Shown piece after piece: positions 1-64,000 of a DNA stretch of 64,000 nucleotides; positions within the stretch are counted from its first letter, which is position 1; every line of letters starts with the position of its first letter. Source of the stretch: an uncultured Flavobacteriaceae bacterium (GTDB taxonomy: Bacteria > Bacteroidota > Bacteroidia > Flavobacteriales > Flavobacteriaceae); assembly GCA_947489085.1 (NCBI GenBank), contig CANLCJ010000005.1:62001-126000 (forward strand), in the 5' to 3' direction. Position numbers and translations under genes: made by a program. Under the pieces are notes generated by a model. That model was not told where the DNA came from, searched no databases, and worked only from the letters and a program-made list of their open reading frames with translations.

Positions 1-1313
1 GTACCAGCTTCGGGATTAGGATTGTTGAAATTGGGGACTATTTGCTGTGCATCGAAAAACCCTAACTGTCCAAGTTCTCTAACGGTACGCAGTACGTTAG
101 ATTTGCTATATAACTGTCCTGGTCTTGTACGCAACTCTCTATAAATAACATGGTCGTTTGTTTTGTTGTTGCCCACAACAGATACATTGTTAAAGTAAGC
201 AGGTTTACCTTCAGATATACGCACCTCGATGTCTATAACGTTATTATCTGCACTTACCTCTACAGGGCTTATATTAGAAAATAAATAACCGTTGTTTTGG
301 TACAGGTTCGCAATATCTACAGCATCAGGTCTTGAGTCGTCTTGTATGCGTTTTTGCAGAAGTACACCGTTATAGGTGTCTCCTTTATTAATGCGTATAT
401 AATTTCTAAGTTGTTTATCCGTATAAACAGTATTTCCTATAAAGTCTATATTTCCAAATTTATAGGGTTCTCCCTCTTCGAGCTTGATGTATAAAGAAAT
501 GGTTTCACCATCGTTAACAGCTACACTATCGGATACCACACGAGCGTCTCGATAACCGTTTTCAGCATATTTGTCAACAAGGTTAGAAAGATCTGCTTGA
601 TACGCAGAGTCAATAAACTTAGAACGTTTTAAAATACGTAGTCTATTTATTTTCTTTGTACTTTTCATGGCCTTTCTTAAAGCTTTATCATTTAAAGCCT
701 TGTTTCCATAAAATACAATATCTTTAATTTTAACCTTTTCGCCTTTATCTACAGCAACAACCATATTTACTTTAGCTTTACCTGTAGAATCGGCTATTTT
801 AAATGTGTTAATATTAACTTTGGTGTTGTAAAAGCCCTGCTTTTTATATTTTTTTACTAAAAAGTTTTTTGTTGTTGTTATCAGGTTTTCGGTAACTTTA
901 GTGCCTTTCTTCAGCTTGTTATCGTTTATAATTTCTTCTACTTTGCTGTCTTTTACACCAGTGACTTTAATGTCTTCTAGTTGTGGCAAATCTGCCAACT
1001 TTATTTCGAGATATGCTTTGTTACCATCTACATTTTTCAGGTAAATTTCAATATCACTAAATAGTTTAGAGTTCCAAAGTTTTTTAATAGCACTGGCAAT
1101 ATCTTCTCCGGGTATATTTATTTCTTTTCCTTTTCTTAGTCCAGAATAAGTAACTATGGTGTTTTTGTTAAATGAGGTGTTTCCAGATACGGAAACATCT
1201 TCTAAAATATAAGTCTTTCCGCTGTCGTAACTATTGTTTTGTCCTTGAAGTGTAAAGCTAAAAGCAATACATACTATTGTTATACAATGGCATAAAGAAA
1301 CTTTAAATAACAT
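1..1313 (-). CDS. bamA: Outer membrane assembly factor BamA (Omp85), N-terminal part, cut by window edge
   Basis: BamA inserts beta-barrel proteins into the outer membrane. The reading frame opens at the ATG at 1313 and stays open to base 1, giving about 437 residues. A signal peptide (hydrophobic to about residue 22) is followed by repeated POTRA-like modules with the typical 'V.GN..FN...I' openings, for example near residue 40 and later 'DIVFYGNKALND' and 'NIDFIGNTVYTD'. The C-terminal barrel lies beyond the window. The start is only 4 bases after the uppS stop, so the gene is the distal member of the leftward CBS-nadK-DUF6089-uppS operon, a standard flavobacterial arrangement. Assignment is firm; only completeness is unknown. 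Confidence 0.93.
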   Translation of the reverse strand, partial: MLFKVSLCHCITIVCIAFSFTLQGQNNSYDSGKTYILEDVSVSGNTSFNKNTIVTYSGLRKGKEINIPGEDIASAIKKLWNSKLFSDIEIYLKNVDGNKAYLEIKLADLPQLEDIKVTGVKDSKVEEIINDNKLKKGTKVTENLITTTKNFLVKKYKKQGFYNTKVNINTFKIADSTGKAKVNMVVAVDKGEKVKIKDIVFYGNKALNDKALRKAMKSTKKINRLRILKRSKFIDSAYQADLSNLVDKYAENGYRDARVVSDSVAVNDGETISLYIKLEEGEPYKFGNIDFIGNTVYTDKQLRNYIRINKGDTYNGVLLQKRIQDDSRPDAVDIANLYQNNGYLFSNISPVEVSADNNVIDIEVRISEGKPAYFNNVSVVGNNKTNDHVIYRELRTRPGQLYSKSNVLRTVRELGQLGFFDAQQIVPNFNNPNPEAG

Positions 1314-1317
1314 TGTA

Positions 1318-2058
1318 TTAACTAAGTTGTTCACTTGTTTTCCCAAATCGTCTTTCTCTTTTTTGATATTCTATAATAGCTTTATACAAATCTTCTTTGG
1401 TAAAATCAGGCCAAAGTACTTCGGTAAAATACAGTTCGGCATAAGCTATTTGCCAAAGTAAAAAATTACTGATACGCTGCTCTCCACTAGTTCTAATAAG
1501 AAGATCTACATCTGGTAAATTTTGCGTGTAAAGATGCTTATTAATAATGGATTCATCAATATTTTCTATTGAAATTATGTTATTTTTAACTTTACTAGTA
1601 ATTTCTTTTATAGCATGTGTTAATTCTTCTCTAGAGCCATAGCTTAGAGCTAATGTAAGCGTCATTCTACTATTATTTTTTGTAGAATTGATGACCTCTT
1701 TTAACTCTTCATGTACTTTTTTAGGCAACATGTTTAGATTGCCTATGGCAGTTAATCTTATGTCGTTGTCCTGTAGTGTTTTAATTTCTTTTTTTAAAGA
1801 AGAAATTAATAATTTCATTAAAGTTTTAACTTCTAACCTCGGGCGGTTCCAGTTTTCTGTAGAAAAGGCGTAGAGCGTAAGGTTTAGAATACCCAACTCG
1901 GCAGATGCCTCAACAACCTGACGCACAGATTTGGTGCCGTTTTCATGACCAAAAGCTCGAATCATACCCTTTTGCTTTGCCCAACGGCCATTACCATCCA
2001 TTATAATAGCAATGTGTTTGGGTAAAATATCTGTGTGTATATGTACTTTTAAGCTCAT
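1318..2058 (-). CDS. uppS: Isoprenyl transferase (undecaprenyl diphosphate synthase)
   Basis: This cis-prenyltransferase condenses isopentenyl diphosphate onto farnesyl diphosphate to make the C55 lipid carrier for peptidoglycan and glycan export. The 246 residues match the family length. The signature HIAIIMDGNGRWA sits at residues 15-27 with the catalytic Asp at 21, and the C-terminal RTSGEQRISNFLLWQ motif, which binds diphosphate, is present. It lies one base downstream of the DUF6089 gene and 4 bases upstream of bamA, so translation is probably coupled through the operon. Confidence 0.96.
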   Translation of the reverse strand: MSLKVHIHTDILPKHIAIIMDGNGRWAKQKGMIRAFGHENGTKSVRQVVEASAELGILNLTLYAFSTENWNRPRLEVKTLMKLLISSLKKEIKTLQDNDIRLTAIGNLNMLPKKVHEELKEVINSTKNNSRMTLTLALSYGSREELTHAIKEITSKVKNNIISIENIDESIINKHLYTQNLPDVDLLIRTSGEQRISNFLLWQIAYAELYFTEVLWPDFTKEDLYKAIIEYQKRERRFGKTSEQLS

Positions 2059-2059
2059 T

Positions 2060-2749
2060 TTAATTAACGCAATAACAAGGATTTTTTCCGAAAGTGTAAG
2101 TTAGTGTGATTCCAGAGAATACATACCAATCATTATTATTAATATTACCAAATCTAAAATCTTCTAAGGCATCATTATCTGGTACACTACCATCTATGCT
2201 ATCAGAGAAAGTATATCGAGCTCCTACTTCTAAGCCCAAAATAAGTTGTTTTATAAAACGCATTTTAAAACCTAATACCATAGGAATACCAAATGCCCAA
2301 CTTTTAGACCTTTCTGATGTAAATGTACCATTAGCATCAAAAAAGTAATTGTCGAAATTAGCAGCAGTTATTCCAGTATATAAGTAGGGAGTTGCTACAG
2401 GTCTTCCGGTATGTAGATTAAAGTCTATAAATGTAAATTCCATACCTGCAGACAGCTCGAAAGCACGAGTGCTAAAGCTAAAGTCGCGTTGTTGGCGTCT
2501 TAAATCGTCAGAATCTGCATCATCACCTTCAAATTGCGTAAAAATTGCAGAAAACCTATAAGAATGTCTAGAACTTCTATTCCATTTGTAAATACCCCCA
2601 AAGGCAAAAGTGTCTGGAGAAATAAAATCTGTAGCTCCAACATCACCTATAACATTACTTCCTCCAGCAAACACACCGATTTCGTGTATTTGAGAAAAAC
2701 TTAATTGTAGAGATAATACGCTAAGTATGAATAGATTTAACTGTCGCAT
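2060..2749 (-). CDS. DUF6089-family outer membrane beta-barrel protein
   Basis: A 229-residue predicted secreted protein. A signal peptide (to about residue 19, ending SFSQ) is followed by alternating amphipathic strands rich in aromatic residues and glycine ('GVFAGGSNVIGDVG', 'LGLEVGARYTFSD') and a final aromatic strand, as in small outer membrane barrels. This Bacteroidota-specific family is regularly found between nadK and uppS/bamA, so a role in outer membrane assembly is plausible but unproven. A TATATTTG promoter element lies 17 bases upstream, so it can probably be transcribed independently of nadK. Confidence 0.82.
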   Translation of the reverse strand: MRQLNLFILSVLSLQLSFSQIHEIGVFAGGSNVIGDVGATDFISPDTFAFGGIYKWNRSSRHSYRFSAIFTQFEGDDADSDDLRRQQRDFSFSTRAFELSAGMEFTFIDFNLHTGRPVATPYLYTGITAANFDNYFFDANGTFTSERSKSWAFGIPMVLGFKMRFIKQLILGLEVGARYTFSDSIDGSVPDNDALEDFRFGNINNNDWYVFSGITLTYTFGKNPCYCVN

Positions 2750-2765
2750 AGTAGTTTAAAGTTTG

Positions 2766-2773
2766 CAAATATA
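2766..2773 (-). promoter_or_regulatory. Flavobacterial -7 element upstream of the DUF6089-uppS-bamA genes
   Basis: The minus strand reads TATATTTG, matching the Bacteroidota consensus TAnnTTTG, 17 bases before the DUF6089 start. I see no clear TTTG -33 box, only a partial match (ATTG) about 21 bases further upstream. Confidence 0.45.
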
Positions 2774-2852
2774 ATAAATAAGATGAGCCTATAGCAATTT
2801 GATATTGAATAGTATGTGAGTAAAACAGAAAATCTATAAAAATATTGCTCAA

Positions 2853-3740
2853 TTAGTTGCGATTGTCTTCTCCCCAAAGCATTTTTTTGCGTAGTGTTTT
2901 TAAAAAGCTTTCATCTAAAAGATCGATCATTTTTATTTTAAAGTCAGCTTTTTTTATTTTAATAATAGTGCCGTTGTTAAGAGTTGCTATTCTGGAATCT
3001 AGAGAGACCAAATGCTGTTGTTCTCTGCCACTAACCTTAAGTTGAATTTCTGTAGAGTCTGGAATTACCAGTGGGCGTGCACTTAAATTGTGCGGAGCTA
3101 TTGGAGTTAATACAAAGCCATTGGCACCTGGTGTAATAACAGGACCACCACAACTAAGCGAATAACCAGTAGATCCTGTTGGAGTAGATACTATAAGACC
3201 ATCACTCCAGTAGGATGTTAAATATTCATTGTCTAAAAGTGTCTCTACGGTTATCATAGAGGTGGTGTTCTTTCTACTAACCGCAACTTCGTTTAAAGCA
3301 AAATTTAGCTCCAAAACATCACTGTTTTCTGGCTCGGTTTTTACCGAAAGTAAAGAACGCTCTGAAATTTTATAACGACCATCAATAATATTTTGCATGG
3401 CTGTTTCTATATCTTCCACTTGTATGGTGGCTAAAAAACCAAGCCTTCCTGTGTTTATACCAACAATTGGAATATCTAAAGCGGCCACGAAGGTTATCGC
3501 TCTAAGAATAGTGCCATCTCCACCAATGCTTACCAGCAAATCGAAAGACTTATCTAAAACCTCGAAAGTTTCGAAGGTCTCATAAAAGGCTTTGTTACAA
3601 GATACAGACTTTAATAATTCCGAAAATTCAGATTCAATATAAACTTCAATATTTTTTTTAGACACATAATTTAACAATGTGTCTACAGAGGTAAGCGTAT
3701 ATGTGTTGTTAAATCTGCCAAAAACTGCTATCTTCATCAT
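2853..3740 (-). CDS. nadK: NAD kinase
   Basis: Phosphorylates NAD to NADP in the cytoplasm. The 295 residues carry the diagnostic GGDGT motif at 73-77, NTGRLGFL at 96-103 and TPTGSTGYS at 186-194, followed by the glycine-rich 'GGPVITP' segment. The start overlaps the stop of the upstream CBS-domain gene by one base (TAATG), which indicates translational coupling. Two ATG codons stand in tandem at the start; either may be used. Confidence 0.96.
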   Translation of the reverse strand: MMKIAVFGRFNNTYTLTSVDTLLNYVSKKNIEVYIESEFSELLKSVSCNKAFYETFETFEVLDKSFDLLVSIGGDGTILRAITFVAALDIPIVGINTGRLGFLATIQVEDIETAMQNIIDGRYKISERSLLSVKTEPENSDVLELNFALNEVAVSRKNTTSMITVETLLDNEYLTSYWSDGLIVSTPTGSTGYSLSCGGPVITPGANGFVLTPIAPHNLSARPLVIPDSTEIQLKVSGREQQHLVSLDSRIATLNNGTIIKIKKADFKIKMIDLLDESFLKTLRKKMLWGEDNRN

Positions 3741-4399
3741 TACATGTTTAGGTATTTTGTTAAGTAAGCCGAGCGGTCTTTTAAGCTCTGCGTAAAACTA
3801 TCCTCTTCGTGTCCAGATGCGATAGTGTAGCTGTATCTTCGAAACGTCTGAATAATATCATTTAACCCTGTGTTACCAATTTTCAATGTAATTTGAACAA
3901 TTTCGTTTTGCATTTTCGAAATAAAAGCACCTAATAATTTACCGTTATTCGATTCTACAATTTGGCTTATCTCGCTAAATGAATAATCGTTAGCTCCTTT
4001 TTCTATAACTAGAACACCGCCATTTTCAAAGAAAAATGGAGATTCGTTAAATAAACCAATAATATCATTAAGTTCGTAGTAACCAATATAATCGTTTTTC
4101 TCGTTAAGAATAGGCATAATATTAGCCGAGTTTTGAGCAAAAGCCTCTAAAACGTCTAGCCACATTGTAGTATCTCTAACAAAAAAATCTTCTAAGGCAT
4201 AGGTATATTCGTTTATAGATTTATTGCCATCGAAGCAATGCACATCTGTTTCAAAAAAAGTACCTATAAACACATCGTTTTCATCTATAACGGGAATATG
4301 AGAATAGGTAAGTTGGTTAAACAATTGCTTTAAATCACTTATTTTACCGTCACTTTTTAGCGGTTTAATGTCATTAATAACGAATTCTGAAAGTCTCAT
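3740..4399 (-). CDS. CBS-domain protein (CBS pair with C-terminal ACT-like region)
   Basis: A 219-residue soluble protein. The first 130 residues look like two CBS modules ('FNQLTYSHIPVIDENDVFIGTF' style repeats; 'ANIMPILNEKNDYIGYYEL'), which usually bind adenosine nucleotides. The last 80 residues ('IVQITLKIGNTGLNDIIQTFRRYSYTI') resemble an ACT-like regulatory fold. It is the first gene of the leftward operon and is coupled to nadK, so sensing the adenylate or NAD pool is a reasonable inference. No catalytic motif is visible. Confidence 0.8.
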   Translation of the reverse strand: MRLSEFVINDIKPLKSDGKISDLKQLFNQLTYSHIPVIDENDVFIGTFFETDVHCFDGNKSINEYTYALEDFFVRDTTMWLDVLEAFAQNSANIMPILNEKNDYIGYYELNDIIGLFNESPFFFENGGVLVIEKGANDYSFSEISQIVESNNGKLLGAFISKMQNEIVQITLKIGNTGLNDIIQTFRRYSYTIASGHEEDSFTQSLKDRSAYLTKYLNM

Positions 4400-4461
4400 G
4401 GCTAAAGTGTGTTACACTGCAAATTAATCAAAAAAATAGCATTTAAGGCTGTTCTAGTTTG

Positions 4462-4469
4462 TATTTTTG
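4462..4469 (+). promoter_or_regulatory. pdxJ -7 promoter element
   Basis: TATTTTTG (consensus TAnnTTTG) lies 19 bases before the pdxJ ATG, in the divergent interval with the CBS-domain gene. No convincing -33 TTTG is visible at the expected spacing. Confidence 0.5.
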
Positions 4470-4488
4470 TGATTAAAATTGAAAATTA

Positions 4489-5202
4489 ATGACTAAGCTA
4501 AGTGTAAATATCAACAAGATAGCCACTTTAAGAAATTCTAGAGGCGGAGATACGCCTAATGTTCTACAATTTGCTAAAGATGCTCAGCGTTTTGGAGCAG
4601 AAGGTATTACCATACACCCTAGGCCAGACGAGCGGCATATTCGTTACCAAGATGCTAGAGATTTAAAACCAGAAGTTTATACAGAATACAATATAGAAGG
4701 CAAACCAATTCCCACTTTTATGAAGTTGGTTTTAGAGACAAAGCCTACACAAGTAACACTAGTGCCAGATGCTGAAGAAGCAATTACCAGTAATGCGGGG
4801 TGGGATACTTTAAAACACAAGGCGTTTTTAACAGAGGTAATTAAAGAGTTTCAGGCAAACGGTATAAGAACTTCTATTTTTGTAGATCCTGTTTTAGCGC
4901 AAATAGAAGGCGCTAAAGCTACAGGAACAGACCGTATAGAATTGTATACCGAAGCCTTTGCACACCAATACAGCTTAGGGAACGAAGCAGGGATATTGCC
5001 CTACACCGAGAGTGCAATACTTGCTAATAAATTAGATTTGGGTATTAATGCAGGGCACGATTTATCTCTGGACAATATACAGTTTTTTAAGGCGAATATT
5101 CCTAACCTTTTGGAGGTTTCCATAGGTCATGCTTTAATAGCTGAAAGCCTTTATTTGGGGGCAGAAAACGTAATACAAATGTATTTGCATAAATTGAAAT
5201 AG
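4489..5202 (+). CDS. pdxJ: Pyridoxine 5'-phosphate synthase
   Basis: Condenses 1-deoxyxylulose 5-phosphate with 3-amino-1-hydroxyacetone phosphate in the last ring-forming step of vitamin B6 synthesis. The 237-residue length and features match: 'LSVNINKIATLRNSRGG' at the N-terminus, 'GITIHPRPDERHI' near residue 41, 'GINAGHDLSLDN' and the terminal 'VSIGHALIAESL'. It is divergent from the CBS-nadK operon and followed by a hydrolase gene 33 bases downstream. Confidence 0.96.
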   Translation: MTKLSVNINKIATLRNSRGGDTPNVLQFAKDAQRFGAEGITIHPRPDERHIRYQDARDLKPEVYTEYNIEGKPIPTFMKLVLETKPTQVTLVPDAEEAITSNAGWDTLKHKAFLTEVIKEFQANGIRTSIFVDPVLAQIEGAKATGTDRIELYTEAFAHQYSLGNEAGILPYTESAILANKLDLGINAGHDLSLDNIQFFKANIPNLLEVSIGHALIAESLYLGAENVIQMYLHKLK

Positions 5203-5235
5203 AATAATTTTACAGATCTAAAAAACAGTTAGCCA

Positions 5236-6012
5236 GTGGCACAGGATAAAATTTTACATTCAAATATTATAGGAGAGGGTATCCCATTTGTAATATTACA
5301 TGGGTTTTTAGGCACAGGAGATAATTGGAAAACACATGGTAAGCATCTGGCAGCTTCTGGGTACGAGGTGCATTTGGTAGACCAGCGTAACCACGGCCAT
5401 AGTTTTCACGACGAGGCTTTTAATTATGAGGTGCTTGCAGAAGATCTTAAGCGGTATTGCGACATAAAGCAGCTTAAAAACATCGTGCTATTGGGGCATT
5501 CTATGGGAGGGAAAACGGCAATGTTATTTTCAACCCTATATCCAGAATTGGTCGACAAACTTTTAGTAGCAGACATTTCGCCTCGATTTTATCCAGTACA
5601 TCACGATGCCATTTTGGAAGGATTAAGTACATTAAATTTTAACGAAATTACCAGTAGAGGCGCTGCCGATAAAGCTTTAAGCACTTCTGTTACAGAAGCA
5701 GGAACACGGCAATTTTTACTAAAAAACCTATACTGGAAAGAAAAAGGAAAACTGGACCTGCGCATAAATTTAGAGGTGCTATATCGTGAAGTAGCAGAGG
5801 TTGGAGAGGCCTTACCAAGTTATGCAAGATTCGAGAAAAAAACCTTATTTTTACGAGGAGATCGGTCCGAATATATAGGTTTAGAGGACACATCTATTAT
5901 AAAGAATCATTTTCCTGAGGCCACTATTGTAACTATTGCCAATGCAGGACACTGGTTGCACGCCGAAAACCCTAAAGACTTTTTTCAAGCTGTAATTGAT
6001 TTTTTAACGTAA
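5236..6012 (+). CDS. Alpha/beta-fold hydrolase (YbfF-like esterase)
   Basis: A 258-residue single-domain hydrolase. The oxyanion segment 'HGFLGTGDNW' is near residue 22, the nucleophile elbow GHSMGG has Ser 89, and the catalytic His lies in 'NAGHWLHAENP' near the C-terminus. This pattern matches the YbfF acyl-CoA/ester hydrolase group; the true substrate cannot be read. The start is GTG: there is no in-frame ATG upstream and the next in-frame candidates would remove the first beta strand. It follows pdxJ closely and is probably co-transcribed. Confidence 0.86.
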   Translation: MAQDKILHSNIIGEGIPFVILHGFLGTGDNWKTHGKHLAASGYEVHLVDQRNHGHSFHDEAFNYEVLAEDLKRYCDIKQLKNIVLLGHSMGGKTAMLFSTLYPELVDKLLVADISPRFYPVHHDAILEGLSTLNFNEITSRGAADKALSTSVTEAGTRQFLLKNLYWKEKGKLDLRINLEVLYREVAEVGEALPSYARFEKKTLFLRGDRSEYIGLEDTSIIKNHFPEATIVTIANAGHWLHAENPKDFFQAVIDFLT

Positions 6013-6026
6013 ATTTTTTTTGAACA

Positions 6027-6374
6027 ATGAAATATCTCACACAATTATTAATTACCGCTTTAGCAGTATGTTTTTTAGCTTACGTACTACCAGGAGTGTT
6101 TGTTAAAGGTTACGTCTCGGCAATTGGAGTGGCACTAGTGCTTTCTGTATTAAACATATTAGTAAAACCAATCATAGTCTTGTTAACATTACCTGTTACC
6201 ATATTAACATTAGGCATATTTCTATTTGTAATCAATGCTGTAATTATAATTTTGGCAGATAAACTTTTAGCAGGCTTTTCGGTATCAGGCTTTTGGAGTG
6301 CATTGCTGTTTAGTATCTTGCTTTCTTTTACACAATCTCTATTATATTCTGTTTTTAAAACAGATAAAAAGTAA
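6027..6374 (+). CDS. Phage-holin-family (YvlD-like) small membrane protein
   Basis: 115 residues forming about four hydrophobic helices ('LLITALAVCFLAYVLPGVF', 'AIGVALVLSVLNILV', 'VTILTLGIFLFVINAVIIIL', 'LFSILLSFTQSLLYSVF'). The 'KPI..LLTLPVTILTLGIF..VIN' core is typical of the YvlD/DUF360 four-helix family, which databases list under phage holin family 4 although it is chromosomal and widespread. It starts 14 bases after the hydrolase gene. Function unknown; nothing suggests lysis. Confidence 0.78.
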   Translation: MKYLTQLLITALAVCFLAYVLPGVFVKGYVSAIGVALVLSVLNILVKPIIVLLTLPVTILTLGIFLFVINAVIIILADKLLAGFSVSGFWSALLFSILLSFTQSLLYSVFKTDKK

Positions 6375-6397
6375 CTATAAATCAACCGTTTAAAAAC

Positions 6398-6428
6398 TTT
6401 GTTAGGATACAAAAATATATTAATTTTG
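6398..6428 (+). promoter_or_regulatory. tig promoter, exact match to flavobacterial consensus
   Basis: TTTG at 6398-6401, exactly 19 bases, then TAATTTTG at 6421-6428. This is the full -33/-7 consensus recognised by Bacteroidota sigma-A. Transcription should start near 6434, about 70 bases before the tig ATG. Confidence 0.75.
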
Positions 6429-6502
6429 CATCCCAATTTTAATTAGAAAACTATTGGGTATTTCCTAATAAATAATTGCCATTTAGGCTCATATCATTAA
6501 AA

Positions 6503-7831
6503 ATGAATATTACAAGAGAAAACGTAGATGCATTAAATGCGGTAGTAAAAGTAGATATTGCTAAGGAAGATTACAGTGATAAAGTTGAAAAAATACTAAC
6601 AGATTACCGTAAAACAGCCAATATTCCTGGATTTAGAAAAGGGCATGTGCCAATGGGTATGGTAAAAAAGCAATATGGTAAAGCTGTATTGGTAGATGAG
6701 GTTAATAAATTATTGCAGGATGCATTAAATAAATATCTAACAGAAGAAAAGCTAGACGTTTTAGGGCAGCCTTTACCTAAACCTCAAGACAATATTAACT
6801 GGGATTCCGATTCTTTTTCTTTCGAATTCGAATTAGGTTTAGCACCAGAATTTAATGTGGATTTAAACGGTAAAGACGCCATAACACATTACACTATTGT
6901 TGCAGACGATAAGATGATAGATGAGCAAATAGAGCGCATCCAAAAACAATACGGTAAAGTAACGCCTCAAGAAGAAGTTGTTTTAGATAGCGAGATTACT
7001 GGTACTTACAAGAACGAAGACGAAGGTATAGACAATACCGTAACATTAACTTTAGACAAATTTAAAGGAGAAGCTACTGCAAAGCAATTTGTAGGAGCTA
7101 AAGTAGGAGATGTTATTGTTTTAAAAACTAAAGACCTTTACGAAGACGATCATGAATTAATGCATGCTCTAAAAATAGAACATGATAAAGTTCATGGTTT
7201 AGATATAGAGGTATCTTTTACTATTACAGAAATTAACGAAAGAACGCTTGCCGATTTAGATCAAGATTTGTTCGATAAAATATTTCCAGGTGGCGAGGTA
7301 ACATCTGTTACAGAGGTTAGAGAAAAAATAAAAGAAGACGCTGAAAAGCAATTTAAGCAACAATCTGACCAAAAGTTGCTTAACGATGTTACAGAATACC
7401 TAGTGGCCAATACAACATTCGATTTGCCAGCAGCATTTTTAACAAAATGGTTACAAACCTCTGGAGAAAAAGAAATAGACGAAGCAGAAGCTAAAGAAGA
7501 GTACGAGAAATCTGAAAAAAGTTTACGCTACCAATTAATAGAAGGCAAGCTTATTCAAGATAACGACATAAAAGTTACCATAGAAGATATTAAAGGGCAT
7601 GCTAAAGAAATGATCAAAGCACAAATGGCACAATTTGGGCAAATGAATCCTAGCGATGAGGAGTTAGATGGTATAGCAGCTAGAGTTTTAGGTAATCAAG
7701 AAGAAGCAAGACGCATCTCAGAGCAATTGGTAAGCCAGAAGCTTATTGCTTTGTATAAAGAAAAAGCTAATTTGGAAGCTAAAGAATTGAGTTACGAAAA
7801 CTTTGTTAAAGAAGTTTACGGCGACAAATAA
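6503..7831 (+). CDS. tig: Trigger factor
   Basis: Ribosome-associated chaperone that receives nascent chains. 442 residues from the ATG at 6503. I prefer this start to an in-frame TTG at 6476, because MNITRENV is the usual flavobacterial N-terminus and the longer form has no support. The ribosome-docking signature GFRKGHVP is at residues 43-50. A central FKBP-like domain (about 150-240) and a helical C-terminal arm follow. It is monocistronic, with a consensus promoter and a strong 12-bp terminator, and precedes clpP and clpX as in many bacteria. Confidence 0.95.
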   Translation: MNITRENVDALNAVVKVDIAKEDYSDKVEKILTDYRKTANIPGFRKGHVPMGMVKKQYGKAVLVDEVNKLLQDALNKYLTEEKLDVLGQPLPKPQDNINWDSDSFSFEFELGLAPEFNVDLNGKDAITHYTIVADDKMIDEQIERIQKQYGKVTPQEEVVLDSEITGTYKNEDEGIDNTVTLTLDKFKGEATAKQFVGAKVGDVIVLKTKDLYEDDHELMHALKIEHDKVHGLDIEVSFTITEINERTLADLDQDLFDKIFPGGEVTSVTEVREKIKEDAEKQFKQQSDQKLLNDVTEYLVANTTFDLPAAFLTKWLQTSGEKEIDEAEAKEEYEKSEKSLRYQLIEGKLIQDNDIKVTIEDIKGHAKEMIKAQMAQFGQMNPSDEELDGIAARVLGNQEEARRISEQLVSQKLIALYKEKANLEAKELSYENFVKEVYGDK

Positions 7832-7855
7832 TCAAATAATATTTCATTATATTTA

Positions 7856-7884
7856 TGCGCTTAAATTGTTAAAATTTAAGCGCA
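7856..7884 (+). terminator. tig terminator
   Basis: A perfect 12-bp stem (TGCGCTTAAATT / AATTTAAGCGCA) with a 5-base loop, followed by TTTTGCTTT. It starts 24 bases after the tig stop. Confidence 0.8.
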
Positions 7885-7961
7885 TTTTGCTTTAAAAGAA
7901 TTAACATTAATCGTCCAGATGTATTATCTTCAGGATACCAATTATAAAATAAAAACCTTAT

Positions 7962-8636
7962 ATGGATTACGCTAAAGAGTTTGAAAAATTTGCGATTAAA
8001 GATCAAGGTATTAATAGTGCCTACTACGATAAAATTATAAGTAGTATGTACCCAACAAATTTAACGCCAAACATTATTGAAGAGCGCCAAATGAATATTG
8101 CTATTTTCGATGTGTTTTCACGTTTAATGATGGATAGAATTATATTTCTAGGTACAGGTATTAACGACCAAGTAGCTAATATTATTCAAGCACAACTGTT
8201 ATTTTTAGAGAGTGTCGATGCCTCTAAAGACATTCAAATTTATATAAATTCTCCAGGAGGAAGCGTTTATGCTGGTTTAGGGATTTACGATACCATGCAG
8301 TTTATAAAACCAGATGTAGCCACAATATGTACAGGAATGGCAGCTTCTATGGGTGCCGTTTTGCTTTGCGCAGGAGAAAAAGGAAAGCGCAGTGGCTTAA
8401 CCCACTCTAGAGTAATGATACACCAACCTTTAGGAGGTGCGCAAGGCCAAGCTAGTGATATTGAAATCACAGCAAGAGAAATTTTAACACTTAAAGAAGA
8501 GTTGTATAAAATTATAAGCAAACACTCTGGACAAGATTACGATAAAGTATACGAAGATAGCGATAGAGACTATTGGATGAAAGCCGATAAAGCTAAGGAA
8601 TACGGCATGATAGACGAGATATTAGCCAGAAATTAA
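7962..8636 (+). CDS. clpP: ATP-dependent Clp protease proteolytic subunit
   Basis: The barrel-shaped serine peptidase of the ClpXP/ClpAP proteases. 224 residues. The nucleophile Ser 129 is in GMAASMGA, the catalytic His 154 in '[19 protein letters not shown]', and the Asp in 'DRDYWM' near 203. The roughly 30-residue N-terminal extension before the core is usual for this lineage and may be a processed propeptide. clpX follows 74 bases downstream. Confidence 0.97.
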
Positions 8637-8710
8637 AAAAAATCGTACTTTTATACCCCCTAACAAAGACAAGCCTTGCAATAGGTAAATGTCTTTAAAT
8701 TAAATAATTG

Positions 8711-9943
8711 ATGGCGAAAGAAGAATTAGAATGCTCGTTTTGTGGAAGGAAAAAACCAGAAACAAATTTATTAATTGCAGGTTTAGATGCACACATATGC
8801 GATAGATGTATTGAGCAAGCACATGGTATTGTAGTAGAAGAATCTAAGCAAAGTGATACTAGCGATCTCTCTGCAGAATTAAAACTAAGAAAACCGCAAC
8901 AAATAAAGGCGTTTCTAGACGAATATATTATTGGTCAAGACACCACAAAAAAAGTAATGTCTGTAGCTGTTTATAACCACTATAAGCGATTGCTACAACC
9001 ACCATCTAACGACGATATTGAGATTCAAAAAAGTAATATCGTTATGGTAGGACAGACAGGAACAGGTAAAACATTAATGGCAAAAACCATAGCCAAAATG
9101 TTAAATGTTCCTCTAGCCATTGTAGATGCTACGGTATTAACAGAAGCAGGTTATGTAGGAGAAGATGTAGAGAGCATATTAACACGATTATTACAAGCAG
9201 CAGATTACAATTTAGAAAAGGCAGAAAAGGGTATTGTATTTATTGATGAAATAGATAAAATAGCAAGAAAGAGTGACAACCCCTCGATTACTAGAGATGT
9301 CTCTGGAGAAGGAGTACAACAAGCTCTTTTAAAGTTATTAGAAGGTACTGTAGTTAATGTGCCACCAAAAGGTGGTAGAAAGCATCCAGACCAAAAGTTT
9401 ATAGAAGTAAATACAGAAAATATTTTGTTTATTGCAGGTGGTGCTTTCGATGGTATTGAGCGTGTAATTTCAAAACGTTTAAATATGAAAGCAGTTGGTT
9501 ATGCCGCATCAATGTCAGACAATGTTGTAGACCAAAGCAATCTTTTGCAATATATTATACCAAAAGATTTGAAAGACTTTGGTTTAATTCCTGAAATTAT
9601 TGGACGTCTTCCTGTATTAACACATATGGATCCTTTGGATGAGAAAACGCTTAGAGCCATTCTTACCGAACCCAAAAATGCAATCATCAAGCAATACAAA
9701 AAATTGTTTGATATGGATGATATTACTTTTAATATTACAGATGGTGCACTTTCGTTTATTGTAAATAAAGCAATAGAATATAAATTAGGCGCCAGAGGTT
9801 TGCGTTCGTTATGCGAAGAAATTTTAACAGATGCTATGTTCGAATTGCCAAGCAGCGAAGATAAAAAGCTAAACGTTACAAAAGGATATGCAGAAGAGAA
9901 GCTAACCAAAACAACCTTAAAAAAGTTAAAAGCAGTCTCTTAA
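8711..9943 (+). CDS. clpX: ATP-dependent Clp protease ATP-binding subunit ClpX
   Basis: AAA+ unfoldase that feeds substrates to ClpP. 410 residues from the ATG at 8711; an in-frame TTG one codon earlier adds nothing. The N-terminal zinc finger uses Cys 8, 11, 30 and 33. The Walker A GQTGTGKT is near residue 115, the Walker B is '[10 protein letters not shown]', and the pore-loop and sensor-2 'GARGLRS' segments are intact. It directly follows clpP and ends with its own terminator. Confidence 0.97.
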
Positions 9944-9966
9944 TAATTAGATTAAAAATACATGTT

Positions 9967-9992
9967 AAAGCATTCTGTTTACAGAATGCTTT
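9967..9992 (+). terminator. clpX terminator
   Basis: AAAGCATTCTG and CAGAATGCTTT form a perfect 11-bp stem with a TTTA loop, followed by TTCTTTTT, 23 bases after the clpX stop. Confidence 0.8.
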
Positions 9993-10076
9993 TTCTTTTT
10001 AAAAGAAAACCAATGCTTTTGCTACTAATGGTAAAAGAGTTGTGTTAGATAAAAGTAATAGTTAAAGAAACATACC

Positions 10077-10137
10077 GTGTAATGCCCCATAGCAGCTAAT
10101 GGCAGTTTGCCACTTAAGGTTTAATGGTAAATTACAC
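10077..10137 (+). other. Possible folded leader upstream of pth
   Basis: Nested complementary arms are visible: GTGTAAT (10077-10083) with ATTACAC (10131-10137), inside that CCAT (10087-10090) with ATGG (10124-10127), and a hairpin TGGCA-GTT-TGCCA (10100-10112). The block lies after the clpX terminator and 33 bases before pth. It matches no riboswitch I recognise and could be chance. Confidence 0.3.
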
Positions 10138-10170
10138 TTGCCAAGCAAAAAGGAATAAGATTAAAAACAG

Positions 10171-10737
10171 ATGAAGAAATTTTTAATTGTTGGTCTAGGC
10201 AATATTGGTGCAGAATACACCAACACAAGACATAATATAGGTTTTAAAATATTAGATCATTTTGCAAAAGAAGAAGCACTAACCTTCGAAACGCAAAAGC
10301 TAGGAGATATAGCCACATATAAATTAAAAGGGCGAACTTTTATTTTCTTAAAGCCCAATACTTACATGAATCTTAGTGGTAAGGCACTTTTGTATTGGTT
10401 AACAAAAGAGAATGTGCCTTTGGAGAACGTACTGGTAATTACAGACGATTTAAATTTGCCTTTCGGAAGCATTAGAGTAAAACCTAAGGGTAGTGATGGA
10501 GGCCACAATGGCTTAAAGGATATACAATTAAAGTTGAATACAACCAAATACAATCGTTTTCGTTTTGGTATAAGTAATGCTTTTAGCAAAGGAAGACAAG
10601 TAGATTATGTTTTAGGCGAATGGAGTCCAGAAGAAGCATTAAAACTTACAGAACGTTTAGAGCTTTCGGTAGCACTTATAAAATCCTTTGTACTCTCAGG
10701 TATGAGCAATACAATGAATAGTTACAACGGCAAATAA
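10171..10737 (+). CDS. pth: Peptidyl-tRNA hydrolase
   Basis: Cleaves peptidyl-tRNA released from stalled ribosomes. 188 residues, the usual length. The N-terminal 'GLGNIGAEYTNTRHNIGF' contains the catalytic His 21; 'KPNTYMNLSGKAL', 'DDLNLPFG' and 'GGHNGLKDI' are the other family blocks. Here it stands alone, without the rplY neighbour often seen in this lineage, behind a possibly structured leader and convergent with the protease gene. Confidence 0.96.
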   Translation: MKKFLIVGLGNIGAEYTNTRHNIGFKILDHFAKEEALTFETQKLGDIATYKLKGRTFIFLKPNTYMNLSGKALLYWLTKENVPLENVLVITDDLNLPFGSIRVKPKGSDGGHNGLKDIQLKLNTTKYNRFRFGISNAFSKGRQVDYVLGEWSPEEALKLTERLELSVALIKSFVLSGMSNTMNSYNGK

Positions 10738-10818
10738 AATTCTAAACGTTAATTACATATTTTATACAAAGAAAAACATTATTTTTCTTCAATAGCTATT
10801 TCAAAAAAACAAGTGGTA

Positions 10819-13572
10819 TTAACGTACTATAAATTTTCTAAAAAAGCTGTTGTTACCGTCAGATAGGTTTAAAAAGTACAATCCAGATTGCGCATTGCGT
10901 AAAGTAATAGCACTACTTAAAAAATTGGTTTCAGGTAAGCGCTGTTCGTAAATCAGTTTTCCTCTAACATCGAATATCTCTATAGTAATGTTTTTAGAAT
11001 CGTGTAAAGAAGGCGCTCTTAAAAAAAACACACCAGAATCTTCAATAGGGTTAGGGAACAGTACAAAATTACCAAAAGTATCATTATTGGCTTGTAAAGC
11101 GTTACCTGTAGCAGGTTGGCAAGATTCTATAAACCATGAATTTAAAGTACCTGTATCGCCATCGAATACGTCTTCAATGGAAATAGTCCAATTGCCATTT
11201 AAATTTTCTCCATTAAACACAGATAGGGAATTGTCTTGAGGTGTTCTTTGCGTTAGGTTTTCATCACTTCTAAAACAATCAAAATCGATACCATCATCGT
11301 CAAATATACCTCGTATAGCATTACCATCTAAACGCCTGTTGTTACAGTTGTTTTCTGTTTTCAAAATTAATTCTGTACCACTAGGGCTAGTTACTGTTAT
11401 AACTAAATCTCCTATAAATTCGTGGGTTATATCAACCCCAATATTTAAATCGGTAATAACACTGGCATCTGTTATTGCAATGGTGTTTGTTGTAAGGCCA
11501 AATCCATCAGCAATATCTAAGCGAAAGTTTTCTTCAGAGTCAAATCTTGTGCAATTTTGGTTAACCTCAAGGCCAATTGCAAAACTTTCAGGACTCATGG
11601 CAAAAAACGAGTTGTTGTTACTTGGCACAATCATAAACCTACAATCTGTAGATGGCGTATCAGGAACTTCGATGGCATGTAAGCCATTGTTTGGCACGCT
11701 AGAAGCGATAGTGCTAAAAGTATCACCGCCATCAATTGAAAGTAAAATATCTACAGTAGCAGCACCGGGGAGTAAGTTTGTATTATTAACATTCCAACGG
11801 ATAAATTCTGTGCCACCAATAACAAGAGAAAACCCAGCCGCATTTTGAGAAGTGATTTCAAAAGGTCCGAAATTCTCATCGAAAGTAACACGCACATCAT
11901 CAAAACTAGTATTACCATCGTTGGGTCTATTGTCTCTAACAGTTAGCCTAAAGTTTGCAGATCTGCTCACATTAGGCACTTTCTCCCATTGGCCAGAATT
12001 AAGACCCAATTTTAAATCAGATAAATTGGGGAAATACCTTGTACTGTCTGTAGTTGGAGGAAAAGATCTAAATAAAACAGCATTATCATCCTCTAAGTTT
12101 GCATCGGGAAAGACATTACGAGCTGCATTATCATCAATTTGCTCCCAACAATAAGTTAAATTGTCTCCGTTAGCATCGCTAGCAACACCATTTAACCTAA
12201 ATGGTGTACCAACGGGAAGTATCAAATCGTCTCCAGCACTAACAGTAGGAGGTATGTTGTCTGTATCTTCAACAAAGGCACAGTTTGTAGTATCCATATA
12301 ATCTTTTATTTGTTGTATGGATAAAGCATGAAAATAAGTATCGCTATTTTGGGTTACGTTAGATGATCCAGAGATCCCAGCATTTCCCATTATGGTACTA
12401 CCACTTCCAGGTTCTATCTGCACCCCAGTAAGCTCATTCCCCATAAATGTCCAAGTGTGGTTGGCACCGAATTGATGCCCAATTTCGTGCGCCAGTAAAT
12501 TAATATCAAAGTTAAATCCAATTGGGCTTACCGAGCCAGAGAAGCCTCTATCCTTTGCTTCATTATTAAATGTGTTGCCACCAAACTCATCTTCTTCGTC
12601 TGTAGTATCACAATTAATAGAAATAACAGGGCCATTATTACAAACACATCCAATACAGCCTGCATTACCGAGAATACCAGAAGGTGTAAGTGCAAATAAG
12701 TGGCCAAGATCGTAGTTTTCAACTCCAACATTGCACCGTAAAGCAGTTTGTAATTCATCGCTAAATGCTCCAGAAAAATCTGAATACGGATCTGTTTCAG
12801 AATCGAGAAAGATTACAGCATCATTATTTTCTATAAGTTGCAATGTTACATTTAGATCGTTTTCAAAAATGGCATTAACTGTAGTTAAACTCGCCGCTAT
12901 TGCAGCGTTAACACGCTCTAAAGTGCCGCCATGAAATTGCGCATACTCGCCCGTAACAGATACAGCTATACGAAATGTACGTTTAATATTGCTGTTTACA
13001 TTGCCCTTGCCCGTTAAAGACCTTTGTGATTTGGCAGATGTACTCAAAGGAGTGTTACAAGTTAACTCTGTCTGTTTTTCAATACTATCACTACGCATTA
13101 CCTTAAATTGATTGCTATGTCCAGAATAAGGTTCTATAACTGTTGTGCTACCATCTCCTATAATAATTCCTGAAAGCCCATTGTAAGGCGATAAGCTAAA
13201 CCTTAAATAATGAGAAGGCACGTCTACCCCATAGCCAACATAGGATCTTATGTTAGAGTATTTGGTTTGTAAGTTGCCTTGCATTACAGAAGATTCCATA
13301 ATTCTGTAACGCTCCAATTGGCCTTTAGCATTAGGAAAACTAATTAACAAACCATTGCTTCTAGTACCAGACGTTACTTGTTTGGCTTTGGTAAGACAAT
13401 TGGAGAAATACGTATAGTCGAACGTGTAAGAAATGTCTTTTTTAGATGTCGATATAGATTTTTGGGATTTATTATGATGTGCTATTTCTTTGAAAATATT
13501 ATCTTGGGCAGCCAAGGTAAACACCATTAAAAAAGTTATTGCGGTTAAAACATAGTTTAGCTTTGGTTTCAT
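10819..13572 (-). CDS. Secreted reprolysin-like metzincin protease with P-domain and T9SS sorting domain
   Basis: A 917-residue exported protease. A signal peptide (about 1-22) and a propeptide-like region are followed by a metzincin catalytic domain with the zinc motif HEIGHQFGANH near residue 361. Next come Ig-like and fibronectin-like sequence ('PPTVSAGDDLILPVGTPFRLNG'), a proprotein-convertase P-domain with paired cysteines (about 690-820: 'ISDL.V...ITHEFIGDLVITVTSPSGT' type) and a type A T9SS C-terminal domain ('FVLFPNPIEDS...IFDVRGKLI...SGLYFLNL...FRKFIV'). It is expected to cross the outer membrane by the type IX system and be attached or released. The substrate is unknown. It is divergent from ribF with its own promoter. 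Confidence 0.9.
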   Translation of the reverse strand: MKPKLNYVLTAITFLMVFTLAAQDNIFKEIAHHNKSQKSISTSKKDISYTFDYTYFSNCLTKAKQVTSGTRSNGLLISFPNAKGQLERYRIMESSVMQGNLQTKYSNIRSYVGYGVDVPSHYLRFSLSPYNGLSGIIIGDGSTTVIEPYSGHSNQFKVMRSDSIEKQTELTCNTPLSTSAKSQRSLTGKGNVNSNIKRTFRIAVSVTGEYAQFHGGTLERVNAAIAASLTTVNAIFENDLNVTLQLIENNDAVIFLDSETDPYSDFSGAFSDELQTALRCNVGVENYDLGHLFALTPSGILGNAGCIGCVCNNGPVISINCDTTDEEDEFGGNTFNNEAKDRGFSGSVSPIGFNFDINLLAHEIGHQFGANHTWTFMGNELTGVQIEPGSGSTIMGNAGISGSSNVTQNSDTYFHALSIQQIKDYMDTTNCAFVEDTDNIPPTVSAGDDLILPVGTPFRLNGVASDANGDNLTYCWEQIDDNAARNVFPDANLEDDNAVLFRSFPPTTDSTRYFPNLSDLKLGLNSGQWEKVPNVSRSANFRLTVRDNRPNDGNTSFDDVRVTFDENFGPFEITSQNAAGFSLVIGGTEFIRWNVNNTNLLPGAATVDILLSIDGGDTFSTIASSVPNNGLHAIEVPDTPSTDCRFMIVPSNNNSFFAMSPESFAIGLEVNQNCTRFDSEENFRLDIADGFGLTTNTIAITDASVITDLNIGVDITHEFIGDLVITVTSPSGTELILKTENNCNNRRLDGNAIRGIFDDDGIDFDCFRSDENLTQRTPQDNSLSVFNGENLNGNWTISIEDVFDGDTGTLNSWFIESCQPATGNALQANNDTFGNFVLFPNPIEDSGVFFLRAPSLHDSKNITIEIFDVRGKLIYEQRLPETNFLSSAITLRNAQSGLYFLNLSDGNNSFFRKFIVR

Positions 13573-13595
13573 AGCGGTACAGGAGGTCTTTTAAA

Positions 13596-13627
13596 CAAAT
13601 TTATGTTATTTTTATGATATTAACAAT
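13596..13627 (-). promoter_or_regulatory. Promoter of the metzincin protease gene
   Basis: The minus strand has TAAATTTG at 13596-13603 and ATTG at 13624-13627 as a near -33 box (spacing 20). The -7 element is 24 bases before the protease start. Confidence 0.5.
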
Positions 13628-13638
13628 TATAGAATTTT

Positions 13639-14577
13639 ATGAGTAATGCGGTTAATATAGAGGACTATACGTCCAGAAAACCAACCGTAGTGACTATAGG
13701 GACTTTTGATGGTGTACATGTAGGACACCAAAAAATAGTAAAGCGTTTGGTAGATCATGCTTGTAAGGAGAATCTTAAATCTGTAATTCTTACGTTCTTT
13801 CCACATCCAAGAATGGTATTACAAAAAGATTCGGGTATTAAATTAATTAATACAATAAGAGAACGTAGCCAGATCTTAGATCGTATTGGTTTAGACTATT
13901 TATTGATTAAAAAATTTACCAAGGCATTTTCCAGACTAACAGCAGAAGAATTTGTTAAAGACATTTTAGTGGATAAACTTAACGCTAAGAAAGTAATTAT
14001 TGGTTACGATCATCGTTTTGGAAGAAATCGAAATGCAGATATTAACGATTTAAAAGCTTTCGGAGACAGTTACGGTTTTGAAGTAGAAGAAATCTCTGTG
14101 GAAGACGTTGATAAAGTAGCGGTAAGCTCTACAAAAATTCGGCAAGCACTACAAGAGGGAGCTGTAGAAACAGTAAATGCTTATTTAGGTTACGAGTTTA
14201 TGTTGTCTGGAAAAGTTGTAGAAGGCAAAGGCTTAGGGAGACAAATAGGCTACCGTACCGCAAATATAGCAATACCCGAAGATTACAAAATTGTACCCAA
14301 GTATGGCGCTTATATAGTGGCTTCGAAATTAGAAGGTAAAACTGTATATGGTATGATGAATATAGGGGTAAACCCCACTGTAGATGGTAAAAAAGAATCT
14401 ATAGAAGTGCATTTTTTCGATTTTAACGCGTCCATATACAATAAAGACATACAGGTTAATGTGCTAAAACGCATTAGAGACGAACGAAAGTTTGAAACCC
14501 TAGAAGCGCTTAAAGCGCAATTGCAAAAAGATAAAATCTTCTCAACACAATTTATTAAAGCCCACCATGCTCAATAA
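13639..14577 (+). CDS. ribF: Bifunctional riboflavin kinase / FAD synthetase
   Basis: Makes FMN and then FAD from riboflavin. 312 residues. The N-terminal nucleotidyltransferase domain has 'TIGTFDGVHVGHQ' (the H-x-G-H type motif) and 'SSTKIR' near residue 172. The C-terminal flavokinase domain has 'GRQIGYRTANI' and 'YGMMNIGVNPT'. The last 11 bases overlap the start of the next gene, an HTTM membrane protein, so the two are probably translated together. Confidence 0.95.
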   Translation: MSNAVNIEDYTSRKPTVVTIGTFDGVHVGHQKIVKRLVDHACKENLKSVILTFFPHPRMVLQKDSGIKLINTIRERSQILDRIGLDYLLIKKFTKAFSRLTAEEFVKDILVDKLNAKKVIIGYDHRFGRNRNADINDLKAFGDSYGFEVEEISVEDVDKVAVSSTKIRQALQEGAVETVNAYLGYEFMLSGKVVEGKGLGRQIGYRTANIAIPEDYKIVPKYGAYIVASKLEGKTVYGMMNIGVNPTVDGKKESIEVHFFDFNASIYNKDIQVNVLKRIRDERKFETLEALKAQLQKDKIFSTQFIKAHHAQ

Positions 14578-15883
14578 ACTACTTTTTAAGCACATAGACA
14601 ATACGCAGCTCGTTGTGTTTAGAGTGTGTTTTGGTCTGCTTTGTTTTTTAGAATCTTTTGGAGCGATACTTACAGGTTGGGTAAAGCGTACACTTGTAGA
14701 ACCAAAATTTACATTTTCGTTTATCGGTTTCGAATGGTTGCAACCCCTAAGTGGTAACGGAATGTATGTGTATTATGTTGTAATGAGTATATCTGCAATA
14801 GGCATTATGTTGGGATATAAATACCGTTACAGTATGTTAGCGTTTACCATATTGTGGACGGGAACTTATTTAATGCAGAAATCATCTTATAACAATCATT
14901 ATTATTTATTAGTACTTATAAGTGCAATAATGGTAGTTATGCCAGCTCATAAGGCACTATCTCTCGATGCAAAATTTAATCCAAATCTGCGGCAAAATAC
15001 AATGCCCAATTGGTGTAGGTTAACGTTTATTATCCAACTTTTTATAGTTTACACTTACGCCTCTCTAGCAAAACTATATCCAGATTGGTTGGATGGAACA
15101 ACCATGAAGATGCTTATGTCTGGCAAAAAAAATTACCCTTTAATAGGCGCATTGCTACAGGAAAAATGGTTGCAGAGTATTCTTAGTTACGGAGGTATTT
15201 TATTCGATGGATTAATTGTACCCTTATTGCTGTTTAAGCCAACGCGAAAGTGGGCTTTTATAATATCAATAGGATTTCACATGTTTAATTCTATAGTATT
15301 TCAAATAGGCATATTCCCTTATTTAGCATTAGCTTTTTACCTGTTTTTCTTTCCACCAAAAACAATTCAAAAGCTGTTTTTAAAAAAACGCACGTTTTAT
15401 GAACTTGAAGAAGTAAAAACCCCAAAACGCCATAGGTTATGGGTTGCAGTTTTTGCCATCTATTTTATAGTGCAAATAGGGTTGCCATTACGGCACCATT
15501 TTATAGAAGATAACGTGTTGTGGACCGAAGAAGGGCACCGTTTATCTTGGCGTATGATGTTAAGAGTAAAACACGGGCGTGCCACCTACACTGTAGAAGA
15601 TAAAGAAACAGGCGCTAAGCAAATTATAAATTTGGACCATTATCTTACCAAAAAACAACAACGTGGCGTTACAACAAAACCAGATGTTATTTGGCAATTT
15701 GCCCAACGTTTAAAAGCAGATTTTAAAGCAAAAGGCCAAGACGTAGCAGTTTACGTAAATTGCAAAGTAAGTGTAAATGGTAGATTTATGCGAAAGCTTA
15801 TTAAAAGTGATGTAGACATAGCTAGTTTACCGTGGAATCCTGTAAACCATAGCGACTGGATTTTACCTTCGAAAATAGATTAA
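14567..15883 (+). CDS. HTTM-domain integral membrane protein (vitamin K-dependent carboxylase-like)
   Basis: A 438-residue polytopic membrane protein with about six to eight hydrophobic helices over residues 15-290 and a soluble C-terminal tail. The N-terminal 'FRVCFGLLCFLESFG' followed by spaced helices and 'YTYASLAKLYPDWLDG' is typical of the HTTM family, which shares its fold with gamma-glutamyl carboxylase; bacterial members are mostly uncharacterised. It overlaps ribF by 11 bases. The catalytic activity cannot be judged from the sequence. Confidence 0.8.
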   Translation: MLNKLLFKHIDNTQLVVFRVCFGLLCFLESFGAILTGWVKRTLVEPKFTFSFIGFEWLQPLSGNGMYVYYVVMSISAIGIMLGYKYRYSMLAFTILWTGTYLMQKSSYNNHYYLLVLISAIMVVMPAHKALSLDAKFNPNLRQNTMPNWCRLTFIIQLFIVYTYASLAKLYPDWLDGTTMKMLMSGKKNYPLIGALLQEKWLQSILSYGGILFDGLIVPLLLFKPTRKWAFIISIGFHMFNSIVFQIGIFPYLALAFYLFFFPPKTIQKLFLKKRTFYELEEVKTPKRHRLWVAVFAIYFIVQIGLPLRHHFIEDNVLWTEEGHRLSWRMMLRVKHGRATYTVEDKETGAKQIINLDHYLTKKQQRGVTTKPDVIWQFAQRLKADFKAKGQDVAVYVNCKVSVNGRFMRKLIKSDVDIASLPWNPVNHSDWILPSKID

Positions 15884-15901
15884 AATCATACCGCAATTCA
15901 T

Positions 15902-15909
15902 TAAATTTG
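15902..15909 (+). promoter_or_regulatory. serS -7 promoter element
   Basis: TAAATTTG, matching TAnnTTTG, 19 bases before the serS ATG. No TTTG box is seen at the usual upstream distance. Confidence 0.45.
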
Positions 15910-15928
15910 TCCCTTAAATTTTCAAACC

Positions 15929-17200
15929 ATGTTACAAGTTCCGTTTATTAGAGAAAACAAAGCAGAAGTTATAGAGCGATTGTCTAAACGTAATATAGAC
16001 GCTGTTAAAATGATAGATGCTGTTATTGTTTTAGATGAAAAACGAAGAAGCATCCAAGCACAATTAGATACAGTTTTAGCAGAGTCTAATACCATCTCTA
16101 AGCAAATAGGGGGCTTGTACAAGTCTGGAAAAGTAGAAGAAGCCAATGTTTTAAAAGCAAAGACAGGAGAATTAAAGGAGAAGTCTAAAACATTAGCAGA
16201 AACCTTAACTACTGTAGAAGGCGAGCTAAAGGACTTGCTGTATCAAATTCCAAATGTTCCCCACGACTCAGTACCTGTAGGTAACTCTGAAGCAGATAAT
16301 GAGGAATTGCTACGTGCAGGCGATGTGCCAAAACTTCATGAAGGCGCTTTGCCACATTGGGAATTGGCAAAAAAGTACGACATTATAGACTTTGAGTTAG
16401 GTAATAAAATAGCTGGCGCAGGTTTTCCAGTATATAAAGGTAAAGGCGCAAGATTACAACGCGCCCTAATAGCTTATTTTTTAGATACAAATACAGCAGC
16501 AGGTTATACCGAATATCAACTTCCGCATTTGGTTAACGAAGCTTCTGGGTTAGGTACAGGGCAGCTTCCCGATAAAGAAGGGCAAATGTATCACGTTACA
16601 GAAGATAATTTATACCTTATACCAACTGCAGAAGTGCCAGGTACAAATATTTTTAGAGACGTTATAGTAAACGAGAGCGAATTGCCGATAAGCATTACAG
16701 GCTATACGCCTTGTTTTAGACGAGAAGCAGGAAGCTATGGTGCACACGTGAGAGGGCTAAACAGATTGCACCAATTCGATAAAGTAGAGATTATAAGAGT
16801 AGAGCACCCATCTAAATCTTACAAAGCCTTAGATGGCATGGTAAATCATGTAAAATCGATTTTAGAAGCTTTAAAACTGCCTTATAGAATTTTAAGATTG
16901 TGCTCTGGAGATACCTCTTTTACAGCAGCATTAACATACGATTTCGAGATTTTTTCTACAGCGCAAGACCGTTGGCTAGAAGTGTCTTCCGTATCTAATT
17001 TTGAAACCTTCCAAGCCAACCGTTTAAAATTAAGACTAAAAAATAACGACGGTAAAAAGGAATTAGCACACACATTAAACGGCAGTGCATTAGCGCTACC
17101 TCGAATTTTGGCAGGTATTTTAGAAAATTATCAAAAAGAAGATGGAATACACATTCCAGAAGTATTACAGCCCTATACCGGTTTTGCTAAAATTGATTAA
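15929..17200 (+). CDS. serS: Serine--tRNA ligase
   Basis: Class II aminoacyl-tRNA synthetase charging tRNA-Ser. 423 residues. The N-terminal coiled-coil tRNA-binding arm spans about 30-110. Motif 2 (FRREAGSYG, 'GLNRLHQFDKVE') and motif 3 ('NGSALALPRILAGILENYQ') are intact. The family usually has a glycine-rich 'VSNFETFQANRLKLR'-like segment before motif 3, which is seen here. The gene follows ribF-HTTM, a conserved flavobacterial order. Confidence 0.97.
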   Translation: MLQVPFIRENKAEVIERLSKRNIDAVKMIDAVIVLDEKRRSIQAQLDTVLAESNTISKQIGGLYKSGKVEEANVLKAKTGELKEKSKTLAETLTTVEGELKDLLYQIPNVPHDSVPVGNSEADNEELLRAGDVPKLHEGALPHWELAKKYDIIDFELGNKIAGAGFPVYKGKGARLQRALIAYFLDTNTAAGYTEYQLPHLVNEASGLGTGQLPDKEGQMYHVTEDNLYLIPTAEVPGTNIFRDVIVNESELPISITGYTPCFRREAGSYGAHVRGLNRLHQFDKVEIIRVEHPSKSYKALDGMVNHVKSILEALKLPYRILRLCSGDTSFTAALTYDFEIFSTAQDRWLEVSSVSNFETFQANRLKLRLKNNDGKKELAHTLNGSALALPRILAGILENYQKEDGIHIPEVLQPYTGFAKID

Positions 17201-17336
17201 TTTCTACGTATTGAAATGTTAAAAAACCGATAAAACACATCATTTTAACGCTGTTTAACGAATAAATCACATTTTATTTGGGGTTTCTAAGTATTTATTG
17301 CGATATTACTTAAGAATTTATAAAAGCCTACTTAGT

Positions 17337-17459
17337 ATGAAAAATATATTGCGCCTCTTTTTACTTGTAGCATTTGTTTTTATTGGAAGCAAAGTTATAT
17401 TTTCAGACCTTGATACATCAAACTCTGAAACTAAAACGGTTGCTGTAGTAAACGAATAA
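17337..17459 (+). CDS. Hypothetical 40-residue membrane or secreted peptide
   Basis: A short ATG-TAA reading frame. It starts MKNILRLFLLVAFVFIGSK, a good signal peptide or single helix, followed by a polar, acidic tail of about 18 residues ending VVNE. It stands alone in the serS-TPR interval, and a terminator hairpin lies about 95 bases downstream. I do not recognise it; the amphipathic design argues for a real small gene, but there is no homology evidence. Confidence 0.45.
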   Translation: MKNILRLFLLVAFVFIGSKVIFSDLDTSNSETKTVAVVNE

Positions 17460-17554
17460 CCTACGTTACATAGTGAAAGCTGTCCCCAATCGATTGCGCT
17501 ATCGTTTTTAATTACGATAGTTTAAGTTAATAGAAACATTATTTTGATTGGTAG

Positions 17555-17580
17555 TGCCCGAAATATATTCGGGCATTTTT
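17555..17580 (+). terminator. Terminator between the 40-residue ORF and the TPR gene
   Basis: TGCCCGAA and TTCGGGCA form a perfect 8-bp stem with the loop ATATA, followed by TTTTT. It would end transcripts from serS or from the small ORF. Confidence 0.75.
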
Positions 17581-17706
17581 ATAGAATACCTCCAAACAAT
17601 AGCGAACAGAACACTTACATACTTCAAGTTAAGCAAGAGGTAATCTAACCCTTAAATTCAGGTTAAACATAATTGCAATTTAAAGCCAGTTCTTTATCTT
17701 TACTTT

Positions 17707-19482
17707 ATGAGAATACTAGCCTTGATCCTCCTATTAGCATGCCTACCTTTATCTGCTCAAAATGCAATTTTAGCAAAGCAGTACTATAAGAAAGGCGAAT
17801 TTGAAAAGGCACTCTTCGAATACAAAAAGCTTTATAGAACTTCCAAATCCAGCATTAGTTACATTACTCAAATTATTGATATCCATCAACAATTAGAACA
17901 GTACCAAGAAGCAGAAGATTTTATATTAGACATTCTAGCAAGAACACGGTATTCTGCCTTTTATGTTAACTTAGGCTACAATTACCAGTTAAAAGGAGAA
18001 GTAGATAAGGCAGATGAAAACTATGCAAAAGCGATCAATAGCATAAACGATAATCCTAACAACGTGTATGCCGTAGTGCGTAATTTCCAAGAGTATGCGC
18101 TTTTAGACCAAACAGCAGCAGCTTACGAAAAAGCTATGGTGCTAAAACCACAGTTAAATTTAAAATTATCTCTAGCGCAAATTTATGGAGAACAAGGCAA
18201 ATTGGATAAAATGATGCTTAACTATGTAGATTTTATCGAGCGTAACCCTGTTTCCTTGAGTAACGTAAAACGTGCTATAAACGATTTTATAAGTGAAGAT
18301 TCCAGCAACCCCAGCAATGCCATTTTAAGAAAGTTGTTAATAAAAAAAATACAACAAGAGCCCAATATAATTTGGAACGAGATGTTAAGCTGGTTGTTTA
18401 TTCAACAAAAAGAATACAATAAAGCATTTACACAAGAAAAAGCCATTTTTGCAAGACAACCAGAGCGCTTATCCCGAATTATGGAGCTTGGCGAAATAAC
18501 AAATAAAGTAAAAGAAACATCTATAGCGTTAGAGATATTTAATTATGTTATCGAAAAAGCGCAAAGCATAGAAACGAAGCTAGATGCCCATTATGCACTA
18601 TTAGAGATACAAACTCTAGAAGCAAATCCGCGAGAATACAATGAGATTGCAGAGCGTTATTTAGACGTATTTAATACTTATGGTAAATTTTCACAAACCT
18701 TTAAATTGCAAATAGCTTACGCGCACTTTTTAGCATTTTATCAAGATAAAACAAAAGAAGCCTCCACTTTTTTAGAAGCCGCCCTAGAGTTGCCATTAAA
18801 CAAAATACAGAAAGCAGAAATAAAATTAGAATTAGGAGACATTTTAGTATTACAAGAAAAATTTGATAAGGCGTTGATTTATTATACCCAGATACAACGT
18901 AATTTAAAGAACAGTACAGTGTCCCAAAAAGCCAGATTTAGAGTAGCAAAGGCCAGTTATTATAAGGGTGATTTTAAATGGGCAGAAGCACAGCTTAAAA
19001 TTTTAAAATCCTCCACGTCTCAGTTAATTGCTAACGATGCCTTAGATTTAAAGCTTCTTATCACAGATAACAAATACGAAGACTCGCTACAAGTGGCTCT
19101 AAAAAAATATGCAAAGGCAGATTTATTAGCATTTCAAAATAAAAACGATGCAGCAATAGCACTATTGAGAGCTATTATAGACACACACAAAACAGAACCT
19201 ATAATTCCTCAAGCTCTATTTAAGCAAGGTCAACTATTCGAAAAGAAAAAAAATTATGAAGCCGCTGCGGATAATTATCAAAATATAATAGACAACCATA
19301 GCGATAGTATTTTAGCAGACAATGCCATCTACAATTTAGCAGAACTGTATTTGTACAAATTAGAGGCTCCAGAAAAGGCAAAAACACTATATAAAACTAT
19401 TGTATTTCAACACGCAGATAGTATTTATTATATCGAAGCTCGAAAAAGATTTAGGCAGTTACGTGGGGATGCTATAAATTAG
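17707..19482 (+). CDS. Secreted tetratricopeptide-repeat protein
   Basis: 591 residues. A signal peptide (to about residue 17, ending LSAQ) is followed by TPR units along the whole length ('YYKKGEFEKALFEYKKLY', 'ALIYYTQIQRNLKNS', 'YEAAADNYQNIIDNHSDS'). The last third resembles the TPRs of BamD/YbgF-type outer membrane assembly proteins. It probably works as a periplasmic scaffold. The partner is unknown. The SemiSWEET gene follows 18 bases later. Confidence 0.82.
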   Translation: MRILALILLLACLPLSAQNAILAKQYYKKGEFEKALFEYKKLYRTSKSSISYITQIIDIHQQLEQYQEAEDFILDILARTRYSAFYVNLGYNYQLKGEVDKADENYAKAINSINDNPNNVYAVVRNFQEYALLDQTAAAYEKAMVLKPQLNLKLSLAQIYGEQGKLDKMMLNYVDFIERNPVSLSNVKRAINDFISEDSSNPSNAILRKLLIKKIQQEPNIIWNEMLSWLFIQQKEYNKAFTQEKAIFARQPERLSRIMELGEITNKVKETSIALEIFNYVIEKAQSIETKLDAHYALLEIQTLEANPREYNEIAERYLDVFNTYGKFSQTFKLQIAYAHFLAFYQDKTKEASTFLEAALELPLNKIQKAEIKLELGDILVLQEKFDKALIYYTQIQRNLKNSTVSQKARFRVAKASYYKGDFKWAEAQLKILKSSTSQLIANDALDLKLLITDNKYEDSLQVALKKYAKADLLAFQNKNDAAIALLRAIIDTHKTEPIIPQALFKQGQLFEKKKNYEAAADNYQNIIDNHSDSILADNAIYNLAELYLYKLEAPEKAKTLYKTIVFQHADSIYYIEARKRFRQLRGDAIN

Positions 19483-19500
19483 CATCTTATAATAGAAAAA

Positions 19501-19764
19501 ATGATTCTTAACGCTAACGAAGTTATCGGTTTTGTCGCAGCACTTCTAACAACTATTGCATTTCTGCCACAAGTGTATAAAACGTGGAAAACTAAAGACG
19601 TATCCAGTCTATCCTTACCAATGTTATCTATGTTTTTTATTGGTGTAATACTTTGGTTGATTTACGGGACTTTAAAACAAAGCCCCGCTATAATATTTGC
19701 TAACGGTACTACAGTAATTTCCACACTACTTTTACTTTATTTTAAGTTAAAATACCAGAAATAG
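19501..19764 (+). CDS. SemiSWEET sugar transporter
   Basis: 87 residues with three transmembrane helices, the size of a bacterial SemiSWEET half-transporter that dimerises to pass sugars. 'IGFVAALLTTIAFLPQVYKTWKTKDVSSLSL' has the PQ-loop Pro-Gln at residues 23-24, and 'GVILWLIYG' plus the Asn in 'IFANGTTVI' match the substrate-site pattern. It lies closely behind the TPR gene. Confidence 0.88.
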   Translation: MILNANEVIGFVAALLTTIAFLPQVYKTWKTKDVSSLSLPMLSMFFIGVILWLIYGTLKQSPAIIFANGTTVISTLLLLYFKLKYQK

Positions 19765-19863
19765 AGAAAAAATAAAATAAATTAGCATTACTGACAAGAT
19801 TACATACAGTATAAATATGGTGTAATTATTGTTATATTTATATCAAATAAAATATTTAAAACT

Positions 19864-20556
19864 ATGATTGGATATTATGTACTAATAGGAGCCATATCTT
19901 TGGTAAGTTGGTTGGTAAGCAATACACTAAAACGAAAGTTTGATAAATATTCTAAAATCCAACTAAGAAATGGTATGAGTGGCGCCGAAATAGCGCAAAA
20001 AATGCTAGCAGATCATGGCATATACGATGTAGAGGTTATTTCTACACCAGGCCGTTTAACAGACCACTACAATCCTAAAAATAAAACAGTAAATTTAAGT
20101 GAAGCTGTATACAACCAACGCAATGCTGCCGCAGCAGCTGTAGCAGCGCACGAAGTAGGCCACGCGGTGCAACATGCGCAAGCGTACAGTTGGTTACAAA
20201 TGCGATCTACTTTAGTACCAGTAGTAAGTGTAAGTTCAGGAATGTCTCAGTGGCTCATTATAGGAGGTTTGGTACTGGGTGGAGCAGCAGGTATTGGCTT
20301 AGGCTGGTGGGTTGCTGTAGCAGGAGTTTTGTTAATGGGCTTTGCAACACTATTTAGTTTTATAACATTACCTGTAGAATACGACGCTAGTAACAGAGCA
20401 TTAGCCTGGTTACAAAATAAAAACATGGTAACGCCAGAAGAATATAAAGGCTCGAAAGACGCCTTAAAATGGGCAGCAAGAACGTATTTAGTAGCAGCAA
20501 TAGGCGCTTTAGCGAATCTATTATATTGGGCCTTACAGGTATTTGGTAGAGATTAA
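19864..20556 (+). CDS. YugP-family neutral zinc metallopeptidase, membrane-bound
   Basis: 230 residues. An N-terminal helix, then the zinc motif HEVGHAVQH (residues 96-104), two central hydrophobic helices ('WLIIGGLVLGGAAGIGLGWWVAVAGVLLMGFATLF'), the 'LPVEYDASNRAL' motif that supplies the third ligand region, and a final helix. This is the DUF232/YugP family of membrane zinc peptidases. Substrates are unknown. It ends with a strong terminator. Confidence 0.87.
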   Translation: MIGYYVLIGAISLVSWLVSNTLKRKFDKYSKIQLRNGMSGAEIAQKMLADHGIYDVEVISTPGRLTDHYNPKNKTVNLSEAVYNQRNAAAAAVAAHEVGHAVQHAQAYSWLQMRSTLVPVVSVSSGMSQWLIIGGLVLGGAAGIGLGWWVAVAGVLLMGFATLFSFITLPVEYDASNRALAWLQNKNMVTPEEYKGSKDALKWAARTYLVAAIGALANLLYWALQVFGRD

Positions 20557-20604
20557 TTATCCATAATACCTCATTTTAAAACACATTGATAACTTTAAAC
20601 AATT

Positions 20605-20640
20605 AAAAAAAATCCTATGATTCATGTCATGGGATTTTTT
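20605..20640 (+). terminator. Terminator after the YugP peptidase gene
   Basis: AATCCTATGA pairs with TCATGGGATT (one G-U) around a 6-base loop, flanked by A and T tracts, so it could act in both directions. Confidence 0.75.
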
Positions 20641-20803
20641 GTGTTTGCAGACCAAGACACTATTTTTTCAATCTTTTCAAGGGGGTATTAAATAGAATAA
20701 TTTATGTTTAGTTGAGCTTTTAAAACCACCCAGCTTAAAATAAAACACATCGAGATACAGTATAAAAAAAGTTCTGTTAACAGCAATTTACGAATAAATA
20801 AAT

Positions 20804-22582
20804 ATGGCAAATAAAGAACCGCAATTGTATTACAAAGCGCATCTAGAGCAATACCAACAAGAGGTTAAAACATTACAAAAGCGCATTACGCTGTTAAGCA
20901 TATTGCGTACAATCTTATTTCTGGTTGCAGCTACCTCTATCTATATGCTTTATCCGCATTGGCAACTTATAGCTGTTACAGCTTTTATAAGTACTATAGC
21001 ATTTGTATATCTTTTGAGTAAATACACAGATGCTAAAGCTAAAAGCGCATTGTATAAGGCTTTGGTAGAAAGTAACAAAGAAGAACTTAAAATAGCAGCT
21101 AAAAATTTCCAGCATAGAGCAACAGGAAACGAGTTTCAAGACGCCAATCACAATTATAGTTTAGACATAGATGTTTTTGGGCGAGGCTCTTTTTTTCAAT
21201 ATATAAATAGAACTGCAACAAAAGAAGGCAAGCTAAAACTGGCAGAAGCCTTAAAAGCAAACCTTATATTAGATATAGAAAAACGACAAGCCGCAATTAA
21301 AGAATTGGCACAAAAACCAGAATGGCGTCAATTTTATGCCGCGAATGCCAGTTTAGTTAAAGTAGAAACACCAGCTAAGCATATTGTAGATTGGATAAAA
21401 AATTATAGTCCTTTTTTGCCTAAATTTATGCGCTGGTTACCCTTAGCATTTGCCGTAATGTCTGTGCTAATTTTTGCAGCAGTTTACATTGAAGTTATAA
21501 CAAGCCAAAGCCTACTAATGTACTGGCTGGCTTCAGGTTTGGCAATTACAGGTTGGTATGTAAAACGCATTAATAAACTGGCATTAAACTCAGATAAAGT
21601 AAAAGACACGTTTAGGCAATATGCAGTATTATTAAATAGTATTGAAAATGAAACATTCCAGTCGCCATTACTTCAAGAACAACAGCAAAAGATTAAAACC
21701 GATGCATTAGAAGCCTCTCAAATTTTTAAACAACTATCTAAAGCATTAGATGCGTTAGATAATAGAAATAATATTATAGGAGCCATTTTTGGCAACGGCT
21801 TTTTTCTTAATGATATTAAAAATAGTTATAAAGTTGAGCGTTGGATTAGCACATACGGTACCAAGGTATTCCAATGGTTTGAGGTTGTTTCTTTTTTCGA
21901 TGCCTATAACACATTAGGTAATTTTAGTTTTAATCATCCAGAATTTACGTATCCCAAACTTGTAAGCAAAGGCAATGTTATTAAAGCAGAACACTTGGGA
22001 CATCCTATGTTAGATACTAAAAAACGAGTAGACAGTAACGTTACCATTAATAATGTGCAGTTTTTTATAGTTACAGGCGCAAATATGGCCGGTAAAAGTA
22101 CCTTTTTGCGTACAATAGCACTGCACATTGTTATGGCTAATGTGGGGTTGCCAGTATGTGCAAGTTCGAGCGAATATTGCCCCATAAAGCTTATAACGAG
22201 CATGCGCACTTCAGATTCCTTGACAGATGATAGCTCCTACTTCTTTTCTGAACTTACCCGCCTTAAATACATTGTAGATGCCATAGAAGGACAATCTTAT
22301 TTTATTGTTTTAGATGAAATTTTAAAAGGAACAAACAGTACAGATAAAGCAATAGGTTCAAGAAAATTTGTGGAGAAATTGGTAGCATCTCAGGCAACAG
22401 GAATTATTGCTACGCACGATTTAAGCCTTTGCGATATCGAAAAAGAATTAAAAGCCGTATCCAATTATTATTTTGATGCAGAAATTATAAATGACGAACT
22501 GTATTTTGACTACAAACTTAAAAATGGAGTGTGCAAAAATATGAATGCATCGTTTTTGTTAAGAAAAATGAACATTGTGTAG
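20804..22582 (+). CDS. Membrane-anchored MutS-family ATPase
   Basis: 592 residues with the MutS core and clamp (domain III-like, about 270-380) and the ABC-type ATPase domain: Walker A TGANMAGKST near 424-433, 'SSYFFSELTRL', Walker B 'FIVLDEILKGTNS' and 'IIATHDLSL'. The mismatch-recognition domain I of true MutS is absent. Instead, two hydrophobic hairpins are visible, about 30-70 and 210-255. The group is common in Bacteroidota and annotated only as MutS-related; a role in mismatch repair is unlikely without domain I. Confidence 0.85.
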   Translation: MANKEPQLYYKAHLEQYQQEVKTLQKRITLLSILRTILFLVAATSIYMLYPHWQLIAVTAFISTIAFVYLLSKYTDAKAKSALYKALVESNKEELKIAAKNFQHRATGNEFQDANHNYSLDIDVFGRGSFFQYINRTATKEGKLKLAEALKANLILDIEKRQAAIKELAQKPEWRQFYAANASLVKVETPAKHIVDWIKNYSPFLPKFMRWLPLAFAVMSVLIFAAVYIEVITSQSLLMYWLASGLAITGWYVKRINKLALNSDKVKDTFRQYAVLLNSIENETFQSPLLQEQQQKIKTDALEASQIFKQLSKALDALDNRNNIIGAIFGNGFFLNDIKNSYKVERWISTYGTKVFQWFEVVSFFDAYNTLGNFSFNHPEFTYPKLVSKGNVIKAEHLGHPMLDTKKRVDSNVTINNVQFFIVTGANMAGKSTFLRTIALHIVMANVGLPVCASSSEYCPIKLITSMRTSDSLTDDSSYFFSELTRLKYIVDAIEGQSYFIVLDEILKGTNSTDKAIGSRKFVEKLVASQATGIIATHDLSLCDIEKELKAVSNYYFDAEIINDELYFDYKLKNGVCKNMNASFLLRKMNIV

Positions 22583-22673
22583 CGTCTAAAACATGTTTTT
22601 TCAGTTTTTTTTAAAATCTGGTGACTTTTTAAAAAATGAGGCGTCTAAATAGTAAAGCCAATATAATATAGAA

Positions 22674-23183
22674 ATGAAAGACATCCTTAGAGTTTTAGTA
22701 CTAATCGTAATTTGTTTAATAGGATTTGCCGTAACAGCTCAAAACGTATCTATAAACGGAAAGACATACCAAGTAAAAGAAACTTTAATTTTTGAAGGTG
22801 AAACCGATATTACAGCAACCTTAACCGCTGAGGAGAAAGAAAAAATTTTTGCCGCAATAGATGCTAAGAAAAACGACTTGGTTGCTGTTAAAACTGAAGC
22901 TGAAAAAAGCGAAGCCTTAGAAAAAGCTAAAGAACAATCTAAAGCTGCCGAGGAAGAAAAAAAGAAAGCAGAAAAGGCATATAAGAAAGCTGAGAAAGTA
23001 AAGCAAAAAGAGGAGAAGGCAAAGGCTAAGTATGCAAAAGTGGTCGAGCAACACCAAAATGCTTCTAAAAGATACGAAAAGCTGAAGGCCAAGGGAAAAT
23101 TATCTCCGATAGATGAAGGGAAATGGCTAAAGAAAATAGAAAAGATGAAAGCCAAAATGGCTAAAACAAAAAGTAAAATATAA
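22674..23183 (+). CDS. Hypothetical secreted coiled-coil protein
   Basis: 169 residues. A signal peptide (to about residue 22, ending TAQ) is followed by a short beta-like stretch ('VSINGKTYQVKETLIFEG') and a very Lys/Glu/Ala-rich helical region (about 60-169) that should form a long coiled coil. I do not recognise the family. Exported; periplasmic or outer-membrane associated. It is flanked by its own terminator. Confidence 0.65.
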   Translation: MKDILRVLVLIVICLIGFAVTAQNVSINGKTYQVKETLIFEGETDITATLTAEEKEKIFAAIDAKKNDLVAVKTEAEKSEALEKAKEQSKAAEEEKKKAEKAYKKAEKVKQKEEKAKAKYAKVVEQHQNASKRYEKLKAKGKLSPIDEGKWLKKIEKMKAKMAKTKSKI

Positions 23184-23240
23184 AAACATTAAAATTTTTG
23201 CTCTAAATTTAGTTTGACTACTTTTTAAATTGTTTGTGTA

Positions 23241-23272
23241 AAAACTCCAAAACTCATGTTTTGGAGTTTTTT
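23241..23272 (+). terminator. Terminator after the coiled-coil protein gene
   Basis: AAAACTCCAAAAC and GTTTTGGAGTTTT form a perfect 13-bp stem with a TCAT loop and a T tract. Confidence 0.85.
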
Positions 23273-23361
23273 GTATTTTAAAACAAAGTAAATGTGCGGA
23301 AAAATTTAAATTAAAAGGTAGCCGTTTAATTTAAGTTACTATTTTAGAGTAAAGGTTAATT

Positions 23362-24144
23362 ATGAGTACTGATTTAAAAGTAGCATTGGTTCAAGCAGAT
23401 TTAGTATGGGAAAACCCAGAACAAAATCGACTTAATTTTACAACCAAGATAGCCGCGTTAAGCGAAACAGTAGATCTTATTATTTTACCCGAAATGTTTA
23501 CCTCAGGTTTTACCATGCAAGCAAAAAAGGTGGCAGAAACTATGCAGGGTACTACCATAAGTTGGATGAAAGCCACAGCAGTAAAATACAACGCGGCCAT
23601 AGTTGGCAGCTTAGTAATAGAAGAGAATAAGGCGTATTATAACAGGCTGGTTTTTGTAACCCCAGAAGGAGGTTTAACGTATTATAATAAACGCCATTCG
23701 TTTACTTTAGTAGGCGAACAAGACGTGTATAAATCGGGAGATAAAAAAGAAATAATAAACTATAAAGGCTGGAATATATGTCCGCTTATTTGTTACGATT
23801 TGCGTTTCCCTGTCTGGTCTAGAAACGTAGAGCATTACGATGTGCTGCTTTATGTAGCCAATTGGCCAAAACCACGTATATCTGCTTGGACAACTTTACT
23901 AAAAGCGCGCGCTATAGAAAACATGAGTTACGTAATAGGTGTAAACAGAGTAGGTAAAGATGGCGTTAATGCCACCTATAATGGTAATTCTGCATGTTAC
24001 AACGTTTTAGGCGAATCTATAAGCCAAATGCCTTTGGGAGAAGAAGCATGTGCCATTGTAACATTATCTAAAAGTCATGTTACCAAATATAGGAACAAGT
24101 TTAAATTTCTAGACGATAAAGACCGTTTTAATCTTTTAAATTAA
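23362..24144 (+). CDS. Omega-amidase / nitrilase-family carbon-nitrogen hydrolase
   Basis: 260 residues with the nitrilase Glu-Lys-Cys triad: Glu 44 in 'LPEMFTSGF', Lys 110 in 'YYNKRHSF' and Cys 144 in 'PLICYDLRFP'. 'LYVANWPKPR' and 'GVNRVGKDG' match the YafV/omega-amidase subgroup, which deaminates alpha-ketoglutaramate-type compounds in methionine salvage. The 3' end overlaps the convergent lipoprotein gene by 17 bases. Confidence 0.87.
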   Translation: MSTDLKVALVQADLVWENPEQNRLNFTTKIAALSETVDLIILPEMFTSGFTMQAKKVAETMQGTTISWMKATAVKYNAAIVGSLVIEENKAYYNRLVFVTPEGGLTYYNKRHSFTLVGEQDVYKSGDKKEIINYKGWNICPLICYDLRFPVWSRNVEHYDVLLYVANWPKPRISAWTTLLKARAIENMSYVIGVNRVGKDGVNATYNGNSACYNVLGESISQMPLGEEACAIVTLSKSHVTKYRNKFKFLDDKDRFNLLN

Positions 24145-25741
24145 AGCTTGTTTCTGTATCCCACCCCGCACGAATTTCATCAATTTGTTGTTTAGAATGC
24201 TTAACAATTTCAGGCTGTATTTTTTTCAAATAATTTCCAGAATCATACTTTTTATTGCCATTCGCATCAAAAATCACTCTAACAAAATAATTGCCAGGGT
24301 TTATGTTTAAAAAGTCCAGAGGTCCTTGTTTAGTAGCATAGGTCTCATACTTAATTTCCCCTTTTTCAGTAGTTAATTGCGCAATTATAGGGTAAATAGC
24401 GTTACTAACATTTAAACGTAAATTGCCAAAACTATCTTTTTTAGGCGTACCTACCACATAAGTAATACTATCGTTAGTATTTTCAAAAAAATCTGTAAAA
24501 GCACCAGGCAATACTTCCATTCTATAGCTATTATCTTCAGTCTTATCGAAAGCAAAAGCATAAGTGTTTGTTATAGAGTCTAGAGGCTTTACCTTATAGG
24601 GTACAGCTAAAGAATCTTTATCGAAAAGCATTATTTTAGAACCATCGAAATTGGTAAAAGGAACATTAGCAGTAATTTTTAAATCTTCAGTATCTCCAAT
24701 AGAGCCATTAGGAGAAGAAAGCAACACCAAAGAATCTTTTGCCTTATCTCTAATTCTAACAGTGTATTCCTTTTCAAACTCTGGGTGCGACACATTAAAA
24801 ATAAGAGAATCTACTTCTAGTTTTGGTTTATACCAATAGTAAAGGGTGTCTTTTCTAGGGTCTTTGGTAATTCTATATGTAAAATCTTCTGGAACGTCTG
24901 ATAGTAAAGAAAATTTGGCGTCTTTAAAATTCCCCTCGTAACCAATCATTATTTTTTCGCCGTTAGTTAAAGATGGTCTGGAGGTGCTAAAATCTTTGGC
25001 CTCTTTAAATAATTTTAAGCTATAAGTAGTATCTGTAGGCACAGAAATAAATGCTTCATTAAATGCAATTTGGTCGCTCTTTTGCTGGAATTTATTATCA
25101 CCATTTTTATCTTTTAAGGCTACCAATAAATAGTTGCCCTCCTTAACATTTTCAATAGCATAAGAGGTAAGGCTGTCTAAAGTATTGGTAATGTATTTAG
25201 GAGTTTCTTTGTAAACAATAGAATCTGTAAAAGTAGAATCAACTTCGTAAAGCATTACAGAAACAAAAGTTTCGGGTTTACGCTTTAAGGCATCTGTAAT
25301 TACGCCTTCAACCTTTAAAGAATCGATATAATCTCCAGTAGAGAATACGTATTTGTAGTAGGTGTAAGGGTTACCTTCGTTATTGTCTTCAATGCTATTA
25401 CCAAAGTTAAAAGCATAAGTTGTATTAGGCTGTAGCGTATCGTAAATTTTAATATTTACGTATTTACTAGCCCCTCCTAAAGGCGTTATTTCTGGTTGAG
25501 TTTTCATAGGAGGAGATATAATGAGCTGTTTTTGCAGATTCTTTATCCTAATAAACTCATTAAATGTAATTTTAATGGTTTTACCCTTAAAATTAGTGGA
25601 ATAGTTTTTAGGAGAAGTGCTTACAATCCTTGGAGGTTCAATATCTTTTTCGCCACCACTGGGGGAGCCCCTATTGGCACAACTTACAAGTATAATTCCA
25701 ATAATTACAGCAAGAGAAACATTTAATAATATACTACGCAT
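24128..25741 (-). CDS. Ig-like (Big_5) domain lipoprotein
   Basis: 537 residues. A lipobox ends at Cys 21 ('IILVSCANRG'), predicting a lipid-anchored protein. Residues about 35-135 form a Big_5 Ig-like domain ('PPRIVSTSPKNYSTNFKGKTIKITFNEFI' style, cut here by proline and glycine turns). Repeated beta-rich regions and a C-terminal prealbumin-like 'PLDFLNINPGNYFVRVIFDANGNKKYD' follow. This family is common in Flavobacteriia; function unknown. A TAGGTTTG promoter element lies 19 bases upstream. Confidence 0.82.
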   Translation of the reverse strand: MRSILLNVSLAVIIGIILVSCANRGSPSGGEKDIEPPRIVSTSPKNYSTNFKGKTIKITFNEFIRIKNLQKQLIISPPMKTQPEITPLGGASKYVNIKIYDTLQPNTTYAFNFGNSIEDNNEGNPYTYYKYVFSTGDYIDSLKVEGVITDALKRKPETFVSVMLYEVDSTFTDSIVYKETPKYITNTLDSLTSYAIENVKEGNYLLVALKDKNGDNKFQQKSDQIAFNEAFISVPTDTTYSLKLFKEAKDFSTSRPSLTNGEKIMIGYEGNFKDAKFSLLSDVPEDFTYRITKDPRKDTLYYWYKPKLEVDSLIFNVSHPEFEKEYTVRIRDKAKDSLVLLSSPNGSIGDTEDLKITANVPFTNFDGSKIMLFDKDSLAVPYKVKPLDSITNTYAFAFDKTEDNSYRMEVLPGAFTDFFENTNDSITYVVGTPKKDSFGNLRLNVSNAIYPIIAQLTTEKGEIKYETYATKQGPLDFLNINPGNYFVRVIFDANGNKKYDSGNYLKKIQPEIVKHSKQQIDEIRAGWDTETSFNLKD

Positions 25742-25760
25742 TATACACTACTATTTTACA

Positions 25761-25768
25761 CAAACCTA
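25761..25768 (-). promoter_or_regulatory. -7 element of the Ig-like lipoprotein gene
   Basis: The minus strand reads TAGGTTTG (TAnnTTTG), 19 bases before the ATG. Confidence 0.4.
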
Positions 25769-25811
25769 CATAATTTTCGGTGATTTGTTTTAACAACAAA
25801 CGATAATATTC

Positions 25812-26486
25812 TCAAGCTATTGCTATGGTAGCAATGCTAATTTTTATATCCTTAGCGTTGTTAAGTGTAGTAATGCAAGCTTCCATAGTTGCACCAGTGG
25901 TAATAATATCGTCAACTAATAATACATGCTTATTGTAAATTAAGTGTTCATTTTTCAAAGCAAAATGTTTGCTGGAAGCTGCACCTCTAGCAAAACGCTT
26001 TTTTATGGTTTGCGATGAGGTGTCTACGGTTTTAACTAAAACACCCTCTAAATACTCTGCCTGTAAGGCCAGTGCGATGCGTTTCGCAAATGCAGAGACT
26101 TGGTTATAACCTCTTTTGCGTTGTCTTTTTTTATGCAAAGGCACGGGTAATACTGCATCTATAGACACGTAACTTTCTATTAAAGCCAATTCGTTACCCA
26201 ACCAATCTCCTAAGGTAATACCAATCGCTTCTTGGCCTCTATATTTTAAATTATGTATAAGTTGTTGTACAATGCCTTTTTTTTCAAAACGAAATAAAGC
26301 CGTACCATTCTCTATTTTAGCTCGGCCAGCCAATACAGTTGCTATGGCGTTATCACCATTAAAATGAAAGTTTGTAATAGGCAAATTGTGTCGGCAAACT
26401 GTACAAAGCGCCACCTCATTATCTGCAAGGTAATGAGAACAAGCATAACACACTTTTGGAAAAAATAAATTAATTAGAGATTTCAA
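25812..26486 (-). CDS. ComF-family phosphoribosyltransferase-like protein
   Basis: 224 residues. The N-terminal zinc-finger cysteines are CYAC (residues 13-16) and CTVC about 12 residues later. The C-terminal phosphoribosyltransferase domain has the PRPP loop 'VLLVDDIITTGATM' and 'KRQRKRGYNQ'. ComF homologues support DNA uptake in competent bacteria and are often kept in non-competent ones. Its upstream region was originally joined to that of glyS; the R-M island now separates them. Confidence 0.88.
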   Translation of the reverse strand: MKSLINLFFPKVCYACSHYLADNEVALCTVCRHNLPITNFHFNGDNAIATVLAGRAKIENGTALFRFEKKGIVQQLIHNLKYRGQEAIGITLGDWLGNELALIESYVSIDAVLPVPLHKKRQRKRGYNQVSAFAKRIALALQAEYLEGVLVKTVDTSSQTIKKRFARGAASSKHFALKNEHLIYNKHVLLVDDIITTGATMEACITTLNNAKDIKISIATIAIA

Positions 26487-26522
26487 AACACACTAGAACT
26501 AAGATAGTAGTAAACATACCTA

Positions 26523-26576
26523 AAAAATAAATGCAAAAGCACATTAATTTTCTTTAGACATTCTATAAGAGTTAAA
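26523..26576 (+). repeat. 54-bp perfect direct repeat, left copy (island boundary)
   Basis: Identical base for base to 31132-31185; the flanking bases differ on both sides. The core reads ATGCAAAAGCACATTAATTT then TCTTTAGACATTC. The left copy lies 36 bases upstream of comF. Removing the island plus one copy leaves a simple divergent comF-glyS intergenic region of 114 bp. Confidence 0.95.
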
Positions 26577-26764
26577 AATTTTTTGTCGAAACACCAAATT
26601 TTATGTTTTGCAGACTTAATAAAAATAAACAGAATTTTTGGATTAACACAAACCCTCTATGTTTTCGTGTTTTTTTCGTCATGTTGATAACGTTTGCAAA
26701 GATATACTCTTTTGTAATTTTGGGCTTGAGCATTGGCTGTAGCGAATTGCAAATGTGTATGGCT

Positions 26765-27424
26765 TTAGTGTGGTATATTTTCTTTAAAATCGAACATTAG
26801 ATGATAAATTTTCAGTTTCTGATTTTCTTTATCTAAATGCTCAGAATGGTAATGATATTCAAAGTCTTTAATAAAGGAACTTTTCGTTATTTCTTTGGTT
26901 GTATTTATATCTTTATTTGATTGTAAAAGTGAATTAATATTTTCCGTATTTTTATGAATGTCTAATTTGTCGACAATAAATCCAATCATAGCATTGACGC
27001 GATAAAATGAAGAATAGTAATTGGATGTAAATCGGTAAATTCCATTATAAACATATTTTGCGTTTAATCCTTTTGCTCCTGTAAGATTTTCATTCTTCAA
27101 TACTTTACATTCTATAGAGTAATATTGTTCAGGATTGTAAAGTGTATTAGGAGATTGAAATTTAATATCAGGTCTTTTATTATTTCTTTCAGGCACTTCA
27201 GGGTTTATAAAATATTCTAGTTTGAGCTCTTTTTTTATTGTAGGATTGTTTAAATAATCGTTTACAAGAACGTCTCTGATTTTATTTTCATCCTTAATTA
27301 AAGGTTCTTTGTTTTCAATCATTTTATGATAGCAAATAGTAATTTTAGATAGAATATCTTCAAAATTTGCATCATAAAAAGGAATTGAACCACTAAAGTT
27401 GGTTGCATCTAAATTGTTAAACAT
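26765..27424 (-). CDS. Putative PD-(D/E)XK restriction endonuclease subunit
   Basis: 219 residues, no close family recognised. A nuclease-like signature is visible: Asp 86 in 'KRPDIKF', then Glu 105 and Lys 107 in 'YYSIECKVLK', matching PD-x(n)-ExK, with an upstream Glu 46 in 'DENKIRD' as possible fourth residue. The start overlaps the 3' end of the methylase gene by 8 bases, so the two are translationally coupled. This strongly suggests it is the restriction partner of that methylase. The cleavage position and specificity are unknown. Confidence 0.72.
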   Translation of the reverse strand: MFNNLDATNFSGSIPFYDANFEDILSKITICYHKMIENKEPLIKDENKIRDVLVNDYLNNPTIKKELKLEYFINPEVPERNNKRPDIKFQSPNTLYNPEQYYSIECKVLKNENLTGAKGLNAKYVYNGIYRFTSNYYSSFYRVNAMIGFIVDKLDIHKNTENINSLLQSNKDINTTKEITKSSFIKDFEYHYHSEHLDKENQKLKIYHLMFDFKENIPH

Positions 27425-30400
27425 TGAATTTACTCTTTTTACCTGCTACAAGAATAGCGTCCATAAATTCATCTACATCAAGATGTCCAATTGCTTTGTG
27501 CCAAAGCTTTTGTTCATTTGGCTTTATGATATAAAACCCATTTTCTTCAAACCCTCTAATATCTTTTTGGATAAAAAGTCTGTCGGTTACTTTTTCAACA
27601 CCTAGTGATGATAAGAATTCAAGAAAAATTGTATTTTTTTCTTCAACTAAGTTTATTGAAGCTACTTTTGATTTTGAAGGAATTAGCTTAAAGAATAATC
27701 CTATTATTTGATTAGTGTGTTTTATATTAACTACCAGCTTTTGATTAAGCTTGTTGTAAATAGGATTAAAACGGTCAAAAAATAGATTTATATATTTAGA
27801 AATAACATCACTATCTAATTTTAAAGGATTGAAAATCTTCTCATATCCTTTATGTCTCATTATCATAGGAATTACTATTTCTGTAGAATAATTTAGTAAG
27901 TCTTTTTCTTGTTCTGAAAAAGAGAATGCAGAAACAATAGTATTGTCCAATTCTTCAATTTTATCACTGATTTTGTTAGAAATACTTGAGTCAAATAATG
28001 TGTTTAACTCCTTGTTTTTTAAATTGTTGATGGAGGAAACAATAGAAGCTATAGAAGTACTTTCAATAAAAGGTAACCCAAATTTTTCTTTATTATGAGC
28101 TTGTTCTCTCTCAATACCAGAAGAACTAAAAGTCAGTAGATTCAAATATGTAAATAAGGATGAATTTAATATTCCAGAAATAATTTTTAAGGAATCAGAA
28201 TTATTATCATTTATCGATTTTATTGATGTTAACGCATCTGTAAAAACAACATCATCTTCTGAATATGCGGAAACACAATGAAAAGTATTTGTAAAACCTT
28301 TTAATATTAAAATCATGGGAGCTTTAAATAAAAAGTCAGCCCTTGGTCTATGAGCTACCTCTTTTACCCATTTTGATTCTGTTTCTTGATTAATCCAAAA
28401 AGGTTTAATGTCTTTTCTAGCATTGATATATTTTTTACCAATGTGCCGTGATATATCATTTTTATTTCCCCCACCTACTTGGATACCTTGCCCATAAACG
28501 AATTTTTCTTTGTTTGAAATAACATTTGATATAGGTTCAAAATCCTTTTTTAATCTTTTTATTAAATTGAAATCAAGATAACTACCATAGACCAATACTT
28601 TCCATAGGTAATCATAGGCTTTTAACTTCTCTTGAGCTACTTCTTTATAATCACCTCTTTGAATTGTAAATACTTTAAATAAAGAAAAAAATAGACTTGG
28701 TTTTAGTGTAATATGCTTAACAATATTTTTATCGGTATCTTCATTTTTAGCATATTTATAGAATAGTACAGAAGCTGGAGCTACTGCCTTATCATTAGAG
28801 TTATTAAAAACCTCTTTTCTTACAGGAGCTAATTCAAAAATTTTATTTAATGTGAATTTATCTAAAAAGTATTTTCTGAAATTTTTAGCATTTAAATTAT
28901 ATAGTATTTTACTAGTTACAATTAAGCTTATGTTAGTATTTCTAGAAAAAAAATCACTTGTTCTTAAAATAAATGCTTGTGCAATCTCATTGTTACTTAT
29001 TTCAATTTCAATATCCGATTTACCTTTTTCGTCTTTTCGTCTATTCTTTATGTATTGAACAAATAAAGGAGTCTTTTCTTCTCCTTTACCTCGTTTCCAA
29101 GGTGGATTTCCTAGAATAAAATTAAAATCTATTTTTTCAATTATCGTATTAAAATCTGCCTTAGTATCAAAAAAATCTGATGAAAAGAAATTTTTATTTT
29201 CTAAGTGTGGGAATTTGAAGTTTTCAATATCAGATGGGTTTTGATAATCTAAAAGTGTCAAATAGATAGAGAAAATGGCAACATTTATAGCACTTTTATC
29301 TTTATCTATTCCAAAGATATTATTAGAAGCAAGCTGTTTTAAATCTTCCTTGTATTTATCAATGTTTTTTAAGTAATTCGGATTATTATGTTGATACTTT
29401 TCAATTATTTTTCTGAGAGTTTCTACTAAAAAAATCCCAGAACCACACGAAGGGTCAAGTACTTTGCAATTATAGTTAGATTCTTTTTGAATTTGTTTTT
29501 CTACAGTTTCAGCAAGAATGTAATCTACTAAAAATAATGGCGTATAATAGGCACCTTCTTTTTCTTGTTGATTTTGACCAATAAAAACCTCATATACATT
29601 ACTTATAAACTCAACAGGAATAATTGAAAAATCATATAAGTCAAAAAGAGAGATTTGACCAGATGCGACTTCATCTCCTGATAATAATTTAATTATTGTT
29701 GAAAAGCAATGATTAGGTATTATGTCAATTTCATCTTCTGTTATTGGAAATAAATCACCATTAAATTTATCTTTTAAATATTTAAAAAATTCCTTTACTT
29801 GATCTTTGTTTGATAATAAATCGCAGAACTCTCGATTTGTCCATTTTCTAGATTTCCCTTTTTGTTCGAAATCTAATTTTATACCTCTGTCGATTAAATA
29901 ACGGACGAAAATGACTTTACCTATAAGAGAGTTTGTGAGTTCTTGAGATAATGATTGGGTAATAAGAATATCTCTAGCTGATTTAATATTCTTTAAAAGG
30001 TGAAAATCAATTCTATTTTTTGAATTAAAACTCTTCTCATATTTTTCCCAAGTTTTACCTGTAACTAATTCAAAATATTTAAAGTCGTTTAATTTTTCTT
30101 CGTTCCCAAAAAGTTTTAAAGTATCTTTTTCAGTAAGGTACTCAAAACCATTATATATTTCTATTGAATCCTGTTCTGAAATTATGATTATTGGAGATTC
30201 ATTAAAATTCCATATTTCTTTAAGTTTCTCTTTTTTACTATTTCCAAGGTTCTCAAAAAAAAGAATAAATGGTTTATTGTCAACACAAAAGAAAGCATCT
30301 GGTTTAATAGTTTTTACTAAAAGTCTTTCTACTCGATTAGAAAATAGTCTTTCTCTTTGCTCATTAGCAATGAAAAGACCGTTCTCTTTAGAAAGGTTTA

Positions 30401-30431
30401 GTTTCTCAAATATTTGATTTAGATGCCTCAA
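27417..30431 (-). CDS. Eco57I-type N6-adenine DNA methyltransferase of an R-M system
   Basis: 1004 residues. N-terminal about 1-130: an HsdR_N/type IIG-like region ('VERLLVKTIKPDAFF', 'WNFNESPIIIISEQDSIEIYNGFEYL') in which the expected ExK is replaced by 'FFENLGN'. Helical segment about 150-280. Gamma-class methylase core: YYTP at 295-298, SAM motif DPSCGSG at 326-332, catalytic NPPW at 442-445. The rest (about 600-1004) should hold target recognition. The start codon is TTG; no in-frame ATG is near, and a 3-codon ATG frame (30445-30434) ends 2 bases before it. Operon: XRE, methylase, nuclease. Confidence 0.85.
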   Translation of the reverse strand: MRHLNQIFEKLNLSKENGLFIANEQRERLFSNRVERLLVKTIKPDAFFCVDNKPFILFFENLGNSKKEKLKEIWNFNESPIIIISEQDSIEIYNGFEYLTEKDTLKLFGNEEKLNDFKYFELVTGKTWEKYEKSFNSKNRIDFHLLKNIKSARDILITQSLSQELTNSLIGKVIFVRYLIDRGIKLDFEQKGKSRKWTNREFCDLLSNKDQVKEFFKYLKDKFNGDLFPITEDEIDIIPNHCFSTIIKLLSGDEVASGQISLFDLYDFSIIPVEFISNVYEVFIGQNQQEKEGAYYTPLFLVDYILAETVEKQIQKESNYNCKVLDPSCGSGIFLVETLRKIIEKYQHNNPNYLKNIDKYKEDLKQLASNNIFGIDKDKSAINVAIFSIYLTLLDYQNPSDIENFKFPHLENKNFFSSDFFDTKADFNTIIEKIDFNFILGNPPWKRGKGEEKTPLFVQYIKNRRKDEKGKSDIEIEISNNEIAQAFILRTSDFFSRNTNISLIVTSKILYNLNAKNFRKYFLDKFTLNKIFELAPVRKEVFNNSNDKAVAPASVLFYKYAKNEDTDKNIVKHITLKPSLFFSLFKVFTIQRGDYKEVAQEKLKAYDYLWKVLVYGSYLDFNLIKRLKKDFEPISNVISNKEKFVYGQGIQVGGGNKNDISRHIGKKYINARKDIKPFWINQETESKWVKEVAHRPRADFLFKAPMILILKGFTNTFHCVSAYSEDDVVFTDALTSIKSINDNNSDSLKIISGILNSSLFTYLNLLTFSSSGIEREQAHNKEKFGLPFIESTSIASIVSSINNLKNKELNTLFDSSISNKISDKIEELDNTIVSAFSFSEQEKDLLNYSTEIVIPMIMRHKGYEKIFNPLKLDSDVISKYINLFFDRFNPIYNKLNQKLVVNIKHTNQIIGLFFKLIPSKSKVASINLVEEKNTIFLEFLSSLGVEKVTDRLFIQKDIRGFEENGFYIIKPNEQKLWHKAIGHLDVDEFMDAILVAGKKSKFNV

Positions 30432-30458
30432 AATTAATTCATCATATTTTTTAACGAA

Positions 30459-30474
30459 GGTCTTTTTTAAGACC
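30459..30474 (-). promoter_or_regulatory. Hairpin between the XRE gene and the methylase gene
   Basis: GGTCTT and AAGACC are separated by TTTT, a 6-bp stem 8 bases after the XRE stop and 28 bases before the methylase TTG. It could be an attenuator, an operator or a weak terminator that sets the ratio of regulator to methylase. Confidence 0.4.
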
Positions 30475-30482
30475 GTACTTTA

Positions 30483-30695
30483 CTAGCGTTTTTCTGTAGA
30501 AATCAATAATTTTCTAACATCAATTTCTAGTGCATTAGCAATTTGAAATAGAGTTTCCACTCTTGGTTGCATATCATTTCTACACCATTTGGAAACTGTA
30601 GTTCTATTCATATCCAATTCATCAGCTAACCAGTTATTTGTTTTTCCTTTTTCTGCCAAAACCGCTTTTATTCGGTTGTACACTTGCTTCTCCAT
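30483..30695 (-). CDS. XRE-family HTH regulator of the R-M island (C-protein-like)
   Basis: 70 residues consisting of little more than a lambda-repressor-type helix-turn-helix ('NWLADELDMNRTTVSKWCRND' region, residues about 21-41) and a C-terminal helix 'ETLFQIANALEIDVRKLL'. It resembles the small controller proteins that time methylase and nuclease expression in type II R-M systems. It is the first gene of the leftward XRE-methylase-nuclease operon, 51 bases upstream of the methylase. Confidence 0.85.
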   Translation of the reverse strand: MEKQVYNRIKAVLAEKGKTNNWLADELDMNRTTVSKWCRNDMQPRVETLFQIANALEIDVRKLLISTEKR

Positions 30696-30718
30696 AGTAA
30701 ATAATATGGTTTATAAGA

Positions 30719-30748
30719 CAAAGATAATAACTTAAAAAGAACCTTTTT
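30719..30748 (-). promoter_or_regulatory. Promoter and candidate operator of the R-M operon
   Basis: The minus strand has TATCTTTG (30719-30726), a -7 match, 23 bases before the XRE start. Directly upstream, AAAAAG-AAC-CTTTTT (30734-30748) is a 15-bp inverted repeat located where the -33 box would be, a natural site for binding by the XRE protein. Confidence 0.45.
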
Positions 30749-30791
30749 GGCATTATTTTATGCTTTTTTATATTTAATTGAATATTTTAAA

Positions 30792-30799
30792 TATTTTTG
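30792..30799 (+). promoter_or_regulatory. -7 element of the small divergent island gene
   Basis: TATTTTTG (TAnnTTTG) on the plus strand, 63 bases before the ATG at 30863. It is divergent from the R-M operon promoter. Confidence 0.4.
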
Positions 30800-30862
30800 T
30801 AGAGCTTTGAAAGCATAATAAAAATCTATTAAAGTTTTTTTTGAACATTTTAAATATTGATT

Positions 30863-31066
30863 ATGAGTAAACGATATACAAAAGCTGATTTAGAAGAGAT
30901 TGTCTATAAGCAATTAGAAAATTTAAACGCAATGCACGATTTATTAGGTATAATGAAATTCCAAAATGATTTAATTCAAAATATCAATCAGACTTTAAGA
31001 GAAGAAATAAGTCAATTCAAAGAGCAACAAGTGATGTATCCGACAAGAAGAAAATCAAAATCGTAA
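30863..31066 (+). CDS. Hypothetical 67-residue helical protein of the R-M island
   Basis: From the ATG at 30863 (an in-frame TTG at 30857 is less likely). MSKRYTKADLEEIVYKQLEN opens a largely helical, heptad-like protein with many Gln, Asn and Leu, ending in a basic tail 'PTRRKSKS'. No signal peptide or membrane helix. I do not recognise it. It is divergent from the R-M operon and inside the repeat-bounded island, so an accessory or antirestriction-like function can only be guessed. Confidence 0.6.
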   Translation: MSKRYTKADLEEIVYKQLENLNAMHDLLGIMKFQNDLIQNINQTLREEISQFKEQQVMYPTRRKSKS

Positions 31067-31131
31067 TTATTGGAAGCGGTGGGGAATTAAGCTCTTTTGG
31101 TTTTTTCAGCGTTGGCTTATGCGTGATGGAG

Positions 31132-31185
31132 AAAAATAAATGCAAAAGCACATTAATTTTCTTTAGACATTCTATAAGAGTTAAA
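31132..31185 (+). repeat. 54-bp perfect direct repeat, right copy (island boundary, upstream of glyS)
   Basis: Identical to 26523-26576. It ends 24 bases before the glyS ATG and 11 bases before the glyS -7 element, so it carries the upstream part of the glyS promoter region. Insertion therefore kept glyS control sequence intact. Confidence 0.95.
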
Positions 31186-31196
31186 TGCGGGTTTTT

Positions 31197-31204
31197 TATT
31201 TTTG
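31197..31204 (+). promoter_or_regulatory. glyS -7 promoter element
   Basis: TATTTTTG lies only 5 bases before the glyS ATG. If used, the transcript would start at or beside the ATG and be leaderless. It is just outside the right direct repeat. Confidence 0.4.
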
Positions 31205-31209
31205 CAGCT

Positions 31210-32751
31210 ATGGCAAATCAAGACGATACATTTAAAAAAGTGATTTCGCATGCAAAGGAATACGGATATGTGTTTCAAAGTAGCGAAATTTATGATGGTT
31301 TAAGCGCGGTATACGACTATGCGCAGAACGGAGCAGAATTAAAAAAGAACATTCGCGATTACTGGTGGCGCGCAATGGTGCAAATGAATGAGAACATTGT
31401 AGGGATAGACGCCGCTATATTTATGCATCCTACCACGTGGAAAGCTTCTGGACACGTAGATGCGTTTAACGATCCTTTGATAGATAACAAAGATTCTAAA
31501 AAACGCTACCGTGCCGATGTTTTAGTTGAAGATTTTAGAGAGAAAATCTCTGAGAAGATAGAAAAAGACGTTGCAAAAGCAAAAAAACGATTTGGTGATG
31601 CTTTCGATGAAGCACAATTTCGGGATACAAACCCTAATGTAAAACGCAGACAAGCACAAATTGATGATATTACCGAGCGTTTAACAAAGGTTCAAGAAGA
31701 TGAAGATTTAGAAGGATTTAAGCAACTTATTATCGATTTAGGTATTGTTTGCCCTTTAAGCGGAAGTAAAAATTGGACAGACGTTAAGCAATTTAATTTA
31801 ATGTTTGGTACAAAATTAGGCGCATCTGCAGAGAGTGCTATGGATTTGTATTTACGTCCTGAAACTGCACAAGGTATCTTTGTTAATTTTTTAAACGTAC
31901 AGAAAACAAGCCGTTTAAAAATACCATTTGGTATTGCCCAAACAGGTAAAGCATTTAGAAATGAAATTGTAGCGAGACAGTTTATTTTTAGAATGCGTGA
32001 GTTCGAACAAATGGAAATGCAATTCTTTATAAAACCAGGCACTCAGGCAGAATGGTACAAACATTGGAAAGAAACTCGTTTAAAATGGCATCTGTCTTTA
32101 GGAATGGGAGAAGAGAACTACCGTTTTCACGACCACGAAAAATTAGCACATTATGCAGATGCGGCTGCCGATATAGAGTTTAAATTCCCATTCGGATTTA
32201 AAGAATTAGAAGGCATCCATTCTAGAACAGATTTCGATTTAAGTCAACACGAGTCGTTTTCTGGAAAAAAATTACAGTATTTCGATCACGAAGAAAACAA
32301 AAGCTATGTGCCGTATGTTTTAGAAACGTCTATTGGGTTAGACCGTATGTTTTTAGCAGTATTTTCTAAGGCGTTGCAAGAAGAAGAACTAGAAAATGGT
32401 ACAACCAGAACCGTTTTAAAATTGCCAAGCGTTTTAGCGCCAGTTAAGGCGGCAATTTTACCATTGGTAAAAAAGGACGGGCTACCAGAAATAGCACGAA
32501 CTATAGTAGAACAGCTAAAATGGGATTTTAACGTAACCTACGACGAAAAAGATGCTGTGGGAAGGCGTTACAGAAGGCAAGATGCCAATGGCACACCTTT
32601 CTGTATAACTGTAGATCATGATACCAAGGACGATAATACCGTAACACTAAGGTATCGCGATTCTATGGCACAAAAACGTGTTAAAATAGAAGATTTAAAT
32701 GCAATTATTAAGAAAGAAGTAGACGTTCGCCATTGGTTAGAGAAAATGTAG
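31210..32751 (+). CDS. glyS: Glycine--tRNA ligase (single-chain, dimeric type)
   Basis: Class II synthetase charging tRNA-Gly. 513 residues from the ATG at 31210 (MANQDDTFKKVISHAKEYG). An open frame reaches back to 31123, but those codons run through the direct repeat and are not protein-like. Key blocks: 'GLSAVYDYAQNGAELKKNIRDYWW' region near 25-45, motif 2 'GKAFRNEIVARQFIFRMREF', motif 3 'ETSIGLDRMFLAVF' and a C-terminal anticodon-binding domain. This is the eukaryote/archaea-like alpha2 form. It ends in a strong terminator. Confidence 0.95.
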   Translation: MANQDDTFKKVISHAKEYGYVFQSSEIYDGLSAVYDYAQNGAELKKNIRDYWWRAMVQMNENIVGIDAAIFMHPTTWKASGHVDAFNDPLIDNKDSKKRYRADVLVEDFREKISEKIEKDVAKAKKRFGDAFDEAQFRDTNPNVKRRQAQIDDITERLTKVQEDEDLEGFKQLIIDLGIVCPLSGSKNWTDVKQFNLMFGTKLGASAESAMDLYLRPETAQGIFVNFLNVQKTSRLKIPFGIAQTGKAFRNEIVARQFIFRMREFEQMEMQFFIKPGTQAEWYKHWKETRLKWHLSLGMGEENYRFHDHEKLAHYADAAADIEFKFPFGFKELEGIHSRTDFDLSQHESFSGKKLQYFDHEENKSYVPYVLETSIGLDRMFLAVFSKALQEEELENGTTRTVLKLPSVLAPVKAAILPLVKKDGLPEIARTIVEQLKWDFNVTYDEKDAVGRRYRRQDANGTPFCITVDHDTKDDNTVTLRYRDSMAQKRVKIEDLNAIIKKEVDVRHWLEKM

Positions 32752-32779
32752 CGCACGCATAAAAAAATAATTAATTTAG

Positions 32780-32811
32780 GAAGCTGTCTTTTTTAAGACA
32801 GCTTCTTTTTT
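32780..32811 (+). terminator. glyS terminator
   Basis: GAAGCTGTCTT and AAGACAGCTTC form a perfect 11-bp stem with a TTTT loop and a T tract, 28 bases after the stop. Confidence 0.85.
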
Positions 32812-32846
32812 GTTTTAAAATTGAGTTAGGTCAATTCGTTAAAGAA

Positions 32847-33476
32847 CTAGAACAAATCCCGAATGGATTCAATATCTATATCATGGCCACCATCATGATA
32901 ACGAAAATCAATATCAGGAAAAATGTAACGCAAACGGTCTATCTGCGCACTAACATTTTTACGTTCAAAATAGTGGTCTTTAGTGCCTACAACGTGAATT
33001 ACTTTGGTTTTAGGCGTAAAGAAATTGAAATGATTGGCTTGAAGTTCCTTGGGAAATTCGCCAGAAATTAAGACCAAAGCATTACAATTTACAGTTCTCT
33101 GTACTACCCATCGCGACGCAATACTAACACCCTGCGAATATCCCAAAACATATAAAGGTAAATTTTTGGGAATATTTTCGTTCGCTATAACAGCATCTAC
33201 ATACTGTAAAATAGTGTCGGTGTCTGTTTTCGTGTTTTCCTTTGTTAACCAACAGGCTCCAACATTTTTATAACGGTTATCTTTATAATACTTAGAAGGT
33301 GCTTGGGGAGCAATAAAATAATTTTTTTCGGGATCTAAGCTGTTAAAGCATCTTACAAAATAACGACTTAAATACCCAATCCCGTGAAAAACCAGCCAGA
33401 CGCGCTCTGTTTTCGAGGTTAATTTGTTTAAAGTATCATAAGTGTTAGATGCAGAATAATTAACAATTTTAGACAT
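32847..33476 (-). CDS. Alpha/beta hydrolase (phospholipase/carboxylesterase-like)
   Basis: 209 residues. 'VWLVFHGIGYLSRYF' near residue 27 is the oxyanion region, the nucleophile elbow is GYSQG, the acid is probably Asp in 'VGTKDHYF', and the His is in 'HDGGHDID' near the end. The layout matches small carboxylesterase/YpfH-like hydrolases. Substrate unknown. It is convergent with glyS and upstream of the Lrp gene on the same strand. Confidence 0.82.
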   Translation of the reverse strand: MSKIVNYSASNTYDTLNKLTSKTERVWLVFHGIGYLSRYFVRCFNSLDPEKNYFIAPQAPSKYYKDNRYKNVGACWLTKENTKTDTDTILQYVDAVIANENIPKNLPLYVLGYSQGVSIASRWVVQRTVNCNALVLISGEFPKELQANHFNFFTPKTKVIHVVGTKDHYFERKNVSAQIDRLRYIFPDIDFRYHDGGHDIDIESIRDLF

Positions 33477-33532
33477 GAGTATATAAGAGGTTATTTAGAA
33501 AGATTAGAGTGCTATACTTGTTAGCAAACAAC

Positions 33533-33997
33533 TCAAATTTTAATTTGCCGTTGAATTTGTTCGGATAGAGAGATAAAAGTTTCAGTACGATCTACACCTT
33601 TAATGTCTTGAATTGTATTAAGAATTTGCATTAAATGTGTATTGTTTTTGCAATGTGTTTTAATGAGTACGCTCCAATTACCAGTGGTAAAATGGCATTC
33701 CAGAACCTCTGGAATACGCTTTAAAAATTTGATAATAAGCGCACTATCTGCAGCATTATTAAAATATACGCCAACAAAAGCAATGGTTGTATAGCCTAAT
33801 GCTTCAGGATTAATTAAGAATTTAGAGCCAGCTAAAAGATTATTTTTTTCAAGTTTTCGTAGTCTTTGGTGAATGGCCGCTCCAGAAATGCCAACATTTC
33901 TTGCTATTTCTAAAATAGGGGTGCGCGCATCTTTCATTAAAGCTCTTAGTATTTTTTTATCAATACCATCTATTAGGATCTCCTTTTTTTGTTTCAT
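33533..33997 (-). CDS. Lrp/AsnC-family transcriptional regulator
   Basis: 154 residues. N-terminal winged helix ('IDKKILRALMKDARTPILEI', then 'VGISGAAIHQRLRKLE') and C-terminal RAM/ACT domain ('LECHFTTGNWSVLIKTHCKNN', glycine-turn type) for amino acid sensing and oligomerisation. Whether it acts on the divergent DUF423 gene or elsewhere is not visible. Confidence 0.92.
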   Translation of the reverse strand: MKQKKEILIDGIDKKILRALMKDARTPILEIARNVGISGAAIHQRLRKLEKNNLLAGSKFLINPEALGYTTIAFVGVYFNNAADSALIIKFLKRIPEVLECHFTTGNWSVLIKTHCKNNTHLMQILNTIQDIKGVDRTETFISLSEQIQRQIKI

Positions 33998-34231
33998 AAT
34001 AATAACAAGATGCAGTTAAAAGTAGTAATTAGAATCAAATAAAAATAATAAACGCAGATAAATTGAGCCCTATGCTCTATAGATAAGAATTTCGTGTAAA
34101 TATGTTGAATTTTTGGTTGTAAATTGTATCAATTCTCCATTCCAACAGTTAAGTACTTAAAACATCAAGATTAAGAAATACTATTGTAATTAAAATTTGT
34201 TAACTAGATTTGCTGTAAAACAGGAAAAAAC

Positions 34232-34621
34232 ATGAATAAGACCATAATGATTACGGGTACGGTATTAGGTATTATAGCTATAATTTTAGGCGCTTTTGGA
34301 GCACATGGGCTTAAAGCTGTATTACCTATAGAGGCAATACAAACTTTCGAAACGGGGGTGCGCTATCAAATGTATCATGCGTTGTTTTTACTTTTTGTAG
34401 GCACAACGTCTTTGGTTGTTCCTAAATACAAAACAATAATTTTTTACTTAGTATTGTTAGGTGTGTTATTGTTTTCAGGGTCTATTTATGGTCTTGCTAC
34501 CAATGCGCTCTCAGGATTCGATTTTAAGCGTATAGGATTTATAACTCCAATAGGTGGACTGCTCTTAATTTTATCTTGGGTTATCTTACTAGTAAATTTC
34601 CTAAAGACTAATACAAAATAA
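34232..34621 (+). CDS. DUF423 (YgdD-like) small membrane protein
   Basis: 129 residues with four hydrophobic helices. The N-terminal 'GIIAIILGAFGAHGLKAVL' and 'FETGVRYQMYHALFLLFVG' are the DUF423 signature, and 'FSGSIYGLA' and 'ITPIGGLLLILSWVIL' complete it. Inner membrane, function unknown in any organism. A terminator begins at the stop codon. Confidence 0.9.
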   Translation: MNKTIMITGTVLGIIAIILGAFGAHGLKAVLPIEAIQTFETGVRYQMYHALFLLFVGTTSLVVPKYKTIIFYLVLLGVLLFSGSIYGLATNALSGFDFKRIGFITPIGGLLLILSWVILLVNFLKTNTK

Positions 34622-34650
34622 AAAAGACCATCTTTACAGATCGTCTTTTT
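34622..34650 (+). terminator. Terminator between DUF423 and hemD
   Basis: AAAAGAC-C-ATCT pairs with AGAT-C-GTCTTTT (one C-C mismatch) around TTAC. A and T tracts on both sides fit a bidirectional terminator for the convergent genes. Confidence 0.65.
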
Positions 34651-34678
34651 TAAGAATTATTATAAGAAAAAGGGAATT

Positions 34679-35428
34679 TTATTTGCCCTTATTAACTTTT
34701 TCAATATACTTTTCTAAAGCCATTGTCATAGAAGGTGTTTCGGGTGTTGGTGCAGCAATATCTACACGCAAGCCTTTTTCTTCTACAGCTTTAATAGTGG
34801 TGTTACCAAAAACAGCAATTCGAGTATCGTTTTGCTTAAAATCTGGGAAATTTTTAAATAAAGATTCTATTCCAGAAGGGCTAAAGAATACTAAAACATC
34901 GTAATAAACATTAGCAAGATCAGATAAATCGCTAACTACAGTTTTGTAAAATGTAGCTTGTTTCCAGTTTACGCCCAAAGCATCTAACGTTTGTGGTACA
35001 GTTGGCTTAACCTTATCTGTGTTTGGTAATAAAAAGGTTTCGTCTTTATATTTTTTTATTAATGGAGACAGCTCTGCAAATGTGCGCTTACCAACGTAAA
35101 TTTTACGTTTTCTATACACCACATATTTTTGCAAATAATAAGCTACGGCTTCAGATTGGCAAAAGTACTTCATTGCATCTGGCACCTTAAAACGCATTTC
35201 TTTAGCCACTCTAAAAAAATGATCTACAGCATTTCTACTCGTTAATATAATAGCAGTGTAGTTGTTTAAGTCTATTTTTTGGTGTCTAATCTCCTTAGCA
35301 GAAACCCCTTCAACATGAATAAAAGGTCTAAAATCTATTTTAACCTTTCTTTTCTCCTGTAAATCAAAGTAAGGAGAATTCTCAACTTTTGGTTCTGGCT
35401 GAGACACTAAAATGGTTTTCACTTTCAT
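34679..35428 (-). CDS. hemD: Uroporphyrinogen-III synthase
   Basis: 249 residues with the two-lobed HemD layout: 'NYTAIILTSRNAVDHFF' near residue 55, 'CQSEAVAYYLQKY', 'VYVGKRTFAEL' and the C-terminal 'VLVFFSPSGIESLF' and 'IAVFGNTTIKAVEEKGL'. It cyclises hydroxymethylbilane in haem synthesis. It lies 12 bases downstream of the DUF4271 gene, a conserved flavobacterial pair. Confidence 0.9.
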   Translation of the reverse strand: MKVKTILVSQPEPKVENSPYFDLQEKRKVKIDFRPFIHVEGVSAKEIRHQKIDLNNYTAIILTSRNAVDHFFRVAKEMRFKVPDAMKYFCQSEAVAYYLQKYVVYRKRKIYVGKRTFAELSPLIKKYKDETFLLPNTDKVKPTVPQTLDALGVNWKQATFYKTVVSDLSDLANVYYDVLVFFSPSGIESLFKNFPDFKQNDTRIAVFGNTTIKAVEEKGLRVDIAAPTPETPSMTMALEKYIEKVNKGK

Positions 35429-35440
35429 AGTTAAAATAAA

Positions 35441-36088
35441 TTAATTTGTACGAATTATCGAGTAAATAACGATATAGGGTGTAATTTCAAGTGCGCAAAG
35501 ATACAAAATAAAATAAAACAAGTTTCGTTTAATTTCATTTTGGTAGCCTTTAAACGTTGTAATTAGACCGCTAACATTCAGTAGAAAAATTAATATTATA
35601 ACGCTGTATAGCAAGTTTTTTTGTGGTGCTACGCTAAAGGTTAGAAAGGCGTTTATAGGAAGTAAAATAATACCAATATAGTTCTTATAGCTTATTTTTT
35701 GAAAAAGATAACGATCTATCATGTCATCAATTTCAAACAAACTGGCAATTAACCGTTCCAAAAGCACTTTAGCAAGAATAAAAGTAGCAGATCCAAACAA
35801 TAGCTTAATCATTAGAGCGGGAGTAACAGTGTCTATAATACTAAAGCACTTTAACCCTATCGAAGCAAAAATAGAAATGGCAACGATTAAATTTATAAAT
35901 AGGAACCCATCGTGGTAATCCAAGAATTTTTGATCTCGACTGTATATCTTTAAATACTTGGAATTTCCTAAAACAAGAATAAAGTCGTAGAACCGTGCAG
36001 GCGCTATAGCTTTAGCCAATGCTATAGTTAGAAGGCCCAAAACCATTAAGGCCGTTAAGAGTGTGTGCGATGGTATTTCTCTTAGCAT
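35441..36088 (-). CDS. DUF4271 membrane protein
   Basis: 215 residues with about five to six hydrophobic helices ('TLLTALMVLGLLTIALAKAI', 'FLFINLIVAISIFASIGLKCF', 'NLLYSVIILIFLLNVSGLITTF', 'LCALEITPYIVIYSII'). This Bacteroidota family usually sits directly before hemD. Function unknown. Confidence 0.85.
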   Translation of the reverse strand: MLREIPSHTLLTALMVLGLLTIALAKAIAPARFYDFILVLGNSKYLKIYSRDQKFLDYHDGFLFINLIVAISIFASIGLKCFSIIDTVTPALMIKLLFGSATFILAKVLLERLIASLFEIDDMIDRYLFQKISYKNYIGIILLPINAFLTFSVAPQKNLLYSVIILIFLLNVSGLITTFKGYQNEIKRNLFYFILYLCALEITPYIVIYSIIRTN

Positions 36089-36165
36089 GGTCTAAAATTA
36101 TCATAAAATTGTTAGATCGCGTTAAATATTGCGGAATTTTTCAAAAAAAGAATAGCTTAAAAATG

Positions 36166-36173
36166 TACATTTG
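36166..36173 (+). promoter_or_regulatory. -7 element of the glycosyltransferase-pyrC operon
   Basis: TACATTTG (TAnnTTTG), 18 bases before the glycosyltransferase ATG, in the divergent gap with DUF4271. Confidence 0.4.
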
Positions 36174-36191
36174 TCCTTGTTATTTATTTAG

Positions 36192-36920
36192 ATGAAGGAC
36201 GCAGTTGTAATTATTCCAACATACAATGAGATTGAAAATATAGAGGCGATAGTAAGAGCTGTGTTTTCAGAATCTAAGAGTATACACATACTCATAGTAG
36301 ACGATAATTCTCCAGACGGAACTGCCGAAGCTGTTAAGGCATTGCAAAATGAGTTTGAAGGCAAGCTGCATTTAAAGCAAAGATCTAAAAAAGCGGGTTT
36401 AGGTACGGCCTATATTTTAGGATTTAACTGGAGTTTGGTAAGGCATTACAATTATGTTTTCGAGATGGATGCAGATTTCTCCCATAACCCTAAAGATTTA
36501 CAGCGTTTGTATAATGCTTGTGCTATAGATGGTGCAGATATGTCCATTGGGTCTAGATATTTAACAGGTGTAAACGTAGTAAATTGGCCTATGAGTAGAG
36601 TACTTATGTCTTATATGGCGTCTAAGTACGTGAGATTAATTACAGGAATGGCTATTAACGATACCACTGCGGGATTTGTATGTTACAAGCGCGAAGTGTT
36701 AGAGACTTTAAATTTGAGGAAAATCAAATTTATAGGCTATGCGTTTCAAATAGAAATGAAATTTAAAACGTATTTAAAGCAATTTAAAATTGTAGAAGTA
36801 CCTGTAATATTTACAGATAGAACCAAGGGCGAATCGAAATTGAGTTCAGGAATCATTTCTGAAGCTGTGTTTGGCGTAATATCTATGAAAATTAAAAGTT
36901 TATTTAAAGGAAAAGATTAG
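36192..36920 (+). CDS. Polyprenol-phosphate mannose synthase-like glycosyltransferase (GT2)
   Basis: 242 residues of GT-A fold. 'VVIIPTYNEIENIEAIV' at the start, 'ILIVDDNSPDGTAE', the metal-binding 'FEMDADFSHNP' and 'DTTAGFVCYKR' match the dolichyl-phosphate mannose synthase group. No membrane domain is fused. It probably loads a sugar on a polyprenyl phosphate carrier for envelope glycans. One base separates it from pyrC. Confidence 0.9.
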   Translation: MKDAVVIIPTYNEIENIEAIVRAVFSESKSIHILIVDDNSPDGTAEAVKALQNEFEGKLHLKQRSKKAGLGTAYILGFNWSLVRHYNYVFEMDADFSHNPKDLQRLYNACAIDGADMSIGSRYLTGVNVVNWPMSRVLMSYMASKYVRLITGMAINDTTAGFVCYKREVLETLNLRKIKFIGYAFQIEMKFKTYLKQFKIVEVPVIFTDRTKGESKLSSGIISEAVFGVISMKIKSLFKGKD

Positions 36921-36921
36921 A

Positions 36922-38262
36922 ATGAAAAGAACACTCATAAAAAATGCAAAAATTGTTAATGAAGGCACAATTTTTAATGGAGATATCTTAATTGAAGGAG
37001 AGCGTATTAAACAAATACAAGATTCTATAAGTGCTAAATGGGCCGATGTGCAAATTATAGATGCAGAGGGCAAGTATGTATTGCCGGGCGCTATAGACGA
37101 TCAAGTACATTTTAGAGAGCCAGGGCTTACGCATAAGGCGAACATAGAAACAGAATCTAAGGCAGCCTTAGCAGGTGGTATTACGTCGTTTATAGAAATG
37201 CCAAACACCAATCCACAAACTACAACAATAGAAAAGTTAGAAGAAAAGTTTGCGATAGCAGCAAAAACATCATCTGCAAACTACTCGTTTATGTTTGGCG
37301 GTACAAACGATAATTTAGAGGAAATAAAAAAATTGGACGAAAGTTCGGTAGCTGGTTTAAAATTATTTTTAGGGTCTTCTACAGGTAATATGTTGGTGGA
37401 CGATCCAGAGATTTTAGAAAAAATATTTAAAAGTACCAATCTTGTAATATCTGTACATTGCGAAGACGAAGCTACTATCAAAGAAAATTTAAAAGCTCAT
37501 ATCGAAGCGTATGGCGAGGACATTCCTATAGAGAAGCACCCCACTATTCGCAGTGAACGGGCCTGTTTTTTATCATCTTCAACAGCTATAAAATTGGCAA
37601 AGGAAACAGGGGCTAGGCTTCATGTATTTCATTTATCTACCGCTATCGAAACAGCTTTATTTACCAATAAAATTCCTTTAAAAGATAAGAAGATTACTGC
37701 CGAGGTTTGTATACACCATTTATGGTTTACAGATAAAGATTATAAAGAAAAAGGCACTTTTATAAAATGGAATCCAGCTGTAAAAACGGCTGAAGACAGA
37801 GAAGGCTTATGGAAAGCACTTTTGGACGATAGAATAGACGTTATAGCAACAGACCATGCGCCACACACGCTCGAAGAAAAGCAAAATAACTACACCAAGG
37901 CACCATCGGGTGGGCCTTTAGTACAACACGCGTTGCCAGCCATGTTAGAAATGTACCATAAAGGTAAAATTTCTATAGAAAAAGTGGTAGAAAAAATGTG
38001 CCATAACCCTGCTATTTTATTTCAGGTAAAAGATAGAGGCTACATAAGAGAAGGGTATTTTGCAGATTTGGTTTTGGTAGATTTAAACAGCCCTTGGACC
38101 GTAAAAAGCGAAAATATTTTATACAAATGTGGGTGGTCGCCTTTCGAGGGGTCTACCTTTAAGTCTAGAATAACGCATACATTATTAAACGGAAGTTTAG
38201 TGTACCATAATTTTAAGTTTTTACCTGTAAAAAGTGCAAAACGATTAACTTTTAATAGATGA
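36922..38262 (+). CDS. pyrC: Dihydroorotase (multifunctional-complex type)
   Basis: 446 residues of the amidohydrolase superfamily, third step of pyrimidine synthesis. 'DDQVHFREPG' (59-68), Lys 147 in 'AGLKLFLGSS' as the bridging lysine, His in 'VHCEDEA', His in 'HVFHLST', and Asp in 'IATDHAPH' near 313 are present. The first His of the usual HxH zinc motif is Gln 61. It ends overlapping the next gene by ATGA, so translation is coupled. Confidence 0.9.
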   Translation: MKRTLIKNAKIVNEGTIFNGDILIEGERIKQIQDSISAKWADVQIIDAEGKYVLPGAIDDQVHFREPGLTHKANIETESKAALAGGITSFIEMPNTNPQTTTIEKLEEKFAIAAKTSSANYSFMFGGTNDNLEEIKKLDESSVAGLKLFLGSSTGNMLVDDPEILEKIFKSTNLVISVHCEDEATIKENLKAHIEAYGEDIPIEKHPTIRSERACFLSSSTAIKLAKETGARLHVFHLSTAIETALFTNKIPLKDKKITAEVCIHHLWFTDKDYKEKGTFIKWNPAVKTAEDREGLWKALLDDRIDVIATDHAPHTLEEKQNNYTKAPSGGPLVQHALPAMLEMYHKGKISIEKVVEKMCHNPAILFQVKDRGYIREGYFADLVLVDLNSPWTVKSENILYKCGWSPFEGSTFKSRITHTLLNGSLVYHNFKFLPVKSAKRLTFNR

Positions 38263-38741
38263 TGTTAAGACACACATTACTCCTTTTTGTAATGCTATTA
38301 ACCATAGTATCTTGCTATGAGCTTAATGCTCCCAAAAAACCAGAAAATCTTATCGCTAAAGATAAAATGATACAGATTTTGATGGACGCAAAATTAATGA
38401 GTAATGGTATAACAGGAATAGATAAGAGGGTTTTAGACAGCTCTAATATAGAGCCACAAAACTACATATACGAAAAACACAATATAGATAGTGTGCAATT
38501 TGCGCAAAGCAATGCGTATTACAGTTACCACTTAGAGGAGTATAAGGAGATTTACGAAACGTTGAAGGACACACTTCTAAAATTGAAAAAGCACTATAAG
38601 ACGGTTGTCGAAACAAAGAAAAAAGAAAAGAAAAAGCAAGATTCTTTAGCGAAATTAAAGAAAGTTAAAGACACTATAGCCAAAGAAAAACACGAAACAA
38701 AAGATAAGGGCGCTAACCCCGATCTTTCAAAAAAGTCTTAG
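38259..38741 (+). CDS. DUF4296 lipoprotein
   Basis: 160 residues. The signal peptide with lipobox 'LTIVSC' puts the lipidated Cys at 19. The middle ('MIQILMDAKLMSNGI', 'YIYEKHNIDSVQFAQSNAYY') is the DUF4296 domain, and the tail from about 115 is a Lys/Glu-rich helix. Starts at either of two tandem ATGs inside the pyrC stop. The 3' end overlaps the convergent epimerase gene by 29 bases. Function unknown. Confidence 0.87.
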   Translation: MMLRHTLLLFVMLLTIVSCYELNAPKKPENLIAKDKMIQILMDAKLMSNGITGIDKRVLDSSNIEPQNYIYEKHNIDSVQFAQSNAYYSYHLEEYKEIYETLKDTLLKLKKHYKTVVETKKKEKKKQDSLAKLKKVKDTIAKEKHETKDKGANPDLSKKS

Positions 38742-39726
38742 AAATACGACGTATAGACGTTTCGATGGTATTAAAATTATAATCCAATAAAGTAACAAGC
38801 TTCGAATTACTATAATGCGTTTTGTTTTGTAGTGTTTTAGCCAAATTCTTGGTTAGCCTTCTGTCCCTCCTAGTAATGGTATGTGCCAACCAATCTAAGC
38901 GCCACCCTATACTTAACAACCAAGGTTTAGCCAGTTTTTTAGGAGGTTTTACGTTTAAAGCTTTAGCGGTAAATTGTAAAAAAGATTTGTAAGACCAGTT
39001 TTCTGCAACCAAAATAAAGCGTTCGTTTTTTATATCGCTTTTTAGCAGTGTTACCATGATATTAACAACATCCTCTACATCGACCAAGCCCACAGTACCC
39101 GATGTAAAAAAGTTGAGACCTTGGTAAATACGCATAAACAAATAACTTGAGCTGTACTGCCAAGAGCCAGAACCTAGAATAACCCCAGGATTAACAATTA
39201 CAGCATCTAATCCCTCTTGTGTGCCACGCCATACCTCCATTTCTGCACCATATTTTGTTATAGCGTACACCCCATTTTCATCTTCGGTATTCCATGTGGT
39301 TTTTTCAGTAGCATCTACCTGTTTTAAGGGCTTGCCAATTGTAGCTATAGAACTAACATGGCAAAGTTTTTTTACAGTTTTAGAAGCAATACAAAGGTTA
39401 ACAATATTGGCAGTACCAGTTATATTCGCACAGCGCAATTGTTTGTATTTATTTGGAGAAAAGCTAACAAGAGCAGCACAGTGGTAAACATACTCTACAT
39501 CTTGAAAAGCAGTCTCTAAGGCTGGAACGTCTAAAATATTAGCCTCAACCCATTCAATTTGTTTAAATAAGGCATCATAATTTTTAGTATAATAAGAAAA
39601 AACGGTTTTAACGTCTGCCAACTTTGCTTTAGTTCTATATGTAGCTCTAACAATTTCATTTTCAGAAATTAACTTAAAAAGCAAATGTGCGCCTACTAAA
39701 CCTGTACCCCCCGTAACTAGAATCAT
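38713..39726 (-). CDS. NAD-dependent epimerase/dehydratase-family protein
   Basis: Extended SDR of 337 residues from the ATG at 39726 (MILVTGGTGLVGAHLL). An upstream in-frame start at 39759 would add 11 residues before the Rossmann strand and is unlikely. The NAD-binding GGTGLVG is at residues 6-12, and the catalytic YxxxK is 'YAITKYGAE'. C-terminal region resembles sterol/dihydroflavonol reductases. Substrate unknown. The neighbourhood with DUF4296 and tyrS is conserved in the family. Confidence 0.87.
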   Translation of the reverse strand: MILVTGGTGLVGAHLLFKLISENEIVRATYRTKAKLADVKTVFSYYTKNYDALFKQIEWVEANILDVPALETAFQDVEYVYHCAALVSFSPNKYKQLRCANITGTANIVNLCIASKTVKKLCHVSSIATIGKPLKQVDATEKTTWNTEDENGVYAITKYGAEMEVWRGTQEGLDAVIVNPGVILGSGSWQYSSSYLFMRIYQGLNFFTSGTVGLVDVEDVVNIMVTLLKSDIKNERFILVAENWSYKSFLQFTAKALNVKPPKKLAKPWLLSIGWRLDWLAHTITRRDRRLTKNLAKTLQNKTHYSNSKLVTLLDYNFNTIETSIRRISKTFLKDRG

Positions 39727-39779
39727 AGCTCTAAAGTAAAGAATTATTAAGAATGACAACCTATTTCTAGCTGTATTTT

Positions 39780-39787
39780 TATATTTG
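39780..39787 (+). promoter_or_regulatory. tyrS -7 promoter element
   Basis: TATATTTG (TAnnTTTG), 25 bases before the tyrS ATG, in the divergent gap with the epimerase gene. Confidence 0.45.
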
Positions 39788-39812
39788 CGCTAGTTTTTTA
39801 AATTGATATAAA

Positions 39813-41108
39813 ATGATAAAGAATTTCGTAGAAGAATTAACATGGCGAGGTATGATACATACTGTAATGCCTGGGGCAGAAGAACATTTAAAGGAAGGCA
39901 TGCGAAGTGCTTATGTTGGTTTCGATCCTACGGCCGATTCTTTACATATAGGTAATCTGGTGCCCATTATGTTATTAGCACATTTCCAACGTTGTGGGCA
40001 CAAGCCCGTTGCATTAGTTGGTGGAGCTACTGGTATGATAGGAGACCCTTCGGGCAAATCTAGTGAACGAAACTTATTAGATGAAAAAACATTGCGCCAC
40101 AACCAAGATGCTATTAAAAACCAATTGGCACATTTTCTAGATTTTGAAAGCGATGCACAAAATGCAGCATTGCTTGTTAATAATTACGATTGGATGAAAG
40201 AGTTCTCATTTCTCGAATTTATTAGAGATGTAGGGAAGCATATTACTGTAAATTATATGATGGCCAAAGATTCTGTGAAAAACAGAATAGCTTCAGAAGC
40301 CTCGGAAGGGATGAGTTTTACCGAATTTACATACCAACTCGTACAAGGTTACGATTTTTTACATTTATATAAAGCCAATGCGTGTTCTATACAAATGGGA
40401 GGTAGCGACCAATGGGGAAATATCACTACAGGAACAGAATTAATACGCCGTATAGCAGGAGGCAAAGGTTACGCTGTAACCTGCCCGCTTATTACAAAAT
40501 CCGACGGTTCTAAATTTGGAAAGTCCGAAGGCGGTAACGTGTGGTTAGATTCCAAAAGAACATCACCCTATAAATTCTACCAATACTGGCTTAACTCTAG
40601 CGATGAAGATGCAGAGAAATATATCAAGATTTTTACATTTTTAGATGAAGCTAGTATAACAGCTCTAATTGAAACTCATAAGGAGGCACCGCACATGCGT
40701 GTATTGCAAAAGCGATTAGCAGAAGAGATCACTACAATGGTACACTCTAAAGAGGCCTTAGATAATGCTGTTAAGGCAAGTAATATCTTATTTGGTAAAT
40801 CTACAAGCGAAGATTTAAAGCATTTAGACGAGCAAACGTTTTTAGATGTTTTCGAAGGCGTAAAACAAACCGAAATAGATAAATCTTTAATAATTGATGG
40901 TTTGGATATGATAGGGGCATTGGCAGATAAAGGCGATTTTTTAAAGTCGAATGCAGAAGCAAGACGCGCTTTAAAAGAAAACTCTATAGCCGTAAATAAA
41001 ACAAAAATTGGTGCAGATTATAAAATAACAGAAGCAGATTTAATAAATGATAAATTTGTGTTGCTGCAACGTGGTAAAAAGAATTATTTCGTATTAAAAG
41101 TTAAATAA
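39813..41108 (+). CDS. tyrS: Tyrosine--tRNA ligase
   Basis: Class I synthetase, 431 residues. The HIGH-type motif is '[11 protein letters not shown]' near residues 39-49 and the KMSKS-type motif is '[10 protein letters not shown]' near 230. The substrate-binding '[13 protein letters not shown]' and '[11 protein letters not shown]' are intact, and a C-terminal S4 RNA-binding domain ('[10 protein letters not shown]') is present. Confidence 0.97.
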
Positions 41109-41180
41109 TACGATTTGCGAATAACAATTCAACATACTTATGCAAAATTATTAGCCATAAAGCACCAGTTTTAGAAATAC

Positions 41181-41216
41181 AAAAAAAGCTTTTCATTAAT
41201 GTGAAAAGCTTTTTTT
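41181..41216. terminator. tyrS terminator (symmetrical, 14-bp stem)
   Basis: AAAAAAAGCTTTTC and GAAAAGCTTTTTTT form a perfect 14-bp stem with an 8-base loop, A-rich on one side and T-rich on the other, so it works in either direction. Confidence 0.85.
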
Positions 41217-41219
41217 GTA

Positions 41220-41382
41220 AAGCCTATATAGGCTTAAAATAATTTAGATTTACTTAGCAAGATAAGTTTTATATAAAAAGGCCGTCTTTGCAGACAGCCT
41301 TTTCTCTAAACTAACCAACTTACTAAAATAATCTTTCTTAATCTTAGCAAGGGGTAAGTCGAAGCAATTACTAGCGACTTAC
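41220..41382. other. Cluster of inverted repeats in the tyrS-YHS gap
   Basis: Besides the two terminators, this gap holds a perfect 16-bp palindrome AAGCCTATATAGGCTT (41220-41235) and arms GTAAGTCG (41354-41361) and CGACTTAC (41375-41382). The latter lies in the 3' untranslated region of the YHS gene. No gene is visible. Confidence 0.4.
41275..41305 (-). terminator. Terminator of the YHS protein gene
   Basis: AAAAGGC-C-GTCT and AGAC-A-GCCTTTT pair around TTGC with one mismatch. It is about 90 bases beyond the YHS stop on the minus strand. Confidence 0.65.
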
Positions 41383-41394
41383 AAGAAATTTTAC

Positions 41395-41841
41395 TTATTT
41401 GGAAATTTTAACATTTTCCCATTGTTTGTCGGCTTCTGTTCTTAGCGCTTCAGGATCATTTTCATTCCAAAGTTTTAAGGTATTTGTGCCCCACGAGTTA
41501 TAGAACAAGTACAACTTATCGTCTTTTATTAAAAACGTTTCAGGGTCTATACCCACCTTCTTGCCTTTTTGAGCTATAGCATAAGCACAGTAGCCTCCAT
41601 ATTGGGGTACATATTTTTTTGGATTCTTCTTAAAAAGGGCTAAGTTTTCTTTAGAAACAAATTTATATTTAGCACCATCGTAATCTGTGCTATAGTTTTT
41701 ATCGCCTTTTAGAGCTTCGTTATTAAAGTAGGCTACAACATCATAACCATCAGCAATATAACCTTTGCTTAAGTTGTAATCTATATTTTGAGCGTAGAGA
41801 GATGTTACAAAGAGTAAAAATACCAGTGTCAATGATTTCAT
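41395..41841 (-). CDS. YHS-domain secreted protein
   Basis: 148 residues. A signal peptide (to about residue 17, ending LYAQ) and a single YHS domain: 'GYIADGYDVVAYFNNEALKG', 'YKFVSKENLALFKKNP' and 'YGGYCAYAIAQKGKKVGIDP'. YHS domains are often linked to metal or haem handling. The single Cys (in GGYCAY) could be a ligand. Periplasmic; role unknown. Confidence 0.88.
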   Translation of the reverse strand: MKSLTLVFLLFVTSLYAQNIDYNLSKGYIADGYDVVAYFNNEALKGDKNYSTDYDGAKYKFVSKENLALFKKNPKKYVPQYGGYCAYAIAQKGKKVGIDPETFLIKDDKLYLFYNSWGTNTLKLWNENDPEALRTEADKQWENVKISK

Positions 41842-41901
41842 AATAAAAATTTAAGTGATTCTTATGTGAATTAAGTCGTAAATACTGTAGAATAGTTACG
41901 T

Positions 41902-42879
41902 TTATAATACCATTAAATTGCAGCCTCTTATATCTGCATTATCAAAACGTCCAATAACCTCGAACGTTCCGTTTTGGTGTACGCGGCCAAGGTCTTGTGT
42001 TGCAATAAAAGCGCAAGAATTAATGTTTGCCAAATCTATAATATTTAACCCACCAGCTTTATTGCCATCTATTAATGTTAAAGGGTCTTCGGTATCTCTG
42101 GTTAAAACTTTCATCCAAGGCGGAGTACTGTAAATACCATCACTTTTAGAGTAAGCTTGGCTTAATAACTCTGTCATGCCGTACTCGCTATGTATGTGTG
42201 TAACACCAAACCCTTTTTTTAAAATAGCATGCAACTCGGCTCTAATCAGCTCTTTTCGGCGTCCCTTCATGCCACCAGTTTCCATTACAATAGTGTGTTT
42301 AAGGTTAAAAGTTGTGTGCTCAACCAAATCTAAAAGCGCAAAAGACACACCAATTAGTAAAACTTTCTTTCCGCTACCATCTAATAGGGCTAGTTTTTTA
42401 GCCAATTCGGAGATATTATTCAAATAAAAGCCGCTATCAGCAGATTTAGAAGCTTGTATCAAATGGTTAACCATGTAAGTTAAAGAAGAACCTTCACGCT
42501 CTAAATAAGCGGGCAATAAAGCTAGTACAGTATAATCTTCGATGTTGCCATAGTGTAGTTTAAAACATTCGCTAAAACTTTTGGTATATACCTCAATATC
42601 ACTTACCAGATGTCTGCTGGTTTGTTTTCCAGTTGTTCCAGAGCTGGTAAATACAACAGAGGGGTCTAAATGTTTTAAAATAACATTTTTAGTTTTAAAA
42701 AAATCGATAGGGAGGAAGGGAATGTCTCGAAATGTTTTGACATCACTAGGGTGTTTGTAAAGCAAATCGCAAAAGGAACGGTAAACACTATTGTTTTCAA
42801 ACTGAAATTTAAACACATCGAGAGCTAAAGCCTCAAAAGACGTCGTATTGGCGCTATTAAAAATGGTGTCTACATTCAT
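41902..42879 (-). CDS. LuxE-like acyl-protein synthetase / acyltransferase
   Basis: 325 residues of the acyl-adenylate superfamily branch containing LuxE. 'FTSSGTTGKQTS' near residue 77 is the AMP-binding loop. 'FLPIDFFKTKNV' upstream and 'HSEYGMTELLSQAYS' near 235 are the family blocks. The protein ends with 'IGRFDNADIRGCN'. No luciferase genes are nearby, so it probably activates an acyl group for another pathway. Confidence 0.87.
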   Translation of the reverse strand: MNVDTIFNSANTTSFEALALDVFKFQFENNSVYRSFCDLLYKHPSDVKTFRDIPFLPIDFFKTKNVILKHLDPSVVFTSSGTTGKQTSRHLVSDIEVYTKSFSECFKLHYGNIEDYTVLALLPAYLEREGSSLTYMVNHLIQASKSADSGFYLNNISELAKKLALLDGSGKKVLLIGVSFALLDLVEHTTFNLKHTIVMETGGMKGRRKELIRAELHAILKKGFGVTHIHSEYGMTELLSQAYSKSDGIYSTPPWMKVLTRDTEDPLTLIDGNKAGGLNIIDLANINSCAFIATQDLGRVHQNGTFEVIGRFDNADIRGCNLMVL

Positions 42880-42926
42880 AAAATTACATTGCTATAAAGC
42901 GCAGGTATATCGCGATTCATTCAATA

Positions 42927-42934
42927 CAAAAATA
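42927..42934 (-). promoter_or_regulatory. -7 element of the LuxE-like gene
   Basis: The minus strand reads TATTTTTG, 47 bases before the ATG. Confidence 0.4.
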
Positions 42935-43030
42935 TGTAATTAAGACACTATAATACTTTGGAAGTGGGTTTATTTTGCATACAAAGTGCGTCTGCTACTT
43001 TATCTAAAAACGTCAACTAAGAAATACAAC

Positions 43031-43363
43031 CTAACGAATAATTAATTTACGAGATTCGCTTACACCACGTTCTGTAATTTCTAAAATGTAAACGCCAGAC
43101 TTTAAGCTGGCTATATCTAAACGCTCTCTTACTGTAAGATTACCTATTATAAGTTTACCAAGCACATCATATACAGAGATGCTTTTAGGGCTATTAAGCG
43201 TACTAGTAATAGAAATAGTTGAGGTGCTTGCCGCCGCAGGGTTAGGATAAACCGAGAGCCCCTTAATGGTATGAGGAGGTTGCTTTGCGTTTTGCGCGGT
43301 AGCTGTGTATGTTATTAAAGCAAACATCAAAACGAAAAAAAAGGTAGCGTAATGGTGCTTCAT
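43031..43363 (-). CDS. Minimal T9SS type A sorting-domain protein
   Basis: 110 residues composed almost only of a signal peptide (to about residue 23, ending TATAQ) and a T9SS C-terminal sorting domain: 'LSVYPNPAAAS', 'SISVYDVLGKLI', 'LKSGVYILEI' and the terminal 'SRKLIIR'. About ten residues separate the two, so there is no cargo domain. It may be a small surface protein or the remnant of a larger one. ATG start is well placed; no truncation of the frame upstream is evident. Confidence 0.85.
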   Translation of the reverse strand: MKHHYATFFFVLMFALITYTATAQNAKQPPHTIKGLSVYPNPAAASTSTISITSTLNSPKSISVYDVLGKLIIGNLTVRERLDIASLKSGVYILEITERGVSESRKLIIR

Positions 43364-43821
43364 AAAAAAAAGATTTGGTGTAATAAAAATACTATTAAAA
43401 GCTTAATTTTGTTTTATTATATGGTTAAAACTTTATGTTGTACATCGAAAAAAACCAGATGGTATAAGGTTTTGAGGCATTGATTTTAAGAATACTGTAA
43501 TGGTGAGTTATGTCCTAAAAATAAAAGGTGTAATCGCGATAAGTTAAAAGGACATATAATTCGAATAAAATACAGCAGTTACAATGTGTTTGTATTAAAA
43601 AACAGTACCGCTGTACTATTAAAATACAGGCGATATACAACAAAAACAATAAGTCAGTATTAGTTTAAAAATGAAACAAATCTTTAATATGTAATGAAGA
43701 TAAGCTAAGTTAATCTTTAGTTTTTATAGTGTTACTTTAACGTTATTTGTATGGTAACTTTTATAAGTTATAACTAATAGTTCTATATTTACTAATTGAA
43801 TACTAAATTTCACTATTCATA
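43364..43821. other. Gene-free interval between the T9SS mini-protein and the two-component system
   Basis: 458 bases with no plausible ORF. Visible arms: TATGTCCT (43509-43516) with AGGACATA (43549-43556); AATACA (43569-43574) with TGTATT (43591-43596); AGTAC (43604-43608) with GTACT (43613-43617). The sequence is AT-rich, so short arms are expected by chance. The response-regulator promoter must lie in its right half but I cannot point to a consensus. Confidence 0.35.
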
Positions 43822-44499
43822 ATGAATACAAAGGACATTAAAATTCTGTTGGTAGACGATGAGCCAGACATTTTAGAAATTGTAGGCTATAATCTATCTA
43901 GCGAGGGGTATCAAGTTATCACAGCCGAAAACGGTGTTGAAGCTGTAAAAAAGGCAAAAAAAGAATTACCGCAACTTATTATACTAGATGTAATGATGCC
44001 AGAAATGGACGGTATTGAAGCCTGCGAGATTATTAGAAAAAACCCAGAACTTAAAGATGTTGTAATTACATTTCTAACAGCACGAGGAGAGGATTACTCT
44101 CAAGTGGCTGGTTTCGATGCAGGTGCAGACGATTATATTACAAAACCAATAAAGCCTAAAGTATTGGTAAGTAAAGTAAAAGCATTACTTAGGCGTTTTA
44201 AAGAAGATGTAAAGGATACGGTAAAAGTTGGTAATTTAATTATTAATAGAGACGAATATAAAATTATATTAGAGGGCGAAGAAATTATTTTACCACGAAA
44301 AGAATTTGAGCTATTGTCTTTACTAGCCTCTAAGCCGGGAAAAGTGTTTAAACGCGACGAAATATTAGATAAAGTTTGGGGCAACGAGGTAGTAGTTGGC
44401 GGTCGTACCATAGATGTACACATTCGTAAACTAAGAGAGAAAATAGGCGATAAAAGCTTTAAAACGGTAAAAGGTGTAGGCTACAAATTTGTAGATTAA
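43822..44499 (+). CDS. OmpR/PhoB-family response regulator
   Basis: 225 residues. Receiver domain with the acidic pocket 'VDDEP' (11-15), phospho-acceptor Asp 56 in 'LIILDVMMP' and Lys in 'ITKPIKPK'. C-terminal winged-helix DNA-binding domain ends 'GGRTIDVHIRKLREKIGD...KTVKGVGYKF'. It pairs with the histidine kinase 3 bases downstream. Similarity of the pair to PhoB/PhoR suggests phosphate or envelope signalling, but the signal is not shown. Confidence 0.92.
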   Translation: MNTKDIKILLVDDEPDILEIVGYNLSSEGYQVITAENGVEAVKKAKKELPQLIILDVMMPEMDGIEACEIIRKNPELKDVVITFLTARGEDYSQVAGFDAGADDYITKPIKPKVLVSKVKALLRRFKEDVKDTVKVGNLIINRDEYKIILEGEEIILPRKEFELLSLLASKPGKVFKRDEILDKVWGNEVVVGGRTIDVHIRKLREKIGDKSFKTVKGVGYKFVD

Positions 44500-44502
44500 C
44501 GC

Positions 44503-45543
44503 ATGCAGGTAAAATTTAAAAAATCGTATAAGTTTGCCTTAAGTACATCGTTGTACATAACGCTATTTTTCTCGGTAATATTAGGGGCGTTCTTATCCTA
44601 TTTTTTCACACTAAAAATACTCCCGCTGTTTTTGTTCGCAATTTGTTGTTATGGTTTCTCCTTTGTAATAATTCAATATCGAATAGAGCGTTACATCTAC
44701 AGGAGAGTAAAAACAATTTACGACGATTTAACCTTATTAGAATCTACTAGCTTAACGCGAGGTGCCATTACAACAGACATGGCGACTCTAACTCAGGAAA
44801 TAGATAAATTTGCCAGAGATAAAAAATTAGAAATAGAAACGCTTAAAGTAAGAGAACAGTACCGAAAAGAGTTTTTGGGTAATGTTGCTCACGAATTAAA
44901 AACACCATTGTTTACCATACAAGGCTATATATTAACCTTGCTTGATGGTGCTATGGACGATGAGAAAATACGCAAAAAATATCTTGAACGTGCCAATAGT
45001 GCCGTAGAACGTTTAGGGTATATCGTAAGCGATTTAGATCTTATTACAAAATTAGAAGCTGGAGATTTAAGGCTACAACCAGAAGTTTTTGACGTTGTAG
45101 AACTTGTAAGAGAAGTATTTGGTATGGTAGAAATGCGGGCAAATACCAAAAAAATAACACTAACTTTCGATAGAAACTACGATACACCAATAAAAGTAAA
45201 GGCAGATAAGGAGCGTATACAGCAAGTTTTAGTCAACTTAGTTATAAATTCCTTAAAATACGGACGAGTTAAAGGAACTACAGAAATTAATATAGATAAC
45301 CTTATTAAAAATAAAGTTATTGTACGGGTTACCGATAATGGAGAAGGCATAGAAGAAAATCATCTGGAACGCTTGTTCGAGCGTTTTTATCGTGTAGATA
45401 AAAGTGGCTCTAGAAGCGAAGGAGGCTCTGGTTTAGGCCTTTCTATTGTAAAGCATATTATAGAAGCACATAACGAACGTATATATGTAGAAAGCGAATA
45501 TGGTGTTGGTAGCGAATTTTCTTTTACTTTAGAAAAGGTGTAA
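44503..45543 (+). CDS. Sensor histidine kinase (PhoR-like)
   Basis: 346 residues. Two hydrophobic helices (about 12-35 and 38-57) with almost no periplasmic loop, then a coiled linker, a HisKA domain with the phospho-acceptor His 130 in 'NVAHELKTPLFT', and an HATPase domain with N-box 'VLVNLVINSLKYG', 'VTDNGEGIEENHL' and 'GGSGLGLSIVKHI'. The lack of a sensor domain suggests membrane or partner-protein sensing. The 3' end overlaps the convergent glycosyltransferase gene by 20 bases. Confidence 0.92.
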   Translation: MQVKFKKSYKFALSTSLYITLFFSVILGAFLSYFFTLKILPLFLFAICCYGFSFVIIQYRIERYIYRRVKTIYDDLTLLESTSLTRGAITTDMATLTQEIDKFARDKKLEIETLKVREQYRKEFLGNVAHELKTPLFTIQGYILTLLDGAMDDEKIRKKYLERANSAVERLGYIVSDLDLITKLEAGDLRLQPEVFDVVELVREVFGMVEMRANTKKITLTFDRNYDTPIKVKADKERIQQVLVNLVINSLKYGRVKGTTEINIDNLIKNKVIVRVTDNGEGIEENHLERLFERFYRVDKSGSRSEGGSGLGLSIVKHIIEAHNERIYVESEYGVGSEFSFTLEKV

Positions 45544-46576
45544 ATAAATTATCGTAATCCACTTCAATATTAAAGCTTTTTAGGCCTTTATAGTGTTCTG
45601 TTTGTTTTAGCAAATCTATAGTAAATTCTTTTTGCTTGCAGCTTGCTATAAATCCCTGTTTTTTTAGCCGCTTAGCAAGGTATTCTTGTTCCGATTGTCC
45701 TGGTGTTGGAATAAAAAAGGCATTTTTTTCTAATTTTGCCAAATCCATAACAGTGGTATATCCAGAGCGCGACAGTACCAATTTACTTTTATTTATGGTG
45801 TCTTCTAAAGCTTCCGACGTCATAAAATTATAAAAAGTTGCATTTTTATACGTTTCTATATGTTGGCGTTGCGCCATAACCCCTTTTACAAACACAATAC
45901 GGCCTTTGTAACCTTCGATTTCCTGCAACAATTTACCCTCTAAAAGGCTGCGTTGCGGTTCTGGACCAGAAAGTAAAATAAGTAAATCTATAGAGGTTTC
46001 GGTATCGCGTTTTTCAAATCGGCTTATAGGGCCAATATATTTTACAGGAATATTGGGCGTGTTTTTATGGGCTAGTTTTCCAGACAGATTAGGAGTGCCT
46101 TTCGAATCTGGAACCCAACATTCATCAAATTTTTTAATAAACTTATCGTGCATCTTGGTACTTAACCAAGTCGTCTTTCCACTTAAAACAGTAAGTTGAT
46201 GGGTTATAAATACACAAGGTACTTTTTTATGATACAAGCCTAATCTATTATCAGAGATCACACCACTAATATTGTGAGTTTTAACAATAGCTTTAAGCGC
46301 TTCTTTTTCTGCCTTTATGGTTTGCAAAAGCCTTGGTGTGTCTTTTAAAAGTTTTAGCTTAAAATAAGCGCCTTTCTTAGCATAAGTAATATTGTACGAG
46401 GGTAAGGCAACGGTATTTAAAGCTGGAAATTCTTTTTGCAACAAGCTAAGCGCAACACCATCGCTAGCAATAACAGGCTCAAACCCCTGTTCTAGTAAGG
46501 CATTGATAATAGGAATACATCTGGTGGCATGGCCTAACCCCCAGTTTAAGGGGGCAATAAGTATTTTTTTCTTCAT
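45524..46576 (-). CDS. MurG-like glycosyltransferase
   Basis: 350 residues of GT-B type. The N-terminal 'NWGLGHATRCIPIINAL' is the glycine-rich acceptor loop of this group. The C-terminal half has 'LILLSGPEPQR' and the nucleotide-sugar block 'LVLSRSGYTTVMDLAKL...PTPGQSEQEYLA'. It resembles MurG/UDP-glycosyltransferase-type proteins but not MurG itself. Acceptor unknown. Confidence 0.85.
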   Translation of the reverse strand: MKKKILIAPLNWGLGHATRCIPIINALLEQGFEPVIASDGVALSLLQKEFPALNTVALPSYNITYAKKGAYFKLKLLKDTPRLLQTIKAEKEALKAIVKTHNISGVISDNRLGLYHKKVPCVFITHQLTVLSGKTTWLSTKMHDKFIKKFDECWVPDSKGTPNLSGKLAHKNTPNIPVKYIGPISRFEKRDTETSIDLLILLSGPEPQRSLLEGKLLQEIEGYKGRIVFVKGVMAQRQHIETYKNATFYNFMTSEALEDTINKSKLVLSRSGYTTVMDLAKLEKNAFFIPTPGQSEQEYLAKRLKKQGFIASCKQKEFTIDLLKQTEHYKGLKSFNIEVDYDNLFTPFLK

Positions 46577-46783
46577 TACACGGTGTGCCTTTTTAGTGTT
46601 TTAATTGCTACAATGTTTGTTATAAATTGGTGAGCTATTTCTCGGTATACCAAAAAACATGAAACACCAATTTTCAATACGTTTGTTGTTTTAAGCAAAA
46701 TCAAAAGTAAAGATACAGTCCTTCTTATATATTTCCTTAATTTTACCAATTCAAAACAAATACTAAGAAATAGTTAAGAGACT

Positions 46784-47461
46784 TTGGGAAGCAAAAACAA
46801 ACTCAAGCGATTTAGAGAAAATGATACGTTTGCAAATGTATTTCAGCCCGAACGGGAAGCATTGGTAAATGGTACTTACGCGTTAAAAGGACAATGGAAT
46901 GCAACGTTTTTTAAAAATGAAAACCCCATCGTTTTAGAGCTAGGCTGCGGAAAAGGAGAATACAGCGTAGCTTTGGCACAAAAGTACCCCAACAAGAATT
47001 TTATTGGGGTAGATATTAAAGGCGCACGTTTTTGGAGAGGCGCTAAAACAGCTATAGAAGACGGCCTTTCTAATGTTGCGTTTTTACGAACGCAAATAGA
47101 GCTTATAGACCATGCGTTTGCAAAAGAGGAGGTAGACGAAATATGGATAACATTTCCAGATCCACAAATAAAATACAAACGTACCAAGCATAGATTAACC
47201 AATGCCAATTTTTTAGAACGTTACAAAACGATACTAAAGCCAGATGGTATTGTAAACTTAAAAACCGATAGCGAGTTTATGCATGGGTACACACTAGGTT
47301 TATTACACGGTGCTGGCCATGAGGTTTTGTATGCCAACCATAATGTGTACAAGCAAGAAGGAAGTCCAGAAGAAGTAACTGCCATACAAACCTACTATGA
47401 GTCGCAATATTTAGAACAGAACAAACCAATTACTTATATTCGCTTTAAAATTAAATCCTAG
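46784..47461 (+). CDS. trmB: tRNA (guanine-N7)-methyltransferase
   Basis: Makes m7G46 in tRNA. 225 residues. TTG start, chosen because the N-terminus MGSKNKLKRF is the usual flavobacterial form and no ATG is nearby. SAM motif 'LELGCGKGEYS' near 49, 'IGVDIKGARFWRGAK', 'ITFPDPQIKYKRTKHRLTN' and 'LKTDSEFMHGYT' are family blocks. It overlaps the LysE gene by one base (TAGTG). Confidence 0.95.
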   Translation: MGSKNKLKRFRENDTFANVFQPEREALVNGTYALKGQWNATFFKNENPIVLELGCGKGEYSVALAQKYPNKNFIGVDIKGARFWRGAKTAIEDGLSNVAFLRTQIELIDHAFAKEEVDEIWITFPDPQIKYKRTKHRLTNANFLERYKTILKPDGIVNLKTDSEFMHGYTLGLLHGAGHEVLYANHNVYKQEGSPEEVTAIQTYYESQYLEQNKPITYIRFKIKS

Positions 47462-48099
47462 TGGATATTACGCTTATTTTTTTTGTAGGTCTGTTTTTTG
47501 CTCTAATAGGAGTAATTCCTCCTGGTCTTTTAAACATGACGGCTGCTAAAATTAGTTTAAAAGAAGGGCACGTAAGAGGTATTGTCTTTTCCATAGGTGT
47601 TACGTTAACCGTTTTTGCACAAACCTATATTGCAGCAATTTTTGCCAGGTATTTAAGCAAACACCCAGAAACAATAAGCGTGTTAAGAAGTGTGGCATTA
47701 GTACTTTTTGTATTAATTACCATTTACTTTTTATTTATAGCTAAAGCCACTACAAAAAAGGAAATAAAACCCAAGGTAAAGAGCAAACACAGTCGCTTTT
47801 TTCAAGGCATTTTAATGTCTGCCATAAACGTATTTCCTATTCCCTATCAAGCCTATATTACAATTTCGTTAGCATCTGTAAAGTGGATAAATTTCGAAAT
47901 TTCTAGTATTATAGCTTACGTTCTGGGCGCGGGTATGGGTACATTTGTAATGCTATACATTTATATTTTCTTTTTCGATAAAATAAAGGGGAAATCCTTG
48001 ACCTCTCAAAAAAACATGAATCGTATAATTGGAGGAATTACAGGAGTTATTTCGGTAGTAACCTTTGTAATAATTATAAAAAACCTGTACAGCATTTAG
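47461..48099 (+). CDS. LysE-family exporter
   Basis: 212 residues with six hydrophobic helices. The N-terminal 'GLFFALIGVIPPGLLNMTAAKISLKEG' has the conserved proline-rich turn of the LysE/RhtB superfamily. 'FFQGILMSAINVFPIPYQAY' is the second-half repeat. GTG start in the trmB stop. Substrate (amino acid or metabolite) not identified. Confidence 0.85.
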   Translation: MDITLIFFVGLFFALIGVIPPGLLNMTAAKISLKEGHVRGIVFSIGVTLTVFAQTYIAAIFARYLSKHPETISVLRSVALVLFVLITIYFLFIAKATTKKEIKPKVKSKHSRFFQGILMSAINVFPIPYQAYITISLASVKWINFEISSIIAYVLGAGMGTFVMLYIYIFFFDKIKGKSLTSQKNMNRIIGGITGVISVVTFVIIIKNLYSI

Positions 48100-48114
48100 T
48101 TTAGCACTTTCAGC

Positions 48115-48444
48115 ATGAAACCAGAAACGCTTAATTTTTTCGATAAAGTATACGAAGTCGCGCGATTAATACCCTACGGCCGTGTTACAAGTTACGGGGC
48201 GATAGCAAAATATTTAGGTGCTGCAAGAAGCTCAAGAATGGTAGGCTACGCCATGAATGGTTCTCACGGAAAAGATGTGCCAGCGCATCGGGTGGTAAAC
48301 CGCAAAGGCTTACTAACAGGTAAACACCATTTTGGAGGTACAAATATAATGCAACAGCTTTTAGAAAGCGAAGGCGTAGAAGTAGAAGAATTACAAGTTA
48401 AAAATTTCGAAACTTATTTCTGGGACCCAGTAAAAGAATTGTAA
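48115..48444 (+). CDS. Alkyltransferase-like (ATL) DNA-binding protein
   Basis: 109 residues of the MGMT DNA-binding fold. The active-site PCHR of true O6-alkylguanine transferases is PAHR here (residues 56-59, Ala 57 in place of Cys). The helix-turn-helix 'GRVTSYGAIAKYLGAARSSRMVGYAM' region and Arg finger are retained. ATL proteins flag O6-alkylguanine for nucleotide excision repair rather than transferring the alkyl group. Confidence 0.9.
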   Translation: MKPETLNFFDKVYEVARLIPYGRVTSYGAIAKYLGAARSSRMVGYAMNGSHGKDVPAHRVVNRKGLLTGKHHFGGTNIMQQLLESEGVEVEELQVKNFETYFWDPVKEL

Positions 48445-48518
48445 AATAAGCGCCAACAGGTCTCATAATCAATACTAAAGGGCGGTTAAACTCTACTAAA
48501 AACTTCTTATTTCAGTCT

Positions 48519-48548
48519 CTTGTCTTAGAACGATATTAACTATCTTTG
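48519..48548 (+). promoter_or_regulatory. mrp promoter
   Basis: TATCTTTG at 48541-48548 with CTTG at 48519-48522 as a near -33 box (spacing 18). The -7 element is 28 bases before the mrp ATG. Confidence 0.55.
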
Positions 48549-48576
48549 TGCTTACAATGATTGCTTAGTAAGAGAC

Positions 48577-49713
48577 ATGAAGTTAAACAAACAAGATATA
48601 TTAAAAGCCCTGGAAACTATAACAGTACCAGGAGAAGGCCAAAACATGGTTGCAAGTGGCGCAGTAAAAAATGTGGTAACATTTGCCGATGAGGTAATTG
48701 TAGACCTTTTAATTACAAACCCAAGCTTGCAGGCTAAAAAGCGTACAGAGGTAGATGTGCTTAAAACAATACATGAGAAGGTATACAACAAAGCTAAAGT
48801 TACTGTAAACGTTAAAGTAGAGGCGCCAGCAACGCCAAAACCCAATGTAATTAAAGGAAAACCCATTGCTGGAATACAAAATATTGTAGCGGTGGCATCT
48901 GGTAAAGGTGGCGTTGGTAAATCTACAGTAACCGCCAACTTAGCAGTAACATTATCTAAAATGGGCTTTAAAGTAGGTGTGCTAGATGCAGATATTTACG
49001 GGCCGTCCATGCCCATAATGTTCGATGTGGCAGAAGAAAAACCTTTAGCCGTTACAGTAGAGGGGAAATCTAAAATGAGACCCATAGAGAATTACGGTGT
49101 TAAACTCTTATCTATAGGCTTTTTTACGCAACCTAACCAAGCTGTTGTTTGGCGAGGGCCAATGGCAGCTAAAGCATTAAACCAAATGATTTTCGATGCG
49201 CATTGGGGCGAAATAGATTTTTTACTCTTAGATCTTCCTCCCGGAACAGGAGACATACATTTAAGCATTATGCAATCTTTGCCCATAACAGGAGCTGTGG
49301 TAGTTAGTACCCCACAAAACGTAGCTCTGGCAGATGCTAAAAAAGGTGTTGCTATGTTTCAACAAGAGAGTATAAGTGTGCCTGTTTTAGGAATTATAGA
49401 AAATATGGCGTACTTTACACCAGAGGAATTGCCAGATAATAAATACTATATTTTTGGAAAAGAAGGTGCAAAACACTTAGCAGAAGACATGAAAGTGCCA
49501 TTTCTAGGAGAGTTGCCTTTAGTGCAAAGTATACGAGAAGCAGGCGATGTTGGTCGACCAGCAGCGTTGCAAACCGCAACAGCTTTAGAGAAAGCTTTCG
49601 AGAAGATAACACAAAATGTAGTGCAAGAAGTTGTAACGCGTAACGACAAATTACCACCAACCGAAGCAATTAAAATTACAACTATGGCGGGCTGCTCATC
49701 AGTTAAAAAATAA
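48577..49713 (+). CDS. Mrp/NBP35-family Fe-S cluster carrier ATPase
   Basis: 378 residues. N-terminal MIP18/DUF59 domain (about 1-85), then a ParA-like ATPase with deviant Walker A GKGGVGKST at 109-117, 'DADIYGPSMPIMF' and 'LLDLPPGTGDIHLS'. The CxxC that bridges a cluster in many Mrp proteins is replaced by 'MAYFTPEELPDNKYYIFG', as in other Bacteroidota-type members; a Cys stays near the C-terminus ('AGCSSV'). It is followed after 5 bases by a NifU-like gene. Confidence 0.9.
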   Translation: MKLNKQDILKALETITVPGEGQNMVASGAVKNVVTFADEVIVDLLITNPSLQAKKRTEVDVLKTIHEKVYNKAKVTVNVKVEAPATPKPNVIKGKPIAGIQNIVAVASGKGGVGKSTVTANLAVTLSKMGFKVGVLDADIYGPSMPIMFDVAEEKPLAVTVEGKSKMRPIENYGVKLLSIGFFTQPNQAVVWRGPMAAKALNQMIFDAHWGEIDFLLLDLPPGTGDIHLSIMQSLPITGAVVVSTPQNVALADAKKGVAMFQQESISVPVLGIIENMAYFTPEELPDNKYYIFGKEGAKHLAEDMKVPFLGELPLVQSIREAGDVGRPAALQTATALEKAFEKITQNVVQEVVTRNDKLPPTEAIKITTMAGCSSVKK

Positions 49714-49718
49714 AAAGA

Positions 49719-49961
49719 ATGACTCCAGAAGAATTAAAAATAAAAGTTGAAACAGCACTAGAAGAAATTCGTCCGTTTTTACAAAGTGATGGTGGTGATA
49801 TTTCGTTACTCTCTATAGAAGATGGTAAACTTGTAAAAGTACAATTACAAGGTGCTTGCGTGGGGTGTAGCGTAAACCAAATGACCTTAAAATCGGGTGT
49901 AGAGATGACTATTAAAAAACATGCGCCGCAAATAGAAGAAGTCATTAACATAGAAATTTAA
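49719..49961 (+). CDS. NifU C-terminal-domain Fe-S scaffold
   Basis: 80 residues, the size of a stand-alone Nfu domain. Cluster ligands Cys 47 and Cys 50 lie in 'GACVGCSVNQMTLKSGVE'. It probably receives or passes on 4Fe-4S clusters with the neighbouring Mrp ATPase, with which it forms an operon. Confidence 0.93.
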   Translation: MTPEELKIKVETALEEIRPFLQSDGGDISLLSIEDGKLVKVQLQGACVGCSVNQMTLKSGVEMTIKKHAPQIEEVINIEI

Positions 49962-50018
49962 TAGTCTATTTAAAGCGACATTCTTAGCAAATCACTAGAT
50001 AAATAACAGAATAAATAA

Positions 50019-50026
50019 TATTTTTG
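50019..50026 (+). promoter_or_regulatory. Ferredoxin gene -7 element
   Basis: TATTTTTG (TAnnTTTG), 44 bases before the ferredoxin ATG. No clear -33 box. Confidence 0.45.
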
Positions 50027-50070
50027 GCACGCAAAATGTTTAACCTTTTGTGTAACCATAATTTTTTACA

Positions 50071-50403
50071 ATGAGTCAAGACATAAACATTAAAATAACA
50101 GATAGAGATGGTGTAAAACACGACATTGTAGCACCTACCGATATGGCCATGAATTTAATGGAAGTTGTTCGGTCTTACGAATTAGCTCCAGAAGGTACTA
50201 TAGGCGTTTGTGGTGGTATGGCCATGTGCGCATCTTGCCAATGTTATGTGCTAAGCGATACTACTTTGCCAGAAATGGGAGATGATGAAGAGGCAATGTT
50301 ATCTGAGGCATTCGATGTTAAAGATAACAGCCGTTTAGGGTGCCAAATACAAATGACGCCAGACATGGAAGGATTAGAGGTGGAATTAGCTCCAGAAAGC
50401 TAA
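50071..50403 (+). CDS. Adrenodoxin-type 2Fe-2S ferredoxin
   Basis: 110 residues. The four cluster ligands fit C-x5-C-x2-C-x34-C: Cys 47, 53, 56 and 91 ('GVCGGMAMCASCQCYV', 'RLGCQIQM'). Acidic overall, as expected for an electron carrier docking on partner enzymes. It follows the Fe-S assembly genes mrp and nfu but has its own promoter-like element and terminator. Confidence 0.93.
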   Translation: MSQDINIKITDRDGVKHDIVAPTDMAMNLMEVVRSYELAPEGTIGVCGGMAMCASCQCYVLSDTTLPEMGDDEEAMLSEAFDVKDNSRLGCQIQMTPDMEGLEVELAPES

Positions 50404-50441
50404 TAAAACATAAAATTTAAAGTTGTTTAACAACTTAAAAC

Positions 50442-50477
50442 AAAAAAGCGCTACTTGTAAATGTGGTGCTTTTTTTT
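50442..50477 (+). terminator. Ferredoxin terminator
   Basis: AAAAAAGCGCTAC pairs with GTGGTGCTTTTTT (two G-U type pairs) around an 8-base loop, followed by a T tract. Confidence 0.75.
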
Positions 50478-50498
50478 GTTTTTAATCTCGTAATTGCC

Positions 50499-50533
50499 AA
50501 AAAAAAGCCCTGTACAGCTATTGGTACAGGGCT
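50499..50533 (-). terminator. Leftward intrinsic terminator of the candidate ncRNA
   Basis: AGCCCTGTAC and GTACAGGGCT form a perfect 10-bp stem with an 8-base loop. On the minus strand the stem is followed by eight T; on the plus strand there is no T tract. It therefore terminates leftward transcription, although no ORF enters it from the right. Confidence 0.8.
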
Positions 50534-50984
50534 AAAACTAACGGGGGACTAACCTTAACCTAATGATATGGTGTTAGTTTTAATAGAGAGACTGGTGTAT
50601 CACATTAATTGAAAGATAAAAGCGATTTATAATGCACATTTAAATTTTAGTTATAAAACGGTTTTTTTGGTGTTATAAGCGCACTTTAATTCTACATAAA
50701 CCTATGTGTTAGCTACGATTAATTTTTTAAATAAGTACACGAACTGCAAAAGCTTACATTTTTCCCAAAAATGATGTAATTCGTTGCCTTCGCAGCCATG
50801 TACCCTTTTGGTTGTATTTCAAATATTAACCAACTTTGTCGAAACGTCTCTAAAAGAATTTAGAGCTCTTATACCTCCTTATCCTTATACATGCATTACA
50901 GTTTTTATAACCAACTAACTACTTATCTGTATTGAGGTTTGAGAACGCTTCTATCTCTATAAATTTATTATCTTTACTGAGGTT
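50507..50984 (-). ncRNA. Candidate structured non-coding RNA, about 480 nt
   Basis: No convincing ORF exists in 50534-50990, yet the minus strand has a promoter-like TAAATTTG (50989-50996) at one end and a strong terminator at the other. Between them are several complementary blocks: AAAACTAAC/GTTAGTTTT (50534-50542 with 50573-50581); ACATA/TATGT (50694-50707); a long compound hairpin 50735-50803 (5-bp, 10-bp, 5-bp and 5-bp stems around a 3-base loop); TTGGTT/AACCAA (50808-50833); CTCTAAA/TTTAGAG (50848-50865). It lacks the conserved cores of RNase P RNA and tmRNA that I know. A 26-codon ORF (50799-50719) coincides with the big hairpin and is less likely to be the product. Confidence 0.5.
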
Positions 50985-50988
50985 GATA

Positions 50989-50996
50989 CAAATTTA
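50989..50996 (-). promoter_or_regulatory. -7 element for the candidate ncRNA
   Basis: The minus strand reads TAAATTTG, matching TAnnTTTG. A CTTG at 51017-51020 lies about 20 bases upstream as a possible -33 box. The predicted start is near 50984. Confidence 0.45.
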
Positions 50997-51024
50997 CAAG
51001 TAAAAAACAAGTAAAACAAGAAAA
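50996..51024. promoter_or_regulatory. Iterated ACAAGTAAAA repeats between ncRNA and HTH gene
   Basis: ACAAGTAAAA (50996-51005), ACAAGTAAAA (starting about 51008) and ACAAGAAAA (starting about 51017) follow one another at 10-12 base spacing, about one helical turn. They lie between the divergent ncRNA promoter and the HTH gene, a natural operator position for that regulator. Confidence 0.4.
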
Positions 51025-51055
51025 TAACAATTTTTTAAAGTAAAAACACGTACTA

Positions 51056-51454
51056 GTGAGTAAGTTCAAGGCAATTTTAAGAGAATATATTGCGCAAAAA
51101 GGCATAAGTCAAGATACCATATCCTTACAGATAGGAGACTCCCAGCAAGCTATTAGCGATTTCTTAAAGAAAGATGGCAAGCCTCACGAAAAGACAATTA
51201 GAAAGTATCTGGAAAAATTAGAAGGTTTCAAAGATTATTATAGTACAAGAAAATTACAAGTAAATGTAGAGGGGATTGACCAAGAGCTTTTAACAGACGG
51301 AAAATTATCCGAACAACATAAACAGATTATTAGCGATGCATTTTTATTTCATGAAGAAGAAGTAAAACAAATCATGACCGTAAAAAAGATGATTTCTGCC
51401 GAAAGATTGGATGCAGAAAACAATATTCTTAGAGAAATAAAAGGCTTAAAGTAA
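51056..51454 (+). CDS. HTH-domain regulator
   Basis: 132 residues from a GTG start. N-terminal XRE/phage-repressor-like helix-turn-helix ('GISQDTISLQIGDSQQAISDF', residues about 16-36), then a helical region without a recognised ligand domain. I cannot assign a family below HTH level. It is divergent from the candidate ncRNA and convergent with the small membrane-protein operon. Confidence 0.7.
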   Translation: MSKFKAILREYIAQKGISQDTISLQIGDSQQAISDFLKKDGKPHEKTIRKYLEKLEGFKDYYSTRKLQVNVEGIDQELLTDGKLSEQHKQIISDAFLFHEEEVKQIMTVKKMISAERLDAENNILREIKGLK

Positions 51455-51496
51455 GCGCAGTAACGCCCAATTTTATTTTCATTGCATTTTACACCC

Positions 51497-51766
51497 TTAT
51501 TTTAGTTGTAAACCCACGGCTAAGCGCAGTTCGTTATTAATTTCCTTATAATTTTTAAGCTTATCATTAAGGTTTTCTATATAATGTATTTTATGCAAAA
51601 TCTTGTAAAAAGCATTTTTTACAAGATTAATTTCTATATCATCACTGGATTGCGTTGCATATTCATTAATTAGCCTTTCAAAATTTGTAATGGTAGTATT
51701 AAAATCGAGTTCGCCTTTGCGGTAATTTTCAACTATGGTTTTTAAATCGTTATGAAGTGCTTCCAT
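51497..51766 (-). CDS. Hypothetical 89-residue helical protein
   Basis: No recognised family. Charged, Asn/Glu/Lys-rich, no signal or membrane helix, likely alpha-helical ('LHNDLKTIVENYRKGELD', 'LNDKLKNYKEINNELRLA'). It starts 2 bases after the stop of the four-helix membrane protein, so the two are surely co-transcribed and may interact. Confidence 0.6.
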   Translation of the reverse strand: MEALHNDLKTIVENYRKGELDFNTTITNFERLINEYATQSSDDIEINLVKNAFYKILHKIHYIENLNDKLKNYKEINNELRLAVGLQLK

Positions 51767-51768
51767 AA

Positions 51769-52374
51769 TTATTTTACTAGTGTTTCGTTAATTTCGTCAA
51801 TAAAGTTTAAAGCAGTATTAATAAATGCTTTTGATGCCTTTCGGTCTTGTATTACCTTTTGCTTTGCTTTAAATTGCAATTGAAATACAAGCACAATAAC
51901 AATTGAAAACAAAATAGAGGTGGTAATAAATGCTATTTCATACATGTAATCAGGATAGGGATCTTCCTTGGTAATAAAAACATAAAGTAAATCATACACT
52001 GCAACCGAACAAAAGCCGCCACCAATGATATTACTTACCGTTCTGAATCGCTTATTGCTATCTGTAATTCTATTTACAACTAGTAACAAAAACACAGCAC
52101 AGCCAAAAAGCGCAAAATGAGCACCAAAACAGTATAAGAAAGATCTCATTGTAGAAAAACCAAACCTCCCATCGTTAGCCTCTTCTTCAAAAAAAACATG
52201 CCAAAAAGGTGAGGTTACACAAACAAAAGACAGCAGGGCTATGATAACCATCTCTACAGTATCAAATAGCAATACTGCCTTTACGGTGGTACGTGGCGTT
52301 GCTGTATTAACCTCTTCCTTTGTCTCTCGGGACTTGAATTTGTTTTTTGTTAATCTGTTCTTGGTTTTCTTCAT
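51769..52374 (-). CDS. Hypothetical four-helix membrane protein
   Basis: 201 residues. Basic N-terminus (about 1-30), four hydrophobic helices ('VEMVIIALLSFVCVTSPFWHV', near 40; 'SFLYCFGAHFALFGCAVFLLL', near 83; 'IIGGGFCSVAVYDLLYVF'; 'YEIAFITTSILFSIVIVLVF') and a C-terminal helix. No family recognised. The ATG lies inside the preceding lipoprotein gene in another frame, overlapping 68 bases. A damaged paralogue with the same arrangement follows at 52686-53185. Confidence 0.65.
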   Translation of the reverse strand: MKKTKNRLTKNKFKSRETKEEVNTATPRTTVKAVLLFDTVEMVIIALLSFVCVTSPFWHVFFEEEANDGRFGFSTMRSFLYCFGAHFALFGCAVFLLLVVNRITDSNKRFRTVSNIIGGGFCSVAVYDLLYVFITKEDPYPDYMYEIAFITTSILFSIVIVLVFQLQFKAKQKVIQDRKASKAFINTALNFIDEINETLVK

Positions 52375-52453
52375 CTAATTCTTGTTTGGTACAAGACGTT
52401 GCTAAACCAGCTATTACCATTACTAAAGCCAATAGTGTTTTAATGTTTTTCAT
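52307..52453 (-). CDS. Small lipoprotein, 48 residues (copy A)
   Basis: Starts MKNIKTLLALVMVIAGLATS followed by Cys 21: a clean lipobox signal. The mature part is only 28 residues, beginning CTKQELDEENQEQ and ending in a basic stretch. It is closely related to the 46-residue copy at 53045-53185 (shared SCTKQELDE-NQEQI-KK and PRDK). The gene for the four-helix membrane protein begins inside its 3' half in a different frame. Confidence 0.65.
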   Translation of the reverse strand: MKNIKTLLALVMVIAGLATSCTKQELDEENQEQINKKQIQVPRDKGRG

Positions 52454-52685
52454 CTTTTGTGTTTTAAGGTTAATAATAGAAACCATAAAATAAGAAACGA
52501 AAACGGTTTAAGTAATGGTAATAACGTCGTTTTGCAACGAATTTATTAACATAAATTCTTACAATTGCTAAAAATAGTTTTGGGAAAAATGATTTACTTC
52601 AATAAATAACAAATTTATTAAATAAATTTTAAAGGTAAGGGTTTATGTACGTAGGTTTCAGCTAAAAAACAACAAATTACAAAAG

Positions 52686-53106
52686 TTAGCTGTGGTATTT
52701 CCTGAGCAGGTCTTGCGGTAATACCGTAATTAGAAAGAAACAATACCCACCACTATTATATTGCTTATAGTCTTTAAATTGTTTGTGGGCATTTATAAAT
52801 ACGTTTATAATTAATAGGAGAAAAACAGAGCAACCAAAAAAGTGTAAAATTAGAGCTAAAACTATATAAGAATACGCATATCGATATAAAACCAAATATG
52901 CCATCTTCTGCTCCTTCTTCGAAGGCTATGTGCCAAAAAGGCAAAGTTGTAGAAATAAAAGCCAATATTGATATTACAATCAATTCAATACGTCCCAATA
53001 TTAATACTGGCTTTTGGGTAATGTTTTTAGATAAAAAGCTAATCTTACCTTTTGTCTCTTGGATTTTGAATGGTTTTTTTGCTAATTTGTTCTTGGTTGT
53101 CTTCAT
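52686..53106 (-). pseudogene. Frameshifted paralogue of the four-helix membrane protein
   Basis: Residues 1-90 of a 110-codon frame (52774-53106) align with the intact protein ('LPFWHIAFEEGAEDGIFGF' against SPFWHVFFEEEANDGRFGF). At a run of six A on the plus strand (52836-52841; five in the intact copy) homology jumps to another frame ('FFGCSVFLLLIINVF' to 52686). The last two helices are missing. One base gained in a homopolymer plus C-terminal loss indicates a decaying copy. Confidence 0.75.
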
Positions 53107-53185
53107 CTAATTCTTGTTTGGTACAAGATGTTAATACTCCAAAAAATAATACGCCTAAAACAACAAAGATTTTAATTTTTTTCAT
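53045..53185 (-). CDS. Small lipoprotein, 46 residues (copy B)
   Basis: MKKIKIFVVLGVLFFGVLTS followed by Cys 21; the mature part begins CTKQELDEDNQEQ and ends NPRDKR. Paralogue of copy A. The lipoprotein frame is intact although the overlapping membrane-protein frame is broken downstream, so the lipoprotein may still be functional on its own. Confidence 0.6.
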   Translation of the reverse strand: MKKIKIFVVLGVLFFGVLTSCTKQELDEDNQEQISKKTIQNPRDKR

Positions 53186-53325
53186 TTTAAAAGTTTTTAA
53201 AGTTAATAATTGAAACCCTAAAATAAGAAACGAAAACGCTTTTTTGAAAGTAATATAGTACTTTTATGATTAACGGTAGAGTGAAATGGCATGTATGCGA
53301 CATTTTTGTTTGCAAACCGTATAAA

Positions 53326-54126
53326 CTACCACCAAACTAACATTAGTTTTTTAAGGGTTCCTGTGGGAGACTTAGCCCAAAGTAGTATGGCATATTGCTC
53401 CTCAACATAAGTTTGGGCAAGAGGGCGCAGTGTTGTGTACGAGATCCAGTTTACGCCTGTGTGTGGTGTAATTAACCAATCTTTCTTTTCTGGACAATAA
53501 AATTTGTAGGTTTTAAAATGCAAGAGTTCTTTAAAGTTACAGTATATGCCCATAACACAGTTTGTATTAAGTGTTTTTAGAGTAATGTTAGGTTGGTGGT
53601 AAGGCAAAAAGAGCTGCGCTTTAAAATACACCTGTTGTACAAAGGCTTTTGCAGTTAAATTAAAGGGTTCTAGATAAGATTTACAAGGGTTTGTATTCAA
53701 TAAGGGCAATTGTTTGTTTTTAAGCTTATCGAGCTTTTCTACTAGGCTGTCTTTGCGGTTAGGGCCAATACAATGCTCAATTTCCGAATGGCCCACGCTA
53801 GGGTCGTATACATAAAATTTATAAACCACTTCTAGGTGGATGTGCTGCGTGTCTCTTTTTAACAACACATCCAATTCGCCAACAGTTTGTCTTTGGTCTT
53901 GGATTTGAAGGTTTTCGGCAAGAATGGTAGTATTGGGCAAGGCAGAAATTTGAAAGCTTACCAGACGTTCTACATACTTTCCAAGGCGTAAATTGTTATC
54001 AATATCTATAGCGATTTTTTGGTGTTGTTTTTCTATAGCAAATTGTTGCAGCTCCCAGACACTTGCTTTATTCCACAGTGTTGGGGTATTTAAAAATCCT
54101 TTATACCGTAGTTTTAGCGTCGTCAT
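53326..54126 (-). CDS. DUF1853-family protein
   Basis: 266 residues, soluble. 'LGKYVERLVSFQI' near residue 48, 'TVGELDVLLKRDTQHIHLEVVYKFYVYD' region near 82-110 and 'CIGPNRKDSLVEKLDKL' are DUF1853 blocks. The Glu-x-Asp ... His-Leu-Glu-Val-x-x-Lys arrangement resembles a PD-(D/E)XK fold, but nuclease activity is not established for the family. It lies 19 bases downstream of the phosphoesterase gene, likely one operon. Confidence 0.82.
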   Translation of the reverse strand: MTTLKLRYKGFLNTPTLWNKASVWELQQFAIEKQHQKIAIDIDNNLRLGKYVERLVSFQISALPNTTILAENLQIQDQRQTVGELDVLLKRDTQHIHLEVVYKFYVYDPSVGHSEIEHCIGPNRKDSLVEKLDKLKNKQLPLLNTNPCKSYLEPFNLTAKAFVQQVYFKAQLFLPYHQPNITLKTLNTNCVMGIYCNFKELLHFKTYKFYCPEKKDWLITPHTGVNWISYTTLRPLAQTYVEEQYAILLWAKSPTGTLKKLMLVWW

Positions 54127-54145
54127 TTAAAAAGGCTTTTGTTAT

Positions 54146-55042
54146 TTATCTGCTGTAGGCAGATAGGGGGGTGGGGCCTTCAAGGCGTAACCTTATAATT
54201 TGTAAAGTGCCATCTTCGCGTGTTGCAATTTGCCATTTAATTAAGGAGATGTTACCGTTTTCTATTTCTATGCCCGTTATGCTTCTGGGGTGTACGCAGC
54301 TCCCATCGTTAAAAAAAGGAATGTCTCCAGGTTCTGGAAACCGAGGTCTATGCGTATGGCCTGTAATGGTTACCAAATTATTATTTGCAGCAATCCATTT
54401 TTTGGTACGTCGCTCAACTTTTATAAGTTCTGTGTAGTTTTTAGCTGGGCTTGTGGGATCTGCTATGCCCATAACATTAAGCGGTTTCCAAAGAATACGT
54501 ACCAAAAACCGACTCCATTTCCAAAACAAAAAATTCCACCAATCTGCTTGATGGCCGTGTGCTAAAAATAATTCTTGGCCAGTGGTATTGTGCTTTAAAA
54601 TTAGCCCCTCATGGTAAGTAATGTCTTTAAAAAGCTGGACGTGTTCTCCTGTTTTTGGATCGAAAAAAGTACCGAGATGTTTTTCTACATATTTAGGATC
54701 TCTATACACCATATCATGGTTGCCCCAAATCATGTGCAACCGTTTTTGCATATGAAATTGTTTCATAAGCATAAACACATTTTTATGAGCATTAAAAATG
54801 GATTGAAACGATAGATTTTCCCAAAGTTCGTCGCCATCACCCAACTCGAAATACGAAAACCCCTCATTGTAGTAATGTTTTAAGGCATGGAAGTAAATAT
54901 TTCTGTTATTGGCAAAATCATCAGCAAAACTATTATCTCCCCTGTGGCAATCGCTAAAGAAAATAAATTTACTAGTATCATCAAAACCAATAACTTTAGC
55001 GGTTTGGTAGGCGCTGTCTAGTCTTTTTTTAGATGAAAACAT
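54146..55042 (-). CDS. Calcineurin-like metallophosphoesterase
   Basis: 298 residues with all metal-binding motifs: 'FFSDCHRGDN' near 28, 'ELGDGDELWEN' near 63, 'WGNHDMVYRD', 'LFLAHGHQADWWN' and 'VTITGHTHRPRF'. Substrate unknown (nucleotide, phospholipid or nucleic acid are all possible). Precedes the DUF1853 gene on the same strand. Confidence 0.88.
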   Translation of the reverse strand: MFSSKKRLDSAYQTAKVIGFDDTSKFIFFSDCHRGDNSFADDFANNRNIYFHALKHYYNEGFSYFELGDGDELWENLSFQSIFNAHKNVFMLMKQFHMQKRLHMIWGNHDMVYRDPKYVEKHLGTFFDPKTGEHVQLFKDITYHEGLILKHNTTGQELFLAHGHQADWWNFLFWKWSRFLVRILWKPLNVMGIADPTSPAKNYTELIKVERRTKKWIAANNNLVTITGHTHRPRFPEPGDIPFFNDGSCVHPRSITGIEIENGNISLIKWQIATREDGTLQIIRLRLEGPTPLSAYSR

Positions 55043-55203
55043 ACAGTAAATGTAAACAAAAAAGTTGAGTGCAATGCAGCGCGATTCGCGTAATATTTGC
55101 CTTTAATGCAACATGAGGTGCAAATTAAAATTAGTCGGGTTTACAGATAAAATTTATAAGCGGTACATGCTTTTGTGTTGATTTAAAAAATACTAAATCA
55201 CTA

Positions 55204-56382
55204 TCATTTAAAAGCATTAAGTCCAGTAATATCAAGACCTGTAATTAGCAAATGTATATCGTGTGTGCCTTCGTAGGTAATTACACTTTCTAAATTCATG
55301 GCATGTCGCATAATACTGTAAGCACCACTAATGCCCATGGCTCCAAGAATCTGTCTCGCTTCTCTGGCAACGTTTAACGCCATGGCTACATTATTGCGTT
55401 TAGCCATAGAGATTTGTGCAGAACTGGCCTTATTTTCGTTTTTAAGCACGCCTAAGCGCCAAGTTAACAGTTGCGCTTTGGTAATTTCTGTAATCATCTC
55501 GGCTAATTTTTTTTGTTGCAGCTGAAACTGGCCGATAGGTTTGCCAAACTGGGTTCGCGTTTTGCTGTAACGTAAGGCTGTATCGTAACAATCCATAGCA
55601 GCGCCAACAGCACCCCAAGCAATGCCATAGCGTGCCGAATCTAAACATTTTAAAGGCGCACTTAAACCAGATTTATGAGGTAGTAGGTTCTGTTTGGGTA
55701 CTTTTACGTTATTAAAAATAAGTTCTCCAGTAGAGGACGCACGTAAAGACCATTTATGAGATGTTTCGGGAGTTGTAAATCCAGCCATGCCACGTTCTAC
55801 AATAAGACCATGTATTTTTCCAGATTCGTTTTTAGCCCAAACAATTGCAATATCGGCAAAAGGCGCATTGCTAATCCACATCTTAGCGCCATTAAGCAGG
55901 TAGTGGTCTCCCATGTCCTTAAAGTTGGTAAGCATGCCGCCCGGGTTGCTGCCATGATTGGGTTCGGTTAGCCCAAAGGCGCCAATCCATTCGCCACTCG
56001 CCAATTTGGGTAAGTATTTGCTGCGCTGTGCCTCGCTGCCATATTTCCAAATAGGGTACATTACTAAAGAAGATTGTACAGATGCCGTAGAACGTATGCC
56101 AGAGTCTCCACGCTCCAGTTCCTGCATAATTAAACCGTAACTTATTTCGTCTAAACCAGCGCCACCGTAAGCTGTGGGTATACAGGCGCCAAAAGCACCA
56201 ATATGGGCTAAACCACTTAAAATTTGTTTAGGGAATATGGCGTTCTGGGCGCAGTCTTCAATAATTGGAGAAATATGGCGCTTAACCCAAATTCTAGCGG
56301 TATCGCGAATAAGCTTATGCTCGTCGCTAAGTAAATCGTCCAAATTGTAGTAATCTGGTGCTTCGAAAAGATCTGGCTGCAT
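55204..56382 (-). CDS. Acyl-CoA dehydrogenase, glutaryl-CoA dehydrogenase type
   Basis: 392 residues. 'GAFGLTEPNHGSNPGGM' and 'LNGAKMWISNAPFADIAIVWAK' are FAD and substrate blocks, 'SARYGIAWGAVGAAMDCYDTALRYSKTRTQFGKPI' region carries the conserved Arg of the glutaryl-CoA subgroup, and the catalytic Glu lies in 'TYEGTHDIH' near 375. It oxidises and decarboxylates glutaryl-CoA in lysine/tryptophan breakdown if the subgroup assignment is right. Confidence 0.88.
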   Translation of the reverse strand: MQPDLFEAPDYYNLDDLLSDEHKLIRDTARIWVKRHISPIIEDCAQNAIFPKQILSGLAHIGAFGACIPTAYGGAGLDEISYGLIMQELERGDSGIRSTASVQSSLVMYPIWKYGSEAQRSKYLPKLASGEWIGAFGLTEPNHGSNPGGMLTNFKDMGDHYLLNGAKMWISNAPFADIAIVWAKNESGKIHGLIVERGMAGFTTPETSHKWSLRASSTGELIFNNVKVPKQNLLPHKSGLSAPLKCLDSARYGIAWGAVGAAMDCYDTALRYSKTRTQFGKPIGQFQLQQKKLAEMITEITKAQLLTWRLGVLKNENKASSAQISMAKRNNVAMALNVAREARQILGAMGISGAYSIMRHAMNLESVITYEGTHDIHLLITGLDITGLNAFK

Positions 56383-56412
56383 AGACTGTAAGATTTTTTA
56401 AGTGTATTCACT

Positions 56413-56420
56413 CAAATTTA
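56413..56420 (-). promoter_or_regulatory. -7 element of the acyl-CoA dehydrogenase gene
   Basis: The minus strand reads TAAATTTG, 30 bases before the ATG. Confidence 0.4.
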
Positions 56421-56440
56421 AAGAATGTTTACAGATGGCT

Positions 56441-57160
56441 TTACATTTTTAGGTAAAAATCTTTTGTAAGTTCAATATAATCTTTGGTGTATTTATGGCG
56501 TTCGGTTTCTATAGTAAGTGTTGTGTTGTGGGTTGGGATTGCAGTTTTCGAAAACCCAATTAAACTGCGTTTAACAGGTGCATTAAGGTTTCCCTTAACA
56601 TGGCATATCGTATAAGGGTGTAGCCCCTGTGCCTTTGCTAAGTTTAGAAATCTGGCTTCTTCTTGGTGTGGTATTATGGTGTAAAAGTTACCGTTGGGGG
56701 CTAATAGAGTGGCTACGCTTTCTAATAAATGCTGAAAAGGCATGGCGTCTTGAAATCGTGCTACAGCTCTCTGTGGGTTATCTGCCTTATAGTGTTCCGC
56801 ATAAAAAGGAGGATTGCAAACAATGACATCGTAAGTATCATCGATTTCGTTGGCAAACTCCTCTAAATCGGCATGGTAGCAAAATAAACGGTCTGCCCAA
56901 GGCGAATTTTCAAAGTTAGCAACACACTGCTCGTAAGCAGCAGTATCAATCTCTAAGGCATCTATAACTTCTACGGTGCTGCGTTGCGCTAACATTAGTG
57001 CAATAACGCCTGTGCCAGCGCCAATATCGAGGAGGCTAAACGGATTGTTTTTAAGGGAGGCCCAAGCGCCAAGTAAAACACCATCTGTCCCAATTTTCAT
57101 GGCACATTGGTCTTGTTTAACGGTAAATTGTTTAAATTTAAAAGGGACTTCGTTTGACAT
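56441..57160 (-). CDS. trmN6: tRNA1(Val) (adenine37-N6)-methyltransferase
   Basis: 239 residues. SAM motif 'LLDIGAGTGVIALMLAQR' near 43, 'VIDALEIDTAAYEQC' and the N6-adenine catalytic NPPF in 'VIVCNPPFYAEHYKADN'. The N-terminal 'FKFKQFTVKQDQCAMKIGTDGVLLGAW' block is typical of YfiC/TrmN6. Methylates A37 of tRNA1-Val in E. coli; the same role is inferred. Confidence 0.9.
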   Translation of the reverse strand: MSNEVPFKFKQFTVKQDQCAMKIGTDGVLLGAWASLKNNPFSLLDIGAGTGVIALMLAQRSTVEVIDALEIDTAAYEQCVANFENSPWADRLFCYHADLEEFANEIDDTYDVIVCNPPFYAEHYKADNPQRAVARFQDAMPFQHLLESVATLLAPNGNFYTIIPHQEEARFLNLAKAQGLHPYTICHVKGNLNAPVKRSLIGFSKTAIPTHNTTLTIETERHKYTKDYIELTKDFYLKM

Positions 57161-57310
57161 TTATATGTTTTGTTTAATGTTAAAATTGAGCGTTAAGCTA
57201 TAAATATAAAGCGATTGTGCTCGTAGTTTAGCTTTTTTTTTGTTATTTTGTTTAACGTTTATTTTTTAAACGCGAACACTATATTTAAGACGTATTAAAA
57301 CACCACAACC

Positions 57311-57766
57311 ATGACACAGTTAGACAAAAAAATTAACCAGCTAAATAACTTAATAGTTATTAATGCAGCAACAGAAAAAGTATACTTAGATGCTTTTGAA
57401 ACTACAAAAGATTCTGAGCTAAAACATTTTTTTAAAACTAGAGCATTTCAAAGAAGCGAATTTTGCAGATTTTTAGCTTGCGAAATCCGAAGATTAGGAG
57501 GCGAACCTGTTTTAACAGACGAAGCCGAATCTCAATTAAAAAAAGGTTTGCCAGATTTAACAAAAGTATTGGCTTCTAAAAACATTAGAGCTGTTTTTGC
57601 TGAAATTAGTGCATTAAAAAAATCGTGTTTGGTACACTACAATTTGATACTGCAAAATTTCGACTTTTCGCAAAACATGAAACAGTTGTTAGAGTATCAA
57701 AAACAAGCCATCTCAACATCTATTAATACGTTGTCTCTAAGGGAAAACTTAAGAGCTATTAGTTAA
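57311..57766 (+). CDS. PA2169-family four-helix-bundle protein (DUF2383), copy 1
   Basis: 151 residues, all helical. 'KINQLNNLIVINAATEKVYLDA', 'FFKTRAFQRSEFCRFLACEIRRLGGEP' and 'YQKQAISTSINTL' match the ferritin-like DUF2383 pattern with conserved Glu in the bundle. Often stress-induced; metal binding is unproven. A paralogue is at 60362. Confidence 0.85.
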   Translation: MTQLDKKINQLNNLIVINAATEKVYLDAFETTKDSELKHFFKTRAFQRSEFCRFLACEIRRLGGEPVLTDEAESQLKKGLPDLTKVLASKNIRAVFAEISALKKSCLVHYNLILQNFDFSQNMKQLLEYQKQAISTSINTLSLRENLRAIS

Positions 57767-57778
57767 TAGGCTAAAATG

Positions 57779-58306
57779 TTAATCCAAGTATAAGTCGATT
57801 AATCCTTCTGGTGTATCGACTATAATTGTTTGGTGTTCTCGATCTACTTTAACTATAAATTCATCGTTCATGGGGATAAGTATTTCTATACCCTCTCGGT
57901 CTATTTCAAATAATGCTTGAGCTGTAGAATCGTTAATGCCTTTAATTTTACCAACTATACCAAAGTTTTTGTCTTCAATAGAAAACCCTATAACCTCATG
58001 AAAGTAAAACTTATTACCCTCTAGTTTGGGTAATAGGTTTAGGGGTAAAAATAAACCGCTTTTTAAAATAGCGTCTGCATCTGCTTCAGCATCAACATCT
58101 TCAAACTTTATGCGTAGCAATTCAGATTTATGCAATTGAGAGCGTTCCACAAAAAAGGGAACTAATTGGCCGCGTAACTCTATAAATATGGCGTCTAAAT
58201 GCTCGTAAAGTTCTGGTTGGTCTGTGTCTAACTTTGCTAAGACTTCACCTTTAAAACTATATTTTTTTACAATTTTACCAAGGTAAAAACAATCCTCTTT
58301 TTTCAT
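57779..58306 (-). CDS. rimM: Ribosome maturation factor RimM
   Basis: 175 residues. N-terminal RimM domain ('YLGKIVKKYSFKGEVLAKLDTD') and C-terminal PRC barrel ('GNKFYFHEVIGFSIEDKNFGIVGKI', 'LIPMNDEFIVKVD'). Assists 30S head maturation near S19. Follows rpsP on the same strand, across a terminator, as in many bacteria; trmD is not next to it here. Confidence 0.94.
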   Translation of the reverse strand: MKKEDCFYLGKIVKKYSFKGEVLAKLDTDQPELYEHLDAIFIELRGQLVPFFVERSQLHKSELLRIKFEDVDAEADADAILKSGLFLPLNLLPKLEGNKFYFHEVIGFSIEDKNFGIVGKIKGINDSTAQALFEIDREGIEILIPMNDEFIVKVDREHQTIIVDTPEGLIDLYLD

Positions 58307-58480
58307 TAAGTATTCGCTTTTTATGTTTTAAAACAGTTGTAATGTCTTGAATCTCCAAAATGTCACCATCTGTTAGTTTGCTAAAATAGACGTAAAAATT
58401 TTAATGGATTTTCTAATGGATAATTTGAAGTAAATCACTTCATAAAGAAAACATACAAAGGTTTAAGGTTATTTCATAAA

Positions 58481-58510
58481 AAAACTCCGATAAATAGATA
58501 CCGGAGTTTT
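58481..58510 (-). terminator. rpsP terminator or attenuator before rimM
   Basis: AAAACTCCG and CGGAGTTTT pair over 9 bp around a 12-base loop, with T tract on the minus strand. It lies between rpsP and rimM, so it would make S16 more abundant than RimM. Confidence 0.75.
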
Positions 58511-58530
58511 AAAGTAAAAAAAATATTTTT

Positions 58531-59019
58531 CTATTCTTCTTCTTCGTTTGTTGCTTCAGCAGTTTCAACAACAGGTGCAGCAGCAGCTATTCTTGCTTCG
58601 TTAACCGCTTTTTCAGCAGCTAAAGCCTCTGCTTTTGCTTTTGCTTCAGCATCAGATAAACCTTCAGCTTTGGCTTGAATTTTTGCTGTCTTTTCTTCTA
58701 ACCAAGCGTTGAATTTCTCTTCAGCTTGCTCTTCAGTTAAAGCGCCTTTTCTAACACCACCAACTAAGTGGTTTTTTAGTAATGCACCTTTGTAAGATAA
58801 AAGATTTTTAGCAGTATCAGTTGGTTGTGCACCATTCTGTAACCACTTTACAGCTCCATCAACATTTAATTCTACTGTTGCAGGATTTGTGTTTGGATTG
58901 TAAGATCCTAATTTTTCTAGGTACTTACCATCTCTTTTTGCGCGTGCATCTGCAGCAACAATCCAGTAATAAGGTTTGCCCTTTTTACCGTGTCTTTGTA
59001 ATCTAATTTTTACTGGCAT
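58531..59019 (-). CDS. rpsP: 30S ribosomal protein S16
   Basis: 162 residues. The first 80 form the S16 core ('[21 protein letters not shown]' opening, '[14 protein letters not shown]', '[11 protein letters not shown]'). The rest is an Ala/Glu/Lys-rich extension with an acidic end, about twice the E. coli length and typical of Bacteroidota. A TATATTTG promoter element lies upstream. Confidence 0.96.
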
Positions 59020-59066
59020 AATTATTAATTAATTAAGGTTCTCGACCTTTGTTATTAATGAGGGCG

Positions 59067-59074
59067 CAAATATA
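59067..59074 (-). promoter_or_regulatory. rpsP -7 promoter element
   Basis: The minus strand reads TATATTTG (TAnnTTTG), 47 bases before the rpsP ATG. Confidence 0.45.
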
Positions 59075-59115
59075 TTATATTTTTTTAAGAATCAGCGTGT
59101 TATTTTAAAATCTAT

Positions 59116-60183
59116 TTAGAATAACAGGCATACGGGTTCTGGTACTTTAATGTCGTAAGAAAATTTTAATTTTCCAGTGGAGGTGTTAATTGTAAAAACC
59201 GAAATATTTTCACTGTTTTTATTAGCAACCAGAAGAAAATTACCTGTAGGGTCTAAGGTAAAGTTTCTAGGCCAATCGCCATGTACGCTAATACTCTGTA
59301 TTTTATCGAGTTTGCCATTTTTAGTGTTGCGTTTAAATACAGCAATGGTGTTCTCTCCACGGTTAGAGCCGTACACAAAGCGCTCGTCTTTAGAGAGGTG
59401 TAGATCTGCACATTTGTTAAACGCTTTAAAGTCTGGTTCTAGCGTGTTGTCTTCATCAATTTGTTTAAATCCTTTTTTGGTACGCTTCATAGAGGTAATG
59501 GTGGCGCCGTACTCGTTGATTAGGTAAATAAATTTCCCGTCTTTAGTAAGCTTAAAATGCCTTGGGCCAGGGTTGCCCTTTGTTTTAATAAGTGCTTCAG
59601 ATTTTAGAATATAAGCATCTTGTTTCAATTTGTATTGGTATAATGCATTTCTGCCTAAATCGGCAACGTACAATTCATCTTTATAAAAAATAGCAGAATG
59701 TGCGTGAGCAGCCCTTTCGGTACTGTTATGGTTAAATACTTGAGAGGCTTCGCTTAGGCTACCATCTTCGTTAACAGGAAAAATAGCAACAGTGCCGCCT
59801 ACATAGTTCGATACGGCAACCTTAGTGCCTGTCTCGTTAATAGAGATGTGGCAAGGCCCTTTACCTTTACTGCTAACACGTGTTAAAAGCAATAAGCTAC
59901 CATCCTTATTAATTTTATAAGAAGAGATAAAGCCTGTATGCGAGCCGTTGGTAGAATAAAGGTAATTGCCATTTGGCGCATAGGTTATAAACGAAGGGTT
60001 ATCTATGGCCATAGCTAATTTTAAATCGCTTAAAGCGCCACTTTTAGTATTAAAGTTCAGCCTGTAAATGCCTTGACTTTCTCCTCCTGTGTATGTGCCA
60101 ACATATAGCGGTACATCTTGGCCAAACGTATTAAAAAAAGTAAAAAACGCAAGTAATGATATAGCAGATTTTAGAATCGTCAT
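59116..60183 (-). CDS. Lactonase-family beta-propeller protein (secreted)
   Basis: 355 residues. A signal peptide (to about residue 21, ending TFGQ) precedes a seven-bladed propeller of the 6-phosphogluconolactonase/YbhE type: 'LYVGTYTGGESQGIYRLNF', 'GPCHISINETGTKVAVSNYVGGTVAIF' region, 'GPRHFKLTKDGKFIYLINE' and 'WPRNFTLDPTGNFLLVANK'. The signal peptide makes a cytosolic pentose-phosphate role unlikely; an extracytoplasmic lactone is probable. Confidence 0.85.
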   Translation of the reverse strand: MTILKSAISLLAFFTFFNTFGQDVPLYVGTYTGGESQGIYRLNFNTKSGALSDLKLAMAIDNPSFITYAPNGNYLYSTNGSHTGFISSYKINKDGSLLLLTRVSSKGKGPCHISINETGTKVAVSNYVGGTVAIFPVNEDGSLSEASQVFNHNSTERAAHAHSAIFYKDELYVADLGRNALYQYKLKQDAYILKSEALIKTKGNPGPRHFKLTKDGKFIYLINEYGATITSMKRTKKGFKQIDEDNTLEPDFKAFNKCADLHLSKDERFVYGSNRGENTIAVFKRNTKNGKLDKIQSISVHGDWPRNFTLDPTGNFLLVANKNSENISVFTINTSTGKLKFSYDIKVPEPVCLLF

Positions 60184-60361
60184 CTCTCTTAAAATTTTAA
60201 AACCCCTAAATTAGGTTTTTTAAGCTTAAAAGTGGCGAAATACTGTTAAGGTTTGTTAAATCGCTTGACAAAAGCTCTTGTTTCTATTATATTAAAAATG
60301 TAGATGTTAAACAATATGCATCTTAAAAGAAAATATTGAAATTATAAATGAAAGTGATACC

Positions 60362-60811
60362 ATGAAGTATAGTGAAGAAATTTCAAACAAGTTAAACGAA
60401 TTATTAATCAAGAATTTCGATGCCGAAAAAGGTTATTTAAATGCCATTGAAAATGTAGACAGCGAACGTCTAAAAATTTTCTTTAAACGCAGAGCCTCAG
60501 AACGCAGCGAATTTGCGAAAGAGCTGAGAAGAGAAATACTGCAATATGGCGAAATTCCAGAAGATTCAGGCAGTTTTAAAGGCACCATGCACCGCAATTG
60601 GATGCGTTTAAAATCCACGTTTAGTTCTAACAACGAGGAAGCCATTTTAGAGGAAGCCATACGCGGCGAAGAGGCCAGTTTAAAAGAGTACGACGAAATT
60701 TTAAAAGACAACACCCTGCCGCCAAGTATAGACGCTATTTTGTATAAGCACAGACACGCCATACAAGCAGCGATAAACTCGGAAAAAGTGCAGGAAGAAT
60801 TAGTCTCCTAA
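60362..60811 (+). CDS. PA2169-family four-helix-bundle protein (DUF2383), copy 2
   Basis: 149 residues, helical. 'ISNKLNELLIKNFDAEKGYLNAIEN', 'FFKRRASERSEFAKELRREILQYGEIP' and 'HRHAIQAAINSEKVQ' (each shown in part of the alignment) match copy 1 at 57311 in layout, with conserved Arg-Ser-Glu-Phe in helix 2. This copy is closer to the common Bacteroidota type. Confidence 0.87.
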   Translation: MKYSEEISNKLNELLIKNFDAEKGYLNAIENVDSERLKIFFKRRASERSEFAKELRREILQYGEIPEDSGSFKGTMHRNWMRLKSTFSSNNEEAILEEAIRGEEASLKEYDEILKDNTLPPSIDAILYKHRHAIQAAINSEKVQEELVS

Positions 60812-60833
60812 TTCCACGCAGTAAAATAATGAT

Positions 60834-60861
60834 AAAAAACACAGTTTACGCTGTGTTTTTT
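60834..60861 (+). terminator. Terminator of DUF2383 copy 2
   Basis: AAAAAACACAG and CTGTGTTTTTT form a perfect 11-bp stem around TTTACG, with further T. Confidence 0.85.
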
Positions 60862-61024
60862 TTGTTTAAAACTCTTTATAACTCCACTTTACAAAAGTTT
60901 ATTTTATGCGTATTTTTATAGCACTGTTTTTTAGAGCTATTAAGTTGTATAAACAGCACAATACCAATATTTAAGTTTTACCAATCCTTAAAAAACGCCT
61001 TTTGTAAAAGAGGCTAAAAGCACT

Positions 61025-64000
61025 ATGTATTTAATATTCGATACAGAAACTACAGGTTTACCAAAACGTTTCGATGCACCAATAACAGATACAGACAACT
61101 GGCCTAGGTGTATACAAATTGCATGGCAATTACACGATGCCATGGGGAATTGTATAGAGAGCCAAGACTATTTGGTAACTCCAGAAGGGTTTAATATACC
61201 CTATGATGCCGAAAAAATACATGGAATTTCTACAGAACTAGCTCAAGAACAAGGCGTGCCTTTGGCAGAGGTTTTAGAAAAGTTTAATGCCGTACTGCAA
61301 AAAACAAAATTTGTAGTAGGACAAAATGTAGGTTTCGATTTAAATATAATGGGTGCAGAGTTTGTGCGAGAAGCAGTAGAAAACCCTTTGCAGGAGCTTC
61401 CAGTGCTAGACACCTGTACAGAACATACAGCAACGCTTTGTAAAATACCAGGAGGGCGTGGTGGTAAATTCAAGCTGCCTACCTTAACGGAGTTGCACGA
61501 ACATTTATTTAATGTTCCCTTTGGAGAGGCGCATAACGCCACTGCCGATGTGGAGGCAACAACACGTTGTTTTTTAGAGCTTATACGTTTAGAGCAGTAT
61601 ACTAAAACACAACTAGACGTAGACCCAGAGTATTTTAAAGCATTTAAAACAGAAAATCCAGAACCTATAAAACTTATAGGTTTAAAACATGTTAATTTAA
61701 AGCAGGCCAGTGCTAAAATTGCAGCACGTTTAAAAAAGTCGAAGGCAAGTATCTCTTCAGAAGACATTAAACAAAATGTGTCCGATTTAGCCGATGTAGA
61801 ATTTGTACACCTGCACAACCACTCCCAATTTTCCGTATTACAGTCTACCATGAGTGTGGGCGATATTGTTAATGCTGCAGCAAAGCACAATATGCCAGCA
61901 GTAGCGCTAACCGACCATGCTAATATGATGGGGGCATTTCATTTTGTAAATGCAGTTAATAAAGTAAACAGTGGTATTAAAGCCCAAATAGAAGCCGCAG
62001 AAGCCAATGGAGAACCTGCAACGGCAAAGCTTATAAAGCCTATAGTAGGCTGCGAGTTTTTTGTTTGCGAAGACCATAAAGATAAGAGTAGAAAAGACAA
62101 TGGCTACCAAATTGTACTTATAGCTAAAAACAAAAACGGGTATCATAATCTGGCAAAATTATCATCTCACGCGTTTGTAGACGGTTTCTATTATGTGCCG
62201 CGAATAGACAAAGCGCTTATAGAGCAGTACAAAGAAGATGTTATTGCGCTTACAGGCAACCTGTACGGAGAGGTGCCAAGTAAAGTTTTAAATATAGGCG
62301 AAAACCAAGCAGTGGAAGCCTTGCTGTGGTGGAAAGGTGTTTTTGGAGACGATTTGTATGTGGAGTTAATGCGGCACCAGCAAGAGGATGAAGACCGTGT
62401 AAACCCTACATTAATCGCTCTGGCAAAGAAGCACAATGTAAAACTAATAGCAACAAATAACACCTATTACGCCGAAAAAGAAGATGCAAATGCACACGAT
62501 ATTTTACTCTGTGTAAAAGATGGCGAAAAACAAGCCACACCAATAGGGCGGGGTCGAGGTTACCGTTATGGGTTGCCAAACCAAGACTATTACTTTAAAT
62601 CGGCAGAAGCTATGAAGGCGCTGTTTAAAGACGTGCCAGAGGCCATAATTAATGTACAAGAGGTTGTAGATAAAATTGAAGCCTTCCAATTGGCAAGAGA
62701 TGTACTTTTACCAGCCTTCGACATTCCAGAACAGTTTAAACATGCCGAAGACGATGTAGATGGAGGGAAGCGTGGCGAAAACGCTTATTTAAAGCACTTG
62801 GTATACGAAGGTGCAAAAAAGCGCTACGGCGAAACACTCTCTGAGGAGGTTGTAGAACGTTTAGATTTTGAGCTTAGTGTTATAGAAAACACAGGCTACC
62901 CAGGGTACTTCCTTATTGTAGAAGATTTTATTCGGGAGGCACGGAATATGGACGTGTCTGTAGGGCCAGGGCGTGGATCTGCTGCGGGATCTGTAGCCGC
63001 CTATTGCCTTTGGATTACAAATATAGATCCGCTTAAGTACGATCTGCTTTTCGAGCGTTTCTTAAATCCAGACCGTATAAGCATGCCCGATATCGATATT
63101 GATTTCGATGACGAGGGGCGAAGCCGCGTTATGGATTACGTTATCGAAAAGTATGGCGCCAACCAAGTAGCACAAATTATTACCTACGGTACCATGGCGG
63201 CAAAATCGTCCATTAGGGATACCGCACGGGTATTAGATTTGCCTTTGTTTGATGCCGATAGAATCGCCAAGCTTATACCCAACATGTCTAAGCTCAACAA
63301 AATTTTTGGTTTAGACGAAAAAGCCCTCGGCAAAAAATTTAGAGCAGAAGAGTTAGAAAAAGTCAACGAGCTGTTAAACATAGCCGATGGTTCCGATTTA
63401 CAAGCAGAAACGCTAAACTTAGCAAGAACTTTAGAAGGTTCTGTGCGAAATACAGGAATCCATGCCTGTGGTGTTATTATTACACCAGACGATATTACCA
63501 AATTTGTTCCGGTAGCCGTAGCAAAAGACTCTGATTTATACGTTACGCAATTCGATAACTCTGTAGTAGAAGATGCAGGCCTGTTAAAAATGGATTTCTT
63601 GGGGTTAAAAACACTAACCCTAATAAAAGATACCGTTAAAATAGTAAAAGCAAAACACGGTGTACAATTAGATCCAGAAACCTTTCCTTTAGACGATAAG
63701 GAAACTTACGCCTTATTTCAGCGCGGCGAAACCGTAGGGGTGTTCCAGTACGAATCGCCAGGTATGCAGAAGCACCTAAGAGATTTAAAACCTACAGTGT
63801 TTGAAGATTTAATAGCCATGAATGCCTTGTACCGTCCGGGGCCTATGGAATACATTCCTAGTTTTGTACGCCGAAAGCATGGCGATGAGGAAATTGAGTA
63901 CGATTTACCAGCAATGGAGGAGTACCTTAAAGAAACCTATGGTATTACGGTGTACCAAGAGCAAGTAATGCTACTCTCCCAAAGTTTGGCAGGTTTTACT
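61025..64000 (+). CDS. dnaE: DNA polymerase III alpha subunit with fused N-terminal proofreading exonuclease, cut by window edge
   Basis: 992 codons are visible from the ATG at 61025 to the window end. Residues 1-190 are a DnaQ-like 3'-5' exonuclease (Asp 6 and Glu 8 in FDTETTGL; 'GQNVGFDLN'; 'HNATADVEAT'). From about 258 the polymerase begins with the PHP domain ('VHLHNHSQFSVLQ', 'LTDHANMMGAFHF'). The palm has 'GPGRGSAAGSV' and the catalytic 'MPDIDIDFDDEGR' near 690, then 'NTGIHACGVII' and 'LYRPGPMEYIPSF'. The C-terminus lies outside. Proofreading in cis with the replicative polymerase is the inferred role. Confidence 0.94.
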   Translation, partial: MYLIFDTETTGLPKRFDAPITDTDNWPRCIQIAWQLHDAMGNCIESQDYLVTPEGFNIPYDAEKIHGISTELAQEQGVPLAEVLEKFNAVLQKTKFVVGQNVGFDLNIMGAEFVREAVENPLQELPVLDTCTEHTATLCKIPGGRGGKFKLPTLTELHEHLFNVPFGEAHNATADVEATTRCFLELIRLEQYTKTQLDVDPEYFKAFKTENPEPIKLIGLKHVNLKQASAKIAARLKKSKASISSEDIKQNVSDLADVEFVHLHNHSQFSVLQSTMSVGDIVNAAAKHNMPAVALTDHANMMGAFHFVNAVNKVNSGIKAQIEAAEANGEPATAKLIKPIVGCEFFVCEDHKDKSRKDNGYQIVLIAKNKNGYHNLAKLSSHAFVDGFYYVPRIDKALIEQYKEDVIALTGNLYGEVPSKVLNIGENQAVEALLWWKGVFGDDLYVELMRHQQEDEDRVNPTLIALAKKHNVKLIATNNTYYAEKEDANAHDILLCVKDGEKQATPIGRGRGYRYGLPNQDYYFKSAEAMKALFKDVPEAIINVQEVVDKIEAFQLARDVLLPAFDIPEQFKHAEDDVDGGKRGENAYLKHLVYEGAKKRYGETLSEEVVERLDFELSVIENTGYPGYFLIVEDFIREARNMDVSVGPGRGSAAGSVAAYCLWITNIDPLKYDLLFERFLNPDRISMPDIDIDFDDEGRSRVMDYVIEKYGANQVAQIITYGTMAAKSSIRDTARVLDLPLFDADRIAKLIPNMSKLNKIFGLDEKALGKKFRAEELEKVNELLNIADGSDLQAETLNLARTLEGSVRNTGIHACGVIITPDDITKFVPVAVAKDSDLYVTQFDNSVVEDAGLLKMDFLGLKTLTLIKDTVKIVKAKHGVQLDPETFPLDDKETYALFQRGETVGVFQYESPGMQKHLRDLKPTVFEDLIAMNALYRPGPMEYIPSFVRRKHGDEEIEYDLPAMEEYLKETYGITVYQEQVMLLSQSLAGFT

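Follow-up and report, generated by a model that had tools for sequence, protein, structure and literature searches.

Between a ferredoxin gene and the gene of a helix-turn-helix (HTH) protein, the 64,000-nucleotide stretch of DNA from an uncultured Flavobacteriaceae bacterium analysed here (the window) carries a minus-strand interval of about 480 nt that ends in an intrinsic terminator. What is transcribed from this interval, and what might it act upon? The original prediction was a new structured RNA; it named neither a target operon nor a cassette nor any antisense complementarity, all of which emerged from the follow-up analysis. Reading the sequence evidence as a whole, we consider it likely that the interval encodes a small, non-overlapping antisense RNA which silences a lipoprotein/membrane protein operon and resides in an accessory cassette of five parts.

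A probable structured RNA gene between the ferredoxin and HTH genes

The prediction had described a leftward terminator with a 10-bp stem and an eight-T tail, a TAnnTTTG element upstream on the same strand and a lack of good coding capacity in between. All three features were recovered (Table 1). In the terminator, 50,506-50,515 pairs with 50,524-50,533 over 10 bp and eight T occupy 50,506-50,499 of the minus strand; TAAATTTG is read from 50,996 to 50,989; and the ORF list contains no minus-strand ORF of at least 30 aa inside the unit. Transcription would be expected to start near 50,983. The ferredoxin gene has its own plus-strand hairpin and T-run at about 50,443-50,482, as judged by eye. 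The sigma-A consensus mapped for F. psychrophilum has this same form, TAnnTTTG (PMC9723704). Across 13 loci, it occurs on the RNA strand no more than 250 nt from the HTH start in ten and is absent before the RNA in three, and it is found on the opposite strand in four.

The folding energy of the whole unit is moderately better than that of shuffled sequences (z -2.1, 3 of 100 shuffles equally good), so that energy alone is no proof of an RNA. A 6S-like RNA or an Rfam flavobacterial motif had been considered as possible identities, and an Rfam search had been proposed as a check. No family of Rfam release 15 reached its gathering score in the RNA unit. When E values up to 10 were admitted for 50,400-51,060, every one of the 18 matches remained below its own cut-off, the best scoring 23.7 bits where 50 are needed. 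The covariance model of 6S RNA (RF00013) did not match the unit either, a weak test because this model also finds nothing elsewhere in the genome. The sole Rfam match at cut-off in the window was an S16-Flavobacteria ribosomal protein leader at 59024-59059 on the minus strand (54.1 bits). Tandem repeats resembling type III antitoxins were sought in 50,400-53,400 and none was present.

Table 1. Features of the cassette in the window and the evidence for each
Feature	Position	Strand	Basis
Putative antisense RNA gene, about 480 nt	50499..50978	-	homologues in G006 and G004; no ORF of at least 30 aa; no Rfam match at cut-off
TAAATTTG, -7 box of RNA gene (TAnnTTTG)	50989..50996	-	direct sequence match
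Intrinsic terminator of RNA	50499..50533	-	10-bp stem, T8
Hairpin A, long, of RNA core	50735..50804	-	all 19 main-stem pairs kept in 3/3 orthologues
Site A, apical part of hairpin A, TTTTGGGAAAAATG	50757..50770	-	14-nt exact complement to operon leader
Site C, GCAACGAATT	50778..50787	-	10-nt complement to leader; window only; chance possible
Hairpin B; loop AATATTTGAAATAC and 5' arm form the site-B antisense segment	50808..50833	-	in 3/3 orthologues
HTH (XRE-like) protein, GTG start, divergent from RNA	51056..51454	+	Pfam HTH_3, PHROG, alignments
Small 89-aa protein, third operon gene	51497..51766	-	conserved in five cassettes
Membrane protein, 201 aa, second operon gene	51769..52374	-	family search
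Putative lipoprotein, 48 aa (TSC lipobox), first operon gene, overlaps membrane gene	52307..52453	-	20 homologues
Target site B, just upstream of lipoprotein start codon	52469..52482	-	12/14 positions complementary to RNA
Target site A, CATTTTTCCCAAAA, -138 from lipoprotein ATG	52578..52591	-	complement to RNA; unpaired in predicted leader fold
TAAATTTG, candidate -7 box of target operon	52610..52617	-	direct sequence; candidate promoter
Truncated tandem duplicate of lipoprotein and membrane gene	52774..53185	-	identity to intact protein; translated start

Hairpins of the RNA are conserved in two relatives

A search of 12 genomes of the genus with a 526-base DNA query of the RNA unit gave a homologue in G006 with 75% identity over positions 1-520 and a strongly diverged one in G004 that covered the core only (E 6.3e-7). 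In all, RNA-like DNA was found in 3 of the 12 genomes, the own one included, which makes a housekeeping RNA unlikely; G006 gave a stray 29-nt match besides, and the neighbouring HTH protein is present in the same three. When 60 relatives were searched, 8 gave matches at E <= 0.01, and those beyond the own genome and G006 were 23-53 nt long.

Conservation of the stems in relatives had been named as a further check. The mean column identity in the core of the three sequences is 86%, and the stems are kept via compensatory as well as one-sided changes. The compound hairpin of the prediction (hairpin A) retains 19 of 19 main-stem pairs in the three orthologues, and the 9-bp stem beside the terminator, formed by AAAACTAAC and GTTAGTTTT, is recognisable by eye in the two relatives. 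In the core alignment, 39 predicted pairs are 96.6% paired and sliding the partners lowers this value to 38-48%. Four pairs have changed on both sides; 17 of 500 shuffles did equally well, a weak test since only two to three distinct sequences exist, and the structure was derived from the same three sequences used to score it, which favours it. The helix of hairpin B is paired in 90.9% of alignment cells, and its antisense segment is complementary to the lipoprotein leader beside the start codon. A full-length homologue in G006, a core in G004 and preserved stems, with no Rfam family at cut-off, agree with the predicted novelty of the RNA. The RNA unit is very probably real, and the sequence data support its reading as a new RNA gene that is structured and carries a terminator and a promoter-like box of its own.

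The RNA gene belongs to an accessory cassette

The HTH gene, divergent from the RNA gene, converges with an operon on the RNA strand, in which the small protein, membrane protein and lipoprotein genes lie in this order from the HTH gene. The same order and orientation are found in five cassettes, namely those of the window, G006, G004, Flavivirga aquatica (G106) and an uncultured Algibacter (G070), whose flanking genes differ by eye. Upstream of the intact operon lies the truncated duplicate, in which the second lipoprotein starts with ATG at 53,185 and a membrane remnant (52,774-53,106) is 43% identical to the intact membrane protein across 103 aa.

The HTH protein, whose gene is present at all window-type loci, matches the Pfam family HTH_3 at E 0.00035 (21 bits, below the cut-off of 23) and a PHROG transcriptional regulator at E 1.2e-05, and its alignments show a conserved C-terminal L[ST]EEHKQIISDAFL-like motif. 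For the three operon proteins, no Pfam or NCBIfam model scored above cut-off, and PADLOC and PHROGs gave weak matches. The membrane protein reached 25.9 bits (E 1e-05) with HisKA_7TM of Pfam, below the cut-off of 28.6, and was modelled as long helices at low confidence (mean pLDDT 56); the 89-aa protein had no Pfam family up to E 1. All 20 aligned lipoproteins share a signal sequence and an invariant Cys, and many have an IDKDKxxxPG-like motif at the C-terminus. Matches to models of defence systems were weak only (capH, E 0.0015, with the HTH protein; PDC-M67B, E 0.00039, with the membrane protein of the window), as was RTasSLATT with the Flavivirga membrane protein (E 8.6e-05), and were not taken to indicate function.

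The membrane protein family was detected in 19 of 397 genomes of the bacterial family (E <= 1e-4) and in 7 of 296 in an order-wide sample (E <= 1e-8), own genome included in both counts; one genus (g198) has it in 9 of 11 genomes. The ferredoxin is present in all 12 genomes of the genus of the window. The DNA beyond it was compared for five of these 12. The G006 sequence is like that of the window as far as the stop codon of the ferredoxin gene (window 50,403) and again from window 53,444 onwards; only 151 bases separate these points in G006, against about 3,040 in the window, and the G006 cassette is situated on another contig. Similarity resumes near 53,458-53,564 in L133 and L136, with other sequence between, and L127 and L134 showed no similarity past the ferredoxin in the stretch compared. 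By sequence comparison, the cassette is an accessory element at the window site.

Other cassettes depart from this layout. The same genome contains a second, diverged one (G000:C27:31000-37500, L079), in which a small HTH-like gene replaces the RNA. In L142 (3360-3512, minus strand), a double-glycine leader peptide, identified by eye, replaces the lipoprotein upstream of the membrane gene. L121 and L123 have tandem arrays of lipoprotein and membrane genes with no HTH gene seen nearby. The cassettes of L040, L087, L115, L116 and L124 lie near a stretch ending in AGTAGGC, of the type GGGCGTAGCCGAAAACCC...AGAGTAGGCA, which precedes short ORFs, some with double-glycine leaders; this stretch, not found in L086, L117, L118 and L119, is possibly a shared leader or promoter element. 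In several related cassettes, a small HTH/Cro-like gene is divergent from the HTH gene, as seen by eye. Four such small proteins tested had no PHROG match; of the proteins tested from the Cro-type loci, the three CI-like HTH proteins matched phage repressor families and the seven others matched nothing.

A viral or mobile source was considered as well. In a pattern-based search, which distant relatives may escape, neither the HTH nor the membrane protein had a relative in viral contigs. Plasmids yielded no relative of the membrane protein, and phages gave no relative of the HTH protein.

Complementary segments in the RNA and the lipoprotein operon leader

The RNA has short segments complementary to the operon leader, and the pairing sites are antiparallel and colinear between the two. 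Site A matches exactly over 14 nt in the window, 15 in G006 and 13 in G004, at 138-143 nt upstream of the lipoprotein ATG. Between window/G006 and G004, 3 of 13 intermolecular pairs have changed on both sides and none is broken; 67 of 500 shuffles were equally good with two distinct rows only, and sliding the partners leaves 25-73% paired. At site B, complementarity is exact over 14 nt at -28/-30 in G006 and G004. The corresponding value in the window is 12 of 14 with the leader of the intact lipoprotein gene and 13 of 14 with that of the truncated duplicate.

The best exact match of the window RNA to its own lipoprotein start is 8-9 nt and thus at background, equalled by 250 of 300 shuffled targets and by 10 of 32 other regions, and by duplex energy the own target takes rank 9 of 12. 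The case for the window hence depends on site A, the partial site B and the orthologues. Site A is part of the operon mRNA only if TAAATTTG at 52,610-52,617, which ends 18 bases before target site A, is the promoter; with a nearer promoter it would lie outside. A similar box is found in the G006 operon leader and no exact one in G004.

GAGAGAC within the lipoprotein gene was tried and rejected as target of a GUCUCUC loop: it is present in the window, reads AAGAGAC in G006 and G106 and is absent in G004. In G070, GAGAGAC occurs only at the start codon.

Antisense matches recur at diverged loci

The start region from -60 to +20 was tested at 21 loci with 300 shuffles each. Seven loci showed exact antisense to their own lipoprotein start region that 0-8 of the 300 shuffles equalled: G006 (14 nt), G004 (14 nt), G106 (13 nt), G212 (18 nt), G430a (17 nt), G436 (15 nt) and G430c (17 nt). 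G106 exposes TTTTAAGTCTCTC against AUGAGAGACUUAAAA, as does the second copy L092, the two not being independent because their RNAs are nearly identical. G212, G436 and G430c have TTTTCATGTTAATAC in common against the start codon, and -28/-29 is matched in G430a (17 nt) and in G385 (11 nt if exact, a longer stretch when G-U pairs are admitted). Start-site complements of 13-22 nt were present in ten cassettes (L037, L039, L038, L092, L141, L086, L116, L117, L115 and L119). L141, which was found late and has the gene order of the cassette, showed a 19-nt match at the same place, at -24. In L119, 22 nt lie in the 3' part of the presumed transcript of a divergent small gene, directly before a terminator. 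The lipoprotein leader of L119 (upstream of the ATG at 3855, minus strand) contains a 13-bp inverted repeat which could hide its own start site.

Seven of the RNAs were folded (G212, G436, G430b, G385, G430a, G106 and G070; z -2.3 to -5.4), and in these the antisense segment lies wholly or partly in a loop closed by a stem of about 9-13 bp. For the g198 group, the stem shows compensatory changes in 2 of 11 pairs, and two pairs are broken in one sequence. No such closed loop was seen in L141, the match of which falls in a weakly folded region, or in L119, where it is unpaired between two hairpins.

A control covered 33 loci, that of the window among them, and asked at each how long an exact complement to -40..+15 of the first gene could be found in 900 nt (+1150 to +2050, operon strand). 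Matches of at least 14 nt occurred in 8 of 33 loci on the operon strand, in none of 33 on the reverse strand and in 10 of 1056 pairings of an RNA region with the target of another locus; for at least 13 nt, the values were 11 of 33, 1 of 33 and 27 of 1056. Complementarity is not universal: of 23 loci with an HTH gene nearby, ten besides the window and G070 (8-10 nt) show nothing longer than 10 nt. Where a small HTH-like gene replaces the RNA, matches stay at the background of 7-10 nt, except in L119, and the same holds for most lipoprotein and membrane gene loci where no HTH gene was seen. L143 and L144, members of another family with no HTH gene seen, have 12 and 13 nt, which may be chance. 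In this AT-rich DNA, a few loci have chance-like matches of 12-15 nt at other places, on one strand or the other. For example, L141 has one of 15 nt that lies 1.9 kb upstream and on the opposite strand, and opposite-strand matches of 12-13 nt were seen in 4 of 27 loci. A GU-aware duplex scan put the own target first in 4 of 12 loci (G004, G106, G212 and G385; G106 tied with the identical start of G070), second in G006 and fourth to ninth in the other seven.

Palindromes are common binding sites of HTH proteins, the RNA copy of site A comes close to being one (CATTTTTGGGAAAAATG) and an HTH gene accompanies every window-type locus; the common sequences could therefore be DNA operators of the HTH protein, one within the RNA gene and another ahead of the operon, and a position of site A outside the mRNA would suit such operators. 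Yet the long matches are complementary and not same-strand, with the strand difference seen for at least 14 nt in the 33-locus control, and start-codon matches such as TTTTTTCATGTTAATACT and TTTTAAGTCTCTC are non-palindromic and lie wholly or partly in RNA loops. Moreover, inspection by eye shows no palindrome in the G004 target copy of site A, and site A is more than 200 bp inside the RNA gene. We regard operator sites in place of RNA-RNA pairing as improbable, if the strongest of the alternatives.

Slightly less credible is an orphan structured RNA which acts in trans or binds protein, has its real targets elsewhere in the genome and matches the operon as a by-product. The RNA, at about 480 nt, is far longer than the pairing loops, which give no role to its 5' and 3' parts; furthermore, GUCUCUC is kept in the RNAs of the window and G006, the lipoprotein start codons of which do not match it. 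Against this, the RNA travels with the operon and several diverged forms match their own operon.

The truncated duplicate in the window cassette and the start-site match at background would also fit a non-functional remnant, that is, an intergenic relic with hairpins and chance complementarity. This is more doubtful still given an identity of 75% to G006 over 520 of 526 bases, a core of three at 86% with compensatory changes and an intact promoter box and terminator.

It is very unlikely that the RNA derives from one of the known classes (6S, riboswitch, retron msr-msd or attenuator): the 6S gene of this genome is unaccounted for, as the Rfam model finds none in it and detects 6S in 6 of 14 control genomes, but 6S RNA is widespread and RNA-like DNA was found in 3 of 12 genus genomes, the cassette is absent from the window site in G006, Rfam gave no match at cut-off, no reverse transcriptase was noticed in the ORF lists around the cassettes, and the RNA, on the minus strand and divergent from the plus-strand HTH gene, is not a cis-regulatory leader of that gene.

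A candidate antisense system of the type I kind

An antisense RNA directed at the lipoprotein operon is thus the reading we prefer. What the sequences show is an RNA gene, hairpins kept in relatives, a cassette, and RNAs that at several diverged loci are complementary to their own targets. We infer that both RNAs are made and that pairing represses. Exposed loops of the RNA would pair with the leader of the lipoprotein-membrane-small protein operon and with its translation start and so keep the operon silent, probably because the duplex shuts out ribosomes and is open to attack by RNase. Most likely, translation of the first operon gene would be stopped, as OrzO and IstR-1 do to their targets. 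Judging by its position, the HTH protein probably balances the divergent promoters against each other. The lipoprotein/membrane pair may be harmful or specialised enough to need silencing, as expected of a type I toxin-antitoxin-like or exclusion device.

The mode of action is known in kind, an antisense RNA acting on a small-protein operon. The UUGG loop of site A presumably fits the YUNR U-turn motif. Recognition via hairpin loops is familiar from the plasmid antisense RNAs CopA/CopT, RNAI/RNAII and Sok/hok, which are cis-encoded and overlap their targets fully, whereas complementarity is confined to short segments here. By analogy of layout, the cassette is best read as resembling tisB/istR-type type I toxin-antitoxin loci. 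The E. coli type I loci tisB/istR-1, shoB/ohsC, zorO/orzO and dinQ/agrB have divergently encoded, non-overlapping antisense RNAs (PMC3919570, PMC4147584); the second of these papers reviews divergent loci of the istR/orz kind. In common with them, the cassette has a small protein gene with a putative antisense RNA nearby but not overlapping, the RNA at 50,499-50,978 and the 48-aa ORF at 52,307-52,453. Limited continuous complementarity to the leader would be a further likeness, with 18-21 nt in the E. coli loci (PMC3919570, PMC4147584) and 11-22 nt here; the window has 14 nt at -138, if transcribed, and a start site at background, and ten relatives have 13-22 nt. For OrzO, 15 continuous pairs suffice (PMC3919570). 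The differences are an HTH gene and two operon genes in between, a putative lipoprotein coupled to a membrane protein, a host from the Flavobacteriaceae and several loops closed by long stems. At several loci here pairing covers the start codon, which it does not in the E. coli loci (PMC4147584).

The text of an article on type I loci (PMC11264685) contains no mention of Bacteroid- or Flavobacteri-. Titles and abstract openings of open-licence PMC articles revealed no antisense/small-protein system of this kind in Bacteroidota, and the cassette and RNA family were found neither in Rfam nor in that literature; Flavo-1, Bacteroidales-1 and 6S of Rfam, which belong to this phylum or to bacteria in general, had no gathering-score match here. 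The F. psychrophilum map includes 45 sRNAs not antisense to genes (PMC9723704).

The presumed exported peptide is a putative lipoprotein in most cassettes and a double-glycine leader peptide in L142. In lambda cI-rexA-rexB and phage exclusion modules, a repressor-like HTH gene lies beside a small multi-helix membrane protein; the likeness to the cassette is one of layout, the gene order is opposite and an RNA occupies that place at window-type loci. We raise as a tentative idea, doubtful at present, that the cassettes form a new class of RNA-silenced, horizontally moving Bacteroidota elements in which a small exported peptide and an overlapping membrane partner would constitute a killing, exclusion or abortive-infection device. 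Their fast-evolving antisense RNAs may have been rebuilt several times, always aimed at the translation start of the peptide, in the place held by a Cro-like gene in sister cassettes.

As RNA-target pairs that differ by locus while complementarity is kept, the cassettes would offer a natural experiment on antisense recognition. In the Bacteroidota, where few sRNAs have been worked out, the cassette also adds four protein families to test.
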